Assembly: GCF_000424065.1 (NCBI RefSeq)
Contig: NZ_KE384127.1
Coordinates: 1 to 63,565 of the forward strand
Length of the DNA: 63,565 nt
From: Selenomonas ruminantium subsp. ruminantium ATCC 12561
Lineage (GTDB): Bacteria; Bacillota; Negativicutes; Selenomonadales; Selenomonadaceae
Direction: 5' to 3'
Shown here: one piece after another, positions 1 to 63,565 of the stretch
Layout of the letters: the number at the start of each line of letters is the position of its first letter
How positions within the stretch are numbered: the first letter of the stretch is position 1
Program-made: the position numbers and the translations under genes
The notes under the pieces: model-generated
What the model was told of the DNA's origin: nothing
Seen by the model: only the letters and a program-made list of their open reading frames with translations
Database searches by the model: none

Positions 1-323
1 GTAGAGTATGAGCAGTGTCCTGTCTTCTTAGACTTGAAGTGCGGTTTGCCGAAATGTTTTCGGTTGCTAAAAAAATTGTTGTATGCCTTGTTCAGGTTCA
101 TCTGTGCATTTGCAAGAGCAAGACTGTCAATTTCCTTCAGCCAAGGAAATTCTTCCTTATATTGTGCCGGGGTATTGTTCAGTTTCTTACCTGTCTCTTT
201 GTAGTAGTCAAGGCGGTCGCCAAGCATCTTGTTATAGATGAATCGAACACAGCCGAAAGTCTTAGCAAACATATGCTTTTGTTCAGGTGTTGGATATAAC
301 CTATATCGGTATGCCTTATTCAC
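1..323 (-). CDS. tnpB: IS605-family OrfB/TnpB, N-terminal part (runs off the left edge)
   Basis: Reading the minus strand from a GTG at 323 gives an uninterrupted frame to the window edge. Its beginning (VNKAYRYRLYPTPEQ, then FGCVRFIYNKML) is the typical helix-turn-helix start of IS605 OrfB/TnpB proteins, followed by a KKLNNTPAQYKEEFPWLKEI stretch and a segment with ALANAQMNLNKAYNNFF and GKPHFKSKK. TnpB is an RNA-guided nuclease carried by IS200/IS605 elements. An AAGGCGG ribosome site lies six bases before the GTG; another in-frame GTG at 332 sits too close to that site. Only about 107 codons are present, so the RuvC-like catalytic part, the right end and any guide RNA lie outside the window. 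No tnpA is visible upstream. Family assignment is firm; whether the element is complete is unknown. Confidence 0.85.
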   Translation of the reverse strand, partial: MNKAYRYRLYPTPEQKHMFAKTFGCVRFIYNKMLGDRLDYYKETGKKLNNTPAQYKEEFPWLKEIDSLALANAQMNLNKAYNNFFSNRKHFGKPHFKSKKTGHCSYS

Positions 324-376
324 TATAATCACCGCCTTCCTACCAATATTTTATCACAAAAAAGTCACAAAGTATC

Positions 377-410
377 GTATGGCTCAATTACTTACGTAAA
401 TTCGCCATAC
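377..410. repeat. Inverted repeat upstream of tnpB
   Basis: Seven-base perfect arms (GTATGGC at 377-383 and GCCATAC at 404-410) enclose a 20-base loop containing TTACGTAA. It lies about 55 bases before the tnpB start, where the left-end hairpin of an IS200/IS605 element would be expected. That role is inference. Confidence 0.5.
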
Positions 411-415
411 CCGCC

Positions 416-450
416 TTCATCCCCCACCTAAGAGGTTGAGGACTTCTGGC
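416..450. mobile_element. Possible IS605/IS1341-type end hairpin
   Basis: The stretch TTCATCCCCC, then a nine-pair imperfect stem (421-429 with 433-441) and CTTCTGGCGG resembles the hairpin ends of IS605/IS1341-type elements. On the + strand it looks like a right end, opposite to what the minus-strand tnpB needs, so it may be the relic of another copy. It is a resemblance from memory and not a proven boundary. Confidence 0.35.
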
Positions 451-548
451 GGATTAGGTTAAATATGTTGCTGGGATAGGGCTGGACTTATCGGCAACTC
501 CTTGTTACGATAAGGATGGATTTATACGAGGACGAAAGGTGTACAGTT

Positions 549-1430
549 ATGAATGAACGGAAAAAAGGCTTGCTTATGGTGTGCCTGGGGGCGTCCATGT
601 GGGGAGCCAGCGGCGTAGCCGGACAATATCTGCTGCAGGATTGCGGCCTTACCGCGGGCTGGCTGGTGGTGTCGCGTATGCTGCTGGCGGGTGTGATTTT
701 GCTGGCGGCAGATGTTTTTCAGTATCGGGAAAGCATTTTGCGTGTCTGGCGGGACAAGAAGGATGCGTGGGATTTGGTGCTGTTTGCAATTTTAGGCTTG
801 CTGGCTGTGCAGTATACCTATTTTGCCAGCATCAAGTGCGGTAATGCGGCGGCAGCTACGGTGCTGCAATATCTGATGCCGATATTCATTGTGGGTTATA
901 CGGCGGTGACTGGCCGCAAATGGCCGCAATTCATTGAAGTAATCTGTGTGACGATGGCTATAGGCGGTACGTTTTTGTTGGTGACGCATGGCAATGTGCA
1001 TGAGTTGTCCATACCGTTGCCGGCTTTGTTATGGGGGCTGTCTTCGGCGGTAGCGGCAGCGGTTTATACCATGAAGCCGAAACGACTGATTCGCAAATGG
1101 CGGCCGACACTCATTATCGGCTGGGGCATGCTGGTGGGCGGCGTTTTTCTGACACCGTTCTGCCCGCCCTGGCAGGTTCCTGGGGCATGGACAGTTCTTT
1201 CGGGGCTCATCTATGCGTATGTCATTATTTTTGGTACGGTGGTGGCCTTTGGCTGTTATCTGGGCAGCATCAAGTATATTCAGCCGGCAGAAGCGTCCAT
1301 TCTGGGGGCGGTGGAGCCGTTGGCGGCTATTCTGTTGTCTATAACGTTTCTGCATGCCAGTTTTGGATTTATGGATATTTTGGGAACGGCATTGATTATC
1401 AGCACAGTATTTTTGCTGGCAAAAAGATAG
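549..1430 (+). CDS. EamA/DMT-family transporter (10-TM small-molecule permease)
   Basis: A 293-residue hydrophobic protein with about ten membrane segments arranged as two EamA halves. The first half opens with KGLLMVCLGASMWGASGVAG, the second around LPALLWGLSSAVAAAVYTMKP. The motif AEASILGAVEPLAAILLS near the end is typical of the drug/metabolite transporter superfamily. Such proteins export or import small metabolites across the inner membrane; the substrate cannot be read from sequence. The frame opens at ATG 516, but GAAAGGTG stands seven bases before ATG 549, which makes 549 the better start. It is a single-gene unit followed by a large hairpin at 1448-1529. Confidence 0.85.
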   Translation: MNERKKGLLMVCLGASMWGASGVAGQYLLQDCGLTAGWLVVSRMLLAGVILLAADVFQYRESILRVWRDKKDAWDLVLFAILGLLAVQYTYFASIKCGNAAAATVLQYLMPIFIVGYTAVTGRKWPQFIEVICVTMAIGGTFLLVTHGNVHELSIPLPALLWGLSSAVAAAVYTMKPKRLIRKWRPTLIIGWGMLVGGVFLTPFCPPWQVPGAWTVLSGLIYAYVIIFGTVVAFGCYLGSIKYIQPAEASILGAVEPLAAILLSITFLHASFGFMDILGTALIISTVFLLAKR

Positions 1431-1447
1431 ATACGGCTATTATTTGG

Positions 1448-1529
1448 CAACAGCCCGTGACAGCTTATTCCTGCGCTGGTACGCGTTAGGCGCGTAAAGT
1501 GCATAGGAACAAGCCGCTGCGGGCTGTTG
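1448..1529. repeat. Long imperfect hairpin after the transporter gene
   Basis: Ten-base perfect outer arms (CAACAGCCCG at 1448-1457, CGGGCTGTTG at 1520-1529) are followed inward by a second matching block (GCTTATTCCT against AGGAACAAGC) and a GC-rich apex around ACGCGTTAGGCGCGT. It lacks a U-run on either strand, so it is a weak terminator candidate. It does not share the conserved core of the palindrome family described elsewhere in this window. Confidence 0.6.
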
Positions 1530-1556
1530 AATTTATATATTTTTTCGATGTAAGTG

Positions 1557-1595
1557 TTGACATTACAGCTAAAAGCTGTTATTCTTACATTGTAA
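1557..1595 (+). promoter_or_regulatory. Cupin-gene promoter with TTACA/TGTAA operator-like half-sites
   Basis: TTGACA (1557-1562) and TATTCT (1580-1585) are separated by 17 bases. The 11-base palindrome TTACATTGTAA (1585-1595) abuts the -10 box, and further TGTAA/TTACA half-sites occur near 1550, 1563 and 1605. The layout suggests repressor control of the downstream gene. The regulator is unknown. Confidence 0.55.
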
Positions 1596-1663
1596 TCAAT
1601 TTGCTTACAACAAAAGCGTATTTTATAAACGTATGATTTCATGTGTATTTGGAGGAGAATAAG

Positions 1664-2020
1664 ATGGCAAATTTCAACAAAGTAAGCGTATCCAATGAGA
1701 CAAGAACGGAACTGCATGATAAATTGCAGCTGACCGGTGCCGAGGTAAGCATAAACAATCTGCCCGCAGGTGCAGGCGTTCCTTTTGTGCATTACCACAA
1801 GAAGAATGAGGAAATCTATTTCATCACGGCCGGCAAGGGCAAGGCTGTGATTGACGGGGAAACGGTGGAACTTTGCGCAGGTGACTGGCTGAGTATTTCA
1901 CCGGCAGCACGCCGTCAGTTCTTTGCCGCAGAAAATGAAGGCATCAGTTATATCTGCATGCAGGTGAAGGAAAATTCACTGGAAGAATATACGGCGGCTG
2001 ATGCTGGCATCGAACAGTAA
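1664..2020 (+). CDS. Small single-domain cupin protein
   Basis: A 118-residue protein made of one cupin barrel. Cupin motif 1 is visible as G-x5-H-Y-H-x4-E-x6-G (GVPFVHYHKKNEEIYFITAGKG region). Motif 2 is degenerate: SPAARRQFF has Gln where the fourth metal ligand (His) usually sits. Cupins of this size bind metal and act as isomerases, dioxygenases or small-ligand sensors; no function can be assigned here. The start at 1664 is chosen because GGAGGAG ends seven bases before it, although the frame is open from 1643. It has its own promoter with operator-like repeats and a strong terminator, so it is a regulated monocistronic gene. Confidence 0.8.
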   Translation: MANFNKVSVSNETRTELHDKLQLTGAEVSINNLPAGAGVPFVHYHKKNEEIYFITAGKGKAVIDGETVELCAGDWLSISPAARRQFFAAENEGISYICMQVKENSLEEYTAADAGIEQ

Positions 2021-2038
2021 AACTGCATAGACAAGACC

Positions 2039-2077
2039 GGCGCATTGTAATACGAGGTATCTCAATGCGCCTTTTTT
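2039..2077 (+). terminator. Rho-independent terminator of the cupin gene
   Basis: Perfect nine-base arms GGCGCATTG and CAATGCGCC are followed directly by TTTTTT. Confidence 0.9.
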
Positions 2078-2085
2078 CTGCTGGC

Positions 2086-2127
2086 AAAAAAAGACTGCGG
2101 TTCCCAATAGGTGGAATCGCAGTCTTT
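2086..2127 (-). terminator. Rho-independent terminator of the DUF1858 gene
   Basis: On the minus strand AAAGACTGCG and CGCAGTCTTT pair, followed by a T-run (bases 2086-2092 of the + strand are all A). It lies just past the stop of the minus-strand gene and faces the cupin terminator. Confidence 0.9.
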
Positions 2128-2141
2128 GGGGTTATATCCAA

Positions 2142-2345
2142 TCAGGCTTCAGCACCAACAGCTTCGTTCAGGTTGCTGATGAGGGCCTCGATGTCAATAC
2201 CATGCGCCAGAGCGCCCTGTTCGATGTTTTCGAAGTGAGCGGCAGCACAGCCCAGGCAGCCCATGCCGGCGTTAACGAATACTTCAACGGTATCCGGGTA
2301 CTTCTGTACAACTTCGATGATGCTCATATCTTTAGTAATAGCCAT
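2142..2345 (-). CDS. DUF1858 domain protein (small two-cysteine protein)
   Basis: A 67-residue protein matching the DUF1858 family: ITKDMSIIEVVQKYPDTVEVF, then GMGCLGCAAAHFENIEQGA with a C-x2-C pair at residues 29 and 32. DUF1858 modules occur alone or fused to ScdA/Ric-type iron-sulfur repair and hybrid-cluster-related proteins in anaerobes, so a redox or Fe-S role is plausible but unproven. AGGAGG precedes the ATG by six bases. It is transcribed alone, against its neighbours, between a consensus promoter and its own terminator. Confidence 0.85.
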   Translation of the reverse strand: MAITKDMSIIEVVQKYPDTVEVFVNAGMGCLGCAAAHFENIEQGALAHGIDIEALISNLNEAVGAEA

Positions 2346-2393
2346 TATAACCTCCTGCGCTAAGCGCGATAAAACAAATTAACTGACACAGGA

Positions 2394-2422
2394 ATTATAA
2401 CATAGTTGTACGGGGGTTACAA
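2394..2422 (-). promoter_or_regulatory. Sigma-70-type promoter for the DUF1858 gene
   Basis: On the minus strand TTGTAA (2417-2422) and TATAAT (2394-2399) are exactly 17 bases apart, about 50 bases upstream of the start codon. Confidence 0.8.
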
Positions 2423-2515
2423 GAAACAAATGTTACGGAAAGCCGTTATTTTTTTGTGGTTTTTTGGCGGGAAATGCGGTAGAATGACAGATGACTATAG
2501 ATGTGGAGGCGGATT

Positions 2516-3346
2516 ATGGTTTTGCGGCGAAGATTTGGTTGGCGCTATATTATAATGATAGTTTTTATGCTGATTGCGGCGGGGGCGGCTTTTTTTTGGC
2601 AGCAGCCTAAGCCATTGCAGGCGACTATGGTGGCCGATAGTGAAAATGGCACGAAGGTTTTGGTGCTTAACTACCATAAGATAGACCATACGTTTATTTC
2701 GTTGGCGGTGCGGCCAGAGGATTTTGATAACCAGATGAAGTATCTGCGGGATAATGGCTATCATACCATCAATCCGGATGAGCTTTATGAGGCGTTGGCG
2801 GGAAATGGAACGCTGCCGGAGAATCCGGTTCTCATTACGTTTGATGATGGGTATGAGGACAACTACGCCAATGCATATCCTATCCTCAAAAAATACGGGT
2901 TCAAGGCAACTATCTTTGTGGTGACCGGCTTTTTGGATAAACATAAGAAGGGATATCTCAGTTGGGATGAGGCTCGTGAGATGAACAAGAATGGTATCAA
3001 TATCGAGTCACATACAGTTAATCATCGTTCGATGACTGACCTCAGCGATGATGAACTGCGGGCTGAACTGGTGGAATCCAAGAAAAAGGCGGAAGCTGAG
3101 CTGGGGCATGAGGTGAATTACATTGCCTATCCCACCGGCACCTATAACCTGCATATCGCGCAGATGGTGAAAGAGGCAGGTTATAAGGCAGCCTTTACCA
3201 TTAAGTATGGGAATGTGGATAAGGCCAGCAATATTTATGCGCTGGAACGAGTGCCGATTTTCCATACGGAGGAGACCAATAAGGACTTTATCGAACGGAT
3301 AAGGTATCAGCCGATATTTGAGAGTTTTGGGTGGATGAAGAATTAA
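2516..3346 (+). CDS. Polysaccharide deacetylase (NodB-homology), membrane-anchored
   Basis: A 276-residue protein with an N-terminal signal anchor (hydrophobic IIMIVFMLIAAGAAFFW at about residues 12-28) and a CE4 deacetylase domain. TFDDGYEDNY carries the catalytic base and metal-binding Asp pair. ESHTVNHRSM supplies the H-x3-H zinc ligands. YPTGTYN corresponds to the third family motif. It probably removes acetyl groups from peptidoglycan or another extracytoplasmic glycan. The frame opens at ATG 2501, but GGAGG sits inside that extension and correctly spaces ATG 2516. It stands alone; two palindromic repeats separate it from the dcw cluster. Confidence 0.88.
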   Translation: MVLRRRFGWRYIIMIVFMLIAAGAAFFWQQPKPLQATMVADSENGTKVLVLNYHKIDHTFISLAVRPEDFDNQMKYLRDNGYHTINPDELYEALAGNGTLPENPVLITFDDGYEDNYANAYPILKKYGFKATIFVVTGFLDKHKKGYLSWDEAREMNKNGINIESHTVNHRSMTDLSDDELRAELVESKKKAEAELGHEVNYIAYPTGTYNLHIAQMVKEAGYKAAFTIKYGNVDKASNIYALERVPIFHTEETNKDFIERIRYQPIFESFGWMKN

Positions 3347-3376
3347 GACTCGTTCATTACATCGTAGTATAAAGAC

Positions 3377-3458
3377 GCCCGCGGGGCTGATAATATTTTT
3401 CCTTCGCCATAGACAAGCTTGTCAAAAGCTGCGGAAAAACATTATCAGCCCCGCGGGC
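3377..3458 (-). repeat. Palindromic element copy A
   Basis: Arms of 26 bases (3377-3402 and 3433-3458) are complementary except for one position, and enclose a conserved core with the palindrome GACAAGCTTGTC at 3412-3423. The strand given is the one that reads TTTGACAAGC. The single mismatch is G-T on that strand. Flanks ACATCG before and AATGCGTACA after recur in other copies. Confidence 0.92.
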
Positions 3459-3565
3459 TTAATGCGTACATTATTACAGCGATTTAGCTAACATCTATAT
3501 GGAAAGCCGCCGTGAGGTGTCAAGTCGGGGGGACACAACTACTTATCTGGAAGTGCAAAGCCAAA

Positions 3566-3648
3566 GGCAGGAGGGGGCGGGGATGGCTTTCGGCAGCGTT
3601 TGACAAGCCTGTCTAAGCAGCCGAAAGTTATCCCCGCCCCCTCCTGCC
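3566..3648 (+). repeat. Palindromic element copy B
   Basis: Opposite orientation to copy A. Twenty-nine-base arms (3566-3594 and 3620-3648) pair with two adjacent G-T mismatches around core GACAAGCCTGTC. The arm sequence (very G-rich) differs almost completely from copy A, yet self-complementarity is kept. Confidence 0.92.
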
Positions 3649-3691
3649 GGTCTGGTGTATCGAACAATTTTTAGTTGCCTGCAAGGAAGTC

Positions 3692-3720
3692 TTGCTATTC
3701 GTGTAGATATGCTATAAAAT
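3692..3720 (+). promoter_or_regulatory. Promoter of the mraZ/dcw operon
   Basis: TTGCTA (3692-3697) and TAAAAT (3715-3720) with 17-base spacing; TATAAA overlaps at 3713. It lies directly before the MraZ-box repeats. Confidence 0.65.
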
Positions 3721-3729
3721 ATAAGAAGG

Positions 3730-3756
3730 AAAGTGGAGAAAAGTGGTAGAAAGTGG
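3730..3756 (+). promoter_or_regulatory. MraZ box: three AAAGTGG repeats at 10-base spacing
   Basis: AAAGTGG occurs at 3730-3736, 3740-3746 and 3750-3756, each separated by exactly three bases, one per helical turn. This is the operator architecture reported for MraZ in mollicutes (AAAGTG[T/G] repeats with three-base spacers). It lies between the -10 box and mraZ, which implies autoregulation of the operon. Confidence 0.88.
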
Positions 3757-3786
3757 CAGGCAGTGTACTAAAGGTGGTGTGGCAGG

Positions 3787-4224
3787 ATGTTTATGGGAGA
3801 ATATACCCATGCTATTGACGCGAAAGGGCGTATCATTCTGCCGGCGGATTTTCGTCAGGAGTTGGGCGTTACCTTTATCATCACCAAAGGGTTTGACAAG
3901 TGCTTGTTTCTCTATGGCCAGCAGGCTTGGGAGGAATTGGCGGGCAAACTGCGTGCGCTGCCGATTTCCAGACCAGAAGCGCGGGCGGTGAACCGCTTTT
4001 TTTTCTCCGGGGCGCGTACGCTCGAATGTGATAAGCAGGGAAGGTTTTTGATTCCCGCCAACCTGCGCAACCATGCACAGATTGCCTTAAAGCAGGATGT
4101 TATCCTGACTGGTGTGGACAATCGCATTGAGGTATGGAGCAAGGATAATTGGAATGCCTACAGTGGTGAGGTAGAGCCTGAGGTTACGGCGATTGCTGCG
4201 ACACTGGCCGACTTAGGCATATAA
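3787..4224 (+). CDS. mraZ: MraZ, transcriptional regulator of the dcw cluster
   Basis: A 145-residue protein with the two SpoVT/AbrB-like DNA-binding halves of MraZ. Each carries the DxKGR signature: HAIDAKGRIILPADFR near the N-terminus and ECDKQGRFLIPANLR around residues 80-95. MraZ oligomerises into rings and binds repeats in front of its own gene. The three AAAGTGG repeats just upstream fit this. MFMGEYTHAID is the usual beginning of the family, supporting the start at 3787. It heads the division and cell wall cluster, with rsmH 26 bases downstream. Confidence 0.95.
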   Translation: MFMGEYTHAIDAKGRIILPADFRQELGVTFIITKGFDKCLFLYGQQAWEELAGKLRALPISRPEARAVNRFFFSGARTLECDKQGRFLIPANLRNHAQIALKQDVILTGVDNRIEVWSKDNWNAYSGEVEPEVTAIAATLADLGI

Positions 4225-4250
4225 GGACAAAGGAAAGGATTACAGAAAGC

Positions 4251-5222
4251 ATGGAGTTTCATCATATCAGTGTGATGCTGGAGGAGACGGTAAAAGGTCT
4301 CGTGACAACTAAAGACGGAACCTATGTGGACTGTACTTTGGGTGGCGGCGGTCATTCCAGTCGGATTGCCTCAATGCTTACGGAAAATGGGCGCCTTATC
4401 GGTATTGACCAGGATGCGGCAGCCATCAGTGCCGCATCGGAACGGCTGAAAGATGCAAGATGCCGGGTGGATATCGTTCACAGCAACTTCCGCAATCTGG
4501 AGCAGATTCTTGCGGATGAGAATGCTCCTCTTGTGGACGGTGTGGTTTTTGATTTAGGGGTTTCTTCCCATCAGATTGATACGGCAGAACGCGGGTTTTC
4601 TTATATCCAGGATGCACCGCTTGATATGCGCATGAACCCCGAGACCGATTTCAGTGCTTATGATGTGGTGAACAGTTACGAGGAAAAAGAACTGAACCGT
4701 ATTTTCAAAGAATATGGCGAGGAGCGCTGGAGCAAGCGTATTGCGCAGTTTATCGTGCAGGAACGGGCGAGTAAGCCGATTGAAACCACCGGGGAACTCG
4801 TGGATATTATCTGCAAGGCTGTGCCCAAGGCCGTGCGGCAGGCAGCGGGTGGCCACCCGGCAAAGCGAGTTTTTCAGGCTATCCGCATTGAGGTCAATGA
4901 CGAGCTGGGCATTTTGGAAACGGCATTCCGTACGGCAGTGAACCATTTGAAGCCGGGCGGGCGCATTGCCATTATCACGTTTCATTCGCTGGAAGACCGG
5001 ATTGCCAAGAACGTGCTGAAGGAGCTTTCCCGTGGCTGCATATGCCCGCCGGAACTGCCGGTATGTATGTGCAATCATCAGCCGGAGATCAAGATAATCG
5101 GCAAGCCGATCCAGGCAACGAGTGATGAACTGGAACATAATTCCCGCTCCAAGAGTGCGAAGCTGCGCATAGCAGAAAAGTTACCATTAAATGAAAAGGG
5201 GGCAGATGACCATGCTGGCTAG
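4251..5222 (+). CDS. rsmH: 16S rRNA m4C1402 methyltransferase RsmH (MraW)
   Basis: A 323-residue protein, the usual length. It transfers a methyl group from SAM to N4 of C1402 in 16S rRNA. The SAM-binding motif VDCTLGGGGHSSRI is near residue 25, DLGVSSHQID follows near 100, and AITFHSLEDRIAKN with a downstream CxCP-like region (CICPPELPVCMC) completes the family pattern. The ATG follows an AAAGGA site. Its last codons overlap the start region of ftsL, implying translational coupling. Confidence 0.96.
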   Translation: MEFHHISVMLEETVKGLVTTKDGTYVDCTLGGGGHSSRIASMLTENGRLIGIDQDAAAISAASERLKDARCRVDIVHSNFRNLEQILADENAPLVDGVVFDLGVSSHQIDTAERGFSYIQDAPLDMRMNPETDFSAYDVVNSYEEKELNRIFKEYGEERWSKRIAQFIVQERASKPIETTGELVDIICKAVPKAVRQAAGGHPAKRVFQAIRIEVNDELGILETAFRTAVNHLKPGGRIAIITFHSLEDRIAKNVLKELSRGCICPPELPVCMCNHQPEIKIIGKPIQATSDELEHNSRSKSAKLRIAEKLPLNEKGADDHAG

Positions 5223-5592
5223 ACAGGAAGAATATTACGAAGAAGAACAGCGTGTCCTTACCCCTGAAGAAGAGGAAAAGGAGCTGCGAAAAACACCGAA
5301 GGAACCGCTGTTTAAGACGGTTCTGGATACACGGTTGCGTTCGCATGGCCAGTTGCTGTTTTTGACCATGACGGTCCTGGCACTTTTGGTTACGGTGGGC
5401 AGCGGCATCAGTGCCAGCCGCGGCTATGAGCTGGTGGCTATCCAGCAGCAGGCTGACCAAAAGGAACAGGAAAATGAGCGGCTGAAGATTGAGATTGCCA
5501 AGCTGAAGTCACCAGACAGAATCAAGGCCATTGCACAGGATCAGCTGGGCATGGAAGTGCCGCGTCAGACGTATTTTAGCAGTGAGAAATAA
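5212..5592 (+). CDS. ftsL: Cell division protein FtsL (septum formation initiator family)
   Basis: About 127 residues: a charged cytoplasmic N-terminus, one membrane segment (LLFLTMTVLALLVTVGSGI, about residues 48-66) and an external leucine-rich coiled coil (QQADQKEQENERLKIEIAKL). The ending SPDRIKAIAQDQLGMEVPR is typical of FtsL. FtsL bridges FtsQ/DivIB and FtsB/DivIC in the divisome. In-frame ATGs exist at 5191, 5206 and 5212; AAAAGGGGG at 5194-5202 best spaces 5212. The gene begins inside the end of rsmH. The next position, where ftsI/pbpB normally follows, holds only a terminator. Confidence 0.88.
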   Translation: MLARQEEYYEEEQRVLTPEEEEKELRKTPKEPLFKTVLDTRLRSHGQLLFLTMTVLALLVTVGSGISASRGYELVAIQQQADQKEQENERLKIEIAKLKSPDRIKAIAQDQLGMEVPRQTYFSSEK

Positions 5593-5614
5593 AATATGAG
5601 TAAAAAGCGCAAAG

Positions 5615-5653
5615 TTACAGGATTTTTAGTAGAAAAATCCTGTAATTTTTTTT
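5615..5653 (+). terminator. Strong Rho-independent terminator between ftsL and murE
   Basis: Perfect 13-base arms TTACAGGATTTTT and AAAAATCCTGTAA enclose a short loop and run into eight T. It divides the dcw cluster after ftsL. A TATAAT at 5682-5687 may start a new transcript, though no good -35 is visible. Confidence 0.92.
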
Positions 5654-5725
5654 GCCTATGGCAAAATTTATGCGTTGGCGTTATAATAAAAAACGGTTCG
5701 CATTATCAGGCGAGGGAGGATATAT

Positions 5726-7225
5726 ATGAAGACTTTGACGCAGTTAGCAGAACTCGTGGAAGGTTCTGTAATTACAGGCGATGGCAATATAGAAATTACG
5801 GGGATTGAACACGATTCCCGTAAGGCCGGCGAGGGCACATTGTTTGTGTGCATTGCCGGTTTCCATGTGGATGGACATAAGTTTATTCCGCAGGCCGCAG
5901 CGCAGGGGGCAAAGGCCATTTTGACCACCCGCTCTGTAGATGAAGTGGAAGTGCCGGAAGGTGTGGCGGTACTGCAGGTGCCGGAGCTCAAAACGGCTCT
6001 GGATACGATTGTGCCGTTTTTCCATGATTATCCTGCACAAAAGATGCGGGTAATCGGCATTACGGGGACGAATGGCAAGACCACGACCAGTTATCTTATC
6101 CGCGCGATTTTGCGCGAGGCCGGTTACAAGGTGGGCCTTATCGGCACGATTCAGATTATGATGGAGGAAGAAGTATTCCCCATTCACAATACAACGCCGG
6201 ATGTGGTGGAATTGCAGCACACGCTGGCCATCATGCGGGACAAAGGCATGGATTATGTCGTGATGGAAGTTTCCTCTCATGCCCTCGACCAGAACCGCGT
6301 GGCCGGTATCGAATTTGATACGGCGGTGTTCTCCAATCTCACGCAGGACCATTTGGACTATCATAAGACGTTGGAAAATTACAAGCTGGCCAAGGCCAAG
6401 CTTTTTGACCTGCTCGGTAAAGCAGGTGTCAAGGAAAACAAGACGGCCGTGGTCAATGCCGACGATGAAGCTGGCAAGACCATGCTCGAGCATGCCAAGT
6501 GCCGCCGTTTGACCTATGGTATCGAAAACAAGGCTTCCCTGCAGGCAACCAATGTGGAAGTTTTGGCCAGCGGGGCAAATTTCACCCTGACTGAAGACTT
6601 CCTGGGTAAGCTGGATTTGCAGCTGCATATCACGGGTATCTTCAATGTTTATAATGTCATGGCTGCTGTGGGCGCTGCCATTGCGGAAAAGATTGACCCC
6701 GCAGTAATTGAGAAAGCCCTGCTGAATTTCACCAGTGTGCCGGGCCGCTTTGAACTCGTGAAGGCGGGACAGGATTTCTCCATTATCGTGGATTATGCGC
6801 ATACGCCGGACGGAGTGGAAAATGTGCTCAATACGGCCCGCCGCATTGCCAAGAAGAAGATTATTGCGGTGTTTGGCTGCGGCGGCGACCGCGACCGCAC
6901 GAAGCGTCCGATTATGGGCAGACTGGCAGCAGAACTTGCCGATGTGGTTATTGCGACTTCTGACAATCCGCGCAGTGAAGACCCGGCGTTTATCCTGAGC
7001 GAAGTCGAAGCCGGCGTGAAGGAAACCATCGGCGATAAGCATCATGAATGCATTATCGACAGGCGCGAGGCCATCTTCCGTGCCGTGGAACTTGCCGAAA
7101 CGGATGATATCGTGATTATCCTGGGCAAGGGCCATGAGGATTATCAGATTCTGAAGGATAAGACGATTCACTTTGACGATAAGGAAGTTGCCCGCGAGGC
7201 CGTGGCAGCGAAAAAAGGAGCCTGA
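5726..7225 (+). CDS. murE: UDP-MurNAc-L-Ala-D-Glu:meso-diaminopimelate ligase MurE
   Basis: A 499-residue Mur ligase. The ATP-binding loop GITGTNGKTTTS is at about residues 111-122. SDNPRSEDP (about 411-419) is the DNPR motif that selects meso-diaminopimelate rather than lysine, so the peptidoglycan is predicted to be DAP-type. The enzyme adds the third amino acid to the cytoplasmic UDP-MurNAc-dipeptide. GAGGGAGG precedes the ATG. murF starts four bases after its stop. Confidence 0.96.
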   Translation: MKTLTQLAELVEGSVITGDGNIEITGIEHDSRKAGEGTLFVCIAGFHVDGHKFIPQAAAQGAKAILTTRSVDEVEVPEGVAVLQVPELKTALDTIVPFFHDYPAQKMRVIGITGTNGKTTTSYLIRAILREAGYKVGLIGTIQIMMEEEVFPIHNTTPDVVELQHTLAIMRDKGMDYVVMEVSSHALDQNRVAGIEFDTAVFSNLTQDHLDYHKTLENYKLAKAKLFDLLGKAGVKENKTAVVNADDEAGKTMLEHAKCRRLTYGIENKASLQATNVEVLASGANFTLTEDFLGKLDLQLHITGIFNVYNVMAAVGAAIAEKIDPAVIEKALLNFTSVPGRFELVKAGQDFSIIVDYAHTPDGVENVLNTARRIAKKKIIAVFGCGGDRDRTKRPIMGRLAAELADVVIATSDNPRSEDPAFILSEVEAGVKETIGDKHHECIIDRREAIFRAVELAETDDIVIILGKGHEDYQILKDKTIHFDDKEVAREAVAAKKGA

Positions 7226-7228
7226 CGG

Positions 7229-8596
7229 ATGTTTACGCTTAATGAGATTGTAAAGGCCACTAGCGCCAAAGTATATAAGGAAGAGAAGAAAGAATTCAGC
7301 GCCATTGTTACCGATACGCGCAAAATCAGCGAAGGTGTGCTCTTTGTGGCCCTCAAGGGCGAGCGCTTTAACGGTGAGGATTTTGCGGCTGAGGCTTTGG
7401 AAAAAGGCGCAGCCGGTGTGGTGGTCAGCGAAGCTTGTGATGAAAAGCAGCTGGAAAAATGTCAGGGCACGGTTCTGCAGGTAAAGGACACCTTGCTGTC
7501 TTATCAGCTGATGGCCAAGGCATGGCGTGAAAAGTTCCCGCAAATCCCCGTGGTGGCGATTACCGGTTCCAACGGCAAGACTACGACGAAGGATTTGACG
7601 GCGGCTGTGCTGTCGGCCAAGGGCGCGGTGCTCAAGACGCAGGCCAACTTCAACAACGAAATCGGCCTGCCGCTGACCCTGCTGGGACTAAAAGCAGAAC
7701 ATACGGCCGCTGTCGTGGAAATCGGCATGCGCGGTTTCCATCAGATTGAAGCGTTGGCGCCGATTGCCGCCCCGCAGATTGGCATTGTGACCAATGTGGG
7801 CGAAACCCATATGGAACTTCTAGGCTCTTTGGAAAATATCGCCAAGGCCAAGCAGGAACTCGTGGAGGCGATTCCTGCCGGCGGCACGGTTATTTTAAAT
7901 GCCGATAATAAATATGTGGCTGGTATGCGTGCAGCGGTTAAGGAGGGCGTAAAGGTCATCACCTTCGGTCTGGAACAGGAAGCCGATGTCAAGGGCGAGG
8001 CTATTCATACGGAAGGCAATGTGACGAAGTTCATGGTGACTTACGCCAATGAACGCCATGAATATGAAGTTAATATGGTGGGCCGTCATAATGTTTACAA
8101 TACGCTGGCCGCCATTGCCGCAGGTTTTGCTATGGGCTTGACGCCGTCTGAGGTGCGTGAAGGTCTTTCCCATCTTGAAGCCACAAAGATGCGCTTTGAA
8201 CTGCAAAAGGTTAAAGAATGGAACGTCGTAAACGATGCTTATAATGCCAGCCCCATGTCGATGACGGCAGCCATCAACACCTTGTCGGAACTTACAAAGG
8301 GCCGCAAGATTGCGGTGCTCGGCGATATGCTCGAATTGGGCAGTGTATCGGAAGAGGCACATCTGCATGTGGGCGAGGAAGTGGCTGAACATGGGTTCAC
8401 GGCGCTCGTTACGCGCGGCGAAATGGGTGAATTTATCGCTAAAGGTGCCGAAAACAAGGGGATGACGGCAGTTTACCGCTGCGCAAGCCATGAAGAAGCG
8501 GCAGAAAAGCTCCATGAACTTCTGCAGCCCGGCGATACGCTGCTCTTTAAGGGCTCCCGTGGCATGACTATGGAAAAGATTATTGATTTACTTTGA
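7229..8596 (+). CDS. murF: UDP-MurNAc-tripeptide:D-Ala-D-Ala ligase MurF
   Basis: A 455-residue Mur ligase whose P-loop AITGSNGKTTTKD lies at about residues 110-122, followed by KTQANFNNEIGLPLTLL, the hallmark MurF segment. It attaches D-Ala-D-Ala (made by the Ddl in this operon) to complete the pentapeptide. The C-terminal ligase domain includes NVVNDAYNASPMSM and AVLGDMLELG. It lies four bases behind murE and upstream of mraY. Confidence 0.96.
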   Translation: MFTLNEIVKATSAKVYKEEKKEFSAIVTDTRKISEGVLFVALKGERFNGEDFAAEALEKGAAGVVVSEACDEKQLEKCQGTVLQVKDTLLSYQLMAKAWREKFPQIPVVAITGSNGKTTTKDLTAAVLSAKGAVLKTQANFNNEIGLPLTLLGLKAEHTAAVVEIGMRGFHQIEALAPIAAPQIGIVTNVGETHMELLGSLENIAKAKQELVEAIPAGGTVILNADNKYVAGMRAAVKEGVKVITFGLEQEADVKGEAIHTEGNVTKFMVTYANERHEYEVNMVGRHNVYNTLAAIAAGFAMGLTPSEVREGLSHLEATKMRFELQKVKEWNVVNDAYNASPMSMTAAINTLSELTKGRKIAVLGDMLELGSVSEEAHLHVGEEVAEHGFTALVTRGEMGEFIAKGAENKGMTAVYRCASHEEAAEKLHELLQPGDTLLFKGSRGMTMEKIIDLL

Positions 8597-8623
8597 TGAA
8601 ATTTAGATAGTGAGGCATTACAA

Positions 8624-9574
8624 TTGGATAGCTTTATATTGGCGGCGCTTATTGCCGCAGGTTTCGTTTTGCTGACCGGGCCGTTTTTCATCCCGGAACT
8701 GCATAAGTTGAAGTTCGGTCAGAGCATTCGTGAGGAAGGTCCGGCAAGCCATCAGGCAAAGAGCGGCACGCCGACTATGGGCGGCATTATGATTATCCTG
8801 GGCATTACCATTGCGACTTTGGTTGCAGCACCGCTTTCCACGGAAATCATATTGGCACTCTTTATCATGCTGGGGCATTTCCTGCTGGGCTTTCTGGATG
8901 ACTACATCAAAGTGGTCAAGAAGCGCAACTTAGGCTTAAAGGCTAAACAGAAACTGTTGGGGCAAATCATCATTGCCATCGTGACCATGATTATTGGTAC
9001 GCGCATGTTGGGCATTGATACGACGATTTGGGTGCCGGTGCTCGACAGCCATATCAATATTGGCGCAGGCTATTATGCCTTTGTGCCCTTTGTGATGGTG
9101 GGCATGAGCAATGCCGTGAACCTCACCGATGGCCTGGATGGGCTGGCTTCCGGTACGGTGGCCATTGCCGCCAGCTCCTATGCGGTGGTCTGCACGCTCT
9201 TAGGTCATAGCGATTTGGCCATCTTTGCCACGGCGGTTGCCGCCGCCTGTGTGGGCTTCCTGCGCTTCAATGCGCATCCGGCCAAGGTGTTTATGGGCGA
9301 TACGGGGTCGTTAGCTTTGGGCGGTGCTATGGCGGCGCTGGGCATTCTAACCCATACGGAGCTCTTGCTGGGGCTTATCGGCATTATATTTGTCTGTGAG
9401 GCAATGTCGGTTATCATTCAGGTGGCATCCTTTCAGTCCACGGGCAAGCGCGTTTTCCGCATGAGCCCCATTCATCATCATTTTGAATTGGGCGGCTGGT
9501 CCGAATGGAAAGTGGTCTTTGTCTTTTGGACGGTAGGTCTTATCGGCAGCATTATGGCACTGAAACTGTTATGA
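8624..9574 (+). CDS. mraY: Phospho-MurNAc-pentapeptide translocase MraY (TTG start)
   Basis: A 316-residue polytopic membrane enzyme that joins phospho-MurNAc-pentapeptide to undecaprenyl phosphate, forming lipid I. Visible motifs are PTMGGIMII, the aspartate-rich FLLGFLDDYIKVVKKRNLGL, NAVNLTDGLDGLA, and the cytoplasmic FMGDTGSLALGG and SPIHHHFEL. The start is a TTG at 8624 with GTGAGG about eight bases upstream; no ATG fits the membrane-proximal N-terminus. It sits between murF and murD. Confidence 0.96.
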   Translation: MDSFILAALIAAGFVLLTGPFFIPELHKLKFGQSIREEGPASHQAKSGTPTMGGIMIILGITIATLVAAPLSTEIILALFIMLGHFLLGFLDDYIKVVKKRNLGLKAKQKLLGQIIIAIVTMIIGTRMLGIDTTIWVPVLDSHINIGAGYYAFVPFVMVGMSNAVNLTDGLDGLASGTVAIAASSYAVVCTLLGHSDLAIFATAVAAACVGFLRFNAHPAKVFMGDTGSLALGGAMAALGILTHTELLLGLIGIIFVCEAMSVIIQVASFQSTGKRVFRMSPIHHHFELGGWSEWKVVFVFWTVGLIGSIMALKLL

Positions 9575-9590
9575 TTTAGGGGGATTCACA

Positions 9591-10952
9591 ATGGATTTAA
9601 CGGGCAAAAAGGTACTGATTATCGGGGCAGGCATCAGTGGTTTTGCAGCGGCGAAAATCACCCGCCGTTTAGGAGCGCAGGTGACCTTGAGCGACGCCAA
9701 GAACGAGGCGGATTTGACCGATGATTTTGATGAGCTGCGGGATATGGGGATTAACTGTGTGTTCGGCCCGCAGGCGGAGGAACTCTTGGACGGGGTGAGC
9801 CTCGTCATCGTTTCTCCTGCTGTGCCGGCCCGTATTCCCTTGATTCAGGCTGCTTACAAGCGGAAAATCCGGGTGGCCAGCGAAGTGGAACTGGCCTATC
9901 GGCTCAAAAAGGCACCCATCTGTGCCGTAACGGGGACCAATGGCAAGACGACTACCGTTACGCTCTTGGGCCTGCTGCTCGAAAGCCATTATAGCAAGGT
10001 CGGCGTGGGCGGCAATATCGGCGTGCCGCTTTCGGAGGTGGCGTTGGAGATTCCGGCAGACGGCTATATCGCCGCTGAGATTTCCAGTTATCAGATGGAG
10101 GTCACCGAGGAATTCCATCCCCATGTGGCCACAGTCTTAAACGTCACACCTGACCATATCGTGCGCCATGGTTCGATGGAGGAATATCAGCGCATGAAGG
10201 AGCGCATGTTTGCGCAGCAGAAGGGCAAGGATTTCCTCGTGCTCAACTACGATGATGAGCGGGTGAAGGATATGGCAAACCGCGCCAGTGCCCATGTGGT
10301 CTTTTTCAGCCGTCAGGTGCATCTCCATGAGGGGGCATATCTTGAAGGCGATATGCTGACCATTGCCTGGAAGGGTGAAGATTATCCGCTGTGCAGCATT
10401 GGCGAGCTGGGCATCAAGGGCGCGCACAATGTGGAAAATGCGCTGGCGGCAGCCATGACGGCCTTTTTGGCCGGCTGCACGGCGGACGAAATGATTCCGG
10501 TGCTCAAATCCTTCCGTGGCGTGGAGCACCGTATTGAATACGTCCGCACGCTGGACGGCGTGGAGTACTATAACGACTCCAAGGCGACGAATACGGATTC
10601 GGCTATCAAAGCGCTGGAAACCTTCGAAAACGGCATTGTGCTGCTGGCAGGCGGCGACGATAAAATGACGGATTTGACGGATTTCCTGACCCGCGTAAAA
10701 GAGCGTGTCACGGATTTGGTGCTGCTTGGTGCTGCTGCTGACCGTTTTGAGCAGGAAGCCATAAAGCAAGGGTACCCCGCTGAGCATATCCACCGCGCAG
10801 GCTTTTCGATGGACGAGGCGGTCAAAATCGCGCATTCTTTAGCCAAAGCACCGCAGGTAGTACTGCTGTCGCCTGCCTGTGCCAGCTTTGATATGTATAA
10901 CGGCATGGCGGAACGCGGCCGTAACTTCAAGGATTTAGTAAATAAATTGTAA
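9591..10952 (+). CDS. murD: UDP-MurNAc-L-Ala:D-glutamate ligase MurD
   Basis: A 453-residue ligase adding D-Glu to UDP-MurNAc-L-Ala. The N-terminal Rossmann motif is VLIIGAGISGFAAAK. The P-loop AVTGTNGKTTTVTLL is at about residues 112-126. The C-terminal part contains YYNDSKATNTDSAIKAL and LLSPACASFDMY, all typical of MurD. It is preceded by TAGGGGGA. ftsW, which often follows murD in dcw clusters, is absent here; murG comes next. Confidence 0.96.
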   Translation: MDLTGKKVLIIGAGISGFAAAKITRRLGAQVTLSDAKNEADLTDDFDELRDMGINCVFGPQAEELLDGVSLVIVSPAVPARIPLIQAAYKRKIRVASEVELAYRLKKAPICAVTGTNGKTTTVTLLGLLLESHYSKVGVGGNIGVPLSEVALEIPADGYIAAEISSYQMEVTEEFHPHVATVLNVTPDHIVRHGSMEEYQRMKERMFAQQKGKDFLVLNYDDERVKDMANRASAHVVFFSRQVHLHEGAYLEGDMLTIAWKGEDYPLCSIGELGIKGAHNVENALAAAMTAFLAGCTADEMIPVLKSFRGVEHRIEYVRTLDGVEYYNDSKATNTDSAIKALETFENGIVLLAGGDDKMTDLTDFLTRVKERVTDLVLLGAAADRFEQEAIKQGYPAEHIHRAGFSMDEAVKIAHSLAKAPQVVLLSPACASFDMYNGMAERGRNFKDLVNKL

Positions 10953-10963
10953 GAGGGATGAAG

Positions 10964-12079
10964 ATGAAGATAATTATTTCCGGTGGCGGTACTGGCGGGC
11001 ATATTTACCCCGCGCTGACCATTATGCGCACCATTGAGGAAAAATATCCGGAGGCCAGCTTCCTGTATGTCGGTACGCACAAAGGGCTGGAGGCCGATAT
11101 TATCCCCAAGGAAAATATCCCTTTTGCGACAGTGGATATTCAGGGGTTCAAGCGCAGCCTGTCGCCTGCTAACTTCGTGCGGGCAGGCTTAGCGGCTGTG
11201 GGCGTGGCCAAAGCCATGAATGTGGTTAGAAAGTTCAAGCCCGATGCGGTCATTGGTACGGGCGGCTATGTCTGCGGGCCGGTACTCATGGCGGCCAGTA
11301 TGCTCGGTATTCCGACACTGATTCAGGAGCAGAATGTGGTGCCGGGCATCACCAACAAGATTCTTTCCAAGTTCGTCACCCGCATTGCGGCGGGCACGCC
11401 GGAGGCGGAGAAGCATTTTCCGGCAGGCAAGGTAACCTGCACCGGCAATCCCATCCGCAAGGCCGTGCTCACGGCGACAAGGGAGGAAGGCGCCAAGGCC
11501 TTTGGCTTTGACCCGGCAAAAAAAACGGTGCTGATTTCCGGCGGCAGCCGCGGCGCGCGCAGCATCAATAACGCTATGGTGGATGTGCTGGCAGCGGCGG
11601 CTAAACAAACCGAAGTACAGTATCTTCATGTGACCGGGAAGCTCGATTATGAGGACATCATCAGCCGCCTGCAGGAAAAAGGCGTAAATCTGGCTGAAAC
11701 GCCTAATGTAAAGGTGGAGCCCTACCTCTACAATATGCCGCAGGCCATGGCTATGGCGGATTTAGTGGTGTACCGGGCAGGCGCGACAGGCCTTGCCGAA
11801 CTCACCGCACGTGGGATTCCGTCAATCCTGATTCCCTATCCTTATGCGGCGGAGAATCATCAGGAACACAATGCGCGGGCTTTGGAGGCGGCTGGCGCAG
11901 CCAGAGTAATTTTGAATCGGGATTTAAAGAGCGATATTTTGCAAAGCACCTTGCAGGAGCTTTTGGCAGATGAAGATAAACTTGCGGCAATGGCCAAGGC
12001 CAGCAAGGCGTTGGGCAAGCCGCAGGCGGCAGAGGATATTGCCGAAATGGTTATTGAGATGACACAGGGGAGAAAATGA
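10964..12079 (+). CDS. murG: Lipid II synthase MurG (UDP-GlcNAc transferase)
   Basis: About 371 residues, a two-domain GT-B glycosyltransferase that adds GlcNAc to lipid I at the inner membrane face. It starts KIIISGGGTGGHIYPAL, the glycine-rich motif of MurG, and later shows VIGTGGYVCGP, QEQNVVPGITNK, ISGGSRGARSIN and the donor-binding YRAGATGLAELTARGIPSILIPYP. Two ATGs occur (10958 and 10964). The GAGGG site abuts the first, so the second is preferred. murC follows after one base. Confidence 0.96.
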   Translation: MKIIISGGGTGGHIYPALTIMRTIEEKYPEASFLYVGTHKGLEADIIPKENIPFATVDIQGFKRSLSPANFVRAGLAAVGVAKAMNVVRKFKPDAVIGTGGYVCGPVLMAASMLGIPTLIQEQNVVPGITNKILSKFVTRIAAGTPEAEKHFPAGKVTCTGNPIRKAVLTATREEGAKAFGFDPAKKTVLISGGSRGARSINNAMVDVLAAAAKQTEVQYLHVTGKLDYEDIISRLQEKGVNLAETPNVKVEPYLYNMPQAMAMADLVVYRAGATGLAELTARGIPSILIPYPYAAENHQEHNARALEAAGAARVILNRDLKSDILQSTLQELLADEDKLAAMAKASKALGKPQAAEDIAEMVIEMTQGRK

Positions 12080-12080
12080 A

Positions 12081-13472
12081 ATGAAACGGCTGAAAGAGCT
12101 AAAGGATATTGAGAAAATTCATTTTGTAGGCATTGGCGGTGCCGGTATGAGCCCGCTGGCCAAGATTATGGTGGAACTGGGCTATGAAGTCACCGGCTCC
12201 GATAGGGCAGATTCCGAAGTGATTCAGAACCTCAAAAAATTGGGGGCAAAAATCACATTGGATGGTCAAAAGGGCGAAAACGTCAAGGGAGCCGATGCCA
12301 TCGTGGTATCCACGGCGATTCCCTTTGACAATCCCGAAGTGCTGGCGGCTCGTGACCTGGGCATTCGCAAGCTGCACCGCTCCGATATCAATGCGGCGCT
12401 CGTCAATGAGTACAAGGGGATTGCCGTAGCCGGGGCGCATGGCAAGACCACGACGACCTCTATGCTTGGCGTGGCACTGACTAAGGCCGGCGTATCCCCG
12501 ACGGTGGTCGTGGGCGGCGAAATGCCGGACCTCGGTACGAATGCGATTTTGGGTGAAAGCGAATACCTGACTTCGGAAGCCGATGAAAGCGATGGTTCCT
12601 TCCTGAAGCTGCACCCGCATATCGCGGTGGTCACCAATGTGGAAGATGACCATATGGATCACTACGGCACGATGGAGAACATCATCAAGGCCTTCACGCA
12701 GTTCATTCAGAATGTGGACAAGGAAACGGGCTATGCCGTGCTGTGCTTCGATAACGAAAACCTGCGCAATATCGCCAAGGTCGTTGACCGCAAGTTCTAC
12801 ACTTATGCCATTGATCATGAAGCCGACTACACGGCCAAGAACATCAAGACCAATGGCAAGGGCATTGCCTTTGATGTGATGCATGGTGAGGAGATGTTAG
12901 GCCATGTTTCGCTGAACATTCCGGGCCGTCATAACGTGCTCAATGCGCTTGCCTGCATTGTGACAGGACTGAGCATGGGCGTGGAGTTTGAGAAACTTGC
13001 CGCCGGTTTGGCTGAGTTCCACGGCGCAAAACGCCGTTTCCAGACCAAGGGCCGTGCTAATGGCGTTTGGGTGGTGGACGATTATGCGCACCATCCGACG
13101 GAAATCGCGGCTACGCTCAAGGCAGCCAAGGAACTTAATCCCAAGCGTCTGGTATGCGTGTTCCAGCCGCACCGCTATTCCCGCACGCAGCTTTTGCACG
13201 AGGAATTTGGCAAGGCGTTTGTCTCCGCTGATTTGCTTATCCTTACAGATATCTACAGTGCCGGTGAAGCACCGATTGAGGGCATCAACGGGGAAACTAT
13301 CCTGAATGAAGTGCGCAAGCAGTCCGGTCAGGATGTCATCTACATTCCACAGAGGGAACGGCTGGCGAAGTATTTGGAGGACGAAGTGCAAGATGGCGAT
13401 TTGATCATCACCATGGGGGCCGGGGATATCTATAAGACCGGTGAAGAATTAGTGGAATTACTCAATAAGTAA
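12081..13472 (+). CDS. murC: UDP-MurNAc:L-alanine ligase MurC
   Basis: A 463-residue ligase that starts the peptide stem by adding L-Ala. The N-terminal motif IHFVGIGGAGMSPLAKIM, the P-loop VAGAHGKTTTTSML (about residues 116-129), and WVVDDYAHHPTEIAATL with FQPHRYSRTQ in the C-terminal domain are diagnostic. murB, often next to murC in Firmicutes, is not here. ddl follows after 21 bases. Confidence 0.96.
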   Translation: MKRLKELKDIEKIHFVGIGGAGMSPLAKIMVELGYEVTGSDRADSEVIQNLKKLGAKITLDGQKGENVKGADAIVVSTAIPFDNPEVLAARDLGIRKLHRSDINAALVNEYKGIAVAGAHGKTTTTSMLGVALTKAGVSPTVVVGGEMPDLGTNAILGESEYLTSEADESDGSFLKLHPHIAVVTNVEDDHMDHYGTMENIIKAFTQFIQNVDKETGYAVLCFDNENLRNIAKVVDRKFYTYAIDHEADYTAKNIKTNGKGIAFDVMHGEEMLGHVSLNIPGRHNVLNALACIVTGLSMGVEFEKLAAGLAEFHGAKRRFQTKGRANGVWVVDDYAHHPTEIAATLKAAKELNPKRLVCVFQPHRYSRTQLLHEEFGKAFVSADLLILTDIYSAGEAPIEGINGETILNEVRKQSGQDVIYIPQRERLAKYLEDEVQDGDLIITMGAGDIYKTGEELVELLNK

Positions 13473-13493
13473 GATTGGAAAGCAGGATTATAA

Positions 13494-14426
13494 ATGAAGC
13501 AGGATAAAATCGTAGTTGTTATGGGTGGTACTTCCACCGAAGCCGAAGTTTCCCGCCGTACGGGTGCAGCAATTCTCTCAGCACTGCAGCAAAAGGGCTA
13601 TAATGCCGAAGGCATGGAGCTCAACCCCAAGACCTTTGCTATGGATATTCAAAAAGCCGGTGCCAAGATGGTCTTCAATGCGCTGCATGGCAAGTTTGGT
13701 GAAGACGGTCTGCTGCAGGGAACGCTCGATATGCTCGGTATTCCCTACACGGGTTCCGGCGTGCTGGCAGCAGCTGTCACCATGGACAAGGCTGCCTCCA
13801 AGCGTGTATTCATCAGCGAAGGCATTTCCACGCCGAAATGCCATACCTATAACAGCTTCGAGCAGAAGCGGGACTTGGCTGGCGAAATCCTCGCTGAATT
13901 CGGCCTGCCGGTCGTGGTCAAGGCTGCTTCCCAGGGCTCGAGCATTGGCGTGTATATCGTGGAAAAAGAGGAAGAACTGGCCGGTGCCATCAAAGAGGCC
14001 TTTTCCTATAATGATGAAGTTCTCGTGGAAGAATTCATCAAGGGCCGGGAAATGACCGTAGCCGTTTGGGGTGATGAAGATAAGAAGGAAGCCTTCCCGA
14101 TTATCGAAATCACGACCACTTCCGGCCGTTATGATTACAACAGCAAATATACCAAAGGCGCCTCGACGCATATCATTCCGGCACCAATCAGCGAAGAAAA
14201 GACCCGTGAATTGCAGGATCTGGCCATCAAGACCTATACGGCCTGCGGCTGCAAAGGGGTAGCTCGCGTGGATATGATGTACAGCGAGGATGAAACGCCG
14301 TACGTTATCGAAGTGAATTCCGTACCGGGCATGACGGAAGTTTCCCTGGTGCCGGATGCTGCCCGGGCTATGGGCGTTGAATTTCCGGAACTGTGTGAAC
14401 GCATTCTGCAGTTGGCCGGTTTCTAA
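13494..14426 (+). CDS. ddl: D-alanine:D-alanine ligase Ddl
   Basis: A 310-residue ATP-grasp enzyme making the D-Ala-D-Ala that MurF uses. Motifs: VVMGGTSTEAEVSRRTG at the N-terminus, NALHGKFGEDGLLQGTLD, PVVVKAASQGSSIGV, and EVNSVPGMTEVSLVP with the metal-binding Asn/Glu near the C-terminus. Its position between murC and ftsQ is common in Gram-negative dcw clusters. Confidence 0.96.
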   Translation: MKQDKIVVVMGGTSTEAEVSRRTGAAILSALQQKGYNAEGMELNPKTFAMDIQKAGAKMVFNALHGKFGEDGLLQGTLDMLGIPYTGSGVLAAAVTMDKAASKRVFISEGISTPKCHTYNSFEQKRDLAGEILAEFGLPVVVKAASQGSSIGVYIVEKEEELAGAIKEAFSYNDEVLVEEFIKGREMTVAVWGDEDKKEAFPIIEITTTSGRYDYNSKYTKGASTHIIPAPISEEKTRELQDLAIKTYTACGCKGVARVDMMYSEDETPYVIEVNSVPGMTEVSLVPDAARAMGVEFPELCERILQLAGF

Positions 14427-14470
14427 AACGGTTTTAGCGGCAGGGCATGGAAAGGAGGCAAAGCAGCATA

Positions 14471-15277
14471 ATGGATGAAAAAGAAATACCGGGAGAGGTA
14501 CATGTTCCGTCAAGAAAGCGTCGCCGCAGTCCCCGCCGTTTAATAAAGGGACTGGCATTTCTGGCGATTTGCGGCGGTTTGATGTCCATTGTTGTGTACT
14601 CGCCTCTTTTTACCCTGCAGCGGGTGGTATTGCATGGCAATGCTTACCTGAATGAGGAAGATATTCTCACCAGCGGGCGGTTGCATAAAGGAGAACCTAT
14701 CTTCCAATTGGAAACCGATGCAGTCACCCAGAATCTTATGAAGGATTTGCGGATAGAAAGTGCGATGGTACGGCGGCGGTTTCCGGATACTTTGGAAATT
14801 GAGCTGAAAGAGCGGATGCCGGTGGCGACCGTTGCCTGTGACTATGGTTATCTGGATTTTGACCGGCAGGGAAAGGTTATCGGCAGTTATAAATCTCTGC
14901 GGAAGATGCCGATTCCCCTGATTGCCGGCGTCAAGATGCATGATATGTATATCGGCGATGACAATAAGGACCCGAATGTCGGCAAAATCCTGGAATTTTT
15001 GTCGCTGTTGGATGCGGATTCGCTGAACAGCCTGTCCGAGGTCAATGTCACAAATCCCAATGCGGTTATGGCTTATACCAATCAGGCTGTGCAGATTCGT
15101 CTGGGGAATTTTGACCGTTGGGAAGAAAAGGCCAAGCTTACGCGTGATTTTTTGCTGAGCTTGCCGCATGCCCGCCATCAGATTGAGTATGTGGATTTTA
15201 GTTATACGGCGCCGTTTATCCGGCTGAAGGAACAGCTGAAGGATGCGGAGATACAGGTGAATAAAGGGGCTCAGTAG
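14471..15277 (+). CDS. ftsQ: Cell division protein FtsQ/DivIB
   Basis: About 268 residues: a basic cytoplasmic stretch (RKRRRSPRR), one membrane span (LAFLAICGGLMSIVVYSPLF), then a POTRA domain beginning LQRVVLHGNAYLNEEDIL, and a beta domain. FtsQ recruits FtsL/FtsB partners outside the membrane. The frame is open from ATG 14447, but AAAGGAGG lies just behind that codon and points to ATG 14471. It is the last gene before a palindromic element (copy C) that acts as a likely terminator. ftsA is not found between it and ftsZ. Confidence 0.9.
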   Translation: MDEKEIPGEVHVPSRKRRRSPRRLIKGLAFLAICGGLMSIVVYSPLFTLQRVVLHGNAYLNEEDILTSGRLHKGEPIFQLETDAVTQNLMKDLRIESAMVRRRFPDTLEIELKERMPVATVACDYGYLDFDRQGKVIGSYKSLRKMPIPLIAGVKMHDMYIGDDNKDPNVGKILEFLSLLDADSLNSLSEVNVTNPNAVMAYTNQAVQIRLGNFDRWEEKAKLTRDFLLSLPHARHQIEYVDFSYTAPFIRLKEQLKDAEIQVNKGAQ

Positions 15278-15300
15278 GGCTTACATCGATGTGGTAAGAC

Positions 15301-15373
15301 GCCTGGTGACGGATAACTTTTCCTCTGCGCAGGCTTGTCAAACGCGTTGGGAAAGCATCATCCGTCACCGGGC
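15301..15373 (-). repeat. Palindromic element copy C, doubling as ftsQ terminator
   Basis: Arms 15301-15323 and 15349-15373 pair with a small gap around a shortened core (CAGGCTTGTCAAACGCG). The + strand runs into TTTTTT right after the right arm, so this copy resembles a Rho-independent terminator for the ftsQ transcript. ACATCG and GGTAAGACGCC mark the family flank. Confidence 0.85.
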
Positions 15374-15496
15374 TTTTTTCGTATTCGATGGCGACAGTCC
15401 CTATGTTTGCGGAGATTCCTCTATTGCTTTTTTTGTATTTTTTTTGTGAAAGTTATAGCATTATGCGCTGATAAATGATAGAATTAAGGAGTATAT

Positions 15497-16702
15497 TTGT
15501 GTAAGTTAGGAATCCTCGTGGACGCAATACCGTTTCCACAGGATATAGATACAATCATCATGGGGGTTAACGCTGTGTTTGAATTAGAGGAAAATGGCCT
15601 TGATCAGTTGGCCAAGATCAAAGTAATTGGTGTAGGCGGCGGCGGAAGCAACGCTGTCAACCGCATGATAAATTTTGGACTGCAGGGGGTCGAATTTATT
15701 GCGGTGAATACAGATGCACAGGCGCTTTTGAAGTCCTTGGCTCCAAAGCGCATGCAGATTGGCGAGAAACTCACCCGGGGATTAGGTGCTGGTGCTCGTC
15801 CGGAAATTGGACAGAAAGCGGCTGAAGAAAGCCGTGATGATATTTTGGAAGCCCTGCGCGGGGCTGATATGGTATTTGTTACCGCAGGTATGGGGGGCGG
15901 TACGGGCACTGGTGCGGCACCTGTAGTTGCAGAGTGTGCCCGGGAAATCGGTGCCTTAACGGTAGGTGTTGTCACGAAACCCTTCGGCTTTGAAGGGAAA
16001 AAACGTGGGCGTAACGCAGAATCCGGTATTGCCAACCTGAAGCAGCATGTTGATACGATCATTACCATTCCCAATGACCGCCTGATGCAGGTGGTGGACA
16101 AGAAGACGCCAATCACGCAGGCTTTCCAGCTCGCAGATGATGTTTTGCGCCAAGGCGTTAAGGGCATTTCGGATTTGATTGCCCTGCCTGGATTGGTTAA
16201 CCTGGACTTTGCTGATGTGCAGAGTGTTATGAGTAATGCTGGTTCGGCGTTGATGGGTATTGGTGAGGCTTCCGGCGAAGGGGCTGCTATTGAAGCTGCT
16301 AAGGCGGCAATCGCTTCTCCGCTTCTGGAAACCAGCATTGATGGTGCAAGAGGCATTCTTCTCAATGTTACTGGTGCTGAAGAAAATCTCAGCATGTATG
16401 AAATTCAGGAAGCTTCGGAAGCAATTCATGGTGCTGCCGATAGTCAGGCCAATATCATTTGGGGTGCATCTATTGACAATACGATGGGCGACAAGGTACG
16501 CGTTACCGTTATTGCCACAGGGTTTGATGCACCGGAAACGCAGGCAGCACCCGCAGCGGATCAGCCGATTATGCCCAATACGGGACTCAATCTTGGCGGC
16601 ATGCCGAATCCGGCAGCGCCAGCCGCTCCGGCTGATACACAGCAGACGGTTACCCCGACTGCTGATTTCATCGATATTCCGGTGTGGATGCAAAAAAAAT
16701 AA
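15497..16702 (+). CDS. ftsZ: Cell division GTPase FtsZ
   Basis: Tubulin-like GTPase forming the Z ring. The glycine loop [16 protein letters not shown], the tubulin signature [10 protein letters not shown], the T7 loop NLDFADV and the C-terminal peptide DIPVWMQKK are intact. Three starts are possible: TTG 15497 with a strong AAGGAG six bases upstream (401 residues), ATG 15560 without a clear site, and GTG 15575, which follows GGGGGT and gives [12 protein letters not shown], the usual family length. I list the longest form because its ribosome site is best, but the first 26 codons could instead be a leader. An A-rich and T-rich stretch at 15420-15490 probably holds its promoter. Confidence 0.93.
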
Positions 16703-16718
16703 TTATTTAAAAATATTA

Positions 16719-16747
16719 TTGACAAGCGTTAAGAATGAAGATATAAT
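16719..16747 (+). promoter_or_regulatory. Consensus promoter of the tRNA-Tyr/tRNA-Met unit
   Basis: TTGACA (16719-16724) and TATAAT (16742-16747) with exact 17-base spacing, 32 bases before tRNA-Tyr. It overlaps a perfect 14-base inverted repeat. Confidence 0.93.
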
Positions 16748-16769
16748 ATATCATGTTCTTAACGCTTGT
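16722..16769. repeat. Perfect 14-base inverted repeat centred on the tRNA promoter -10 box
   Basis: ACAAGCGTTAAGAA at 16722-16735 and its exact complement TTCTTAACGCTTGT at 16756-16769 enclose 20 bases that contain TATAAT. The left arm overlaps the end of the -35 box and the right arm lies in the transcribed leader. Confidence 0.9.
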
Positions 16770-16779
16770 TGCGTTATAT

Positions 16780-16865
16780 GGGTAGGTGGCCGAGTGGTTA
16801 AAGGCAACAGACTGTAAATCTGTCATCTTCGGATTACGATGGTTCGAATCCATCCCTGCCCACCA
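16780..16865 (+). tRNA. tRNA-Tyr (anticodon GTA)
   Basis: An 86-base class II tRNA with a long variable arm. Acceptor GGGTAGG pairs with CCTGCCC, the anticodon GTA is at 16814-16816 in loop CTGTAAA, the T loop is GGTTCGAATCC, and CCA is encoded. Confidence 0.96.
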
Positions 16866-16869
16866 CTTT

Positions 16870-16946
16870 GGCGGCATAGCTCAGTTGGCTAGAGCATGCG
16901 GTTCATACCCGCAGTGTCAGGAGTTCAAATCTCTTTGCCGCCACCA
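16870..16946 (+). tRNA. tRNA-Met, elongator type (anticodon CAT)
   Basis: A 77-base tRNA four bases after tRNA-Tyr. Acceptor GGCGGCA pairs fully with TGCCGCC, which rules out an initiator; the anticodon CAT is at 16914-16916; CCA is encoded. An Ile-CAT species is less likely, because the body resembles elongator tRNA-Met of Firmicutes. Confidence 0.92.
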
Positions 16947-16959
16947 AATAGAAGTCATG

Positions 16960-16984
16960 AGCACATCGCGAGGTGTGCTTTTTC
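16960..16984 (+). terminator. Terminator of the tRNA-Tyr/Met transcript
   Basis: AGCACATC pairs with GGTGTGCT over a GCGA loop, followed by TTTTT. Confidence 0.88.
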
Positions 16985-17023
16985 TTTGCGCAGCTATAAG
17001 GTTTACATCGTTCTGCGAAGGAC

Positions 17024-17102
17024 GCCCGTGGGGATAATATTACTTTCGTTCACTTAGACAGGCTTGTCAAACGTTCCCGAAAGCAATATTATCCCCACGG
17101 GC
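17024..17102 (-). repeat. Palindromic element copy D
   Basis: Twenty-five-base arms (17024-17048, 17078-17102) with one mismatch around core GACAGGCTTGTC. It is nearly identical to copy E except for two neighbouring arm positions that change on both sides. Confidence 0.93.
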
Positions 17103-17136
17103 TGGGGCTTGCGTGATAGTGCGTGCTACGAAGAAC

Positions 17137-17215
17137 GCCCACGGGGATAGGATTACTTTCGTTCACTTAGACAGGCTTGTCAAACGTTCTCGAAAGCAAT
17201 CCTATCCCCGCGGAC
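17137..17215 (-). repeat. Palindromic element copy E
   Basis: Twenty-five-base arms (17137-17161, 17191-17215) with three mismatches, all G-T on the listed strand. Compared with copy D, AT in the left arm becomes GG and AT in the right arm becomes CC, a compensated double change. Confidence 0.93.
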
Positions 17216-17293
17216 TGGTGCTTGCCTTGTATGAGCACTAATTGTGTCTGCTGATGAAGGATGGTTTGTTGGTGCAGATATGCGAATGAGCTT

Positions 17294-17384
17294 GTCGCCG
17301 GGGGCGGGTGGGGGATGTTTTTCCGACGCGTTTGACAAGCCTGTCTAAGCAGAGGAAAAATATTCCCCACCCGCCCCTGGCGAC
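17294..17384 (+). repeat. Palindromic element copy F
   Basis: Thirty-one-base GC-rich arms (17294-17324, 17354-17384), with three mismatches, all G-T on this strand, around core GACAAGCCTGTC. Opposite orientation to copies D and E. It ends about 125 bases before the amidase gene. Confidence 0.93.
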
Positions 17385-17510
17385 GTCACGAATTATGTCA
17401 CGAACTTAAATTAGTTCTAAAGTCCCTAATACATAAGCGCTTTTTATCATTTTTTTTTCAGAAATGAGGGCTATAATATATAGCGTTATTGGTAAGATTG
17501 GGATGGTGGC

Positions 17511-18125
17511 ATGAAGCGCAGAGATTTCTTAAAGAATTTAATACTGTTAGGTACAGGTTCGGTACTGCTGCCACAACTGTGGACTGTGAAGGCAGCAGAG
17601 GCGGCCTGGAAGACGGATGGAAATGCTCTGGGGGGACGTGACCCCTTGCTGGGCATTCCTATTCAGGAGACGGATTTTGAATTTTCTTCTCTGCAGAATC
17701 GTGAAACGACCGATGCGATTGTCATCCATCATGTAGGTAACACCAATCGGGATGTGTCAGCTGCAGAAATTGACCGCTGGCATAAGAATAATGGCTGGGC
17801 GGGCATCGGCTATCACTTTGTTATCCGCAAAGATGGGACCATTGAGCGGGGACGTCCTATGGATATGCTGGGAGCACATTGCTATGGTGAGAACTGGCAT
17901 ACCATTGGGGTGAATATCGTAGGCGAGTTTGATAATCATGAGCCGGAACCGGAGCAGATGCAGTCGGCGGCAAAACTATTGGCTGCTTTGTGCCACTACT
18001 ATGGGATTGAACCGAATCGTCAGCATATTGTTGGCCATCGGGATTTTAATGCTACGGCATGTCCGGGACAGAACCTTTACGATAAGCTCCCGCGCCTGGT
18101 AACTTTAACGCGTAAATACTATTAA
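17511..18125 (+). CDS. Tat-exported N-acetylmuramoyl-L-alanine amidase (amidase_2/PGRP type)
   Basis: A 204-residue protein with a twin-arginine signal (KRRDFLK at residues 2-8, hydrophobic core to about 27, AEA cleavage region). The amidase_2 fold follows: HH at 73-74, GYHFVIRKDG with H102, and GHRDFNATACPG with H176 and C184 as likely zinc ligands. It should cut the bond between MurNAc and the peptide stem. Tat export of a folded zinc enzyme is consistent. TATAAT near 17473 probably belongs to its promoter. The small membrane gene after it is 14 bases away and likely cotranscribed. Confidence 0.9.
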   Translation: MKRRDFLKNLILLGTGSVLLPQLWTVKAAEAAWKTDGNALGGRDPLLGIPIQETDFEFSSLQNRETTDAIVIHHVGNTNRDVSAAEIDRWHKNNGWAGIGYHFVIRKDGTIERGRPMDMLGAHCYGENWHTIGVNIVGEFDNHEPEPEQMQSAAKLLAALCHYYGIEPNRQHIVGHRDFNATACPGQNLYDKLPRLVTLTRKYY

Positions 18126-18139
18126 AGGCTGGTGGAGAA

Positions 18140-18478
18140 ATGCATTACCGCTGGTTTGTCGATGAGGAAAAGCAGACCGATGCGTATGGTATGCCGGTGA
18201 GTCGGGCAGAGTATGATGAGGCTCTGCATCCGCAGAAAACACCACTATACCAGCCCAAGGAAATGCTGGCAATTGCTGTTGTGGCTGGTATTTTGCTTTA
18301 TGAGTGGTTCGCTGGTGACAGTGCGCCGGTCATGTATATGTGCGTGTCGTTTTTGACTTTTGAATTGCGTCCGCTGGCCAAGCTATGCCTGGGGAAAAAC
18401 GGACGTGCTGTGAGCAATGCGCTGACAGGCTTCAGTGTAGCTATGTTTATGGGGACTTTGGTGTGGACTTTTTTTTAG
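18140..18478 (+). CDS. Small membrane protein of unknown function
   Basis: A 112-residue protein I do not recognise. A polar N-terminal third (MHYRWFVDEEKQTDAYGMP) is followed by about three hydrophobic segments (MLAIAVVAGILLYEWF, VMYMCVSFLTFELRPLA, ALTGFSVAMFMGTLVWTFF). GGTGGAG precedes the ATG. It probably shares a transcript with the amidase gene upstream, so a cell-envelope link is possible but only from position. Confidence 0.65.
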   Translation: MHYRWFVDEEKQTDAYGMPVSRAEYDEALHPQKTPLYQPKEMLAIAVVAGILLYEWFAGDSAPVMYMCVSFLTFELRPLAKLCLGKNGRAVSNALTGFSVAMFMGTLVWTFF

Positions 18479-18828
18479 GGCATATATTCGATTAAATTTT
18501 CACACATTTACCAAAAATAAATATAAAAAATTATTTATATTTTTTATTGCACTAGCAGGAAAATACGGATGGACAGCGAATAATGATAAAATAGAGATTA
18601 GTTATTAGTGAAAGGCAGTCTGTTTATCGTTGCGTTCTGTCTCTACCATGATATATGTCATAATAGCATGACAAATGTAATATTTTTATTTTCTGCAGAA
18701 AATACATAGAAAATAGCAGAAAAATTGTATACTAACAGATGAAAATCTGTTAAAATATATATAAAAAGTAAACCGTAGTCGAATAAGGGGAGATTATTGT
18801 TTACTATGATATCCAAGGGGGATTTTTT
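18479..18828 (+). other. AT-rich 350-base region upstream of the glycogen operon
   Basis: No open frame or tRNA is visible. It is unusually AT-rich. A small hairpin AACAGAT-gaaa-ATCTGTT lies at 18734-18751, and AGTAAAC (18767-18773) pairs with GTTTACT (18799-18805) in the likely leader of glgC. TTGTAT at 18725 and TAAAAT at 18751 are promoter-like but poorly spaced. It probably carries the glgC promoter and its regulatory sites. Confidence 0.5.
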
Positions 18829-19983
18829 ATGAGAAAGACAGAATGCTTGGCCATGATTTTGGCTGGTGGTCAGGGCAGCCGCCTCGGCGCGCTAACAAAG
18901 AAAATTGCAAAACCAGCTGTACCGTTTGGCGGAAAGTATCGCATTATCGACTTTCCGCTTAGTAACTGTGCAAATTCCGGCATAGACAAGGTCGGTGTAC
19001 TGACCCAGTATCGCCCGCTGGAACTGCATAACTATCTGGCTTCCGGCAGCGCTTGGGACTTAGACCAGAAAAATGGCGGTATTTTCATTCTGCCGCCGTA
19101 TGCCCGTGAAAAAGGTGCAGATTGGTATCAGGGTACTGCTGATGCAATTTATCAGAACCTTAACTTCATTGACTTAGCCGATCCTGAGTATGTTCTCATT
19201 CTGTCTGGTGACCACATCTACACCATGGATTATTCCTGGATGTTGGAAGCGCATAAGATGAACAAAGCTGAGGCAACCATCGGTGTTATCGAAGTTCCTT
19301 GGGAAGAAGCACCGCGCTTCGGTATCATGAACACGGACAAGACGGGCCGTATCGAAGAATTCGAAGAAAAACCCGCCAACCCCAAGAGCAATTTGGCTTC
19401 CATGGGTATCTATGTATTCAATAAGAATTTCCTCAAAAAATATTTGGAAGAAGATGCTAAGGACGAAACCAGCAGCCATGATTTCGGTAAGAACATCATT
19501 CCGAAGATGCTGAAGGATAAGGCCCGTCTGTATTCCTATGCTTTTGAAGGTTATTGGAAAGATGTGGGCACGATTGAAAGCCTTTGGCAGGCCAATATGG
19601 ACCTTCTGCAGGATCAGCCGCCATTTGATCTCAAAGGCGAAAAGAAAATTTATTCCTCCAATGAGTCCATGCCGCCACACTATATTGGCCCCGATGCCAA
19701 GGTGAAAAATTCCATGATCAGTGAAGGTTCCATGGTTTTGGGTGAAGTAGAAAACTCGGTTATTTTCCCTGGCGTGCGCATTGGCAAAGGGGTTAAGGTA
19801 ACGAATTCCGTTATCATGCCCTCTACGGTCATCCGCGATGGCGCAGTAGTGGATTATGCAATTCTGGCGCAGAATTGTGAAGTAGCTGCTGGTGCCAAGG
19901 TTACGGGACAGCTGGGTGCTATCACGGTGGTAGCTGAAGGCGAAACCGTTGAAGCAGAAGCCAGCGGCAAACAGGCCGGCTGA
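18829..19983 (+). CDS. glgC: Glucose-1-phosphate adenylyltransferase GlgC
   Basis: A 384-residue enzyme making ADP-glucose from glucose-1-phosphate and ATP, the committed step of glycogen synthesis. The nucleotide-binding start [35 protein letters not shown], with the activating Lys region, is typical. [14 protein letters not shown] and EEFEEKP follow, and the C-terminal part is a left-handed beta-helix of hexapeptide repeats ([21 protein letters not shown]). AAGGGGGAT precedes the ATG. It leads the operon glgC-glgD-glgP-glgB-glgA. Confidence 0.95.
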
Positions 19984-20030
19984 GCCTTTCCCTATCGTTA
20001 CAGCCTAGATACAGCAAGGAGTGGAAGAAA

Positions 20031-21137
20031 TTGAAAGATGTAATGGGGATTATTAATCTTCAAGAAGATAATAAATTAATTCGTGAACTTACGGATAAAC
20101 GCGCTGTGGAGTCCATGCCATTTGCAGGCCGGTATCGTCTGATTGACTTTACCCTGTCGAGTATGGTCAATTCCGGTATTTTGAACGTGGGTGTTATGCT
20201 TCCGGACAAGCCGCGTTCCGTGCTGGATCATCTTCGTTCCGGTAAGGATTGGGATTTGGCCCGTCGTCATGACGGCCTGTTCTACCTGCCGTCCCCAAGT
20301 GAAGAAGAGAGCATCCGTAAAGGCGATTTGAAGAATTTTTATCATAATCTGGATTTCTTCGAGCATAGCAGTCAGAAATATGTACTCCTGACCAGCGGCA
20401 GCTTCGTTTATAACGTAGACTTCTCCCAGATGCTGCGCTTCCATCAGAACACCTCGGCGGATATCACGATGGTGTACTACACGGCAAAGGAAGAGCAGCC
20501 GGGCCGCAATGTGGTCTTAGAGACAGCAGAGAACGGACTGGTAACGGATATGGCCGAAAAACCGGCCATTTACGATGACTCCAAGGTAGCGATGAACGTT
20601 TACCTCATCGAGAAGCGCATTTTTGTTGAACTGGTGCGTTATACCTACGAGCATGGCGGTCAGGACCTTCTGATGGACGGCATTATCCGCCGGGCAAATG
20701 AGTATAATATTTATGCTTGTGAGCACGATGGCTATGTTGCCCATGTGGATTCTACCACTGCATACTATAAAGCGAACATGGATCTTCTGCAGCCGGAGGT
20801 TTGGGAGGAGCTCTTCATGGGCAATAATTCCATCTATACCAAAGGCAAGGATGAAGTACCAGTTCAATATAAGGAGACAGCAAAGGTTAAAAATTCGCTG
20901 ATTGCCAATGGCTGCGTTATTCGCGGCGAGGTCGAAAACAGCATTTTATTCCGTGGTGTCACCGTAGGCAAGGGCGTAAAAATCAAGAATTCCATTATCA
21001 TGCAGAAATGTGATATACAGGATGGTTCCTTGGTGGAAAATGTCATCTGCGACAAAAACGTGGTTATCTCGAAGGAAAAATGGCTTAAAGGGGCCAATAA
21101 TTACCCGCTGATTATCACGAAGAACGTCGTAATCTGA
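20031..21137 (+). CDS. glgD: GlgD, non-catalytic-type partner of GlgC (TTG start)
   Basis: A 368-residue GlgC paralogue. It keeps the fold (MPFAGRYRLIDFTLSSMVNSG, hexapeptide repeat tail) but lacks the GGxGxRL nucleotide loop at its N-terminus, as in Firmicute GlgD proteins, which form heteromers with GlgC and raise its activity. The start is TTG 20031 with AAGGAG nine bases upstream. A possible attenuator hairpin lies between it and glgP. Confidence 0.92.
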   Translation: MKDVMGIINLQEDNKLIRELTDKRAVESMPFAGRYRLIDFTLSSMVNSGILNVGVMLPDKPRSVLDHLRSGKDWDLARRHDGLFYLPSPSEEESIRKGDLKNFYHNLDFFEHSSQKYVLLTSGSFVYNVDFSQMLRFHQNTSADITMVYYTAKEEQPGRNVVLETAENGLVTDMAEKPAIYDDSKVAMNVYLIEKRIFVELVRYTYEHGGQDLLMDGIIRRANEYNIYACEHDGYVAHVDSTTAYYKANMDLLQPEVWEELFMGNNSIYTKGKDEVPVQYKETAKVKNSLIANGCVIRGEVENSILFRGVTVGKGVKIKNSIIMQKCDIQDGSLVENVICDKNVVISKEKWLKGANNYPLIITKNVVI

Positions 21138-21145
21138 TATTTAGG

Positions 21146-21206
21146 AAGGCCGTTGTAATGAGGCAATATGCCTGTAACGGGCATAGAACCAAGTTATGAC
21201 GGCCTT
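21146..21206 (+). terminator. Hairpin between glgD and glgP, possible attenuator
   Basis: AAGGCCGT (21146-21153) pairs with ACGGCCTT (21199-21206), and GGCA/TGCC pairs inside the loop. Only a short T-rich stretch (TTTATTGTT) follows, so termination may be partial and could set glgCD against glgPBA levels. Confidence 0.5.
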
Positions 21207-21244
21207 TATTGTTGTGTTGAGGCTGAAAAAAGGGAGTGTTTTTT

Positions 21245-23719
21245 TTGGCAAAGAAGAAAACTAATGCTAATGATGCAGAGTTTAAAAAAATCAAGGAGAA
21301 TTTGAAAGCCCGGTTCATCAATGCTGCACATATCATGTGGGGACGTGAACTGGACGAATTGTCGGAAAACGAAATCTATCAGACCGTAGCCGCTGTGGCG
21401 AAGATGTATATTTCGGAAAATTGGATTAAGACCAACAAGGCTTATATGGAACGTGAGGAAAAGCAGATTTACTATTTCTCCATTGAGTTCCTGATGGGCC
21501 GTCTCTTGAAATCCAATCTGATCAATCTGGGCATTGAGGAAGCGGTTAAGGAAGCGCTGGGCGACTTCAAGCTGAATCTGGACAAGGTTTATGAAGAAGA
21601 ACCCGATGCGGGCCTTGGCAACGGCGGTCTGGGCAGACTTGCTGCCTGCTTTATCGATTCCATGGCAGCACATCATCTGCCGGGCCATGGCTGCTCCATC
21701 CGTTATCAGTACGGCTTGTTTGAGCAGAAAATCATTGATGGCAACCAGGTAGAAATCCCTGACAATTGGCTGAAGAACGGCTTTGCCTGGGAGTACCGCA
21801 AACCGGATAAAGCGGTTGATGTCAAGTTCTACGGCAATGCCTACATGAAGGAAATGCCGGACGGCAGCCTGAAGCTCGTGCATGAGAACCCCATGGTGGT
21901 TATGGCTGTTCCTTATGATGTGCCTATCGTTGGCTATCATAACAGCACGGTCAACAATCTGCGCCTTTGGAATGCAGAAGTTAATCGTGACTTCTCCGAT
22001 TATGGCTATCTCACGCAGGAGCAGATTCGTCAGAAGAACGAATACCGCCTGTTCGTCGAGAGTATTACCCGTTACCTCTATCCGGATGACAGCACCTGGG
22101 AAGGCCGCAAGATGCGCCTGATTCAGGAATACTTCATGACCTCTGCCGGCGTGCAGAGTATTGTCCGTCACTACAAGAAGACGGGTATGAAGATCAAGGA
22201 TTTCAGCCAGAAGATTGCTATTCATATCAATGATACGCATCCGGCAGTAGCTGTTCCGGAACTCATGCGTATCCTGATTGATGAGGAAGGTCTGGAATGG
22301 AGTGAGGCATGGGCAATTACCAAAAATACCATTGCTTATACGAACCATACCATCATGCCGGAAGCACTGGAAACCTGGCCGGTGGATATGTTCAAGGAAC
22401 TGCTGCCGCGCGTCTACATGATTATCGAGGAAATCAATCGCCGTCATCTCGAAGATGTGCGCGACCGCTATCCGAACAACGATGCCAAAGTACAGGCACT
22501 GTCCATTCTGGAAAACGGCATGGTTCATATGGCCAGACTCGCCATCGTGGGCGGTCACAGTGTAAACGGTGTGGCCAAGATTCATTCCGATATCTTGAAG
22601 GCTTCCACGCTGCATGATTTCTACGAATACAATCCGAAGATGTTCAACAACAAGACCAACGGCATCACGCATCGCCGCTGGCTGATGGGCGCTAACCCGG
22701 AACTGGCTGGACTCATTGATGAGACATTGGGCAGCCGCCGTTGGCACCGTTATCCGGAACAGCTGGATTTGTTGAATGATTTCGTCAACGATAAACCGTT
22801 CCTGGCTGAACTGGGCAAAATCAAACATCTGCGTAAAGAGCGTCTGGCACAGTATATCCTGGAGCATAACCTCATTAAGGTAAATCCGGACAGCATCTTT
22901 GATATTCAGGTAAAGAGAATCCATTCCTACAAGCGTCAGCTGATGAATATTCTCCATATCATGCATCAGTATCATATGCTGAAAACCAGCAGTGGTTATG
23001 ATATGCTGCCGACTACCTATATCTTCGGCGGGAAGGCTGCACCGGGGTATTACATCGCGAAGGAAACCATTCGCCTGATTAATGCCGTAGCAGCGAAGGT
23101 CAACAACGACAAGTCCATCAAGGATAAGATGAAGGTTGTTTTCATTGAGAACTTTGGTGTGTCGATTGGTGAAATCGTCTATCCGGCAGCGGATGTCAGT
23201 GAGCAGATTTCTACGGCTTCGAAGGAAGCTTCCGGTACCGGCAACATGAAGTTCATGATGAATGGTGCGATAACCCTGGGGACTATGGACGGTGCTAATG
23301 TAGAAATCCGTGAAGCAGTCGGCGGCGACCATGGCGGTGATGATCATTGCGTTATCTTTGGTCTGCGGGCAGAAGATGTATTGACTTATTATATGACGGG
23401 TACTTATTCTGCCTGGGATGAATACAACAACAATGAGATGGTGCGTTTCGTCATGAATCAGCTCATCGATGGCACCTATGGGGATTTCCGTTCCCTCTAT
23501 GATTACCTTATCCATGGCAACGATGAGTTCTTCATTTTGAAAGATCTCAGTTCCTATGCCTGGGGGCATGAAGAAATCATGCGCCGCTATAAGGATAAGC
23601 TTGGCTGGCTGAAATCTTCGGCTATGAATATCGCCAACTCCGGTCAGTTCTCGTCTGACCGCACCATTGACGAATATGCAAACGAAATCTGGCATGTGAA
23701 ACCCGTCAGAATTTCGTAA
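21245..23719 (+). CDS. glgP: Glycogen phosphorylase GlgP (TTG start)
   Basis: About 824 residues of a GT35 phosphorylase that releases glucose-1-phosphate from glycogen ends. Landmarks are DAGLGNGGLGRLAACFIDS, RIHSYKRQLMN, and the pyridoxal-phosphate segment EASGTGNMKFMMNGA, whose Lys carries the cofactor, followed by TLGTMDGANVEI. The frame is open from GTG 21236, but AGGGAG lies within those bases and best serves TTG 21245 (giving MAKKKTN). It is embedded among the synthesis genes, so breakdown and synthesis are cotranscribed. Confidence 0.95.
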   Translation: MAKKKTNANDAEFKKIKENLKARFINAAHIMWGRELDELSENEIYQTVAAVAKMYISENWIKTNKAYMEREEKQIYYFSIEFLMGRLLKSNLINLGIEEAVKEALGDFKLNLDKVYEEEPDAGLGNGGLGRLAACFIDSMAAHHLPGHGCSIRYQYGLFEQKIIDGNQVEIPDNWLKNGFAWEYRKPDKAVDVKFYGNAYMKEMPDGSLKLVHENPMVVMAVPYDVPIVGYHNSTVNNLRLWNAEVNRDFSDYGYLTQEQIRQKNEYRLFVESITRYLYPDDSTWEGRKMRLIQEYFMTSAGVQSIVRHYKKTGMKIKDFSQKIAIHINDTHPAVAVPELMRILIDEEGLEWSEAWAITKNTIAYTNHTIMPEALETWPVDMFKELLPRVYMIIEEINRRHLEDVRDRYPNNDAKVQALSILENGMVHMARLAIVGGHSVNGVAKIHSDILKASTLHDFYEYNPKMFNNKTNGITHRRWLMGANPELAGLIDETLGSRRWHRYPEQLDLLNDFVNDKPFLAELGKIKHLRKERLAQYILEHNLIKVNPDSIFDIQVKRIHSYKRQLMNILHIMHQYHMLKTSSGYDMLPTTYIFGGKAAPGYYIAKETIRLINAVAAKVNNDKSIKDKMKVVFIENFGVSIGEIVYPAADVSEQISTASKEASGTGNMKFMMNGAITLGTMDGANVEIREAVGGDHGGDDHCVIFGLRAEDVLTYYMTGTYSAWDEYNNNEMVRFVMNQLIDGTYGDFRSLYDYLIHGNDEFFILKDLSSYAWGHEEIMRRYKDKLGWLKSSAMNIANSGQFSSDRTIDEYANEIWHVKPVRIS

Positions 23720-23740
23720 ACCAATCCAAGGGGGATTACT

Positions 23741-25924
23741 TTGAAAACGTCTGATTTGAGCGAGTTCGACCGTTATCTGTTTCATCAGGGAACAAATTAT
23801 CACGCCTATGAAATGCTGGGAGCGCATTTTGTCAAACATAAAGGCAAAAAGGGAATCCGTTTTGCTGTTTGGGCGCCTCATGCCAAATCGGTAAGCGTGG
23901 TGGGAGATTTCAACGGCTGGGATACCCGGGTAACGCCCATGCATAAAATTGGCGATGGGGAAATATGGACGGCTTTTGTGGAAAAACTGGGGGAAGGCGA
24001 GCTTTATAAGTACGCTATTGAACCCCAGTGGGGCGGTCCCCATATCATGAAAGCAGACCCGTATGGGTTTTATGCGGAAAAGAAGCCGCAGACGGCTTCC
24101 CGCACGTTCGATATGAACCATTATAAATGGGGCGATGATGCCTGGAAAGTACAGAAAAACAGAGAATCTTCCTACGAGCGTCCTATGCTGACCTATGAAG
24201 TTCATTTAGGTTCCTGGCGGCGTACTGCAGAGGGGGAATACCTCTCCTATCGCGAAGCTGCCGACCAGCTTATCGCTTATGTGAAGGATATGAATTATAC
24301 GCATATCGAATTCATGCCATTATGTGAGCATCCCTTTGACGGTTCCTGGGGCTATCAGGCCACGGGCTATTATGCCGTGACCAGCCGCTACGGTACGCCG
24401 GATGATTTCCGTTATCTGGTGGATACTGCCCATCAGCAGGGAATAGGCATCATCATGGACTGGGTGCCGGGCCATTTCTGTAAAGATGAGCAGGGGCTGC
24501 GTCACTTTGATGGTCAGAATCTATACGAGTCTGATAATGTGCAGCGGGCGGAAAACTGGGAGTGGGGAACCACGAACTTTGACTACGGCCGCACGGAGGT
24601 GCAGAGCTTCCTTATCTCCAATGCCATGTTCTGGTTTGAGGAATTCCATATTGACGGCCTGCGCATCGATGCGGTGGCCAATATGCTCTATCTCGACTAT
24701 GGCCGTAAGGAAGGCGAATGGATGCCTAACAAATACGGCGATACGGGAAATCTGGAAGCAATGGATTTCCTCAAGAAGCTCAATGAAGCCATTTTTAAAT
24801 TCCATCCTCAGGCGCTGATGATTGCGGAGGAGTCTACTTCCTGGCCGCTTATCTCCAAGCCTGTCTATATGGGAGGCATGGGCTTTAATTACAAGTGGAA
24901 CATGGGCTGGATGAACGACATGCTGAAGTATGTGAGCCTTGATCCCGTTTATCGCAAATGGAACCATGATAAGGTTACGTTCTCCTTTATGTATGCTTTC
25001 TCGGAAAACTTTGTGCTGCCGCTTTCTCATGATGAAGTGGTGCATGGCAAGTGTTCGCTCATCGGCAAAATGCCCGGTGATTACTGGCAAAAATTTGCCG
25101 GACTCCGTAGTTTCTTTGGCTATTGGATGGCTCATCCGGGTAAAAAACTGCTCTTTATGGGGGGCGAGTTTGCCCAGTTTATCGAATGGAATTTTGATGA
25201 TGAACTGGATTGGAAACTCATCAAGGAATTTGACATGCATCGCCGCATGCAGGCCTATTCCAGAGCCTTGAACAAATTCTATGTGGATACCCGTGCTTTT
25301 TGGCAGGTGGATTTTGACTGGAATGGCTTCCAATGGATTGATCCGAATGATAATAACAACAGTGTTGTGTCCTTTATCCGCAAGGCGGAGGACAGTAATG
25401 ACTTCGTTATCGTCATCAGCAATTTTACACCGGAAGTTCATGAAGGATACCGCATCGGCGTTCCGGCAAAGGGAAGCTATATCGAGGTCTTCAACTCAGA
25501 CGGTGAGGACTTTGGTGGCAGCGGCGTAAGGAATGTCGGAGAGATTCAGAGTCAGGACAAACCCTGGCATAATCGGGAGCAATCCATCAAGCTGACGGTT
25601 CCGCCGCTGGCAACCATTTATCTGCGGCTCAAGCGGCAGGATGGTTCTGGCGTTTCCTTTCCTGAGGAATCTGAGCAGGTAGAGGCAAAAGGCTTTGAAG
25701 ATGATGGGGAAAAATCCTCGTCCTCGACAGCTGCTCAAGCGGAAAAAGCGTCAGCAAGAAAAGCAGCCCCCAAAAAGAAAACAACAAACAGAAAGACTAC
25801 TGGAAAAACAAGCAGAAAACCTGCGGCTGTTCCTAAAGCCACCCGGGCAAGGGCAGCCTCGAAGACTGCAACCCGTAAGAGTGCGGCTAAGACTCTGGTG
25901 GAGGAAGCCGCTGTTAATGCCTGA
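23741..25924 (+). CDS. glgB: 1,4-alpha-glucan branching enzyme GlgB with a histone-H1-like basic tail (TTG start)
   Basis: A 727-residue GH13 branching enzyme. After an N-terminal beta domain (AVWAPHAKSVSVVGDFNGWD) comes the catalytic barrel with GLRIDAVANML (nucleophile Asp near 310), LMIAEESTSWP (acid Glu near 363) and LPLSHDEVVHGK (transition-state Asp near 431). The usual C-terminal beta domain ends near residue 630. A further 97 residues follow: a short acidic linker, then about 50 residues rich in Lys, Arg, Ala, Thr and Ser (pieces such as ARKAAPKKKTTNRKTTGK), and an acidic end. This tail is foreign to the family and looks like histone H1 or AlgP repeats. The start is TTG with AAGGGGG upstream. 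Confidence 0.93.
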   Translation: MKTSDLSEFDRYLFHQGTNYHAYEMLGAHFVKHKGKKGIRFAVWAPHAKSVSVVGDFNGWDTRVTPMHKIGDGEIWTAFVEKLGEGELYKYAIEPQWGGPHIMKADPYGFYAEKKPQTASRTFDMNHYKWGDDAWKVQKNRESSYERPMLTYEVHLGSWRRTAEGEYLSYREAADQLIAYVKDMNYTHIEFMPLCEHPFDGSWGYQATGYYAVTSRYGTPDDFRYLVDTAHQQGIGIIMDWVPGHFCKDEQGLRHFDGQNLYESDNVQRAENWEWGTTNFDYGRTEVQSFLISNAMFWFEEFHIDGLRIDAVANMLYLDYGRKEGEWMPNKYGDTGNLEAMDFLKKLNEAIFKFHPQALMIAEESTSWPLISKPVYMGGMGFNYKWNMGWMNDMLKYVSLDPVYRKWNHDKVTFSFMYAFSENFVLPLSHDEVVHGKCSLIGKMPGDYWQKFAGLRSFFGYWMAHPGKKLLFMGGEFAQFIEWNFDDELDWKLIKEFDMHRRMQAYSRALNKFYVDTRAFWQVDFDWNGFQWIDPNDNNNSVVSFIRKAEDSNDFVIVISNFTPEVHEGYRIGVPAKGSYIEVFNSDGEDFGGSGVRNVGEIQSQDKPWHNREQSIKLTVPPLATIYLRLKRQDGSGVSFPEESEQVEAKGFEDDGEKSSSSTAAQAEKASARKAAPKKKTTNRKTTGKTSRKPAAVPKATRARAASKTATRKSAAKTLVEEAAVNA

Positions 25925-25959
25925 TATAGAGGCAATAAAGGTTAGGGAGGAAATCCGAA

Positions 25960-27396
25960 ATGAAAGTTCTTTATGTAGCATCGGAAGCAGTACCTTTTGT
26001 CAAAACGGGCGGCCTGGCAGATGTAGCCGGGTCCCTGCCCAAAGCACTTCTGAAGGAAGATGTGGACATTCGTGTCATCATGCCGAAATACGGCGCGATT
26101 GGCAAGGAATATATCGACAGCATGGAACATATCTATGACGGTGAACTGGAAGTTGCCTGGCGCAGCAAGTACATCGGCCTGGACAAGCTTGTTCTGGAAA
26201 ATGTTACCTATTATTTCGTCGATAATCAGGAATACTTCAATCGCGAAGGTTTCTATGGTTACGATGATGATGCCGAGCGCTTCTCCTTCTTCAGCCGGGC
26301 TGTGCTGAACCTCCTGCCCGCAATGGATTTCTGGCCGGATGTCATTCATTCCAATGACTGGCATGCAGGCCTTGTCAACGTGTTCCTGAAACTGGAGCAT
26401 ATGGATGATGAACGCTATCAGAACATCAAGACGCTCTACACCATCCACAACCTCAAATATCAGGGCGTGTTCCCGAAGGATATCATGCCGGACGTTTTGG
26501 GGCTGGATTGGAAGTATTTCAACAATGGCGATTTGGAATTCTTCGATGCCGTAAACTTCATGAAGGGCGGTATCATCTATGCCGATTATGTTTCCACGGT
26601 CAGCAAGACCTACGCCAAGGAAATTCAGTATGAATACTTCGGCGAGCATTTAGACGGTCTGCTGCGCAGCCGCAAGGATGACCTCTTTGGCATCGTCAAC
26701 GGTATCGACTATGATGTCTATAACCCCATGACGGATAAGAACCTGTTTGAAACCTATGATGTGGACAGCCAGGACCGCAAGATGGACAACAAAGTGGCGC
26801 TGCAGAAACTTTTGGGCCTGCCGGAAGGCCGCCGCACGCCGGTGGTTGCCCTCGTTTCCCGTCTCGTTGCAGCCAAAGGTCTTGACCTCATCGTGCGCAT
26901 GATGGATGAAATCCTCATGCATGAAGATATTCAGTTCATCGTACTGGGGACAGGCGACAAGGAATACGAAGACTGGTTCAAGGGGCTGGCTTGGCGTTTC
27001 CCGCATAAGGTTTCCGCTAACATCCGCTTCTCCAATGAACTGGCGCAGCGCATCTATGCTGGTGCGGACATCTTCCTGATGCCGTCCAACTACGAACCCT
27101 GCGGCATTGGTCAGATTGTAGCTATGCGCTACGGCACGATTCCGGTGGTTCGTGAAACGGGTGGTCTTAAGGATACGGTACAGCAGTATGATAAATACAC
27201 GCAGACCGGTAATGGTTTCGTATTCAGTGATTACAATGCGCACGAAATGATGTACGCACTGAAGAAGGCACTTGGTTCCTATGGCAACTATGCCGAGTGG
27301 AATCAGATTGTGCATAATGCCATGGCTGCGGACTTTAGCTGGACCAATTCGGCCAAGGAATACAAGAAGCTCTACGAGCAGCTGGCAAACAAATAA
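25960..27396 (+). CDS. glgA: Glycogen synthase GlgA (ADP-glucose dependent)
   Basis: A 478-residue GT5 synthase that extends alpha-1,4-glucan chains. The N-terminus VLYVASEAVPFVKTGGLADVAGSLPKAL contains the KTGGL ADP-glucose loop. HSNDWHAGLV, FGIVNGIDYDVYNP, and the C-terminal MPSNYEPCGIGQIVAMRYGTIPVVRETGGL complete the pattern. GGAGGA precedes the ATG. It is the last gene of the glgCDPBA run; a perfect GC-rich hairpin follows. Confidence 0.96.
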   Translation: MKVLYVASEAVPFVKTGGLADVAGSLPKALLKEDVDIRVIMPKYGAIGKEYIDSMEHIYDGELEVAWRSKYIGLDKLVLENVTYYFVDNQEYFNREGFYGYDDDAERFSFFSRAVLNLLPAMDFWPDVIHSNDWHAGLVNVFLKLEHMDDERYQNIKTLYTIHNLKYQGVFPKDIMPDVLGLDWKYFNNGDLEFFDAVNFMKGGIIYADYVSTVSKTYAKEIQYEYFGEHLDGLLRSRKDDLFGIVNGIDYDVYNPMTDKNLFETYDVDSQDRKMDNKVALQKLLGLPEGRRTPVVALVSRLVAAKGLDLIVRMMDEILMHEDIQFIVLGTGDKEYEDWFKGLAWRFPHKVSANIRFSNELAQRIYAGADIFLMPSNYEPCGIGQIVAMRYGTIPVVRETGGLKDTVQQYDKYTQTGNGFVFSDYNAHEMMYALKKALGSYGNYAEWNQIVHNAMAADFSWTNSAKEYKKLYEQLANK

Positions 27397-27415
27397 GATT
27401 GGTATACATGAAGCG

Positions 27416-27437
27416 GGGCGGCAATTATTTGCCGCCC
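27416..27437 (+). terminator. GC-rich hairpin after glgA
   Basis: GGGCGGCAA pairs perfectly with TTGCCGCCC over a TTAT loop. Only two T follow, so it may stabilise the mRNA end rather than terminate fully. Confidence 0.55.
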
Positions 27438-27471
27438 TTAATCACAAGTGAATGTGGAAGGAGGGATTTCA

Positions 27472-30400
27472 TTGCTTACACGAAATGAGGTAGAGCATAA
27501 CTCCCACAATGTGTACTATCGCAGTCCGTCAGGGGCTGCTGAAGCAGGAAGTACAGTGCGGCTGGGATTGAAAATCAAGTCGAAACAGCAAATCAATCAG
27601 GTATTGCTCAGATTGTGGCAGGACCAGCAGGGAGAGAAACTTCTGCCCTTGACCAGTAAAGAGCCTCAAGGGGCGGAAACCCGTTATTTTTCACTGAATT
27701 TGGAGATGCCGGAAAAAGGCTGTCTGCTTTGGTATTATTTTATTATTTCCTGCAGTGATGGCACCTGCTATTATGGCAACAAGATGGAACACTGGGGCGG
27801 ACAGGGCGATGTGTATCCCAATGTGCCGCCATCTTATCAGATTACTGTTTACAATAAGGGGGCCAAGACGCCGGACTGGTTCAAGCATGCGGTCATGTAC
27901 CAGATTTTCCCGGATAGATTCTATCGTCAGGGCGATAAGCTCATCGAAAAAGAAGGTGCGGTCTATCATGCCAGCTGGACAGATGACCCCGTTTATTACA
28001 AGGACCCCGATACCAAGGAAATCGTAGCCTATGATTTTTATGGCGGCAATATTGCCGGTATAATGGCCAAGCTGGACTACTTGAAAGAATTGGGCATCAG
28101 CGTCATTTATTTTAATCCGGTGTTTGAATCGGAAAGCAATCATCATTATGATACGGGGGATTATCATAAGATAGATCCCATTTTAGGGACGAATGAGGAG
28201 TTCCATGATTTGGTGGAACTGGCTAAGAAAAAAGGAATCCGCATTATTCTGGATGGTGTATTCAGCCATACGGGCAGCAACAGCCGTTATTTTAACCGCA
28301 AGGGCAAATATGAGGGCGTAGGGGCATTTCAGTCAGAAAAATCACCTTATTATGAATGGTATAACTTCCGCAATTTTCCCTATGAGTACGAGTGCTGGTG
28401 GAATTTTGACACCCTGCCCAATGTGACGGAAACCACGCCATCATACATGGACTTCATCTACCGCGCTCCGGACAGCGTGCTCCATCATTGGCTGAGAGAA
28501 GGCATTGCCGGCTGGCGTCTGGACGTTATTGATGAACTGCCAGAGCCTTTTTCACAGGGCTTCTATGCAGAGCTGAAAAAGACGGACAAAGATGCCGTGA
28601 TGATTGGCGAGGTCTGGGAAGATGCATCCAATAAAATCGCTTATGGTTCGCAGCGGAAATACCTCTGCGGGCAGGAAATGGATTCGGCGATGAACTATCC
28701 CTTCCGCAAGATTTTGCTCGATTTTCTGCTGGGCTATATCACGGCCCATAATGCTATGATGCAGTTCGAGAGCCTGCGGGAAAATTATCCGCCGGAAAAC
28801 TTCTATGCCATGATGAATCTGATTGGCAGCCATGATGTACAGCGGGCGATTACCATTTTGGGTGAGACGCCTTACTATGATGGCATGCCTGCTGTTGAAC
28901 AGTGCCGGGCCAAACTTTCGCCGGAAATGTATAAGGTGGGCAAGGCACGTTTAAAGATGGCGGCGCTGTTCCAGATGTCCTATCCCGGTGTTCCCTGTAT
29001 TTACTATGGGGACGAAATCGGCATGGAAGGGTTCAAAGACCCGACCAACCGCCGTCCTTATAAATGGACGGGCGGCGATGAAGAACTGCGGGGATACTAC
29101 CGGACCATCATCAAGGCCCGCAATGAACATGATGCTCTGCAGACTGGCGAACTTTTGCCGCTTACGGCAGAGAGAGATGTGCTGGCCTTTGCCCGCGTGG
29201 TGCGCAGCGGCCATGATGTCTTTGGCGCGGATGCGGATAACGGCGCTTATATTGCCATCTTTAACCGCAGCTGTACGGAAAAACATACGGTTACTTTAGA
29301 TATCAGCGATTTTGCTGATGGCACTTTTGTTGATATGGTAATGGACAAGGAGCATAAGCCAGAGCGGCTGGTTTCTGTTCGGGGAAAACTTACCGTAAAG
29401 GTGCCGCCACTTACCGGCAGATTGCTGGAATATGAGCCTATGCCTAAGAAATATGAACGTGGTGCAGGAATTCTCCTGCATCCGACATCGTTGCCGTCTA
29501 AGTATGGTGTGGGCGATTTTGGCAAGGAAGCCTATAAATTTGTGGACTTTTTGGCGGCAGCCGGACAGAAAGTTTGGCAGATTTTGCCGCTGGGGCCTGT
29601 GGGCTTTGGTTACTCGCCGTATCAGTCGCCGTCGGCCTTTGCGGGTAATCCGCTGCTAATTGATATAGATGACCTGCTGAAAAATGAATGGCTGACTCCG
29701 GCTGAAGCGCGGGTGCCTTATACCAGCAAGTCGTCCTTTATCGACTTTGAACGGGTCATGGCCTTTAAGCTCAAATGCTTCAAGCGGGCTTGGACAGCAT
29801 TCCAAAAATCTAAGGACATAGAGCTAAAAGGGCAGTTCGAGGCCTTTGTGGAAGAAGAAGCATACTGGCTGGACGATTATGCACTCTTTGATGCAGCCAA
29901 GAAGGAGTACAAAAACAAGGCCTGGTTTGAGTGGCCGGAAGCTATCCGCAGCCGTGATGCCAAGGCGCTTAAGAAACTGGCCGAACGTCTGGAAGAGAAT
30001 ATCGGTTATGCCAAATTCGTGCAGTTTATCTTCCATAAACAATGGCAGAAGCTTCATGAATACGCCAAGAATAAAGGCATCAAGATTATGGGGGATATGC
30101 CCATTTTCATCTCGCATGACAGCGCTGATGTATGGGCCAACCAAAAACTCTTTGACCTGAATGTGGATGGTACGGCTAAAACAGTAGCGGGTGTACCTCC
30201 CGATTATTTCAGTGCCACCGGACAGCTTTGGGGCAATCCGCAGTACGATTGGAAGGCCATGGAGCAGGAAGATTATAGCTGGTGGAAGAAGCGCTTCAAG
30301 AATCTGTCCAAGCTGGTGGATATGGTGCGCATTGACCATTTCCGCGGCTTTGAGTCCTATTGGGAAGTGGACGGCAAGGCAGAAACGGCCATCAACGGCC

Positions 30401-30945
30401 ATTGGCGTAAGGGGCCGGGCAAGAAATTCTTCAACATCATCAAACAGGAAATCGGCGATATGGAAATCGTGGCTGAAGATTTGGGCATCATCACCGATGA
30501 GGTGGAGGCCCTGCGGGAGGCCTGCGGTTTCCCCGGCATGAAGGTGCTGCACTTCACCCTGCATTTCAACGAGCAGGGGAGGCTCGGCTGTGTGGCGCCG
30601 GAAAACAGCATCGTCTATACCGGTACGCATGACAATAATACGACTGTGGGCTGGTATGAACACGATATTGACGAATCCACCCGTGCGGCGGTGGCATCAC
30701 TGTTGCACAAGAAGATTGACCGGCCCAAGGATATCGCCAAAGGATTGCTAAGGTTCGCCTGGGCCTCCGAGGCACGGCTGGCCATTGCGCCCATGCAGGA
30801 CATCTTGGGGCTTGATGAACGCGGCCGTATGAATACGCCGGGTACGGTGGGACTCAATTGGAAATGGTGCCTGAAGCCTGATTATCTGCTGGAATTGGAA
30901 CCGGCAGAACTGAAGGCTATGTGTAAGAAGTATGGGCGCTGTTAG
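27472..30945 (+). CDS. GH13 alpha-glucosidase/debranching enzyme fused to GH77 4-alpha-glucanotransferase (TTG start)
   Basis: A 1157-residue two-enzyme fusion. Residues 1 to about 125 form a starch-binding-like beta domain. The GH13 barrel follows with FPDRFYRQGD, IILDGVFSHTGS, GWRLDVIDEL (nucleophile near 350), MIGEVWEDA (acid near 379) and LIGSHDVQRA (near 454). A beta domain leads to a complete MalQ from about residue 662: GAGILLHPTSLPSKYGVGD, VRIDHFRGFESYW, EIVAEDLGIITDEVE, VYTGTHDNNTTVGW. It should hydrolyse short or branched maltodextrins and pass glucan units between chains, working after GlgP. The frame begins at GTG 27448, but AAGGAGGG points to TTG 27472. Confidence 0.92.
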   Translation: MLTRNEVEHNSHNVYYRSPSGAAEAGSTVRLGLKIKSKQQINQVLLRLWQDQQGEKLLPLTSKEPQGAETRYFSLNLEMPEKGCLLWYYFIISCSDGTCYYGNKMEHWGGQGDVYPNVPPSYQITVYNKGAKTPDWFKHAVMYQIFPDRFYRQGDKLIEKEGAVYHASWTDDPVYYKDPDTKEIVAYDFYGGNIAGIMAKLDYLKELGISVIYFNPVFESESNHHYDTGDYHKIDPILGTNEEFHDLVELAKKKGIRIILDGVFSHTGSNSRYFNRKGKYEGVGAFQSEKSPYYEWYNFRNFPYEYECWWNFDTLPNVTETTPSYMDFIYRAPDSVLHHWLREGIAGWRLDVIDELPEPFSQGFYAELKKTDKDAVMIGEVWEDASNKIAYGSQRKYLCGQEMDSAMNYPFRKILLDFLLGYITAHNAMMQFESLRENYPPENFYAMMNLIGSHDVQRAITILGETPYYDGMPAVEQCRAKLSPEMYKVGKARLKMAALFQMSYPGVPCIYYGDEIGMEGFKDPTNRRPYKWTGGDEELRGYYRTIIKARNEHDALQTGELLPLTAERDVLAFARVVRSGHDVFGADADNGAYIAIFNRSCTEKHTVTLDISDFADGTFVDMVMDKEHKPERLVSVRGKLTVKVPPLTGRLLEYEPMPKKYERGAGILLHPTSLPSKYGVGDFGKEAYKFVDFLAAAGQKVWQILPLGPVGFGYSPYQSPSAFAGNPLLIDIDDLLKNEWLTPAEARVPYTSKSSFIDFERVMAFKLKCFKRAWTAFQKSKDIELKGQFEAFVEEEAYWLDDYALFDAAKKEYKNKAWFEWPEAIRSRDAKALKKLAERLEENIGYAKFVQFIFHKQWQKLHEYAKNKGIKIMGDMPIFISHDSADVWANQKLFDLNVDGTAKTVAGVPPDYFSATGQLWGNPQYDWKAMEQEDYSWWKKRFKNLSKLVDMVRIDHFRGFESYWEVDGKAETAINGHWRKGPGKKFFNIIKQEIGDMEIVAEDLGIITDEVEALREACGFPGMKVLHFTLHFNEQGRLGCVAPENSIVYTGTHDNNTTVGWYEHDIDESTRAAVASLLHKKIDRPKDIAKGLLRFAWASEARLAIAPMQDILGLDERGRMNTPGTVGLNWKWCLKPDYLLELEPAELKAMCKKYGRC

Positions 30946-30973
30946 GGTGTCAGGTTGACATCGAGGTGCTAAG

Positions 30974-31054
30974 GCGCTCGCCGGCTGATAATACTTTCCC
31001 TTTGCTTAGACAGGCTTGTCAAAAGCTGCGGAAAGGTATCACCGGCCGCCGCGC
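30974..31054 (-). repeat. Palindromic element copy G
   Basis: Core GACAGGCTTGTC with family flanks (ACATCGAGGTGCTAAGGCG, CTTAGTGCCTACA). The arms (30974-30999, 31030-31054) pair imperfectly with gaps, so this is a decayed or recombined copy. Its right arm is the same as that of copy I. Confidence 0.85.
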
Positions 31055-31087
31055 TTAGTGCCTACAATTACATCTATATGCTAAGAC

Positions 31088-31170
31088 GCCCGAGGGGGCC
31101 GGTCATATTTTTCCTTTGCTTAGACAAGCTTGTCAAACGCGACGGAAAAACACGACCAGCCCCCTCGGGC
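31088..31170 (-). repeat. Palindromic element copy H
   Basis: Twenty-seven-base arms (31088-31114, 31144-31170) with three mismatches, all G-T on the listed strand, around GACAAGCTTGTC. Confidence 0.93.
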
Positions 31171-31200
31171 TTAGTGCATGCATTACATGGATATGTAAAG

Positions 31201-31282
31201 GCGCACGTCGGCCGGTAATATCTTTCCTTCGCCATAGACAGGCTTGTCAAAAGCTGCGGAAAGGTATCACCGGCCGCCGCGC
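31201..31282 (-). repeat. Palindromic element copy I
   Basis: Core GACAGGCTTGTC. The arms pair well near the core (CGGCCGG region) but poorly at the ends. The right half is nearly the same as in copy G, suggesting exchange between neighbours. Confidence 0.85.
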
Positions 31283-31317
31283 TTAGTGCGTACAGAATTA
31301 CAGCGTGGTGCTAAGGC

Positions 31318-31396
31318 GCCCGGTGGCTGATAATGCTTTCCCTCTGCTTAGGCAGGCTTGCCAAACGCGACGGGAAAGCATCATCAGCCACCGGGC
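31318..31396 (-). repeat. Palindromic element copy J, with compensated core change
   Basis: Twenty-five-base arms (31318-31342, 31372-31396) with one mismatch. The core reads GGCAGGCTTGCC instead of GACAGGCTTGTC: both sides of the inner stem changed together, preserving the pair. Confidence 0.93.
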
Positions 31397-31404
31397 TTAT
31401 TGCG

Positions 31405-31440
31405 TACAGGATTACAGTGTAGTGCTAAGACGTCCGTCGG
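31405..31440 (-). repeat. Truncated palindromic element (left flank and start of one arm)
   Basis: ATTACAGTGTAGTGCTAAGACGTCCGTCGG matches the left flank and first arm bases of the family in pieces, then the similarity stops before the core, about 100 bases upstream of guaA. Confidence 0.6.
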
Positions 31441-31545
31441 CTTGTATTCGTATCGTTTGTTGACGCTTTTGGCTTTTATTTCCGTAGTCCTTATGTTATA
31501 ATCTTAAAAAAGCTTTATGGATATAGTACACAGGAGGACGATATT

Positions 31546-33099
31546 TTGAGCAAGCCGGCAAATGAAATGATTTTGGTGTTGGATTTCGGCGGGCAGTACA
31601 ATCAGCTGATTGCCCGGCGGGTACGGGAAAATCATGTTTACTGTGAGGTGCATCCGCATACCCTGTCTTTGGATGCGATTCGGGAAATGGCGCCCAAGGG
31701 GATTATCCTCACCGGCGGCCCCAATAGTGTTTATAAGGAAGATTCTGCTACCTGCAGTGAAGAACTTTTTAAGCTGGGTATTCCTGTATTGGGCATTTGC
31801 TATGGCTCCCAGCTTATGGCACACAAACTGGGCGGCAAGGTAGATACGGCTCCGACCAGCGAATACGGCAAGACGGAAGTTACGGTAAAAGCACAGGATT
31901 CAAAACTCTTTGCCGGTGTCGATACGAAAACCATCTGCTGGATGAGTCATACGGACTATATCGCCAAGGCACCTGCTTCCTTTACGGTGACAGCGGATAC
32001 GCCGGTATGTCCTGTGGCGGCTATGGAAAATGCAGCCGAAAATCTTTATGCTGTCCAGTTCCATCCGGAAGTTATGCATACGGTGCAGGGGCAGATTATG
32101 CTCAAGAACTTTGTCTATAATGTCTGCGGCTGCGTTGGCGATTGGAAGATGGATTCTTTTGTGGAAAAGACCATTGCTGAACTCAAGGAAAAAATCGGTA
32201 AGGGCAAGGCACTCTGCGCCCTGTCCGGCGGCGTGGATTCTTCTGTCGCTGCTGTGCTCATGTCCAAGGCAATCGGCAAGCAGCTGACCTGTGTATTCGT
32301 TGACCACGGTCTCTTGCGCAAGGATGAAGGCGACCAGGTGGAAGCTGTGTTTGGTGAGAACGGCCCCTATGATGTGAACTTTATCCGCGTTAATGCCAAA
32401 GACCGTTTCTATGCCAAATTGAAGGGCGTAACCGAACCGGAAGCCAAGCGCAAGATTATCGGCGAGGAATTTATCCGCGTGTTCGAGGAAGAAGCCAAGA
32501 AGATTGGTGCCGTAGACTTTTTGGTACAGGGTACCATCTATCCGGATGTGATTGAAAGCGGTCTGGGCAAATCGGCTGTGATTAAATCCCATCACAATGT
32601 AGGCGGCCTGCCGGACTTTGTGGACTTCAAGGAAATCGTAGAGCCTTTGCGCCTGTTGTTTAAGGACGAAGTGCGCAATGCCGGCCGTGAGCTGGGCATT
32701 CCCGAATATCTCGTCAGCCGCCAGCCGTTCCCCGGACCGGGACTCGGCATCCGCATTATCGGTGAAGTCACCGAGGAAAAGGTAAAAATCGTGCAGGAAG
32801 CCGATGCCATCTATCGTGAGGAAGTGGCCAAGGCTGGTGCCGATAAGAATCTGGGGCAGTATTTTGCCGCGCTTACGAATATGCGTTCTGTAGGTGTTAT
32901 GGGCGATGGCCGTACCTATGATTATGCTATTGCTCTGCGGGCGGTTATGACTTCGGACTTTATGACCGCGGAAAGCGCTCAGCTTCCGTGGGAAGTGTTG
33001 CAGGCGGTTACGACCCGTATCGTCAATGAAGTCAAGGGCGTAAACCGGGTGATGTATGACTGCACCGGCAAACCGCCTGCAACCATTGAGTTTGAATAA
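31546..33099 (+). CDS. guaA: GMP synthase (glutamine-hydrolysing) GuaA (TTG start)
   Basis: A 517-residue enzyme converting XMP to GMP. The N-terminal class I amidotransferase has the nucleophile in [11 protein letters not shown] and the HPEV His. The ATP-pyrophosphatase domain has the P-loop [12 protein letters not shown] near residue 228, and the C-terminal dimerisation domain ends KPPATIEFE, the usual terminus. AGGAGG is eight bases before TTG 31546. A TATAAT at 31497 marks the probable promoter. No riboswitch is visible in the short leader. Confidence 0.97.
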
Positions 33100-33138
33100 T
33101 TAATTTTGGATTAAAATTTGTGAACAACTATTAATTTT

Positions 33139-33177
33139 TCCTGCATTTATGCGATAGTATAAGTGCAGGATTTTTTT
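33139..33177 (+). terminator. Rho-independent terminator of guaA
   Basis: TCCTGCA and TGCAGGA arms, with further pairing TTAT/ATAA inside, followed by seven T. Confidence 0.9.
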
Positions 33178-33203
33178 CTGACTAGGGAAGAAAGGAGGCC
33201 CTT

Positions 33204-33560
33204 ATGAGTATCAATACCATTGCTGCCGCCAGCAGTCTGAATTATTGGCAGCAGCAGGAGCATGTCCGTACAGATTACAATCTGCATTCGGCGGCAGGTA
33301 CCTTTGGTCAGATTCTGGCTAAGCTCACAGCTGCGCAGACAGAAACAGGCGCAGATGTGGAACGCGGAGTTGCACCGGTGACACTGACCAAATTGCTTTC
33401 GGATGGTTCGTTGGTTATTCTGAAGGTGGAAGGCAATCAGGTGATTTCCGAAGCCAAGCTGGATGGAACGAACGTATTGGCACAGCAGCTTATGCGGGGA
33501 TACGCTGCGCCGCTTGCCGATGGTACAGCAGCTGATGCGGGCATTAACACAACTGTTTGA
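33204..33560 (+). CDS. Hypothetical 118-residue protein
   Basis: I do not recognise this protein. It begins MSINTIAAASSLNYWQQQEH and has no signal peptide or membrane segment. The middle (VTLTKLLSDGSLVILKVEG) looks like a small beta fold, and the C-terminus is alanine-rich. AAAGGAGG precedes the ATG. The gene sits alone between the guaA terminator and its own terminator near 33657-33696. Codon use resembles its neighbours, so it is likely a real native gene. Confidence 0.7.
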   Translation: MSINTIAAASSLNYWQQQEHVRTDYNLHSAAGTFGQILAKLTAAQTETGADVERGVAPVTLTKLLSDGSLVILKVEGNQVISEAKLDGTNVLAQQLMRGYAAPLADGTAADAGINTTV

Positions 33561-33656
33561 TTTTGCTCAAATCAGACTAAGGGATTGATAAGGCAAGACT
33601 CGCCGTGTGGATGCGGTGGGAAAGGGATTTCGTGATAATGGAATATCGTATGTGAA

Positions 33657-33696
33657 GGCAGCACGCTCGTGAGGTGATGAGGGTGCTGCCTTTTTC
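33657..33696 (+). terminator. Rho-independent terminator
   Basis: GGCAGCAC pairs with GTGCTGCC across an 18-base loop, then TTTTT. It lies about 100 bases after the 118-residue gene; nothing coding is visible in that gap. Confidence 0.85.
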
Positions 33697-33725
33697 GTGT
33701 ATCATTATAAATAAGTAAGAATGGC

Positions 33726-33753
33726 TTGACTCGTTAGATTTTCATAGTACAAT
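33726..33753 (+). promoter_or_regulatory. Promoter of the TRIC-family gene
   Basis: TTGACT (33726-33731) and TACAAT (33748-33753) with 16-base spacing, 36 bases before the start codon. Confidence 0.65.
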
Positions 33754-33789
33754 AGCAATGATGATTTTTAGAAAGGACTCAAAAACTTT

Positions 33790-34452
33790 ATGGATAGTCT
33801 GACCTGGGGAATTTTTGATATTATGGGCACCATTGCGTTTGCGATATCGGGAGCGATGGTGGCTATTCAGCGCAAGATGGATATTTTTGGCACGATTGTG
33901 CTGGCGGTGCTTACGGCCGTGGGCGGCGGTATGGTGCGTGATGTGCTTGTGGGGATTACCCCGCCGATGGCGTTGTGCAATATTACGGACTTTATGCTGT
34001 CGATGATCATTGCGGTTGTGGTGTCCCTGGTCTATAGTTTTTGGCCGTATTCCCCGCCGCATAAATATTTTATGCTCTGGCTTTATAATATGTTTGATAC
34101 GGTAGGCTTGGCTTCCTTTACGATTACGGGAATGCTGACCGGCCTGGCGCGGGAGGCGGGCAATCCCTATGTGCTGCCGGTGCTGTTGGGGGTAATCACC
34201 GCAGTAGGCGGCGGTGTTTTGCGGGATTTGATGGCGCATCGCATGCCGGGGGTGTTGTATAAGGATATTTATGCGACAGCGGCACTCATTGGTGCGGTGA
34301 TTTCCTGTGCACTGCAGAATTATGTGGATACGGTGACTATGGCCTGGATTTGTTTTGTGCTGGTGATTGGCATCCGCTTTGGAGCCTTGTACTATGGCTG
34401 GCATCTCTTTCATCCGCGGGCTAATTGGCGGCGGCACAAACGGACGGGGTAA
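33790..34452 (+). CDS. TRIC-type cation channel family protein (UPF0126, YadS/YicG-like)
   Basis: A 220-residue membrane protein with two homologous halves of three helices plus a seventh. Half one contains GTIAFAISGAMVAI and AVGGGMVRDVLVG; half two repeats this as GLASFTITGML and AVGGGVLRDLMA. The paired GGG-x2-RD motifs define the bacterial trimeric intracellular cation channel (UPF0126) family, thought to conduct monovalent cations; some members are linked to glycine use. AAAGGA lies upstream. Monocistronic. Confidence 0.88.
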   Translation: MDSLTWGIFDIMGTIAFAISGAMVAIQRKMDIFGTIVLAVLTAVGGGMVRDVLVGITPPMALCNITDFMLSMIIAVVVSLVYSFWPYSPPHKYFMLWLYNMFDTVGLASFTITGMLTGLAREAGNPYVLPVLLGVITAVGGGVLRDLMAHRMPGVLYKDIYATAALIGAVISCALQNYVDTVTMAWICFVLVIGIRFGALYYGWHLFHPRANWRRHKRTG

Positions 34453-34461
34453 ATTTTATTA

Positions 34462-34490
34462 TTGCTATTTCAGATGGACAAGAGTATAAT
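34462..34490 (+). promoter_or_regulatory. Promoter of the 19-codon peptide transcript
   Basis: TTGCTA (34462-34467) and TATAAT (34485-34490) at exact 17-base spacing. Transcription would begin near 34497, giving a 64-base leader. Confidence 0.82.
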
Positions 34491-34560
34491 AAATGCAACG
34501 GTTTACACAGGGTGCTAGATGCGAAAAACTTTGCTGGATGCACGGTAAGGAGTGTGTAAC

Positions 34561-34620
34561 GTGAAGCTTGACAGCTTGAAGTTGGTTTTAGCTTGTTTGG
34601 CAGTAGTTCTTTTTAGCTGA
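34561..34620 (+). CDS. Candidate 19-residue hydrophobic peptide (type I toxin-like or micro-lipoprotein)
   Basis: A GTG-initiated frame of 19 codons encodes MKLDSLKLVLACLAVVLFS. AAGGAG ends about nine bases before the start. The frame has its own 17-spaced promoter 64 bases upstream of the GTG and a strong terminator 26 bases after the stop, so it is the only coding content of a roughly 180-base transcript. A short charged head and one hydrophobic stretch resemble small membrane toxins such as Ibs or Hok-type peptides. VLAC also fits a lipobox, so a tiny lipoprotein is the alternative. The leader folds into a hairpin around GTGC/GCAC, and an AAGCT/AGCTT stem covers the start region. ftsZ2 follows 168 bases downstream. 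Confidence 0.6.
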   Translation: MKLDSLKLVLACLAVVLFS

Positions 34621-34646
34621 TACTGTGGACGGGCAGCTGAGAAGGG

Positions 34647-34679
34647 GAGCAGGGGACACGCAGGTACCCTGCTCTTTTC
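34647..34679 (+). terminator. Terminator of the 19-codon peptide transcript
   Basis: GAGCAGGG pairs with CCCTGCTC over a 12-base loop and runs into TTTTC. Confidence 0.88.
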
Positions 34680-34788
34680 ATTTGCAGATAATGTCCGTGT
34701 ATGGTAAAATTTTCACTAGTGGGCAGGAATCTGCTCGGGCAATGACGAATAATTGTTAAGATATGAGCCTTAGAGAGGGGAATACTCC

Positions 34789-35931
34789 ATGACCACAGAG
34801 GATATATTGATTAAACCGAAAATCAAAATAAAGGTATTTGGTGTTGGCGGCGGCGGCAACAGCGTTCTCATGCGCATGGGCCAGCATAATGAACTGGATA
34901 TTGAATTGTATGCGGTAAATACGGATGCGAAGCAGTTGCGGCAGGTTGAGCAGTTTGGGGTCAACTGCATTCAGATTGGTGAATCACTGACGCGTGGCCG
35001 GGGAACTGGTGGCAATATTCAGCTCGGTGAGCAGGCTGCAAAAAATGATGCAGCCAAATTACAGGCTGCCTTAAACGGCGCGGATATGGTTTTCATTACG
35101 GCTGGCATGGGGGGCGGTACCGGTACAGGTGCTGCGCCGCTTATCGCTCGTCTGGCCAAGGAAATGGGAATCCTTTCTGTGGGTGTGGTAACCGTACCAT
35201 TTTCCTTTGAAGGCAATCGCAAGAAAAAGGTGGCACAGGATGGCATTACCAAGATGCAGTCTCAAATGGATGCCTTGATTGCTGTGGAGAATGACAATCT
35301 GTCCAAGCTGCCGGAAAATCGAAAAATGTCTTTGGTACAGGCTTTTGAATGTGCGGACAATATCCTCAAGCAGGCCATTAACTGCGTAGCAGAACTGATT
35401 CTTACTACCGGGGTCATCAATGTGGACTTTGCCGATGTCACCACCATTTTCCGCCAGAGTGAGAGCAGTGATGCGCTCTTAGGCATTGGTGTCAGTCAGC
35501 GCAGTGCTGTTGATGCGGTGAAGATTGCAGCAGAAAGCCCGCTTATTGACAAGGAACTGTCCGGAGCAAGGGGCATTATTCTTAACCTTACCGGGGATTG
35601 CAATTTGAGCCTGTTTGATGTTGATGAAGCTTCCCGCTATATTGTGAAACATACGGACCCTGAGGTGAATATCATCCTGGGTACGGTGGAAAACAATGAG
35701 ATGGACGGCGCTGTACAGGCGACCATCATTGCTACGGATTTTGCCGATAGTGTAGTGATGAAAGCGCCCACGGTAAAGGTACCGGAAAGCACCCTTAAGC
35801 AGGAGACTTTACAGGAGAAGAGCTTCCAAATGGAGGTGCCTTCTTTTATGAATAAGCAAACGGCGGGGGGAACTTCAAGACCATTCGCTATTCCCGCCTT
35901 TAAATTGACAGATGGGCTGGATAAGAAGTAA
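34789..35931 (+). CDS. Second FtsZ (divergent paralogue, FtsZ2)
   Basis: A 380-residue FtsZ homologue about 18 kb from the dcw-encoded one. The GTP-binding parts are intact: GVGGGGNS (18-25), [10 protein letters not shown] (108-117) and the catalytic T7 loop NVDFAD (211-216), so it should be able to hydrolyse GTP and polymerise. Compared with FtsZ1 it has NSVLMRM for SNAVNRM and no long disordered linker. Its end carries two weak C-terminal-peptide-like motifs (MEVPSFMNK at 348-356 and FAIPAFKL at 366-373) instead of the single [17 protein letters not shown] precedes the ATG. tcdA follows closely and may be cotranscribed. Confidence 0.92.
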
Positions 35932-35950
35932 GTGGCAGAAAGGTAGAATA

Positions 35951-36697
35951 TTGAGTTCGATACATAGATTTTCCCGTTCTGAGCTGATTTTGGGACGGGC
36001 CGGACTGGAGAAACTGGCTAAGGCCCGTGTGGCTGTATTTGGCATTGGCGGTGTTGGTTCGTATGTTACAGAAGGGCTGGCCAGGGCCGGTGTCGGTCAT
36101 TTCGTGCTGGTGGATAATGATGTGGTGAGCCTTACCAACATCAATCGTCAGCTGCATTCCCTGACCTCCACGGTAGGACAGCAAAAGACGGAATTGATGA
36201 AAGCACGGATTATGGACATCAATCCGGAGGCAGAAGTGCAGGTAATCAATGCGTTTTATCTGCCGGATACTGCCGACCGTTTTTTTGTGGACAAGTATGA
36301 TTATGTGGTCGATGCCATTGATACAGTGGCGGGGAAAATCAGTCTGGCCGTGGAATGCCAAAAGCGGCAGCTGCCGCTCATTGCCAGCATGGGCGCAGGC
36401 AATAAGGTAGACCCCACGCGTTTTGAGGTGGCGGATATCTATAAGACCAGCGTTGATCCACTGGCCAGAGTCATGCGCAAAAAGCTCAAGGAAAAAGGCA
36501 TAAAAAAACTCAAAGTGGTGTATTCGAAGGAAGAACCGCGTAAAATCATTTTGCCCGCTGATGGGCAGGCTGAGAAAAAAGGCAGTGCCGGCAGAACCGC
36601 ACCGGGGAGTATTTCGTTTGTGCCATCGGTAGCCGGCCTGATTATTGCCGGTGAGGTCGTCAAAGATTTGACGGGAAATTTTGGTAGTAGTAAGTGA
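35951..36697 (+). CDS. tcdA: tRNA threonylcarbamoyladenosine dehydratase TcdA (CsdL/YgdL)
   Basis: A 248-residue E1-like enzyme of the ThiF/HesA/MoeB superfamily. RFSRSELILGRAGLEKL at the start, the nucleotide loop VFGIGGVGSYV, DNDVVSLTNINRQ, and YDYVVDAIDTVAGK fit TcdA, which cyclises t6A37 in tRNAs for ANN codons using ATP. The frame is open from 35912 inside ftsZ2, but AAAGG precedes TTG 35951, which yields the usual N-terminus. MoeB or ThiF are less likely, since the zinc Cys pairs are missing. Confidence 0.88.
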   Translation: MSSIHRFSRSELILGRAGLEKLAKARVAVFGIGGVGSYVTEGLARAGVGHFVLVDNDVVSLTNINRQLHSLTSTVGQQKTELMKARIMDINPEAEVQVINAFYLPDTADRFFVDKYDYVVDAIDTVAGKISLAVECQKRQLPLIASMGAGNKVDPTRFEVADIYKTSVDPLARVMRKKLKEKGIKKLKVVYSKEEPRKIILPADGQAEKKGSAGRTAPGSISFVPSVAGLIIAGEVVKDLTGNFGSSK

Positions 36698-36708
36698 GGG
36701 ACAGATCA

Positions 36709-37674
36709 ATGAAGGTTGCAGTGTTAGGCTGTGGACGTTGGGGCTCTTTTCATGCCTGGTATGCCCAGCGGATTGGTCATCAGGTCATGCTGTGGGGGCG
36801 CGAAGGATCAGCCCATTTAAAGGTCCTGCGGGATACGCGGCAAAATGAATATCTGACCATGCCGGAAGATGTGGAACTTACGGACGATTTGGCCCGTGCT
36901 GTGGAATTCGGTGAAGTGCTGATTATCTCCATCAGCTCGCAAAAACTCAGGGAGTTCTGTGGCCGCTTAAAGGAATTGCCGAATCTTGGGCAAAAGAAGT
37001 TTGTTCTCTGCATGAAGGGGCTGGAAATTGGTACGGGCAAACGCCTGACCACGGTTGTGGGAGAGGTGCTGGGCACAGATAAACAGGTCGCTGTCTGGGT
37101 AGGCCCCGGTCATGTACAGGATTTTGTACGGGGGATTCCCAACTGTATGGTGATTGCTTCCAAGGAAATGCAACTGACCCGGGATTTGGTGACGGCATTT
37201 GCCAGTCCCTTGATTCGCTTTTATTATGGTGAAGATTTACTGGGGACGGAAATCGGCGCTGCGGCGAAAAATGTGATGGGACTGGCTGCAGGAATGCTCG
37301 ATGGTCTGGGCTATAGCAGCTTAAAGGGCGCTTTGATGGCCCGAGGGACGAAAGAGCTTTCCCGCCTGATTGAAAAGATGGGCGGCGATAAGATGACGGT
37401 GTATGGCCTGTCCCATTTGGGGGACTATGAAGCAACCCTCTTTTCTCCGTTCAGCAATAACCGCCGCTTTGGTGAGGAATTTGTCAAGGGCGAGACTTTT
37501 GGCAAACTGGCCGAAGGCGTGTATACGGTAGCGGCACTTATGGATATTGCCCGGGAGTATCATTTGGAGCTGCCTATTTGTGCGTTGGTTTATGCAATCG
37601 TTCATGAGCATAAAGAACCCAAGGACGAACTATTGAAACTATTTTTGCGGGATACAAAGACGGAACAGGAGTGA
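36709..37674 (+). CDS. gpsA: NAD(P)-dependent glycerol-3-phosphate dehydrogenase (GpsA family)
   Basis: About 321 residues. The Rossmann motif is VAVLGCGRWGSFHAWYA (GxGxxG with Trp), followed by SISSQKLREF, KGLEIGTGKRL, the GPGH segment (usually GPS) and the helical domain with GAAAKNVMGLAAGMLDGLG and KGALMARGTKEL, which carry the catalytic Lys and substrate-binding residues. It would reduce DHAP to sn-glycerol-3-phosphate for phospholipids. GPGHVQDF instead of the common GPSFAxE is a divergence, so this may be a paralogue of the main GpsA. The start is ATG 36709 after GTGAGGG. Confidence 0.82.
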   Translation: MKVAVLGCGRWGSFHAWYAQRIGHQVMLWGREGSAHLKVLRDTRQNEYLTMPEDVELTDDLARAVEFGEVLIISISSQKLREFCGRLKELPNLGQKKFVLCMKGLEIGTGKRLTTVVGEVLGTDKQVAVWVGPGHVQDFVRGIPNCMVIASKEMQLTRDLVTAFASPLIRFYYGEDLLGTEIGAAAKNVMGLAAGMLDGLGYSSLKGALMARGTKELSRLIEKMGGDKMTVYGLSHLGDYEATLFSPFSNNRRFGEEFVKGETFGKLAEGVYTVAALMDIAREYHLELPICALVYAIVHEHKEPKDELLKLFLRDTKTEQE

Positions 37675-37719
37675 GCCTGTCAGCTGCTGATTGAGGGCAG
37701 ACACGAGGGCTGAAGACAG

Positions 37720-39471
37720 ATGAAACAAATACCATACGCGATAAATACAATTAAAGAATTGCAGGTTTGCGTGGAACAGGTGCGGGAAGAAAGCCGCAAG
37801 CTGAACGTGTCCAGCATGCTGGTATCGGTATTTACGGATACAGCCAAGAAAGCGATGCTGGAGGATATTCAGAAGAATATCTTGTCCGTGTTTCCTGAAG
37901 CCCAGTTAATAGGTTCTGTTTCCAGCGGGGAAATCGTCAATGGCCAGCTTATGGATCAGGGCGTAGTGGTGAATTTTACCCTTTTTGAGGAATCTGTGGT
38001 ACGAGTTTTTGCCTATGATTTTCATGAGAAAAGCAGTAATACATCAGGACGTGAATTGTTGTCTGTCTTACAGGCCGATAAGGAAGCAGCGGCAGTGGAA
38101 ATCATCTCGGCCGGCTTCCATTTGGACATCAATCCGTTCTTTAAGCAGCTTTCGTCAGCCCGGCGGAAAATCTGTTTCTTTGGCGGTCTGGCTGATGATG
38201 GCAGTCTGGGCAAGAATGGTATGGTGTTTACGCAGAATGCGCAGCTCCGCAATGGCGTGGTGGCTGCTGTGTTCAGCGGGAGCAGTCTCCATGTGCAGAC
38301 AGCTTCCAGCTTTGGCTGGAAGCCTTTAGGGCGTACGATGACGGTAACCAGAATGGAAGGCGATTTTTGTCTGCAGGAATTGGACGGCCGTCCGCCGCTG
38401 GAAGTTTTTGAACGCTATTTGGGGATACGGAATACAGAGCGCTTTTTGGTAGAAGCATTAACCTTTCCGTTTTATTTTGAGCGCCATGGCACTGTGCTTG
38501 CCCGTCACCCCCGCCGCTGCCGGGAGGACGGCAGCATGATGTTCGGCGCTGATTTGCGGGTCGGTGAGCAGCTGCGGCTGGCTTACGGCGACCCTGGAGA
38601 CATTATCGATAATGCCATGGCACTGCAGGAGAAAATGGCCAGCTTTAAGCCGGAAGCCATCTTTGTGGTGAGCTGCGTGGCCCGGTGGATGCTTTTGGGC
38701 AGCGATACGGAAAAGGAACTGGCCATCAGCAAGCATCTGGCTCCTTCGGCCGGGTTTTACGCTTATGGTGAATTCATGCGTGACGATAATGGCGATATCA
38801 TGGTATCCAACATGACGTTGATGACCGGAGGCATGCGGGAAGGGATGCAAATGGGCAGACAGTCCAATATCATACCGCCCCGGCCAAAACTCAACAAGCA
38901 TCGTATACTTATGGCGCGGCTGGTGCATTTCCTTGAGCGAACGACTCAGGAATTAGAGGAGTCCAACCGTCAGCTGACCCATCTGGCACAGATGGACCGG
39001 CTTACGGGGCTCTTTAACCGTGGTGAAACGGAGCATACATTAAAACAGATGCTGTTGCAGGCGCATGAGCTTGGTGAACCGCTGTCTGTGTTGATGATGG
39101 ATGTGGATGATTTCAAGACCATCAACGATACTTACGGACATGCCGTAGGCGATGAAACCTTAAAACTTATTGCAGCAGTGCTGCATAAGAATACCCGCCG
39201 GGGGACAGATGTTCCCGGACGTTGGGGCGGAGATGAGTTCTTCGTTATTTTTTCCGGCATTGCCAGTGATAAAACACGGGAGGTTGCCGAGCGCATTGCC
39301 CATTTGATTGAACATAAGTCTGCGCTGCCTGATGGTTCGCGGGTTACGGTCAGCATTGGCGTAGTGACGGCAGCTTCGGATGATACACCGGATACACTCT
39401 TTAAGCGTGCGGATGCGGCGCTTTATGATGCCAAATTGATTCGTGGCAAAAATAATGTGGTCGTACATTGA
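37720..39471 (+). CDS. FIST sensor domain - GGDEF diguanylate cyclase
   Basis: A 583-residue cytoplasmic protein. Residues about 30-230 form a FIST_N domain and about 235-390 a FIST_C domain (predicted small-ligand sensors). A short coiled segment (ERTTQELEESNRQLTHLAQ) leads to a GGDEF domain starting MDRLTGLFNRGE. The active-site loop GGDEF is intact near residue 502, and RGTD five residues before it is an inhibitory I-site, so product feedback is expected. It should make cyclic di-GMP under control of whatever FIST binds. No membrane segments. The ribosome site is weak (GAGGGC). Confidence 0.9.
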   Translation: MKQIPYAINTIKELQVCVEQVREESRKLNVSSMLVSVFTDTAKKAMLEDIQKNILSVFPEAQLIGSVSSGEIVNGQLMDQGVVVNFTLFEESVVRVFAYDFHEKSSNTSGRELLSVLQADKEAAAVEIISAGFHLDINPFFKQLSSARRKICFFGGLADDGSLGKNGMVFTQNAQLRNGVVAAVFSGSSLHVQTASSFGWKPLGRTMTVTRMEGDFCLQELDGRPPLEVFERYLGIRNTERFLVEALTFPFYFERHGTVLARHPRRCREDGSMMFGADLRVGEQLRLAYGDPGDIIDNAMALQEKMASFKPEAIFVVSCVARWMLLGSDTEKELAISKHLAPSAGFYAYGEFMRDDNGDIMVSNMTLMTGGMREGMQMGRQSNIIPPRPKLNKHRILMARLVHFLERTTQELEESNRQLTHLAQMDRLTGLFNRGETEHTLKQMLLQAHELGEPLSVLMMDVDDFKTINDTYGHAVGDETLKLIAAVLHKNTRRGTDVPGRWGGDEFFVIFSGIASDKTREVAERIAHLIEHKSALPDGSRVTVSIGVVTAASDDTPDTLFKRADAALYDAKLIRGKNNVVVH

Positions 39472-39585
39472 GGTAAGCCTGTGGGTTCGGTGAGAATCCA
39501 TGGGCTTAATTTATAATTATTGTCTTTTTAAGCAGGACTATTTACGGTAATATCGTATAAATGTACATTAAAGGAGGATTCTTTT

Positions 39586-39858
39586 GTGGTAAAATTAGGT
39601 GGACATGATTATGGCATGGCCATTTTATTTGTGGGAATTGGTGCAATTTCAGGTGGCGTTTTTGGGCAGCTGCTTACTGGTGTGGAGGCCTTGAGCAGTA
39701 TAATGCCTTATCTAATCAATACCTTTCCGGTGTTTGAAACCCAGACCTTTACGATTAATCTGTATGTGCTTCAGCTGACTTTAGGTCTGGGCTTTGCCCC
39801 GAATCTCATGAGTATTTTGGGGATTGTGATTGCGCTGATTCTATTTCGCCGTTATTGA
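39586..39858 (+). CDS. DUF4321-like small membrane protein
   Basis: A 90-residue protein with hydrophobic ends and a central amphipathic part. AILFVGIGAISGGVFGQLL, then LQLTLGLGFAPNLMSILGIVIALILFRRY at the C-terminus, matches DUF4321 membrane proteins, which in Firmicutes commonly lie just upstream of maf. AAAGGAGG precedes GTG 39586. Function unknown; position in front of maf-radC-mreB suggests an envelope-related context. Confidence 0.75.
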   Translation: MVKLGGHDYGMAILFVGIGAISGGVFGQLLTGVEALSSIMPYLINTFPVFETQTFTINLYVLQLTLGLGFAPNLMSILGIVIALILFRRY

Positions 39859-39874
39859 TTAAGGAGGTTATATT

Positions 39875-40465
39875 ATGTTTATTTTGGCATCAGGTTCGCC
39901 ACGGAGAAAGGAACTCCTTCAGCAGATTAATGTTCGTTTTGACATCCGCATCAGTACCGCAGAGGAATTTTCCGGGGATGAATTTGCACCAACGGAGCTG
40001 GTGGTAAAAAATGCCGCCGCCAAGGCTAAGGCTGTGGCACGGCTCTATCCTAATCAAGCGGTTCTCGGCGCGGATACGGTGGTCGCACTGGACGGACATA
40101 CTTATGGAAAACCGAACAACCGTGAAGAGGCTGTGCAGATGCTCAAGAAATTTTCCGGCAGAACCCATCAGGTACACACGGGCATTGCCTGGATGTACAA
40201 TGGCCATCTGTTTACCGATGTGGTGACGACGGATGTGGAGTTTGCCCTCATGGCCGATACGGAAATCGAGCGCTATGTGGACAGCGGTGAGCCGATGGAT
40301 AAGGCCGGTGCTTATGCTATTCAGGGCGGCGCGGCAGAATTCATCGTGGGCATTCATGGCTCGTATTCCAATGTTGTAGGATTGCCACTCAATGCGGTTG
40401 TACGGCTTGCGCGAAAGGCAGGCGTAAATTTGTATGGCGATTATGGTGAGGGATTTGCCCCCTGA
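39875..40465 (+). CDS. maf: Maf family nucleotide pyrophosphatase
   Basis: A 196-residue Maf protein hydrolysing (modified) nucleoside triphosphates such as dTTP or UTP. Visible are LASGSPRRKELL at the start, LGADTVVALDG, and the DKAGAYAIQGGAAEFIVGIHGSYSNVVGLPL signature. AAGGAGG is close upstream. It is the usual neighbour of radC and mreB in Firmicutes; its end overlaps radC by about 30 bases. Confidence 0.94.
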   Translation: MFILASGSPRRKELLQQINVRFDIRISTAEEFSGDEFAPTELVVKNAAAKAKAVARLYPNQAVLGADTVVALDGHTYGKPNNREEAVQMLKKFSGRTHQVHTGIAWMYNGHLFTDVVTTDVEFALMADTEIERYVDSGEPMDKAGAYAIQGGAAEFIVGIHGSYSNVVGLPLNAVVRLARKAGVNLYGDYGEGFAP

Positions 40466-41123
40466 GGAACGGCCAAGAGAAAAGCTTTTACTGCAGGGGC
40501 CGCGGGCGCTTAGCAATGCAGAGCTTTTGGCCATTTTATTGCGCAGCGGCACGAAAAAGAAGTCGGTGCTGCGCATAGCTGAGGAGATTTTGGCGCATAT
40601 CAAGGAGCAGGGGCTTTCCGCTATGGTGCATATCTCGGCAGTAGAACTGGCTAAGATTGACGGTGTGGGAAAAGTAAAGGCAGCCACCCTGCAGGCTGCT
40701 GTTGAACTGGGGCGGCGGCTGTCTATGCAAAGTGCCGGAAAAATTCAGGTGATTCATGGCCCTGAAGATGTAGCACAGTTTGCCCTGCCGCGGTTTCGTT
40801 TTGAGCAGAAGGAACATTTTGCGGTCATGCTCCTGAATACCAAGAATCATATCATCGGTATGCCGGAGGTATCGGTGGGCAGTTTATCGGCCTCGGTAGT
40901 ACACCCCCGCGAGGTCTTTCGGGCTGCCATTGACTATGCGGCGGCCGCTATGATTCTGCTGCACAATCACCCCAGCGGTGACCCTACGCCCAGCCGGGAG
41001 GACATTGCCGTAACGGACCGTCTGGTCAAGGCGGGCAAGGTGATGGATATTCCCGTTCTTGACCATGTGGTGCTGGGCAGGGAGACGTTTACCAGCTTCA
41101 AGGAGAAGGGGCTTATACATTAA
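40434..41123 (+). CDS. radC: RadC-like JAB domain protein
   Basis: A 229-residue RadC. A helix-hairpin-helix (IDGVGKVKAATLQAAVELGRR) is followed by a JAB/MPN domain with the metal motif LLHNHPSGDPTPSREDI (H-x-H-x7-S-x2-D type). The N-terminus MVRDLPPEERPREKLL matches the family from GTG/ATG codons at 40443-40446, so the exact start is uncertain; ATG 40434 is listed. It overlaps maf, implying coupled translation. The old radiation-repair role is doubtful; the biochemical function is unsettled. Confidence 0.9.
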   Translation: MAIMVRDLPPEERPREKLLLQGPRALSNAELLAILLRSGTKKKSVLRIAEEILAHIKEQGLSAMVHISAVELAKIDGVGKVKAATLQAAVELGRRLSMQSAGKIQVIHGPEDVAQFALPRFRFEQKEHFAVMLLNTKNHIIGMPEVSVGSLSASVVHPREVFRAAIDYAAAAMILLHNHPSGDPTPSREDIAVTDRLVKAGKVMDIPVLDHVVLGRETFTSFKEKGLIH

Positions 41124-41173
41124 TGAAATTTGTTGTAATTTTATAGGAAAAAAATACATTTGCCTGTTATCAA

Positions 41174-41212
41174 AATAACTATCTTGTGTTACAATAAGAT
41201 AGTTATTTTTTT
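41174..41212 (+). terminator. Rho-independent terminator after radC
   Basis: Twelve-base arms AATAACTATCTT and AAGATAGTTATT over a 10-base loop, followed by seven or more T. It separates maf-radC from the mreB operon. Confidence 0.92.
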
Positions 41213-41272
41213 ATGAAATATGCGCGGCAGAAGATGCGGCATACATATATGGTTTTTTTCTGAAGGGAGTTT

Positions 41273-42322
41273 TTGGACAAAATGTGGAGTCTGTTTGGTG
41301 GTTTTTCACACGATATGGGCATTGACCTGGGCACGGCGAATACGCTGGTTCATGTGAAGGGCAGAGGAATTGTACTGCGTGAGCCTTCCGTAGTGGCAAT
41401 CAAGAGTGACTCGGGAGAAGTTCTGGCTGTAGGCGAGGAAGCAAAGCAGATGATTGGGCGTACTCCGGGCAATATCGTTGCTATTCGTCCGATGAAAGAC
41501 GGCGTTATTGCGGACTTTGATGTAACGCAGGCTATGCTTAAGTATTTCATTCGCAAGGCCATGAACACGAAATCCTTTGTACGTCCCCGGGTAGTTGTAG
41601 GTGTGCCCTCTGGTGTCACGGAAGTGGAAAAACGTGCGGTAATCGATGCTGCTCAGCAGGCTGGTGCCCGTGAGGCGTATCTTATCGAAGAACCTATGGC
41701 AGCAGCTATTGGTGCAGGCCTGCCGGTAGAGGAAGCTACGGGCAGCATGGTGGTCGACATCGGCGGCGGCACGACGGAAATCGCCGTTATTTCGCTGGGC
41801 GGTATTGTTACCAGCCGTTCCATCCGCATTGGCGGCGATGAAATGGATAACGCCATCATGCAGTACATCAAGCGCATGTACAATCTCATGATTGGTGAGC
41901 GCACGGCAGAAGAAATCAAGATGACCATCGGTACGGCTATCGTTACGCCGGAAGCCGATAAAACCATGGACATCCGCGGCCGTGATCTGGTATCCGGTCT
42001 GCCGAAGAACCTGACCATTCAGGCCAAGGAAATCCGTGAAGCCCTCAACGATCCCATCTATAAGATTATCGATGCAGTGAAGGGCACGCTCGAAAAGACT
42101 CCGCCAGAACTGGCTGCTGATGTCATGGATCACGGCATCATGATGACGGGCGGCGGTGCGCTTCTCACGAATCTGGACAAGCTCCTCTCCCATGAGACGG
42201 GTATGCCGGTACTCGTCTCGGAAGATGCGCTTTCCTGCGTAGGTGAAGGCACGGGCCGTTCGCTGGAAAACATCGAGCTCTTGAAGCGCGTGGTCATGAT
42301 CAGCAAGAAGCTGAGAAGTTAA
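41273..42322 (+). CDS. mreB: Rod shape-determining actin homologue MreB
   Basis: A 346-349-residue bacterial actin. Phosphate 1 loop [35 protein letters not shown], the phosphate 2 region [20 protein letters not shown] and the adenosine motif [14 protein letters not shown] are complete. It organises lateral wall synthesis with MreC, MreD, PBP2 and RodA, all encoded just downstream. AAGGGAG lies before TTG 41273 (short spacing) and ATG 41282 (long spacing); the former is listed. Confidence 0.96.
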
Positions 42323-42333
42323 GAAGCTGAAAA

Positions 42334-43284
42334 ATGAGTAATCATGTAAGAAAAGATAAGGAAGACGGACGCAAGGGCTGGGCCATGGCGTTTGTTGTGG
42401 TCAGTCTCTTTTGCATCATTTTTTTTGCAGCCCGGGGACGTTTTCAGGCACCGGTGAGCAGTCAGGCGGTATCTTTGGCATTGTCGCCTTTTCAGCAGGC
42501 CGTGTCCTGGGTGGCCAATGAAATTCGTTATGTAACGGGCGCAGTCTGGGAAATATCCACGCTTTACGAACAGAATAAAATGCTGCGTAATGAAGTGGAG
42601 CAGCTGCGAGGGATAAATCTGCAGGCCAATGAAGCTTTGGCAGAAAATGAACGGCTTAGGAAGATGATTGGCTACCAGCAAGCGGCACATCAGTTTGATA
42701 TGGTGGCGGCCAGAGTTATCGGCCGAGAATCGGATACCTGGTCCCGCATGATTGTCATTGACCGGGGAACCATGAACGGCATTGCCAATGATATGCCGGT
42801 CGTTACGCCGCAGGGGCTGGTCGGCCGGGTGGTGGAAGCTGGCATGAATTCCTCGAAGGTGCAGTTGATTCTTGACCCACGTTCTTCGGTAGGGACAATC
42901 GTGCAACGGGCAGAATCACGCGTAACGGGAATTGTGCAGGGGGATATGGATAATCCGACCATGCCCCAGATGGTGAATATTCCCAAGAATGCCGATGTCG
43001 TGGAAGGTGATGTCATTGTCACCTCCGGCTTTGGTGGCATTTACCCCAAAGGAATTATCGTCGGTTTGGTGAGCAGCCTGAAAAATGATGATGGTGGCTT
43101 GTTGAAGATTGGCATTCTGGAATCTGCGGTGGACTTCCAAAAGCTGGAAGATGTGCAGGTTATAACGGCTTCCCGTGAGGCTCCGCCAGAACCAATCAAA
43201 CCGCCCATGCAGACGCCTGGAACAGAAACCGATCCGGTAACGGGAGAAAAACTGACCAATCAAAAGGCGGAGGAGCAGAAATGA
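42334..43284 (+). CDS. mreC: Rod shape-determining protein MreC
   Basis: A 316-residue bitopic protein: a basic cytoplasmic start, one membrane helix (WAMAFVVVSLFCIIFFAA), a coiled coil (about 68-110: TLYEQNKMLRNEVEQLRG... ENERLRKMIG), then a beta-barrel pair (VIDRGTMNGIANDMPVVTPQGLVGRV, VIVTSGFGGIYPKGIIVGLV). A proline-rich tail ends the protein. It links MreB to the periplasmic synthases. The gene overlaps mreD by four bases. Confidence 0.95.
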   Translation: MSNHVRKDKEDGRKGWAMAFVVVSLFCIIFFAARGRFQAPVSSQAVSLALSPFQQAVSWVANEIRYVTGAVWEISTLYEQNKMLRNEVEQLRGINLQANEALAENERLRKMIGYQQAAHQFDMVAARVIGRESDTWSRMIVIDRGTMNGIANDMPVVTPQGLVGRVVEAGMNSSKVQLILDPRSSVGTIVQRAESRVTGIVQGDMDNPTMPQMVNIPKNADVVEGDVIVTSGFGGIYPKGIIVGLVSSLKNDDGGLLKIGILESAVDFQKLEDVQVITASREAPPEPIKPPMQTPGTETDPVTGEKLTNQKAEEQK

Positions 43285-43781
43285 GTTATTTTGGCAAAAT
43301 GGTGATTTTTGTCGTGGCCCTCTATGTTCTGCAGACGTCGTTTTTCCCCTTGATTGCTTATCATTGCATCAGCCCGGATTTTATGCTGCTCATTACGGTA
43401 TCCTTTGCTTTTTTGCGGGGGACGGAAAAGGGCACACTGATGGGCTTTATCACGGGCCTAATGACGGATTTGGCGACGGGAACGTTTTTTGGCATACATG
43501 CTTTTTCCTATATGCTCATGGGAAATCTGTGCGGGCGCTTTGCCAATCGTGTTTACAAGGAGCAGTTTTTCTTGCCGGTGTTTGCATCTTTAGGGGTAAC
43601 TGCGCTAAACTATTTTATTTTGGCGTTACTTATGGTATTATTAGGTTATCGCTTTAATCCAATCAGCAATGTGCAGACGACACTGCTGCCTATGCTGATT
43701 TATCAGCTGGCGTTTGCCTATCCGGTGCATTATTTGACCTACAAATTGGATAAAAACATCAGCATAAATGAAACAAATTGA
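43281..43781 (+). CDS. mreD: Rod shape-determining protein MreD
   Basis: A 166-residue membrane protein with about five helices. SPDFMLLITVSFAFLRGTEKGTLMGFITGLMTDLATG is the characteristic MreD region. The ATG overlaps the mreC stop, so translation is coupled. A terminator-like hairpin follows directly after the stop, before mrdA. Confidence 0.9.
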   Translation: MSYFGKMVIFVVALYVLQTSFFPLIAYHCISPDFMLLITVSFAFLRGTEKGTLMGFITGLMTDLATGTFFGIHAFSYMLMGNLCGRFANRVYKEQFFLPVFASLGVTALNYFILALLMVLLGYRFNPISNVQTTLLPMLIYQLAFAYPVHYLTYKLDKNISINETN

Positions 43782-43783
43782 TT

Positions 43784-43809
43784 AAGGCACCGACACGGTG
43801 CCTTATTTT
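43784..43809 (+). terminator. Intra-operon terminator/attenuator between mreD and mrdA
   Basis: AAGGCACCG and CGGTGCCTT pair perfectly over an ACA loop and run into ATTTTAT. The T-run is broken by one A, so readthrough is likely. Confidence 0.75.
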
Positions 43810-43825
43810 ATGGGAGAGATACTTT

Positions 43826-45619
43826 TTGGTCGAAAATGACGAATTTGGCGGCCGGCTGAAAGTTCTTGGCTGGCTGTCTGTGCTGGTGATTGCTGTGCTT
43901 ATTGGCCGGGCCGGTTACCTGCAGATTTATGAGGGCGAATATTATTCCCGGCTGGCGGAGGGCAACCGTATCCGCATTATTCCCACCATGGCTCCGCGGG
44001 GAACCTTCTTTGACCGCAATGGGGAGCTTTTGGTGCAGAACCGTCCGGGGTTTGCCGTATCCCTTATGCCGGTAATGACCAAAATCGATCCGGTGGTGAT
44101 TGACCGTGTCGCGGAACTTTTGAAGGTGCCGGTGGAGGAAATCAACAAAAAAATCGAATCCCATACGGGGTTTGACCCCATTCGGATTAAGGCCGATGTT
44201 ACCCCGGATATTGTCACCATCATCGAGGAACAAAAGACGAACTATCCTGGTGTCATCATCGAGGTACAGCCTATCCGCGACTACATGAACAAAGAAGAAG
44301 CGGCGCATACCTATGGCTATGTCAGTGAAATAAATGACATGGAACTGGAAAAGAAAAAAGATGAGGGCTACAAGAGCGGCGATATCATTGGTAAATTCGG
44401 TCTGGAAAAGATTTACGATAAAGAGCTGCGCGGGGAAAATGGCGGTCAGCAGGTGGAAGTCGATGTGACGGGCAAGCCCGTACAGATTATTGGCAATAAA
44501 CCGCCGACGCCCGGTGATGACCTTTATCTGACCATTGACAAAAATCTTCAGACGGCAGCAGAAAAGGCCGTGGACGAGCAGTTAAAGCAGATTCATGCCA
44601 ATGCGGCAGCCGTAGTGGCGATGAATCCGCAGACCGGTGAAATCCTCGCGATGGTCAGCCGTCCCGCCTTTGACCCGAATCTGTTTGCGCATGGGATATC
44701 CTCGAAGGATTGGAATAAGCTGAACAACAATCCCTATCATCCTATGGATAACAAGGCCATAACCGGTGAGTATCCGCCGGGCTCAACGTTCAAGATCATC
44801 ACGGGTACGGCAGCGCTTACGGAAGGCGTGGTAAGTCCTTCGGAACTGATTATGGACAGTGGTCATCATTGGATTATTCCCAAGGGCAATGCCGAGGGCG
44901 AAGCATTGGGCCTTATCAACTTCCAGCAGGCTATGGCGCATTCCGATAACGTGTATTTCTATGAAATGGGTAACCGTCTGGGCATTGACCGTTTGGAAAA
45001 ATACGCCCGGATGTTTGGCCTAGGAAAGACTACGGGGATTGACCTTCCCTATGAAGCGGATGGCCTGGTGGCTAACCGCCGCTATAAGGAAAAGAACTTC
45101 GAAGACGGGGAATGGTATCTGTCGGAAACCTTCGATGCGGCCATCGGGCAGGGGTTCAATCTGGTAACTCCCTTGCAGGCGGCTATGGTCATGGGGGAGA
45201 TTGCGGCCAATGGCAAGCGTTATAAGCCGCATTTGGTCAATCGCATTGTAGCCCCCGATGGCAGTACGGTAAAGGAGTTCCAGCCGGAACTTTTGGGAAC
45301 GCTGGATGTACGTCCGGAGGTTATCTCTTTGGTACAGGCCGGGCTGCATGATGTTACCAAGTATGGTACGGCAGCCGGTATTTTCCGGGGCTTTCCCATT
45401 GAGATTGCCGGTAAGACTGGTACTGCGGAGAATTCCCATGGCCGTGACCATGGCTGGTTTGTGGCCTATGGCCCCTTTGACAATCCCGATATCGTAGTGG
45501 CGGTAATCGTGGAACAGGGCGGCTTTGGTTCGCAGTCGGCCGTGCCAATTGGCCGTAAAGTATTGGAAGCCTGGTTCGGTTTGAATAAGCCGGAGCCGGC
45601 GGCCAAACCAAAACAATAA
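43826..45619 (+). CDS. mrdA: Penicillin-binding protein 2 (elongation transpeptidase) MrdA
   Basis: About 597 residues: one N-terminal membrane helix (VLGWLSVLVIAVLIGRAGYLQI), the PBP dimerisation domain, and a transpeptidase domain with S-T-F-K (active serine near 322), S-D-N in MAHSDNVYF and K-T-G in AGKTGTAEN near 529. It cross-links lateral wall with RodA. GGGAGAG before TTG 43826 decides this start; the open frame begins upstream in mreD. The bipartite PDB domain (RIIPTMAPRGTFFDRNGELL) and the mre neighbourhood mark it as PBP2/SpoVD-like of the elongasome, not FtsI. Confidence 0.92.
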   Translation: MVENDEFGGRLKVLGWLSVLVIAVLIGRAGYLQIYEGEYYSRLAEGNRIRIIPTMAPRGTFFDRNGELLVQNRPGFAVSLMPVMTKIDPVVIDRVAELLKVPVEEINKKIESHTGFDPIRIKADVTPDIVTIIEEQKTNYPGVIIEVQPIRDYMNKEEAAHTYGYVSEINDMELEKKKDEGYKSGDIIGKFGLEKIYDKELRGENGGQQVEVDVTGKPVQIIGNKPPTPGDDLYLTIDKNLQTAAEKAVDEQLKQIHANAAAVVAMNPQTGEILAMVSRPAFDPNLFAHGISSKDWNKLNNNPYHPMDNKAITGEYPPGSTFKIITGTAALTEGVVSPSELIMDSGHHWIIPKGNAEGEALGLINFQQAMAHSDNVYFYEMGNRLGIDRLEKYARMFGLGKTTGIDLPYEADGLVANRRYKEKNFEDGEWYLSETFDAAIGQGFNLVTPLQAAMVMGEIAANGKRYKPHLVNRIVAPDGSTVKEFQPELLGTLDVRPEVISLVQAGLHDVTKYGTAAGIFRGFPIEIAGKTGTAENSHGRDHGWFVAYGPFDNPDIVVAVIVEQGGFGSQSAVPIGRKVLEAWFGLNKPEPAAKPKQ

Positions 45620-45661
45620 AGATGTAAGTAAGACTATATTGATATAGAAATGAGGGCAGCC

Positions 45662-46333
45662 ATGAGTGAGGATATTGTAAAAATCAAGGGAACTTCCCTT
45701 GGCTTACAGCTGAGCTTTGCCCCGGAAGCATCCTTTGAAGATGTGCGGGAGAACCTGAGGGCGAAATTGGAATCAGGCACGACATTTTTTTTGCGGGGAA
45801 CACTGGTGCTCATTCCGCGGGATGTTTTTATGGGCAGTGAGCGTGATGAACTTCAACGGCTTTTCCATGATTATGGCCTTATCTGCCGTACGCAGAAGCC
45901 GGAGCCACAGCCGGAGGAAAAGTTTGAACTGCGGCCTGCAGTGAGGCCGCAGTCTGCTCCGTCAAGCAGCCAGCCGGAGGAATTAAAGCCTCAGGAAATG
46001 GTGGTCATAAACAAAACCTTGCGGGGCGGTCAGGAAATCCGCACAAAATCATCGGTGCTGGTTTGTGGCAATGTGAATCCCGGTGCACAAATCATCGCTG
46101 GTGGCAGCATTGATATCCGGGGGACCTGCAGAGGTCTGGTACATGCTGGTGCTTATGGGGACAGTACAGCCTTTATTATCGCTGACCACTTGATGCCGAC
46201 ACAGATCCGGATATCGAATTTAATCGCTCGTTCTCCAGATGAAATGGAAAAGACAGAACATGCAGAACGCGCATCCATAAAGGATGGTCAAATCGTAATC
46301 GAACCAATAGAAAGGCAGGATAAGACAATATGA
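45662..46333 (+). CDS. minC: Septum site-determining protein MinC
   Basis: About 223 residues. The N-terminal FtsZ-inhibiting domain (IKGTSLGLQLSFAPEASFEDV) is joined by a Pro/Glu/Ser linker to the C-terminal beta-helix (RTLRGGQEIRTKSSVLVCGNVNPGAQIIAGGSIDIRGTCRGLVHAG) that binds MinD and FtsZ. GAGGG precedes ATG 45662; an earlier ATG at 45650 lacks a site. It overlaps minD by four bases. With two FtsZ proteins in the window, which one it inhibits is open. Confidence 0.94.
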   Translation: MSEDIVKIKGTSLGLQLSFAPEASFEDVRENLRAKLESGTTFFLRGTLVLIPRDVFMGSERDELQRLFHDYGLICRTQKPEPQPEEKFELRPAVRPQSAPSSSQPEELKPQEMVVINKTLRGGQEIRTKSSVLVCGNVNPGAQIIAGGSIDIRGTCRGLVHAGAYGDSTAFIIADHLMPTQIRISNLIARSPDEMEKTEHAERASIKDGQIVIEPIERQDKTI

Positions 46334-47121
46334 GCGAAATCTATGTAATTACCTCTGGCAAAGGCGGTGTTGGCAAGACTACGACCACGGCTAATCTGGG
46401 TATGGGACTTGCTATGCGGGGCAAGAAGGTTGTATTGGTGGATACCGATACGGGCCTTCGCAATCTCGACCTGTTGTTGGGGCTGGAAAACCGCATTATG
46501 TACGACCTTATTGATGTAACGGAGGGACGGGTGGCTTACAAGAAAGCTTTGGTACGCCACAAAAAATACGATAATCTGTTCCTGCTGCCGACTTCCCAGG
46601 TCAAGGACAAGATGGCCGTAAATCCGGAACAGCTCGTAAAGCTCTGCAGCGATTTGCGTCAGGAATTTGACTATATTCTCATTGACTGTCCGGCAGGTAT
46701 TGAACAGGGCTTCAAGACGGCTATCGCTGCTGCCGACACGGCACTTGTGGTTACGATGCCGGAGATTTCCGCTGTGCGCGATGCCGATAAGATTATCGGC
46801 GAACTCGGCCGTGCTGACAAGGATAACATCAAGCTTATCGTCAACCGCATTCGTCCGCAGATGGTCGAAGACGGCGATATGCTCGATATGGAAGCCATTA
46901 ACGATATCCTCTCTCTGGACTGCATCGGGCAGGTGCCTGATGATTTGAAGGTTGTTACCAGTACCAATAAGGGTGAACCTTGCGTGACCATGAGTGACAG
47001 TGAAGCCGGTCAGGCTTACCGTAACATCGTAGGCCGCATGCTGGGTGAAGATATTCCCTTTATGGAATTCCATAAAGAAGGCGGCTGGTGGAAACGCCTT
47101 AAACGTATGTTCAGACGATGA
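46330..47121 (+). CDS. minD: Septum site-determining ATPase MinD
   Basis: A 263-residue ParA/MinD ATPase. The deviant Walker A motif ITSGKGGVGKTTTTANLG is at residues 7-24, VVLVDTDTGLRNLDLLLG and DYILIDCPAGIEQGF follow. The C-terminal basic amphipathic helix WWKRLKRMFRR is the membrane-targeting sequence. It carries MinC to the membrane and is driven off by MinE encoded next. Confidence 0.96.
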   Translation: MSEIYVITSGKGGVGKTTTTANLGMGLAMRGKKVVLVDTDTGLRNLDLLLGLENRIMYDLIDVTEGRVAYKKALVRHKKYDNLFLLPTSQVKDKMAVNPEQLVKLCSDLRQEFDYILIDCPAGIEQGFKTAIAAADTALVVTMPEISAVRDADKIIGELGRADKDNIKLIVNRIRPQMVEDGDMLDMEAINDILSLDCIGQVPDDLKVVTSTNKGEPCVTMSDSEAGQAYRNIVGRMLGEDIPFMEFHKEGGWWKRLKRMFRR

Positions 47122-47134
47122 GAGGAGGGGTTAT

Positions 47135-47407
47135 ATGTTGGAGGCATTGATGAAAATTTTTGGCAAGAAAGAAGAAACCGGTAAAATTGCCCGGGATCGC
47201 TTAAAGGTAGTGCTTATCCATGACCGCGCCAATATCTCTCCCGAAGTTATGGACAACCTGAAAAACGACATCATCAAGGTGATTTCCAATTATATGGAAA
47301 TCAATCAGCAGGATATGGATATCTCTCTGGCTAACGATGATGATTCCGTGGCCTTGGTGGCCAATATCCCGGTCAGCCGTATGAAGCATGACAAGGGGGA
47401 GCACTGA
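47135..47407 (+). CDS. minE: Min system topological specificity factor MinE
   Basis: A 90-residue MinE: N-terminal membrane-binding and anti-MinCD segment (EALMKIFGKKEETGKIARDRLKVVLIHDRANI) and a C-terminal topological domain (MDNLKNDIIKVISNYMEINQQDMDISL). GAGGAGGGG is placed correctly for ATG 47135; the open frame starts inside minD. It stimulates MinD and makes the Min oscillator. Confidence 0.94.
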   Translation: MLEALMKIFGKKEETGKIARDRLKVVLIHDRANISPEVMDNLKNDIIKVISNYMEINQQDMDISLANDDDSVALVANIPVSRMKHDKGEH

Positions 47408-47423
47408 GAGAAGATAGAGTGGT

Positions 47424-48527
47424 ATGACAAAATCGATTTTGCGCCGTACGGACATCACCTTGCTGGCAGCCACGGCGGGCATTCTGGTGATGAGTATCAT
47501 CATTATCGGCAGTGCTACGCACATCAATACGCCCGGTGAAGAGCGGTATTGGTTCGTTGCCCGGCAGGGAATCTTTGCGGCGGTAAACATCGCTATGGCA
47601 GCTTTTTTGATGAACTTTGATTATAAGATACTGCAGGGCTATGGCAACAAGCTCTACATCTTTAATCTCATCATGCTGCTGGCGGTTATGTTGGTGGGAC
47701 AATCGGCCTTAGGCGCTCAGCGTTGGATTTCCATCGGCCCCATCAGTATTCAGCCTTCGGAGTTTTCCAAAATCATTATGATTATCTCGTTGGCGGCGAT
47801 GCTGGAAGATCGCGTGGGAAAACTCAACAATATCCATGATTTGCTGCCGGTGGCGGCTTATGTGGGGGTACCGTTCCTGTTGGTTCTGAAGCAGCCGGAT
47901 TTAGGTACATCGCTGGTATTTATGGCTATTTTCTTTGGTATGGTCTTTGTCTGTGGTATCAATCTGCGGCTCTTAGGCGGGATATTTGCCACAGGCATTG
48001 CAATGATGCCATTGCTTTGGCATTTTTTGAAAGACTATCAGAAAATGCGTATCATGGTCTTTATGGACCCCAATGTGGACCCACTGGGGTCGGGGTATCA
48101 TATCATCCAGTCCAAAATTGCCATTGGCTCTGGTATGCTCTTTGGTAAAGGTCTTTTCGAGGGTACGCAGAGCCAGCTGGACTTTTTGCCGGAAAATCAC
48201 ACGGACTTTATCTTTGCTGTAGTAGGTGAGGAACTGGGCTTTATCGGTGTCGTGGTTCTGCTCCTGTTGTATCTCGTGGTACTGTGGCGCGGCGTGCAGA
48301 TCGCCCAGGATGCCAGCGATATCTTTGGCCGTCTGCTGGCGGTAGGCATCACGTCCATGCTGGCCTTCCATGTGCTGGTCAATGTGGGCATGACCTTGGG
48401 CATCATGCCGGTTACGGGTATTCCGCTGCCCCTCATGAGCTACGGGGTAAGCTCGCTGACCACCAATATCGTGGCGATAGCGATATTACTAAATATACAA
48501 CTTAGAAAAAAGAAATTAGAATTCTAG
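47424..48527 (+). CDS. rodA: Rod shape-determining glycosyltransferase RodA (SEDS family)
   Basis: A 367-residue SEDS protein with about ten membrane helices. Signature regions are GAQRWISIGPISIQPSEFSKI, LKQPDLGTSLVF, SGMLFGKGLFEGTQSQLDFLPENHTDFIFAVVGEELGF and the ending TGIPLPLMSYGVSSLTTNI. It polymerises glycan strands with PBP2. Linkage to mreBCD-mrdA makes RodA a better call than FtsW. minCDE are interposed between the two synthase genes. Confidence 0.92.
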   Translation: MTKSILRRTDITLLAATAGILVMSIIIIGSATHINTPGEERYWFVARQGIFAAVNIAMAAFLMNFDYKILQGYGNKLYIFNLIMLLAVMLVGQSALGAQRWISIGPISIQPSEFSKIIMIISLAAMLEDRVGKLNNIHDLLPVAAYVGVPFLLVLKQPDLGTSLVFMAIFFGMVFVCGINLRLLGGIFATGIAMMPLLWHFLKDYQKMRIMVFMDPNVDPLGSGYHIIQSKIAIGSGMLFGKGLFEGTQSQLDFLPENHTDFIFAVVGEELGFIGVVVLLLLYLVVLWRGVQIAQDASDIFGRLLAVGITSMLAFHVLVNVGMTLGIMPVTGIPLPLMSYGVSSLTTNIVAIAILLNIQLRKKKLEF

Positions 48528-48528
48528 G

Positions 48529-48553
48529 GAAGGCTCCTTACGGAGCCTTCTCT
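48529..48553 (+). terminator. Rho-independent terminator of the mre-min-rodA operon
   Basis: GAAGGCTCC and GGAGCCTTC pair perfectly with a four-base loop, immediately after the rodA stop, followed by TCTT. Confidence 0.85.
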
Positions 48554-48604
48554 TAAATCTTATTAGGAACTGAATGTAAAAGATGTATGGAGGAATTTAA
48601 CGAA

Positions 48605-51217
48605 ATGGTACAACTCAATCATGAGGTGCTCCAGTCGGTGCTAAAGCCGTCCCGCTATACGGGGGGCGAATGGAATGCAGTGGTTAAGGATTGGGATAAG
48701 GTAGACTGCACTTTCGCGCTGGCCCTGCCCGATGTTTATGAAGTGGGCATGAGCAATCTGGGACTCGCGATTCTCTACGAAATCCTGAATCGGGAAACGG
48801 GCATTGCCGCCGAGCGTGTCTATGCGCCTTGGACGGATATGGAAGCGGAGATGCGGGCACGCAATATCCCGCTGTTCTCGCTGGAAACGAAGCATGAGCT
48901 TATCGCTTTTGATTTCTTCGGCTTTTCCCTGCAGTATGAGATGATTTACTCCAACGTGCTCAATATGCTGGATTTGGCGGGGATTCCCCTTTGGAGCAAA
49001 GACCGTGGCGAAGATATGCCCTTTATCGTGGGCGGCGGCCCCTGCGTCTACAACGTAGAGCCGATTGCCGACTTCTTTGACTTCTTTATCGTCGGCGAAG
49101 GTGAAGAAGTGATTGTCGAGGTGTCCAAGGCCTTTATCGAATGGAAGAAGGCAGGGCGCACTGGCGGGCGCAGAGGGTTCCTTGAACGTCTGCTGACCAT
49201 TGAGGGTATCTATGTGCCGTTCTTCTACGAGCCGAAATACACGGCAGATGGGGCCTTTGAAAAGCTCGAACCACTGCATGAAAACGCGAAGACCCTTATC
49301 TATAAGCGTGTCTGCAAGAATATGGATGAGGCCATGAGCGTAGAGCATCCTTTGGTGCCGTCCATGGATATCGTCCACAATCGCGCCATGCTCGAACTCT
49401 TCCGCGGCTGTTCCCGTGGCTGCCGTTTCTGTCAGGCGGGTATCTGCTACCGTCCGGCACGCGAACGCACGGAAGAAAAGCTCAAAAAAATGGCCAGAGG
49501 TTTGGTGGACAGCACGGGCTACAATGAAATGAGCCTGACTTCGCTGTCCTCGGCAGATTATTCCTGCCTGGGGCGCCTGGTGGATGATTTGATGCTCGGT
49601 TTTAAAGACGAGGAAGTGAGCTTCTCGCTGCCGTCTCTGCGCATTGACAGTTTTTCCATTGATTTGGCACATAAGATGCAGCAGGTCAGAAAGTCCGGTC
49701 TGACCTTTGCGCCCGAAGCAGGCACGCAGCGTCTGCGCGATGTCATCAACAAGGGCGTTACGGAAGAAAACCTCATGAACGCCTGCGCTTCGGCCTTCAA
49801 GCAGGGCTGGAAACAGGTTAAGCTCTACTTTATGATGGGCCTGCCGACGGAAACCGATGAAGATGTTATCGGCATTGCCAAGCTCGCGAAAAAAGTCGTT
49901 GACCTCTATACGGAAATCAAGGGCAAGCGGGGCGTCAAGGTCACGGTATCCGTTTCCTGCTTCGTGCCGAAACCCTATACGCCGTTCCAGTGGTTCGGGC
50001 AGCTGCCCATTGAAGAATTCCAGCGACGTCAGGAGCTCTTGAAGGAGCATATCACCGACCGCGCGATTACCTTTAACTATCACGATGCCCGCCTGTCCGT
50101 TATCGAAGGCGTGTTTGCCCGTGGCGACCGCCGTCTTTCGAAGGTTCTCTATCAGGCATGGCAGGACGGTGCCAAGTTCGATGGCTGGACGGATTTGTAC
50201 CAGCATGAAACATGGCTCAAAGCGATGGAAAAATGCGGCATTGATGGGAAATATTACAGCCAGCGCACGCGTAACTTTAATGAGGCACTGCCTTGGGCGA
50301 TTACCTCGCCGGGCGTCAATACGGAGTTCCTGCTGCGTGAGTGGCATAAGGCCATGCAGGCGGCACTCACCGAAGACTGCCGCCGGGGCAAGTGCTCGGC
50401 TTGCGGTATCTGCCCGAACTTAGGCGTTCATGTGATGGACTATGCCAAGGAAGAAGCAGAACGCGGCTATCAGTCGCCGGAACTGCCTGCGAAAGTCCAT
50501 CGTGACCCCAAGGATTCCGGTCGTCCGCGCACGCTCTATAAATACCGCGCGGAAATCACCAAGGGCGAAGATTTGCGCTATGTGTCGCATCTGGATTATG
50601 CCAATATCTTCATTCGTGCGTTCAAGCGCTCCGGCCTGCCGATGGCGTATTCCGAGGGCTTCAACCACCATATGAAGGTCGCCTTTGCGTCAGCCTTGTC
50701 CTTGGGCGTGACGAGTCAGGCGGAATACATGGAGTTTGAACTCTTAAAGCCGGTCTGTCAGCCGGAAGTCTTTGATAAATTAAAAGCCCAGCTGCCGCCG
50801 GGGATTGAACTTACGGAACTGCGGGAAGTCAGGACCAAGCAGAAGGCCATGATGGCACAGGCTACGGAAGCGCGGTATCGTGCGGTCATGCCGCTGCAGG
50901 GTGAATTAGCGCTTGCGCATGCGGCGGTGAAGAAGTACAATGAAGCTGGTGAAGTTCAGTTTCAGCGTGTTACGCCGAAGAAGAAACGGGATATTGAGCT
51001 CAAGGCTTATATGAAAAAGCCGGTGGAAGTTTCTGCCGAAGGCGATATGCTGATTTTGGATATCGATATTGCGATTACGGACAGCGGCAGTGTGAAGCCG
51101 ATTGAGGTAATCGGTGCGCTCATTGAGCAGTTCGCGATGCCTGCGAAGGCAGCTGAGGCGAAAATCTGTCGGACGGCGATGCTGGCTGACGGGAAAAGGC
51201 TTGTGGAACTTGTATAG
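48605..51217 (+). CDS. TIGR03960-type radical SAM protein fused to DUF2344 (TIGR03936)
   Basis: A fusion of about 870 residues. The N-terminal part has a B12-binding-like fold (VGMSNLGLAILYEIL, PFIVGGGPCVYNVEPIADFFDFFIVGEGEE). The radical SAM core has the cluster motif C-x3-C-x2-C in FRGCSRGCRFCQAG and later SLPSLRIDSF. A Cys-rich linker (CRRGKCSACGIC) leads to a DUF2344 module (YRAEITKGEDLRYVSHLDYANIFIRAFKRSGLPMAYSEGFNHH). The pair is widespread next to rng in Firmicutes; the reaction is unknown, possibly RNA modification. GGAGG inside the first codons favours ATG 48605 over 48587. Confidence 0.9.
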   Translation: MVQLNHEVLQSVLKPSRYTGGEWNAVVKDWDKVDCTFALALPDVYEVGMSNLGLAILYEILNRETGIAAERVYAPWTDMEAEMRARNIPLFSLETKHELIAFDFFGFSLQYEMIYSNVLNMLDLAGIPLWSKDRGEDMPFIVGGGPCVYNVEPIADFFDFFIVGEGEEVIVEVSKAFIEWKKAGRTGGRRGFLERLLTIEGIYVPFFYEPKYTADGAFEKLEPLHENAKTLIYKRVCKNMDEAMSVEHPLVPSMDIVHNRAMLELFRGCSRGCRFCQAGICYRPARERTEEKLKKMARGLVDSTGYNEMSLTSLSSADYSCLGRLVDDLMLGFKDEEVSFSLPSLRIDSFSIDLAHKMQQVRKSGLTFAPEAGTQRLRDVINKGVTEENLMNACASAFKQGWKQVKLYFMMGLPTETDEDVIGIAKLAKKVVDLYTEIKGKRGVKVTVSVSCFVPKPYTPFQWFGQLPIEEFQRRQELLKEHITDRAITFNYHDARLSVIEGVFARGDRRLSKVLYQAWQDGAKFDGWTDLYQHETWLKAMEKCGIDGKYYSQRTRNFNEALPWAITSPGVNTEFLLREWHKAMQAALTEDCRRGKCSACGICPNLGVHVMDYAKEEAERGYQSPELPAKVHRDPKDSGRPRTLYKYRAEITKGEDLRYVSHLDYANIFIRAFKRSGLPMAYSEGFNHHMKVAFASALSLGVTSQAEYMEFELLKPVCQPEVFDKLKAQLPPGIELTELREVRTKQKAMMAQATEARYRAVMPLQGELALAHAAVKKYNEAGEVQFQRVTPKKKRDIELKAYMKKPVEVSAEGDMLILDIDIAITDSGSVKPIEVIGALIEQFAMPAKAAEAKICRTAMLADGKRLVELV

Positions 51218-51226
51218 TTAGTGCGC

Positions 51227-51341
51227 GGTACTTTTCTTTGGCGCAAAGAAAAGTACCCAAATACCCATTCGGGCACAGGCGAAAACGTGGCCTGAAATCC
51301 CGTCCGGGGATTTACGGCCACCTGCGCTCATCCTTGAGCGC
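51227..51341. repeat. Three-hairpin structured block before RNase G
   Basis: Three hairpins follow in 115 bases: perfect 14-base arms GGTACTTTTCTTTG / CAAAGAAAAGTACC (51227-51257); a bipartite stem GTGGCC+AAATCCC / GGGATTT+GGCCAC (51287-51321); and GCGCTCA / TGAGCGC (51324-51341). None ends in a T-run. It may be a leader for rng or a dispersed intergenic repeat. Confidence 0.88.
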
Positions 51342-51452
51342 TGGGTAACGATATAGCATATTATCTTATTCGTGGTTAAAGAAAAGCAAACTACTTCTCC
51401 CATTTTGGGGGGCGGATGAGGTGGAAATACGTTGAGTAGGGGAGGTGAATGG

Positions 51453-52898
51453 ATGAAATCTATTTTAGTAACTGTGGTGCCTGAAGAAACCAAATTGGCG
51501 ATTCTTGAAGATGGAAAGTTGTCTTCTATCGAGGTGGAGCGTGCTACGCATTCGCATCTTGTCGGCAATATCTACAAGGGGCAGGTGCAGAATGTCCTGC
51601 CGGGTATGCAGGCGGCGTTTGTCGATATTGGCACGGGCAAGAATGCCTTTATGTATATCGGCGATGGTCTGCCGTCTGATGTGAAGCAGGCGCTTCCCCG
51701 GCCACAGAAGATTCATATTGGCCAGCAGCTTCCCGTGCAGATTATCAAGGACGCCACAGGCTCTAAGGGGCCGCGGGCCACGACCCATATCACCCTGCCG
51801 GGGCGCAATGTGGTGCTTTTGCCTACGGCGGCTTATATCGGTATGTCCCGGCGGATTGAGGATGAAGTGGAGCGCAGCCGGCTCCATGAAATTGCTGCCA
51901 AAATCTGCCCTGAAGGTATGGGCCTTATCATTCGTACGGTGGCGGCAGGCGTTTCGGAAGCTGCCCTGCGGGAAGATGTGGAGTACCTCTCTAAGCTCTG
52001 GCATTCCCTGATGGCCCGCTTTAAGATGAAAAGCAAGGGGGCGAATCTCCTGTACCGTGATGCAGATTTGATTATCCGCACGGTGCGGGATAGCTTAACC
52101 CATGATGTGGATTCCATGCTGATTGATAATCGGGCGGTCTATCAGCGGGTGCGGGATTTTGTGCAGCTGTTATCTCCGGAACTTACGGAAAGAATCCGTT
52201 ATTATGACAGCCGGGAACCGCTGTTTAAGCATTATGGTATAGATGAGGAACTGGATAATCTGGGAGGGCGTACTGTAGAACTGAAATCCGGCGGCTTTTT
52301 GGTCATTGATAAGACCGAGGCGCTGACGGTAATTGATGTGAACACAGGCAAGTATACAGGTACGACCAATCTGGGCGAAACCGTCTATGCTGCCAATCAG
52401 GAAGCTGCGGAGGAAATCATGCGGCAGCTGCGCCTGCGCGATATTGGCGGCATCATCATCGTGGATTTTATCGATATGGAGAAGGACGAGCAGAAGGAGC
52501 TGCTGCTTGAGCATCTGCGGGAGCTGGCGAAGTCTGACCCCACCAAGACCAACATTGTGGATATTACCAGCCTGGGCCTTGTGGAAATCACGCGCAAAAA
52601 ATCCCGGCAGAATCTAGACAGCATCATCTATAGTGAATGTCCCATCTGCCGCGGGCGGGGCCGGGTGGAGTCCCCCGAGACGGTGAGTATCCGCATCGCA
52701 GCGGATATTCGCCGCATGGAGCATAAGGCACATGCCGAAGACGGCTATGAAATCGAAGTCCACGAAACGGTGGCAGAGGAACTCCGGCATAATCAGCTGC
52801 TCATGAATTTAGCCGCTGAATTTGCCATGGACATAAAAGTGACCGCTGCGCCGGGAATGCATCCGGAAAATTATGCCATCAATATGATGCGCACTTGA
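51453..52898 (+). CDS. rng: Ribonuclease E/G family endoribonuclease (RNase G)
   Basis: About 481 residues. An S1 RNA-binding domain (about 35-125, GNIYKGQVQNVLPGMQAAFVDIG) is followed by the catalytic DNase I-like core with TVIDVNTGKYTG and IIIVDFIDM, the two metal-binding aspartates, and the zinc-link CPICRGRGRV near residue 400. It lacks the long RNase E scaffold, so RNase G-like. It processes rRNA and mRNA 5' regions. GGGGAGGTG precedes ATG 51453. The leader holds the hairpin block described at 51227. Confidence 0.93.
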   Translation: MKSILVTVVPEETKLAILEDGKLSSIEVERATHSHLVGNIYKGQVQNVLPGMQAAFVDIGTGKNAFMYIGDGLPSDVKQALPRPQKIHIGQQLPVQIIKDATGSKGPRATTHITLPGRNVVLLPTAAYIGMSRRIEDEVERSRLHEIAAKICPEGMGLIIRTVAAGVSEAALREDVEYLSKLWHSLMARFKMKSKGANLLYRDADLIIRTVRDSLTHDVDSMLIDNRAVYQRVRDFVQLLSPELTERIRYYDSREPLFKHYGIDEELDNLGGRTVELKSGGFLVIDKTEALTVIDVNTGKYTGTTNLGETVYAANQEAAEEIMRQLRLRDIGGIIIVDFIDMEKDEQKELLLEHLRELAKSDPTKTNIVDITSLGLVEITRKKSRQNLDSIIYSECPICRGRGRVESPETVSIRIAADIRRMEHKAHAEDGYEIEVHETVAEELRHNQLLMNLAAEFAMDIKVTAAPGMHPENYAINMMRT

Positions 52899-52913
52899 TT
52901 GAGGAGGTCGTTG

Positions 52914-54281
52914 GTGATAGTGAAAAAAAAGCGTTTACTGGCAGGCGTAATGGCTTTGATGGCTGCAGTGACAATCAATATGGGCGATGTACAGGCTGCT
53001 GATGATAGTGCTGCTGTGCGGATAAAATTTGGTCAGACCGCGGAGAAAGCGCAGCCTGTGCCGTCTGAGAATAAAGGACAGGTGGCTATGCCGATAAAAA
53101 ATGTGCAATTGGTCTGGAAGGAAATTCCCAGTGCTGTGCGTTATCAGGTGGTTATTTTGAAATCTGCTGAAGATACAGCTGATAATATCGCCCTGACCTA
53201 CAGTCAGATATATACCAATGGCGTGACGCTGGATTTAAGTTCTTTTGGTGAAGAAGCAGCCGGTTTTTACTGGAAGGTTTGTCCCTTGGACTACAATGGC
53301 AATCCAGTGGGTAATCTGCATTTTTCCAAGCCCAAACCCATAACCGAGGGAGGGACGTTGAATGTGACTGCTCCTCGTCCGACTACGCAGTTTGAACGCA
53401 TGGATTATATGCCGCTTTATCCGGTTTTTTCCTGGATACCTTACGGCAGGGCCAAACAGCATGAAGTAAAGGTTTATCAGGTAACCGACCAGGGGGATAA
53501 ACTCATTCGCACGCTGCAGGGCGGAGAATATGATGTTTATGAAGATGGCGGTTACAGTGTGCCGGGAAAATATTATTGGCAGGTGCGTTCGCTGAATGAT
53601 GATGGCAGTGCTTTGAGCGGCTGGTCGGAGAAAAGCTACTTTACCGTGGAAAGTGAAAAAGCACCTATTGCGGCGCTGGGAGACAGCATCACCCACGGTG
53701 GCGGGGCTATGTCCGTATCGCCGGGCTATTTGCTTTATGATTGGGAGTCCTACAGTCAGGTGCCTGTGAAGAATTTAGGTTTTAGCGGCAATACCACAGA
53801 AGCGATGCTCGAACGCTTTGAACGCGATGTGTTACCGGCTTCACCGCGTGTGCTGGTGGTTATGGGCGGGGTAAATGATTATCGCGGTGGAACTTTTGGG
53901 GCCCATACGGTGGCCAATTTGCAGGCCATCAAGGAAAAATGCGAGGCCTATGGGATAATTGTCGTGTTCCTGACGGCTACGCCGATCAATCCGACCATGA
54001 TGGTCAGCCGTGCCCAGATCGAGCAGCCGCCCTATGACTGGCAGATGCATCAGCAGTATATCAATGCCTGGGTGATGAAGCAGCAGTATCATGTCGATGT
54101 ATCTACGGCACTTACCGACAGCCTGGGCAATCTGCGCAGCACCTATACGACAGATGGTCTGCATCCGGATTATTATGGGAAGAAATACATCGGTGAACAG
54201 GTCGGGCGTTATCTGCAGATGCATTTTGCCTGGATAACGAACACGCTGACCAAAAAGCCGATTCCTGAATACAGTTACTGA
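52914..54281 (+). CDS. Exported SGNH/GDSL hydrolase with N-terminal beta domains
   Basis: About 455 residues. A signal peptide (KKKRLLAGVMALMAAVTINMGDVQA, about 25 residues) precedes two fibronectin-like beta regions and a C-terminal SGNH hydrolase. Block I is IAALGDSITHGGG (Ser near 258), the Gly/Asn blocks are NLGFSGNTTEAM and VMGGVNDYRGG, and block V is TTDGLHPDYYGKKY. It likely removes acyl groups from a surface glycan or lipid. GAGGAGG serves GTG 52914 best; TTG 52899 opens the frame but lies ahead of the site. It starts right after rng and may be cotranscribed. Confidence 0.85.
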   Translation: MIVKKKRLLAGVMALMAAVTINMGDVQAADDSAAVRIKFGQTAEKAQPVPSENKGQVAMPIKNVQLVWKEIPSAVRYQVVILKSAEDTADNIALTYSQIYTNGVTLDLSSFGEEAAGFYWKVCPLDYNGNPVGNLHFSKPKPITEGGTLNVTAPRPTTQFERMDYMPLYPVFSWIPYGRAKQHEVKVYQVTDQGDKLIRTLQGGEYDVYEDGGYSVPGKYYWQVRSLNDDGSALSGWSEKSYFTVESEKAPIAALGDSITHGGGAMSVSPGYLLYDWESYSQVPVKNLGFSGNTTEAMLERFERDVLPASPRVLVVMGGVNDYRGGTFGAHTVANLQAIKEKCEAYGIIVVFLTATPINPTMMVSRAQIEQPPYDWQMHQQYINAWVMKQQYHVDVSTALTDSLGNLRSTYTTDGLHPDYYGKKYIGEQVGRYLQMHFAWITNTLTKKPIPEYSY

Positions 54282-54288
54282 ATTTAGC

Positions 54289-54316
54289 AAAGGGCGCTGC
54301 GGCGCCTTTTATTTTT
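54289..54316 (+). terminator. Terminator after the SGNH hydrolase gene
   Basis: AAAGGGCGC and GCGCCTTTT pair over a short loop and run into TTATTTTT. Confidence 0.8.
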
Positions 54317-54414
54317 AACCAAAATTTAATGACTAAATCAACATATTTGCTTAAATTCCGTAGTATAATATACGATATAATCAATAGAAATCAAGGGGAA
54401 AGGCGGGGGTTGAC

Positions 54415-55431
54415 TTGAAACAGGTTATTCTAGGAATTATACTGGGATTGGTTTGTCTGCTGCCGGTTAATGGACTGGCTGCACCACAGCAGATAACGGC
54501 CAGCGGCGTATATATCATGGGGGAAAATGATTCGCCGAAGATTGCCAAGGATGCGGCCCGGCAGGAAGCCATGCGTTCTGCTACGGAAAAAGCCGGTGTC
54601 TATGTGGAAAGCTATTCCAAAACGCAGAATATGGAATTGACGGCTGATGATGTCAAGGTCATTTCCGGGGCTGTACTGAAAGTATTGCGGGAACAGGCTG
54701 TGCCAGAGCTGTCGGCGGGAGTCTGGAAATACACCGTAACATTGACCTGCGAAGTGGATACCGATAATATTGACTTGAAGTCCATGATGGAAAATCGCAG
54801 CAAACTGGAAAAATTGCAGAAGGAACGGGACGCACTAAAGAAGCAGAACGAAGAACTGCTGGAAAGATACAAGCAGGCACAGGGACAGGAAAAGGAAAAA
54901 ATCGGTTCGGAATTGGAATCGCAATATTCCCTGCAGGATATTTTTGACCGTTGTGCGGTGATGATTCAACAGGGAGAACAGCGCAGAGCCATCTTTGAAC
55001 TGAATAAGGTCATTGGCGATACCAAGGTTACGGACAGCCCTTTGGCCTACGCATACTATTTGCGTGGTCGTGCTTATTATGAACGCAATATGGATACAGA
55101 GGCGTTGACGGATTTTGCCTCTGCGGAGAGAACGCCGCACAACAATTCCATTTATCCCATCTGGCGGGTTAACTACTATCAGGGGTTGATTTATTCCGAC
55201 AGGCGTCAGTGGGAAAAGGCTTATTGGGAATTGGAACAGGCCTGGGAAGACTGTGGCCATAGTGATAAGGAAGTTGAGTCGGCCATGCTCCGGGCCAAAC
55301 GTCATGCCTATCCGGAACAGTATCCGGAAAGACAGCCGGCCAATAATGGGGGGAACCATGGCGGCAGCACGGAAGTAGATTGGGGGAAAGTAGTTTCCGA
55401 TGTGCTTATCGGTATTTTACGCGAGGGATAA
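54415..55431 (+). CDS. Exported LPP20-like protein with coiled coil and TPR-like repeats (TTG start)
   Basis: A 338-residue secreted protein. Signal peptide MKQVILGIILGLVCLLPVNGLA is followed by an LPP20/FlgT-N-like domain (about 25-125: DAARQEAMRSATEKAGVYVES, with a Cys in LTCEVD), a coiled coil (about 128-165: KLEKLQKERDALKKQNEELLER) and two TPR-like helical pairs (YAYYLRGRAYYERNMDTEALTDF, NYYQGLIYSDRRQWEKAYWELEQA). The end is polar. An envelope or assembly role is likely; no precise function. TTG 54415 follows a GGCGGGGG site. Confidence 0.72.
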   Translation: MKQVILGIILGLVCLLPVNGLAAPQQITASGVYIMGENDSPKIAKDAARQEAMRSATEKAGVYVESYSKTQNMELTADDVKVISGAVLKVLREQAVPELSAGVWKYTVTLTCEVDTDNIDLKSMMENRSKLEKLQKERDALKKQNEELLERYKQAQGQEKEKIGSELESQYSLQDIFDRCAVMIQQGEQRRAIFELNKVIGDTKVTDSPLAYAYYLRGRAYYERNMDTEALTDFASAERTPHNNSIYPIWRVNYYQGLIYSDRRQWEKAYWELEQAWEDCGHSDKEVESAMLRAKRHAYPEQYPERQPANNGGNHGGSTEVDWGKVVSDVLIGILREG

Positions 55432-55515
55432 ATTTATAGATAAATGCTTGATTTTTTAGCGAAAATAAGGCAAAATATGGCAGAGAATTGTTTTTAGGCA
55501 AGGAAGAATAATTTT

Positions 55516-56556
55516 ATGCAAATATCCCAGATGAGACAGACTGTGGTTCTGCTCGTGGACGGCAATGAGGGAGACCGTCAAAGACTTCATCAAATACTGG
55601 ACCCCAGAGTGAAACTGAAGGAAGTTGCCTCAGGCAGGGAGGCTCTGTCTTATATAAAACAACATAATGTCACTTTGGTGCTGCTGGCTTCGAAGCTGCC
55701 GGATATGGGCGGCTTTGAAGTTTTGCGCAAAATTCATCAGGAACCGCGGTTTAAGGATTTGCCGGTTATCATGATTGTACAGGACCAAAGTCAAAAGGCC
55801 GAAGCAGCCGTGGCGATGGCCGGGGGCTTTGATATCATTCGCAAGCCCTTTATTCCTATTATTGTGGTGAAAAAGGTGGAGCAGGTACTGGAACTGGAGT
55901 ATCTGCACAGCAACCTCAAGGAGGAAGTACATCGGCAGACCCAGCTGGCGGAGGACCGGCTGGCGTCTAGTGAACGGCTTTTTGAGGAAACGGTTATGGC
56001 CCTGGCGAAGACTATCGATGCCAAGGATGCCTATACCCGTGGTCATTCCCAGCGGGTGGCCCGTTATGCCCGTCATATTGCCTATAAATTGGGCTGGCTT
56101 GAGGAGGAGCAGCGCAGGATTTATTTTATGGGGCTTTTGCATGATATCGGCAAAATAGGTGTCCCGGAGGCGATCATCAATAAGACCACCCATCTTACCG
56201 ATGAGGAATATGACAAGATAAAGCAGCATACGGTCATTGGCTCGGAAATCCTGGATTTGGTCGCGGAATTTCCGGAACTGGCCATTGGTGCGCGTTCACA
56301 TCATGAACGTTACGATGGCAAGGGCTATCCAGATGGTTTTGCAGGCAGTCAGATTCCGGTTTATGCACGGGTTATTGCCGTGGCCGATGCTTATGATGCG
56401 ATGACTTCCCGGCGCAGTTACCGCGATGTATTGCCACAGGACGTGGTGCGTGGTGAAATCGTCAAGGGGCGGGGGACACAGTTTGACCCACAGTTCGCTG
56501 ATGTTATGCTGCAGATCATTGATGAAGATGATGAATATATGCTCCATGAACGGTGA
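55516..56556 (+). CDS. HD-GYP phosphodiesterase with degenerate receiver domain
   Basis: A 346-residue RpfG-like protein. The receiver-like N-terminal domain (1-130) keeps Asp15 and the KPF Lys region, but the phospho-acceptor position is Ala58 (LVLLASKLPDMGG, where LLD is expected), so it cannot be activated by ordinary phosphorylation. A coiled linker leads to an intact HD-GYP domain: HSQRVARYARH, LLHDIGKIGVP, HHERYDGKGYPDG and ADAYDAMTSRRSYR, which should hydrolyse cyclic di-GMP. It is probably the opposing partner of GGDEF enzymes such as the FIST-GGDEF protein at 37.7 kb. Confidence 0.93.
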   Translation: MQISQMRQTVVLLVDGNEGDRQRLHQILDPRVKLKEVASGREALSYIKQHNVTLVLLASKLPDMGGFEVLRKIHQEPRFKDLPVIMIVQDQSQKAEAAVAMAGGFDIIRKPFIPIIVVKKVEQVLELEYLHSNLKEEVHRQTQLAEDRLASSERLFEETVMALAKTIDAKDAYTRGHSQRVARYARHIAYKLGWLEEEQRRIYFMGLLHDIGKIGVPEAIINKTTHLTDEEYDKIKQHTVIGSEILDLVAEFPELAIGARSHHERYDGKGYPDGFAGSQIPVYARVIAVADAYDAMTSRRSYRDVLPQDVVRGEIVKGRGTQFDPQFADVMLQIIDEDDEYMLHER

Positions 56557-56661
56557 CGCATGACCTTTTTATGTATTATAAATTCATGTATGCAGGGAGG
56601 AATATTTCCCCATCTGTGGAATTATAATTAAGTAGTCAATTTTAGAAGGAGTGTTTCACTT

Positions 56662-57231
56662 ATGAATCGATTGGTAAAATTGTTCGCGTGTGCATTGTTT
56701 GCATCTGCAATTATTGGTGGAAGTTCACCGGTATTCGCGATGAATGTTACTGGCGTCAGTCAGGCGATGACCATCGGAACGAAAACTGTTACGGCAAATG
56801 ATGAGATGGGCGATAAGATAAAGTTTGTATCAGATGGCAAGGTACTGCGTTTGATGAGTGCAGACGGCACGAAAGATTTCCTGTCTTTTAACAGCTTTGA
56901 TGGCATTTACAGCGGTGTGGATTACAGCGTAAGAGCCATTGAAACGACTGACCCAACCATGCGTTTGTTTGAGATTTCGGCTACCCGTGGGGGCAAGAGC
57001 TGCGGCTACTGGCTGGTGGGCAACCATATCGGCGGTGCCTGGACAACTTATGTATCCTGGAACAGCTTTGCTAACCTGGGCTTCCGTACCGACCGTTGGC
57101 ATGACCTCAAGGCCACCATTGAAAATCAGCAGCTGGTCATCACCAGTTACAGCGCCCGGGGGAATATGGACTGGCGTGCACAGGTGTTTTGGAATGAAAA
57201 GGACGGCTGGTTTGGTCTGAAAAGATTTTAA
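56662..57231 (+). CDS. Exported protein of unknown function
   Basis: A 189-residue protein I do not recognise. A clear signal peptide (LVKLFACALFASAIIGGSSPVFA, cleavage near residue 26) precedes a beta-rich, aromatic domain (SFNSFDGIYSGVDYSVRAIE, CGYWLVGNHIGGAWTTYVSWNSF, FWNEKDGWFGLKRF). AGAAGGAG precedes the ATG. TATAAT near 56625 may belong to its promoter. The stop lies only ten bases before the -35 box of the tRNA-Thr promoter. Confidence 0.75.
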   Translation: MNRLVKLFACALFASAIIGGSSPVFAMNVTGVSQAMTIGTKTVTANDEMGDKIKFVSDGKVLRLMSADGTKDFLSFNSFDGIYSGVDYSVRAIETTDPTMRLFEISATRGGKSCGYWLVGNHIGGAWTTYVSWNSFANLGFRTDRWHDLKATIENQQLVITSYSARGNMDWRAQVFWNEKDGWFGLKRF

Positions 57232-57240
57232 AAAAAAATA

Positions 57241-57270
57241 TTGACAAAGATGCCCGCTCTCGGCTATAAT
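57241..57270 (+). promoter_or_regulatory. tRNA-Thr promoter with flanking inverted repeat
   Basis: TTGACA (57241-57246) and TATAAT (57265-57270), 18-base spacing. GCTCTCG (57256-57262, in the spacer) and CGAGAGC (57286-57292, in the leader) form an inverted repeat around the -10 box, the same layout as at the tRNA-Tyr promoter. Confidence 0.9.
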
Positions 57271-57302
57271 ATAATCTGTCAGTCACGAGAGCCACAAATA
57301 TT

Positions 57303-57378
57303 GCTGATTTAGCTCAGTTGGTAGAGCAGCTCATTCGTAATGAGCAGGTCGTAGGTTCGAATCCTATAATCAGCTCCA
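57303..57378 (+). tRNA. tRNA-Thr (anticodon CGT)
   Basis: A 76-base tRNA. Acceptor GCTGATT pairs with AATCAGC, the anticodon CGT lies at 57336-57338 in loop TTCGTAA, the T arm is GTAGGTTCGAATCCTAT, and CCA is encoded. Confidence 0.96.
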
Positions 57379-57388
57379 TAAAGATTTC

Positions 57389-57414
57389 AGGCCTCACATT
57401 TGTGGGGCCTTTTT
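57389..57414 (+). terminator. Terminator of tRNA-Thr
   Basis: AGGCCTCACA pairs with TGTGGGGCCT with one wobble, followed by TTTTT. Confidence 0.9.
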
Positions 57415-57511
57415 GTTGTAAAATTTTTTTGCAGAATTGGAAAAGCCATTAACTATATGCCCTTTTTGTCGATAACATGAGTAGAGAGTTTTTGATAAGG
57501 AGGGAGATTCA

Positions 57512-58498
57512 ATGGCAATGATAGCCCGTGTGGCAGAGGATAAGCAAAATTTATTGCAGCCAAAAAATGTCTGGCAGAAGATGCAGCAGGATACGTCCCT
57601 GCGCAAGGAAAAGGAAGACACGGTAATCGGCAAGGCGGCGGAGGTCTACATCAGCAAGGCGGGGAAGAAATTGAGCGAGGAGGCCAATGACCCGCTGAAT
57701 CGTTTGTCGCAGACGGATTTTATGACGGACGCGGAAAAGCAGCTGTCCAAACTTTGGCAGGAGGAAAAGGATAAGGCTGAGTATAAGAAGCAGGCCGCGG
57801 AGATTGAAGAACGGCTGGAGAAAGACAGCAGCCTTACGGACAAAGAACGGGAAAAGCTGCAGGCTGAGGCCGATGAGCTTAGAAAAAAGGGCATGACCAC
57901 GGACGATAAGCTCTATGACCTTTACGACCAGAAACACGCCATCGAAAAGAACGGTGGCAAGTATCTGGAGAGCGACCTCAGCGGCCTGCAGCGGCAAATC
58001 AGTGAGCTGGAGTGGAAAATTTATAATACGGGCATTGATATAAAGCATGAAGGCTGGAATAAGGACAAGCTTACCCAACAGGCCTTGAAGGAACGCGCCT
58101 ATATCGCCATTGCCGAAAATGAGGCGAAAATCATGGGCGGGGAACTGGAAAAGCGCAATAGTGAAAATGCCATGCTTACCCGTACGGCAGAACAGATTGC
58201 GGTACAGATGGAAGAAAACGGCAAACACCAGCCAACGGCGGCTGATGTGGTGCGGGCGGCAGTCGAGGAAGGCAAGGACCGCGCCGAAAAAGCGGAAGAT
58301 GAAACGGGCAAACTGGCTGACCAGGGGCTGGATAGTGCCATGAAGATGCAGGCGCAGATGCAGGCAAATGCCGAAGGCCTGACCGGGGCGGAAGCAGAGG
58401 CTGACCGCAATACTGCATTGCGAAAACTGAAGAAATTGTCCTATGAAGAATTTATGCGGGACGTAAAGAATAAGGAATGTGATATGGAACGCTATTAA
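57512..58498 (+). CDS. Highly charged coiled-coil protein of unknown function
   Basis: A 328-residue soluble protein without signal peptide or membrane helix. It is almost entirely charged helix, with heptad-like stretches (EEKDKAEYKKQAAEIEERLE, LTDKEREKLQAEADELRKKG, LQRQISELEWKIYNTG) and an alanine/methionine-rich segment near the end (AMKMQAQMQANAEG). No recognised family; a structural or scaffolding role is only a guess. GGAGGGAG precedes the ATG. It is monocistronic between the tRNA-Thr terminator and its own terminator. Confidence 0.75.
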   Translation: MAMIARVAEDKQNLLQPKNVWQKMQQDTSLRKEKEDTVIGKAAEVYISKAGKKLSEEANDPLNRLSQTDFMTDAEKQLSKLWQEEKDKAEYKKQAAEIEERLEKDSSLTDKEREKLQAEADELRKKGMTTDDKLYDLYDQKHAIEKNGGKYLESDLSGLQRQISELEWKIYNTGIDIKHEGWNKDKLTQQALKERAYIAIAENEAKIMGGELEKRNSENAMLTRTAEQIAVQMEENGKHQPTAADVVRAAVEEGKDRAEKAEDETGKLADQGLDSAMKMQAQMQANAEGLTGAEAEADRNTALRKLKKLSYEEFMRDVKNKECDMERY

Positions 58499-58511
58499 TC
58501 GTTGCTGGCAA

Positions 58512-58538
58512 TGCCCTCGAATGAGGGCATTTTTTTTG
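58512..58538 (+). terminator. Rho-independent terminator after the coiled-coil gene
   Basis: TGCCCTC and GAGGGCA with a four-base GAAT loop, then eight T. Confidence 0.92.
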
Positions 58539-58547
58539 TTATTAGAA

Positions 58548-58570
58548 AACCCCTGGTTAGACCAGGGGTT
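58548..58570. repeat. Perfect 10-base palindromic hairpin
   Basis: AACCCCTGGT and ACCAGGGGTT around a TAG loop, ten bases past the preceding terminator. No T-run follows on the + strand; on the minus strand TTTTCTAATAAC follows, so it could stop antisense transcription. The rest of the gap to 58684 is AT-rich. Confidence 0.75.
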
Positions 58571-58684
58571 CCGTTCTGAAGAAAAATTGTCTTTAATAAT
58601 AAAAAAATAAAAAAAATAAAAAACAGGAATTATGCTGGATGAAATCGAATAGTATAAATTGTGTACCCTGTGGAGGTGATGCAG

Positions 58685-59110
58685 ATGAAACAGGAACAGG
58701 GGATTGTTCTGGAAACCGCTGACGGTATGGCCAAGGTGCGCATTGGCCGCCATGCGGAGTGCGGTTCGTGCGGTGCCTGCGGCGGTGCCCGGCAGGTGGT
58801 CGTGGATGCTGTAAATCCCGTGGGGGCGGCTGCTGGTCAGCGGGTGCGCTTTGCATTCCGCGAGGAGCAGGTGCTCACAGGGGCCTTTGTGGTCTTTATC
58901 CTGCCGTTGCTTTTTGGCGGCGTGGGAGCGGTGATTGGGCATTTTACGGCACCACTTCTGGCGGCAAATGGCAGTTTGCCTGCTGTGATTGGCGCGTTGC
59001 TTTTCTTCCTGCTTGCGCTGGGGCTGGTTCGGAAATTTGACCGGCGGGCGGCGCAGGATAAGGCGGCAAAACCTGTGATTATCGAGATTTTGGATAATAG
59101 GCAGTCATGA
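58685..59110 (+). CDS. RseC/MucC-like positive regulator family protein (SoxR-reducing system)
   Basis: A 141-residue protein: an N-terminal Cys-rich segment (residues about 25-33, C-x2-C-x2-C in ECGSCGACGG) and two membrane helices (TGAFVVFILPLLFGGVGAVIGHF, AVIGALLFFLLALGLV). This is the RseC/MucC layout. Family members accompany the Rnf/Rsx complex and may help insert or reduce its Fe-S clusters; here rnfC starts 33 bases downstream, which supports such a link. TGGAGGTG decides ATG 58685. Confidence 0.88.
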   Translation: MKQEQGIVLETADGMAKVRIGRHAECGSCGACGGARQVVVDAVNPVGAAAGQRVRFAFREEQVLTGAFVVFILPLLFGGVGAVIGHFTAPLLAANGSLPAVIGALLFFLLALGLVRKFDRRAAQDKAAKPVIIEILDNRQS

Positions 59111-59143
59111 TATATTTTGGGAGACTATACAAGAGGTGATTGT

Positions 59144-60523
59144 ATGTTCGAAAGCTTTCTCGGGGGCATTCACCCTAAAGATGGCAAGGAACTGGCTAAA
59201 GATAAGCCGATTGAAGATATGCCGGTGCCGCAGGAACTTGTGGTTCCGATGGGCCAGCATATCGGTGCGCCCTGCACGCCGACCGTGAAGGTGGGCGATG
59301 AGGTGAAGCGTGGGCAGCTTATCGGTACGAGTCCGGCGTTTATGCATGCCGATATTCATGCACCGGTGTCGGGCAAGGTGGTAAAAATCGAGCCGCGCCC
59401 GCATTCGGGCATGGGCAGCTGTATGGCGGTGGTGATTCAAAATGACGGCAAGGACGAATGGGCTGACGGCCTGCCGCTTACGCGCAACTGGCAGACGATG
59501 GGCAGTGAGGAAATTCTCGCAGCGATTCAATCTGCCGGTATCGTAGGCATGGGCGGGGCAACCTTCCCGGCACATATCAAATTGAAGCCAAGCAAGCCTG
59601 TGGATATTCTGATTCTGAACGGTGCGGAATGTGAGCCGTATCTGACTGCTGACTACCGCTTGATGTTGGAGTATGGCGCAAAAATCATCACCGGCACACA
59701 GATTCTGCAAAAACTTCTGGGCGTCAAGCGGACAGTTATCGGCATTGAGGACAATAAGCCCGAGGCCATCAAGGCGATGGAGCAGGCGGCACAGGGCACG
59801 AATATCGAAGTGGCAGCTTTAAAGACCAAGTATCCGCAGGGCGCGGAGAAAATGCTGATTAAAGTCATCAGCGGCCGCGAAGTGCCGATGGGCGGCCTGC
59901 CTATGGATGTGGGAGCTGTGGTGCAGAATGTGGGGACGGTGGCGGCCATTGCCGATGCCGTGGAACATGGCCTGCCGCTGACGGAGCGCATTACCACGGT
60001 GACCGGCGATGCCATCAAGGAGCCGAAGAATCTGCGTATCCGCATTGGCACGCCCTATCAGGCGGCCATTGATTTTTGCGGCGGCTTCAAGAAACAGCCC
60101 AAAAAACTCATTGCGGGCGGCCCGATGATGGGCATGGCCCAGGCGACCGCAGAAGTGCCTGTGATGAAAGGCTCATCGGGAATTTTGGCGCTGACGGCAG
60201 AAAAAGTTGACCACGGCCCCGAGATGAACTGTATTCGCTGTGGCAAATGCGTCAAGGCCTGTCCGATGGGACTTGTGCCCTCCATGCTCTCTATCCTGTC
60301 GGAGCGTCAGGCATACGAGGCCTGCCGTGATGAATACGGCCTGATGAATTGCGTGGAATGCGGCTGCTGTACGTTTGTCTGTCCGGCCAAGCGCAATATC
60401 GTGCAGTATATCAAGAATGCCAAGGGCTTTATCCGTGCGGAGCAGATGAAGGCCAAAGCCGCGGCTGAGGCTAAGAAAAAAGCCCAGGAAGCAGCTGAGG
60501 CGAAGAAGGAGGCGGAAAAATGA
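59144..60523 (+). CDS. rnfC: Rnf complex subunit RnfC
   Basis: About 459 residues, the peripheral subunit that contacts NADH/NAD+. It has the RnfC barrel-sandwich start (GGIHPKDGKELAKDKPIEDMPVP), the SLBB/flavoprotein-like core (GIVGMGGATFPAHIKL, NGAECEPYL) and two 4Fe-4S motifs, CIRCGKCVKACPMG and CVECGCCTFVCP. A short Ala/Lys/Glu tail ends it. AGAGGTGAT precedes ATG 59144. It overlaps rnfD by four bases. Confidence 0.95.
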   Translation: MFESFLGGIHPKDGKELAKDKPIEDMPVPQELVVPMGQHIGAPCTPTVKVGDEVKRGQLIGTSPAFMHADIHAPVSGKVVKIEPRPHSGMGSCMAVVIQNDGKDEWADGLPLTRNWQTMGSEEILAAIQSAGIVGMGGATFPAHIKLKPSKPVDILILNGAECEPYLTADYRLMLEYGAKIITGTQILQKLLGVKRTVIGIEDNKPEAIKAMEQAAQGTNIEVAALKTKYPQGAEKMLIKVISGREVPMGGLPMDVGAVVQNVGTVAAIADAVEHGLPLTERITTVTGDAIKEPKNLRIRIGTPYQAAIDFCGGFKKQPKKLIAGGPMMGMAQATAEVPVMKGSSGILALTAEKVDHGPEMNCIRCGKCVKACPMGLVPSMLSILSERQAYEACRDEYGLMNCVECGCCTFVCPAKRNIVQYIKNAKGFIRAEQMKAKAAAEAKKKAQEAAEAKKEAEK

Positions 60524-61539
60524 GTGAAGAAGCAGTAAAACAGGAAACAGCAGGTTCGCTGTTTACGGTTTCCGTATCTCCGCATATTCGTGATGATGAA
60601 ACCATCAGCCATATCATGTGGCAGGTCAATGCGGCACTGTTGCCGGCGGCCCTCTTTGCCATCTGGTGGTTTGGGCTTCCCGCACTTGTAAATATGCTGG
60701 TCGGTGTGGTCTTTGCGGTGCTCGGTGAATATCTTTGGCAGAAGGGCATGCACCAGCCCATTACCGCCTTTGATGGCAGTGCGTGTATTACGGGGCTGCT
60801 GCTGGCTATGTCGATGTCGCCCTTACTGCCGCCCTATATGGTGGCTATCGGTTCTCTGCTCGCCATTGTGGTGGCCAAGCAGTCCATGGGCGGTTTGGGC
60901 TTTAATATCTTTAACCCTGCGCATATCGGACGCGCGGCACTTATGGTGTCCTGGCCGGTAGCGATGACGACCTGGACGAAGATGGCGGATGCCAGCGGCG
61001 GCGTGGATGCCATGACCTCGGCAACGCCCTTAAATATTTTGAAGATGCAGGGCTATGATGCCCTGATTGCGACTTTTGGCAGTCAGTCAGACCTCTATTG
61101 GAATCTCTTTATCGGCACGCGCAATGGTTCGCTGGGCGAAACCAGCACGCTTTTACTGCTGCTCGGCGGGCTGTATCTCATATGGAAGGGCTATGTCAAC
61201 TGGCAGGTGCCGGTGACGATGATTGCCACAGTGGCGCTGCTGACCTGGATTTTTGGCCCCGCAGGGCTCTTTACCGGCGACCCGGTGTTCCATGTGATGG
61301 CGGGGGGGCTCATGCTCGGTGCTTTCTTTATGGCGACGGATATGGTGACGATTCCCATGACCATTAAGGGGCAGCTGATTTTTGCAGTAGGCGCAGGCGC
61401 GCTGACCGTGTTGATTCGTTTGGTGGGCGGCTATCCCGAAGGGGTCTGCTATTCCCTGCTTTTGATGAACGCCGTGACGCCACTGATTGATCGGTTTTGC
61501 AAACCGCGTATCTTTGGGGCAGGAGGTGCAAAATCATGA
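60520..61539 (+). CDS. rnfD: Rnf complex subunit RnfD
   Basis: A 339-residue membrane subunit with about nine helices and a covalent-FMN site. DAMTSATPLNILK contains the S-A-T motif whose Thr normally carries FMN. FNIFNPAHIGRAALMVSWP and FFMATDMVTIPMT are further family markers. It overlaps both rnfC and rnfG by four bases, a tightly coupled operon. Confidence 0.94.
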   Translation: MSEEAVKQETAGSLFTVSVSPHIRDDETISHIMWQVNAALLPAALFAIWWFGLPALVNMLVGVVFAVLGEYLWQKGMHQPITAFDGSACITGLLLAMSMSPLLPPYMVAIGSLLAIVVAKQSMGGLGFNIFNPAHIGRAALMVSWPVAMTTWTKMADASGGVDAMTSATPLNILKMQGYDALIATFGSQSDLYWNLFIGTRNGSLGETSTLLLLLGGLYLIWKGYVNWQVPVTMIATVALLTWIFGPAGLFTGDPVFHVMAGGLMLGAFFMATDMVTIPMTIKGQLIFAVGAGALTVLIRLVGGYPEGVCYSLLLMNAVTPLIDRFCKPRIFGAGGAKS

Positions 61540-62096
61540 GCAGCAACGAACATTCTACGTTCAAGATTGCCTTTAACTTGGCGGCGGCCTGCTTTATCTC
61601 CGGCATTGTCATTGGTTCCGTGTATTTTGTGACCGCACCGGTGGCGGCGCAAAAAGCCGAGGAAATGAAGCAGGAGTCCATGAAGGCGCTTGTGCCCGAA
61701 GCGGAACATTTCACGGAAGTGGCCGGCCATGAAGGCTGGTTTGCGGCGGAAAAAGGCGGCAAGGCTGTGGCTTATATTGTGCCTGCGGAAAGCAAGGGGT
61801 ATGGCGGCAAAATCAAAATGCTCGTGGCCGTGACGGCGGACAGCAAGGTTATTGATTTTTCGATTTTAGAGCATAACGAAACGCCGGGGCTCGGCGATAA
61901 CGCGCAAAAGCCCGAATTCCGGCAGATGTTTGCGGGAAAAGGTGCGGATAAGTTAGAAGTAACCAAAGACCCCGCCAATAAGGAAAACATTCAGGCCATG
62001 ACCGGCGCGACGATTTCTTCCCGCGCTGTGACCAAGGGCGTGCGGGAAGCTGTGGAAGCGGTTGCCGCCTACAAGGCTGAGGGAGGTGCGAAGTAA
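61536..62096 (+). CDS. rnfG: Rnf complex subunit RnfG
   Basis: A 186-residue subunit: one N-terminal helix (IAFNLAAACFISGIVIGSVYFV) and an extracytoplasmic FMN-binding domain. MTGATISSRAVTKGV contains the TGAT-type flavinylation motif whose second Thr holds FMN. GYGGKIKMLVAV and ETPGLGDNA are also typical. GGAGGTG sets ATG 61536. Its stop overlaps the rnfE start. Confidence 0.94.
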   Translation: MSSNEHSTFKIAFNLAAACFISGIVIGSVYFVTAPVAAQKAEEMKQESMKALVPEAEHFTEVAGHEGWFAAEKGGKAVAYIVPAESKGYGGKIKMLVAVTADSKVIDFSILEHNETPGLGDNAQKPEFRQMFAGKGADKLEVTKDPANKENIQAMTGATISSRAVTKGVREAVEAVAAYKAEGGAK

Positions 62097-62734
62097 TGAA
62101 GGAACATTGGCAAATCTTCAGCAAGGGGCTTATTGCCGAAAATCCGATTTTCATTCTGGCGCTGTCCCTGTGCCCGGCACTGGCTGTAACCACAACGGTT
62201 ATCAATGGCCTGACCATGGGCCTGACGGTGACTTTTGTCATCACCACCAACAATGTCGTGGTATCCATCGTGCGCAAATGGGTCAATCCCAAGGTGCGTG
62301 TGCCGGTGTATATCACCTCGATTGCCACGATTGTCACGGTGGCCCAGCTGGTTTTGCAGGCGTATTTTCCGATACTCTACAAGGCGATGGGCATTTATCT
62401 GGCGCTCGTGGTGGTGTTTGCCATTATTTTGGCGCGGGCGGAGGTATTCGCCTCGAAAAACGGCGTCTGGAAGTCTTTTTTGGACGGCTTTGGCATGGGC
62501 TGCGGCTTTACGCTCGCGATGCTCACGATTGCCGTTATCCGTGAACTCTTTGGTGCGGGCACAATTCTGGGCGTGCCGGTCTTTGGGGCAGGTTATGACC
62601 CCATGCTGATGATGATTCTGCCGCCGGGCGCCTTTATCCTGATTGGCTATTTAGTTGCGGCTTGCAAGACCTGGAACGCCAAGCAGGAAGAAAAAGCCCG
62701 TCTGGCGGAGCTGAAAGCAGGAAAGGAGGCCTAA
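62096..62734 (+). CDS. rnfE: Rnf complex subunit RnfE
   Basis: A 212-residue integral membrane subunit with about six helices. IAENPIFILALSLCPALAVTTTVINGLTMG at the start is the RnfE signature, with the cluster-binding Cys in LCPALA; DGFGMGCGFTLAMLTIAVIRE holds the second. It pairs with RnfA in the ion-translocating core. Confidence 0.95.
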   Translation: MKEHWQIFSKGLIAENPIFILALSLCPALAVTTTVINGLTMGLTVTFVITTNNVVVSIVRKWVNPKVRVPVYITSIATIVTVAQLVLQAYFPILYKAMGIYLALVVVFAIILARAEVFASKNGVWKSFLDGFGMGCGFTLAMLTIAVIRELFGAGTILGVPVFGAGYDPMLMMILPPGAFILIGYLVAACKTWNAKQEEKARLAELKAGKEA

Positions 62735-62737
62735 ATC

Positions 62738-63313
62738 ATGGGTGAGTATTTAACACTATTTATCGGCGCGGTCGTGGTCAATAACTTCGTGCTGACGAAA
62801 TTTTTGGGCCTCTGTATCTTCTTCGGTATCTCCAAAAATTTAAGTGCCTCGGTGGGCATGGGCATGGCAGTAACCTCCGTTATGACCATGAGTTCCATTC
62901 TCGCCTGGATTGTCTACTTCTTCGTGCTGGAACCTTTGGGGCTGACCTTTCTCACGACCATTGTGTTTGTCGTGCTGACCGCGAGCTTTGTGCAGCTCCT
63001 GGAACTGGTCATCAAGAAACAGGCCCCGGCGCTCTACAATATGTGGGGCATTTACCTTTTGCTGATTGCCACCAACTGTATTGTGCTGGCGGTGCCCTTG
63101 CTCAATGTCGAGAGCAATTACAGCCTGTTGAAGAGTATCGTCTTTGCCATCGGCTCCGGACTGGGCTTTGCAGTGGCCATTATCCTTATGGCCTCTTTGC
63201 GGGAAAAATTAGTTTACGCCAACGTGCCTAAGCCATTGCAGGGCATTGGTATAGCCTTTATCTTGGCCGGTATGCTGTCATTGGCGTTCCTGGGATTTGC
63301 GGGAATGCTGTAA
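62738..63313 (+). CDS. rnfA: Rnf complex subunit RnfA
   Basis: A 191-residue membrane subunit with six helices, homologous to RnfE in inverted topology. VVVNNFVLTKFLGLCIFFGISK near the start carries the cluster Cys; IATNCIVLAVPLLNVE and SIVFAIGSGLGFAVAIILMASLREK are family hallmarks. The operon order is C-D-G-E-A. rnfB, usually next, is not seen before the window ends; a large palindrome begins 57 bases after the stop. Confidence 0.95.
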   Translation: MGEYLTLFIGAVVVNNFVLTKFLGLCIFFGISKNLSASVGMGMAVTSVMTMSSILAWIVYFFVLEPLGLTFLTTIVFVVLTASFVQLLELVIKKQAPALYNMWGIYLLLIATNCIVLAVPLLNVESNYSLLKSIVFAIGSGLGFAVAIILMASLREKLVYANVPKPLQGIGIAFILAGMLSLAFLGFAGML

Positions 63314-63369
63314 ACACATAAATTGCAGTTAGCCAGTACGTTCTGAAATTTTTTGTTAAAGCTCAGTTT

Positions 63370-63564
63370 GGGCAGAGGTGGTAATACTTTTCGCCGTTGC
63401 ACTGAATGACCCACAAGGAAATGTATGGGCTTTTTAGGCACCTGCGCCGGGCAGGCCGGCGGCGCGTATGTTCAGCTCAACTTCTAGGAACTTTTTGTTT
63501 GTGGGCCAGTCCTCACTGCGTTCGGACAGTCGTTCCACGGCGAAAAGCATCACCACCTCCGCCC
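63370..63564 (-). repeat. Large nested palindrome after rnfA (at window edge)
   Basis: Outer arms of 27 bases (63370-63396 and 63538-63564) pair with three mismatches, all A-C on the + strand, hence G-T on the minus strand. Inside are a second pairing (CCACAA at 63410-63415 with TTGTGG at 63497-63504 region) and a GC hairpin CGCCGG/CCGGCG. The whole is about 195 bases, larger than the other palindromes, and its core is different. No gene is visible from 63314 to the end. Confidence 0.8.
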
Positions 63565-63565
63565 T

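Follow-up and report, generated by a model that had tools for sequence, protein, structure and literature searches.

A conserved 19-codon gene next to a second ftsZ in Selenomonas ruminantium and its relatives

Can a short stretch of DNA in front of a second ftsZ gene of Selenomonas ruminantium subsp. ruminantium ATCC 12561 be a gene for a protein of only 19 residues and, if it is, what might that protein do in this place? The locus lies on contig NZ_KE384127.1, positions 1 to 63,565 of the forward strand; this whole stretch of 63,565 nucleotides is referred to here as the window. Annotation usually overlooks such short genes. A sequence-only reading of the window had proposed that a promoter with a 17-nt spacer, a leader, an AAGGAG site, a GTG start, 19 sense codons and a terminator form a complete coding unit beside ftsZ2 at 34462–34679. 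By direct reading, 34462–34678 contains every part of a micro-gene, from a sigma-A-type promoter through a Shine-Dalgarno site, GTG, 19 codons and TGA to a hairpin terminator, and its conservation, described below, confirmed this layout. The proposed start of the unit was correct; its end was not, since on re-reading the T-run stops at 34678. The features of the region are the following.

33790–34452, + strand: Gly_transporter (TRIC/UPF0126) gene, the upstream neighbour, assigned by Pfam; not conserved at this place
34462–34467, + strand: −35 hexamer TTGCTA (direct reading and promoter scan)
34485–34490, + strand: −10 hexamer TATAAT (direct reading and promoter scan)
34547–34552, + strand: Shine-Dalgarno AAGGAG, 8 nt 5′ of the GTG
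34561–34620, + strand: micro-ORF MKLDSLKLVLACLAVVLFS, GTG start, 19 sense codons, TGA; present in 52 genomes, under purifying selection
34647–34678, + strand: intrinsic terminator, 8-bp GC-rich stem and T-run (reading, compensatory changes, conservation)
34681–34710, + strand: second candidate promoter of ftsZ2, sigma-A-like (TTTGCA, 18 nt, TAAAAT), from the scan; conserved among the closest relatives of the window
34723–34752, + strand: sigma-H-like promoter of ftsZ2, GCAGGAATC, 12 nt, GACGAATAA (strict pattern)
34789–35931, + strand: ftsZ2, second FtsZ with C-terminal tail FAIPAFKL (PF00091/PF12327; TIGR00065, 310 bits)

The promoter scan recovered the TTGCTA-17-TATAAT promoter with 10 of 12 matches, and the leader measures about 64 nt. 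The arms of the terminator stem are GAGCAGGG (34647–34654) and CCCTGCTC (34667–34674), followed by TTTT to 34678. The short charged head (K2, D4, K7) and the hydrophobic stretch containing VLAC that had been described earlier are both present in the peptide. Within this genome FtsZ_C matches most strongly at 16241–16528 of the same window; the gene at 34789 is therefore a second copy. A third FtsZ_C match was observed in a 248-residue frame (L200, contig 50 of this genome, 3677–3940), which seems to have no glycine-rich GTP-binding loop and is perhaps a degenerate FtsZ-like protein.

A DNA search of 41 genomes gave matches in all 22 genomes of the same genus (its own included) and in one further genome of the family. 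A profile built from ten peptides (A3) and run against 189 genomes of the family brought further genera, and a second one, built from 29 peptides (A4), was run against 380 genomes of the class. With A4, 52 of the 380 genomes had a match at E ≤ 7.5e-7, one such match per genome; all of them belong to the window's own family, where they represent 13 of its 30 genera. The next matches, at E 0.005 and worse, mostly fell inside long frames or covered part of the profile, and were taken as chance. A match was lacking in 137 of the 189 family genomes, although a profile of 19 positions can miss divergent members: L059 and L074 were missed by A3 and then found by eye. The locus tables comprise 51 loci, which are related and not independent; one genome counted among the 52 (G088) stands outside them.

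The 51 loci contain 43 distinct ORF cores and 29 distinct peptides. In frame 0 we counted 100 extra codons, 36 extra residues and no stops; the corresponding figures for the other two frames were 104, 63 and 66, and 102, 89 and 43. The mean minor-base frequency at codon positions 1, 2 and 3 was 0.20, 0.047 and 0.373, that is, position 2 is nearly fixed and position 3 is free. The codon model used the 43 distinct cores, from which five additional N-terminal codons (L044 and L051) and the ends of longer peptides had been trimmed. It yielded an omega of 0.114 (kappa 1) and a lnL of −1027.6; with the tree unchanged and omega set to 1, the lnL was −1164.5. The exact omega is rough, because there are 18 codons and the parameters outnumber the sites, but the difference in lnL is large all the same. 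D4, K7 and L10 are invariant across the 29 aligned peptides. Start codons were GTG (40 loci), TTG (8) and ATG (3), and stop codons TGA (47) and TAG (4). The synonymous bias that had been suggested as a check thus speaks strongly for the coding frame, and no in-frame stop, of the kind that might have pointed to a non-coding RNA, occurs among the 51 loci. Judging from these substitution patterns, the micro-ORF frame is under strong purifying selection, and its product is almost certainly a real translated microprotein.

The signals around the frame are also conserved. The best sense promoter score averaged 10.25 in the 51 loci versus 7.73 in shuffled sequences, reaching at least 10 in 44 loci and at least 9 in 50, with a poor best promoter in L043; a spacer of 17 nt was the best choice in 48 loci. 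An SD-like site was found in 50 of the 51 loci, and a GTG or TTG start in 48. Hairpins of terminator type were reported at every locus but L044 (50 of 51), those of L051 and L074 being weak and that of L049 middling; in an alignment of 23 loci, pairs of the terminator stem showed compensatory changes. The layout is not the same everywhere, since no real terminator was seen in L044 and L051, and the micro-gene and ftsZ2 may form an operon in these two genomes of g21. The leader has no conserved length: 33–108 nt lie between the −10 hexamer and the start. Three short motifs are conserved: one resembling GCTGGATGC in the leader (34533–34541 in the window; 26 of 51 loci), a GTGGA-like motif 3′ of the stop (34625–34629; 29 of 51), and AGTG or GATG directly after the ribosome site (49 of 51). 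Other genera have the peptide but lack the leader and post-stop motifs. For the GGA motifs of the leader and 3′ region, a CsrA-like reading was dropped because they are retained in some genera only, and an upstream mini-ORF overlapping the GTG, noticed by eye at some loci, was not conserved.

The position of the micro-gene relative to ftsZ2 is highly stable. At 48 loci ftsZ2 lies on the same strand, 55–352 nt 3′ of the micro-ORF stop, and coordinates place it about 280 nt downstream in G087 and G088, which brings the linked genomes to 50 of 52. G193 has a contig end at this point, and an ftsZ2 match opens another of its contigs. In G008 an insertion of 8 kb, with genes that by eye resemble a LacI-type regulator, a transporter and sugar enzymes, separates the micro-gene from ftsZ2, and the micro-gene, its promoter and its terminator are intact. 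On the other side, the nearest upstream ORF of at least 150 codons belongs to at least ten unrelated Pfam families: Gly_transporter in the window and, elsewhere, GH3, M78 peptidase, EamA, His_Phos_2, LysR, class II tRNA synthetase, branched-chain amino acid transporter, argininosuccinate lyase and dihydroxy-acid dehydratase. The Pfam test covered the window and ten other loci (11), with no match for L028. Clustering by similarity produced 18 groups among 47 loci, four loci being without a candidate; only the Pfam-tested families were counted, because antisense frames inflated the clustering. The EamA similarity group holds 19 of the 47 loci, and the EamA gene may be the old upstream neighbour. 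Overall, many rearrangements have taken place upstream of the unit, and on the ftsZ2 side there was one among the 51 genomes that could be assessed. Further upstream, a 118-residue ORF with no Pfam match (33204–33560) lies beside guaA, in the closest relatives too.

The proposed co-occurrence with ftsZ2 held in one direction only: the peptide adjoins ftsZ2 in 50 of 52 genomes, but FtsZ2 is widespread in genomes of the family where the peptide has no match. At E ≤ 1e-10, an FtsZ match was obtained in 186 of the 189 family genomes. In 177 of these the best match was 3.1e-91 or better and was taken as FtsZ2; the other nine had weaker matches only (2.3e-67 to 5.2e-79), which may be the first FtsZ. 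Most of the 137 peptide-less genomes seem to keep FtsZ2, which indicates that this protein does not need the peptide everywhere. The regions upstream of ftsZ2 were fetched from 30 genomes with no convincing A3 match; two contained divergent peptides and none was seen by eye in the remainder (for L070, 260 nt were re-read). An FtsZ2 tree was then built with 78 rows, 48 with and 30 without the peptide, leaving out L004 (stop inside, a fragment; by length), L005, L024, L016 (split frame) and L037. Peptide presence required nine changes on this tree, eight of them forced by starred branches, versus 24 for shuffled labels. Peptide bearers occur on both sides of the tree midpoint, with several rows long-branched and the root not established. 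Given the distribution on the tree and the same place kept throughout, ancestral presence in the family followed by repeated loss is the simplest reading, and it is the one that these comparisons suggest. Two loci look, by eye, like snapshots of loss: in L056 (G022) the peptide ORF is gone and the terminator directly follows the promoter, and in L058 (G159) the promoter is kept and a stub of six codons remains.

The sigma-H consensus has a spacing of 11–12 nt. Within 130 nt 5′ of ftsZ2, the strict sigma-H-like pattern is present in 31 of 48 peptide-bearing loci (related, and not independent) versus 0.05 expected from shuffles, and absent in 17; it begins 64–81 nt before the ftsZ2 start, downstream of the micro-gene terminator. 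A sigma-H-like score of at least 21 of 23 was also obtained in 12 of 28 peptide-less ftsZ2 upstream regions. Single matches prove little, because the whole window has four matches to the strict pattern versus 1.4 in shuffles. Another sigma-H-like match lies at 18555–18584, about 245 nt before an ORF (18829–19983) that by eye was named glgC-like. SigH is encoded in the genome (378 bits, cut-off 295), and no Spo0A was found in it above the cut-off (best 82 bits, cut-off 200). Outside the closest relatives, the stretch between the stop and ftsZ2 showed no sigma-A promoter clearly above shuffles at most loci. As the promoter types differ, the micro-gene and ftsZ2 are probably not co-regulated. The consensus, RNAGGAWWW/RNNGAATWW, is given in a passage of PMC8510167; it was not found in PMC3364868.

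With respect to FtsZ2 itself, the FAIPAF motif of its C terminus was compared by eye with the presence of the peptide and discarded as a correlate: some bearers lack it, and genomes without the peptide can have it. In the ftsZ2 starts that were read, nothing was noticed that would suggest a fusion with the peptide. In two peptide-less loci of genus g29 (L061 and L063), FtsZ2 seems by eye to be N-terminally longer, with a repeated NDAAIKEAL-like motif.

As a conserved short frame with its own start signals, the micro-gene fits the general kind of small membrane protein genes. The Kyte-Doolittle mean of residues 8–18 was 3.1–3.4 in five of six peptides tried (3.3 for the window's peptide), and only 1.9 in the sixth, because an N-terminal extension shifts its numbering. 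From this hydropathy, the peptide is very probably located in the membrane, and together with the charged head it points to a single inner-membrane helix with the head in the cytoplasm. We tentatively favor the idea that the unit is a stand-alone gene for a 19-residue single-pass inner-membrane microprotein that acts on or near FtsZ2, to which we give slightly less than an even chance. The functional tie between the peptide and FtsZ2 or division may well exist, and we place it just below the midpoint, since stable adjacency amid upstream reshuffling is its one line of evidence. Adjacency is not interaction, and a small unit at the edge of the stable ftsZ2-thiF-gpsA cluster could be carried along.

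The chief rival to this idea is that the protein, small, membrane-located and constitutively made, has a general role in the envelope or with a transporter and nothing to do with FtsZ2, beside whose gene it would stay only because the place is stable. The coding and hydropathy evidence fits this too, FtsZ2-level matches persist in most peptide-less genomes, and the micro-gene of G008 is intact even though it was separated from ftsZ2; against it, the upstream side was often rearranged (ten unrelated neighbours), the ftsZ2 side once in 51. We regard this explanation as possible, with the balance leaning against it. It is improbable that ftsZ2 is controlled by transcription attenuation with the peptide as the leader. 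The order of short ORF, terminator (50 of 51 loci) and ftsZ2, nearly always on one strand, would suit such a device, as would the scarcity of clear sigma-A promoters between the stop and ftsZ2 beyond the closest relatives and the 17 of 48 loci lacking the strict sigma-H-like pattern. Nevertheless, in 31 of 48 loci a sigma-H-like promoter lies past the terminator, high scores for it recur in 12 of the 28 peptide-less regions, no antiterminator was found in a crude duplex test (mean z 0.08, n = 49), leader length varies widely, and in G008 the ORF and terminator are intact 8 kb from ftsZ2.

Other readings concern the nature of the product. The sequence-only reading had likened the peptide to type I toxins such as Ibs, and it matches in size and hydrophobicity IbsC, which according to part of PMC8309996 has 19 residues and is under repression by SibC. 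This analogy was not supported by the comparison. An antisense RNA to the leader, suggested earlier as a check, received no support from the promoter scan, in which no antisense score reached 10 at any of the 51 loci (mean 7.35 versus 7.70 shuffled; consensus scan only); each genome with the gene has a single copy, in one location, and these genomes cluster on the FtsZ2 tree; the ribosome site is plain; and translation looks unrestrained, because the SD is in the open and the leader is short. Moreover, the head is conserved residue by residue, unlike the N terminus of IbsC, which that part of the paper describes as largely dispensable for toxicity (PMC8309996). We therefore consider a toxin of a type I toxin-antitoxin pair quite unlikely. 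The chance that the unit is a non-coding or dual-function small RNA appears slight: the motifs outside the ORF (GCTGGATGC-like and GTGGA-like) are partly kept, and two predicted leader pairs each have one sequence changed on both sides, but the frame is strongly conserved, those motifs are missing in other peptide-keeping genera, and the unit has no Rfam match at the gathering threshold, where the window returned three tRNAs only. No RNA structure is claimed inside the ORF, since none of the pairs predicted there changes on both sides in the 23-locus alignment. Least credible of all is a micro-lipoprotein with VLAC as its lipobox, as had been put forward earlier. VLAC does contain a cysteine, kept in 25 of 29 distinct peptides, but glycine or leucine replaces it in the other four, and the hydrophobic stretch runs on past it with seven residues left and no mature part. 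Among the earlier interpretations, the FtsZ2-related alternative survives.

If the microprotein does act on or near FtsZ2, the conserved sequences would fit the following scheme. The sigma-A promoter would transcribe the micro-gene constitutively into a short mRNA ending at its own terminator, and the good ribosome site and GTG would yield a peptide whose charged head (K2, D4, K7) stays in the cytoplasm and whose hydrophobic helix extends to the C terminus. Already in the membrane, this peptide could serve as a docking or holding partner for FtsZ2; sigma-H would then make FtsZ2 from its own promoter, and the peptide would condition FtsZ2 assembly at the membrane. The stronger form of this idea, a dedicated 19-residue membrane micro-regulator of a sigma-H-driven second FtsZ that acts as a division switch in bacteria without Spo0A, seems rather unlikely; if true, it would rank among the smallest dedicated division proteins. 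The strong comparative support for a 19-codon gene makes this locus a clean test case for the minimum size of a stand-alone protein gene. If the peptide is tied to FtsZ2, it would also offer a route into why the family has a second FtsZ, apparently under sigma-H, without a recognisable Spo0A.

Among the matches listed for open-access literature on FtsZ, cell division, SigH and small (membrane) proteins of Selenomonas and Negativicutes, the portions consulted do not report the peptide. FtsZ has no occurrence in the Quinella paper PMC9585023, nor Selenomonas in PMC3533761. A smORF catalogue predicts, according to a portion of its text, ORFs down to 30 bases (PMC11364881), so the peptide may sit there unnamed.

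In relation to known systems, the peptide probably represents a new family of small membrane proteins. It resembles YohP (27 residues) and MgrB (47 residues) in being the product of a small gene with a single, here predicted, hydrophobic helix; it is shorter, and is not known to be related to either protein in sequence. With IbsC of the E. coli Ibs/Sib system it shares the length of 19 residues, the hydrophobicity and the single membrane helix, here predicted (PMC8309996, in part); the difference is that Sib RNA represses Ibs, whereas here no antisense promoter was found and there is one copy with strict conservation and a fixed ftsZ2 neighbour. MciZ of B. subtilis, a 40-residue FtsZ inhibitor under sigma-E, is another very small protein with a connection to FtsZ (PMC7430163, in part). 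MciZ is, by that description, twice as long and caps FtsZ filaments, whereas the putative link of our peptide to FtsZ comes from adjacency. Finally, ftsAZ of B. subtilis has a sigma-H site, according to a passage of PMC12421865, as ftsZ2 seems to have here; in S. ruminantium, by contrast, the gene concerned is a second ftsZ with a sigma-A microprotein gene in front of it, and the genome encodes SigH and has no Spo0A match above the cut-off.
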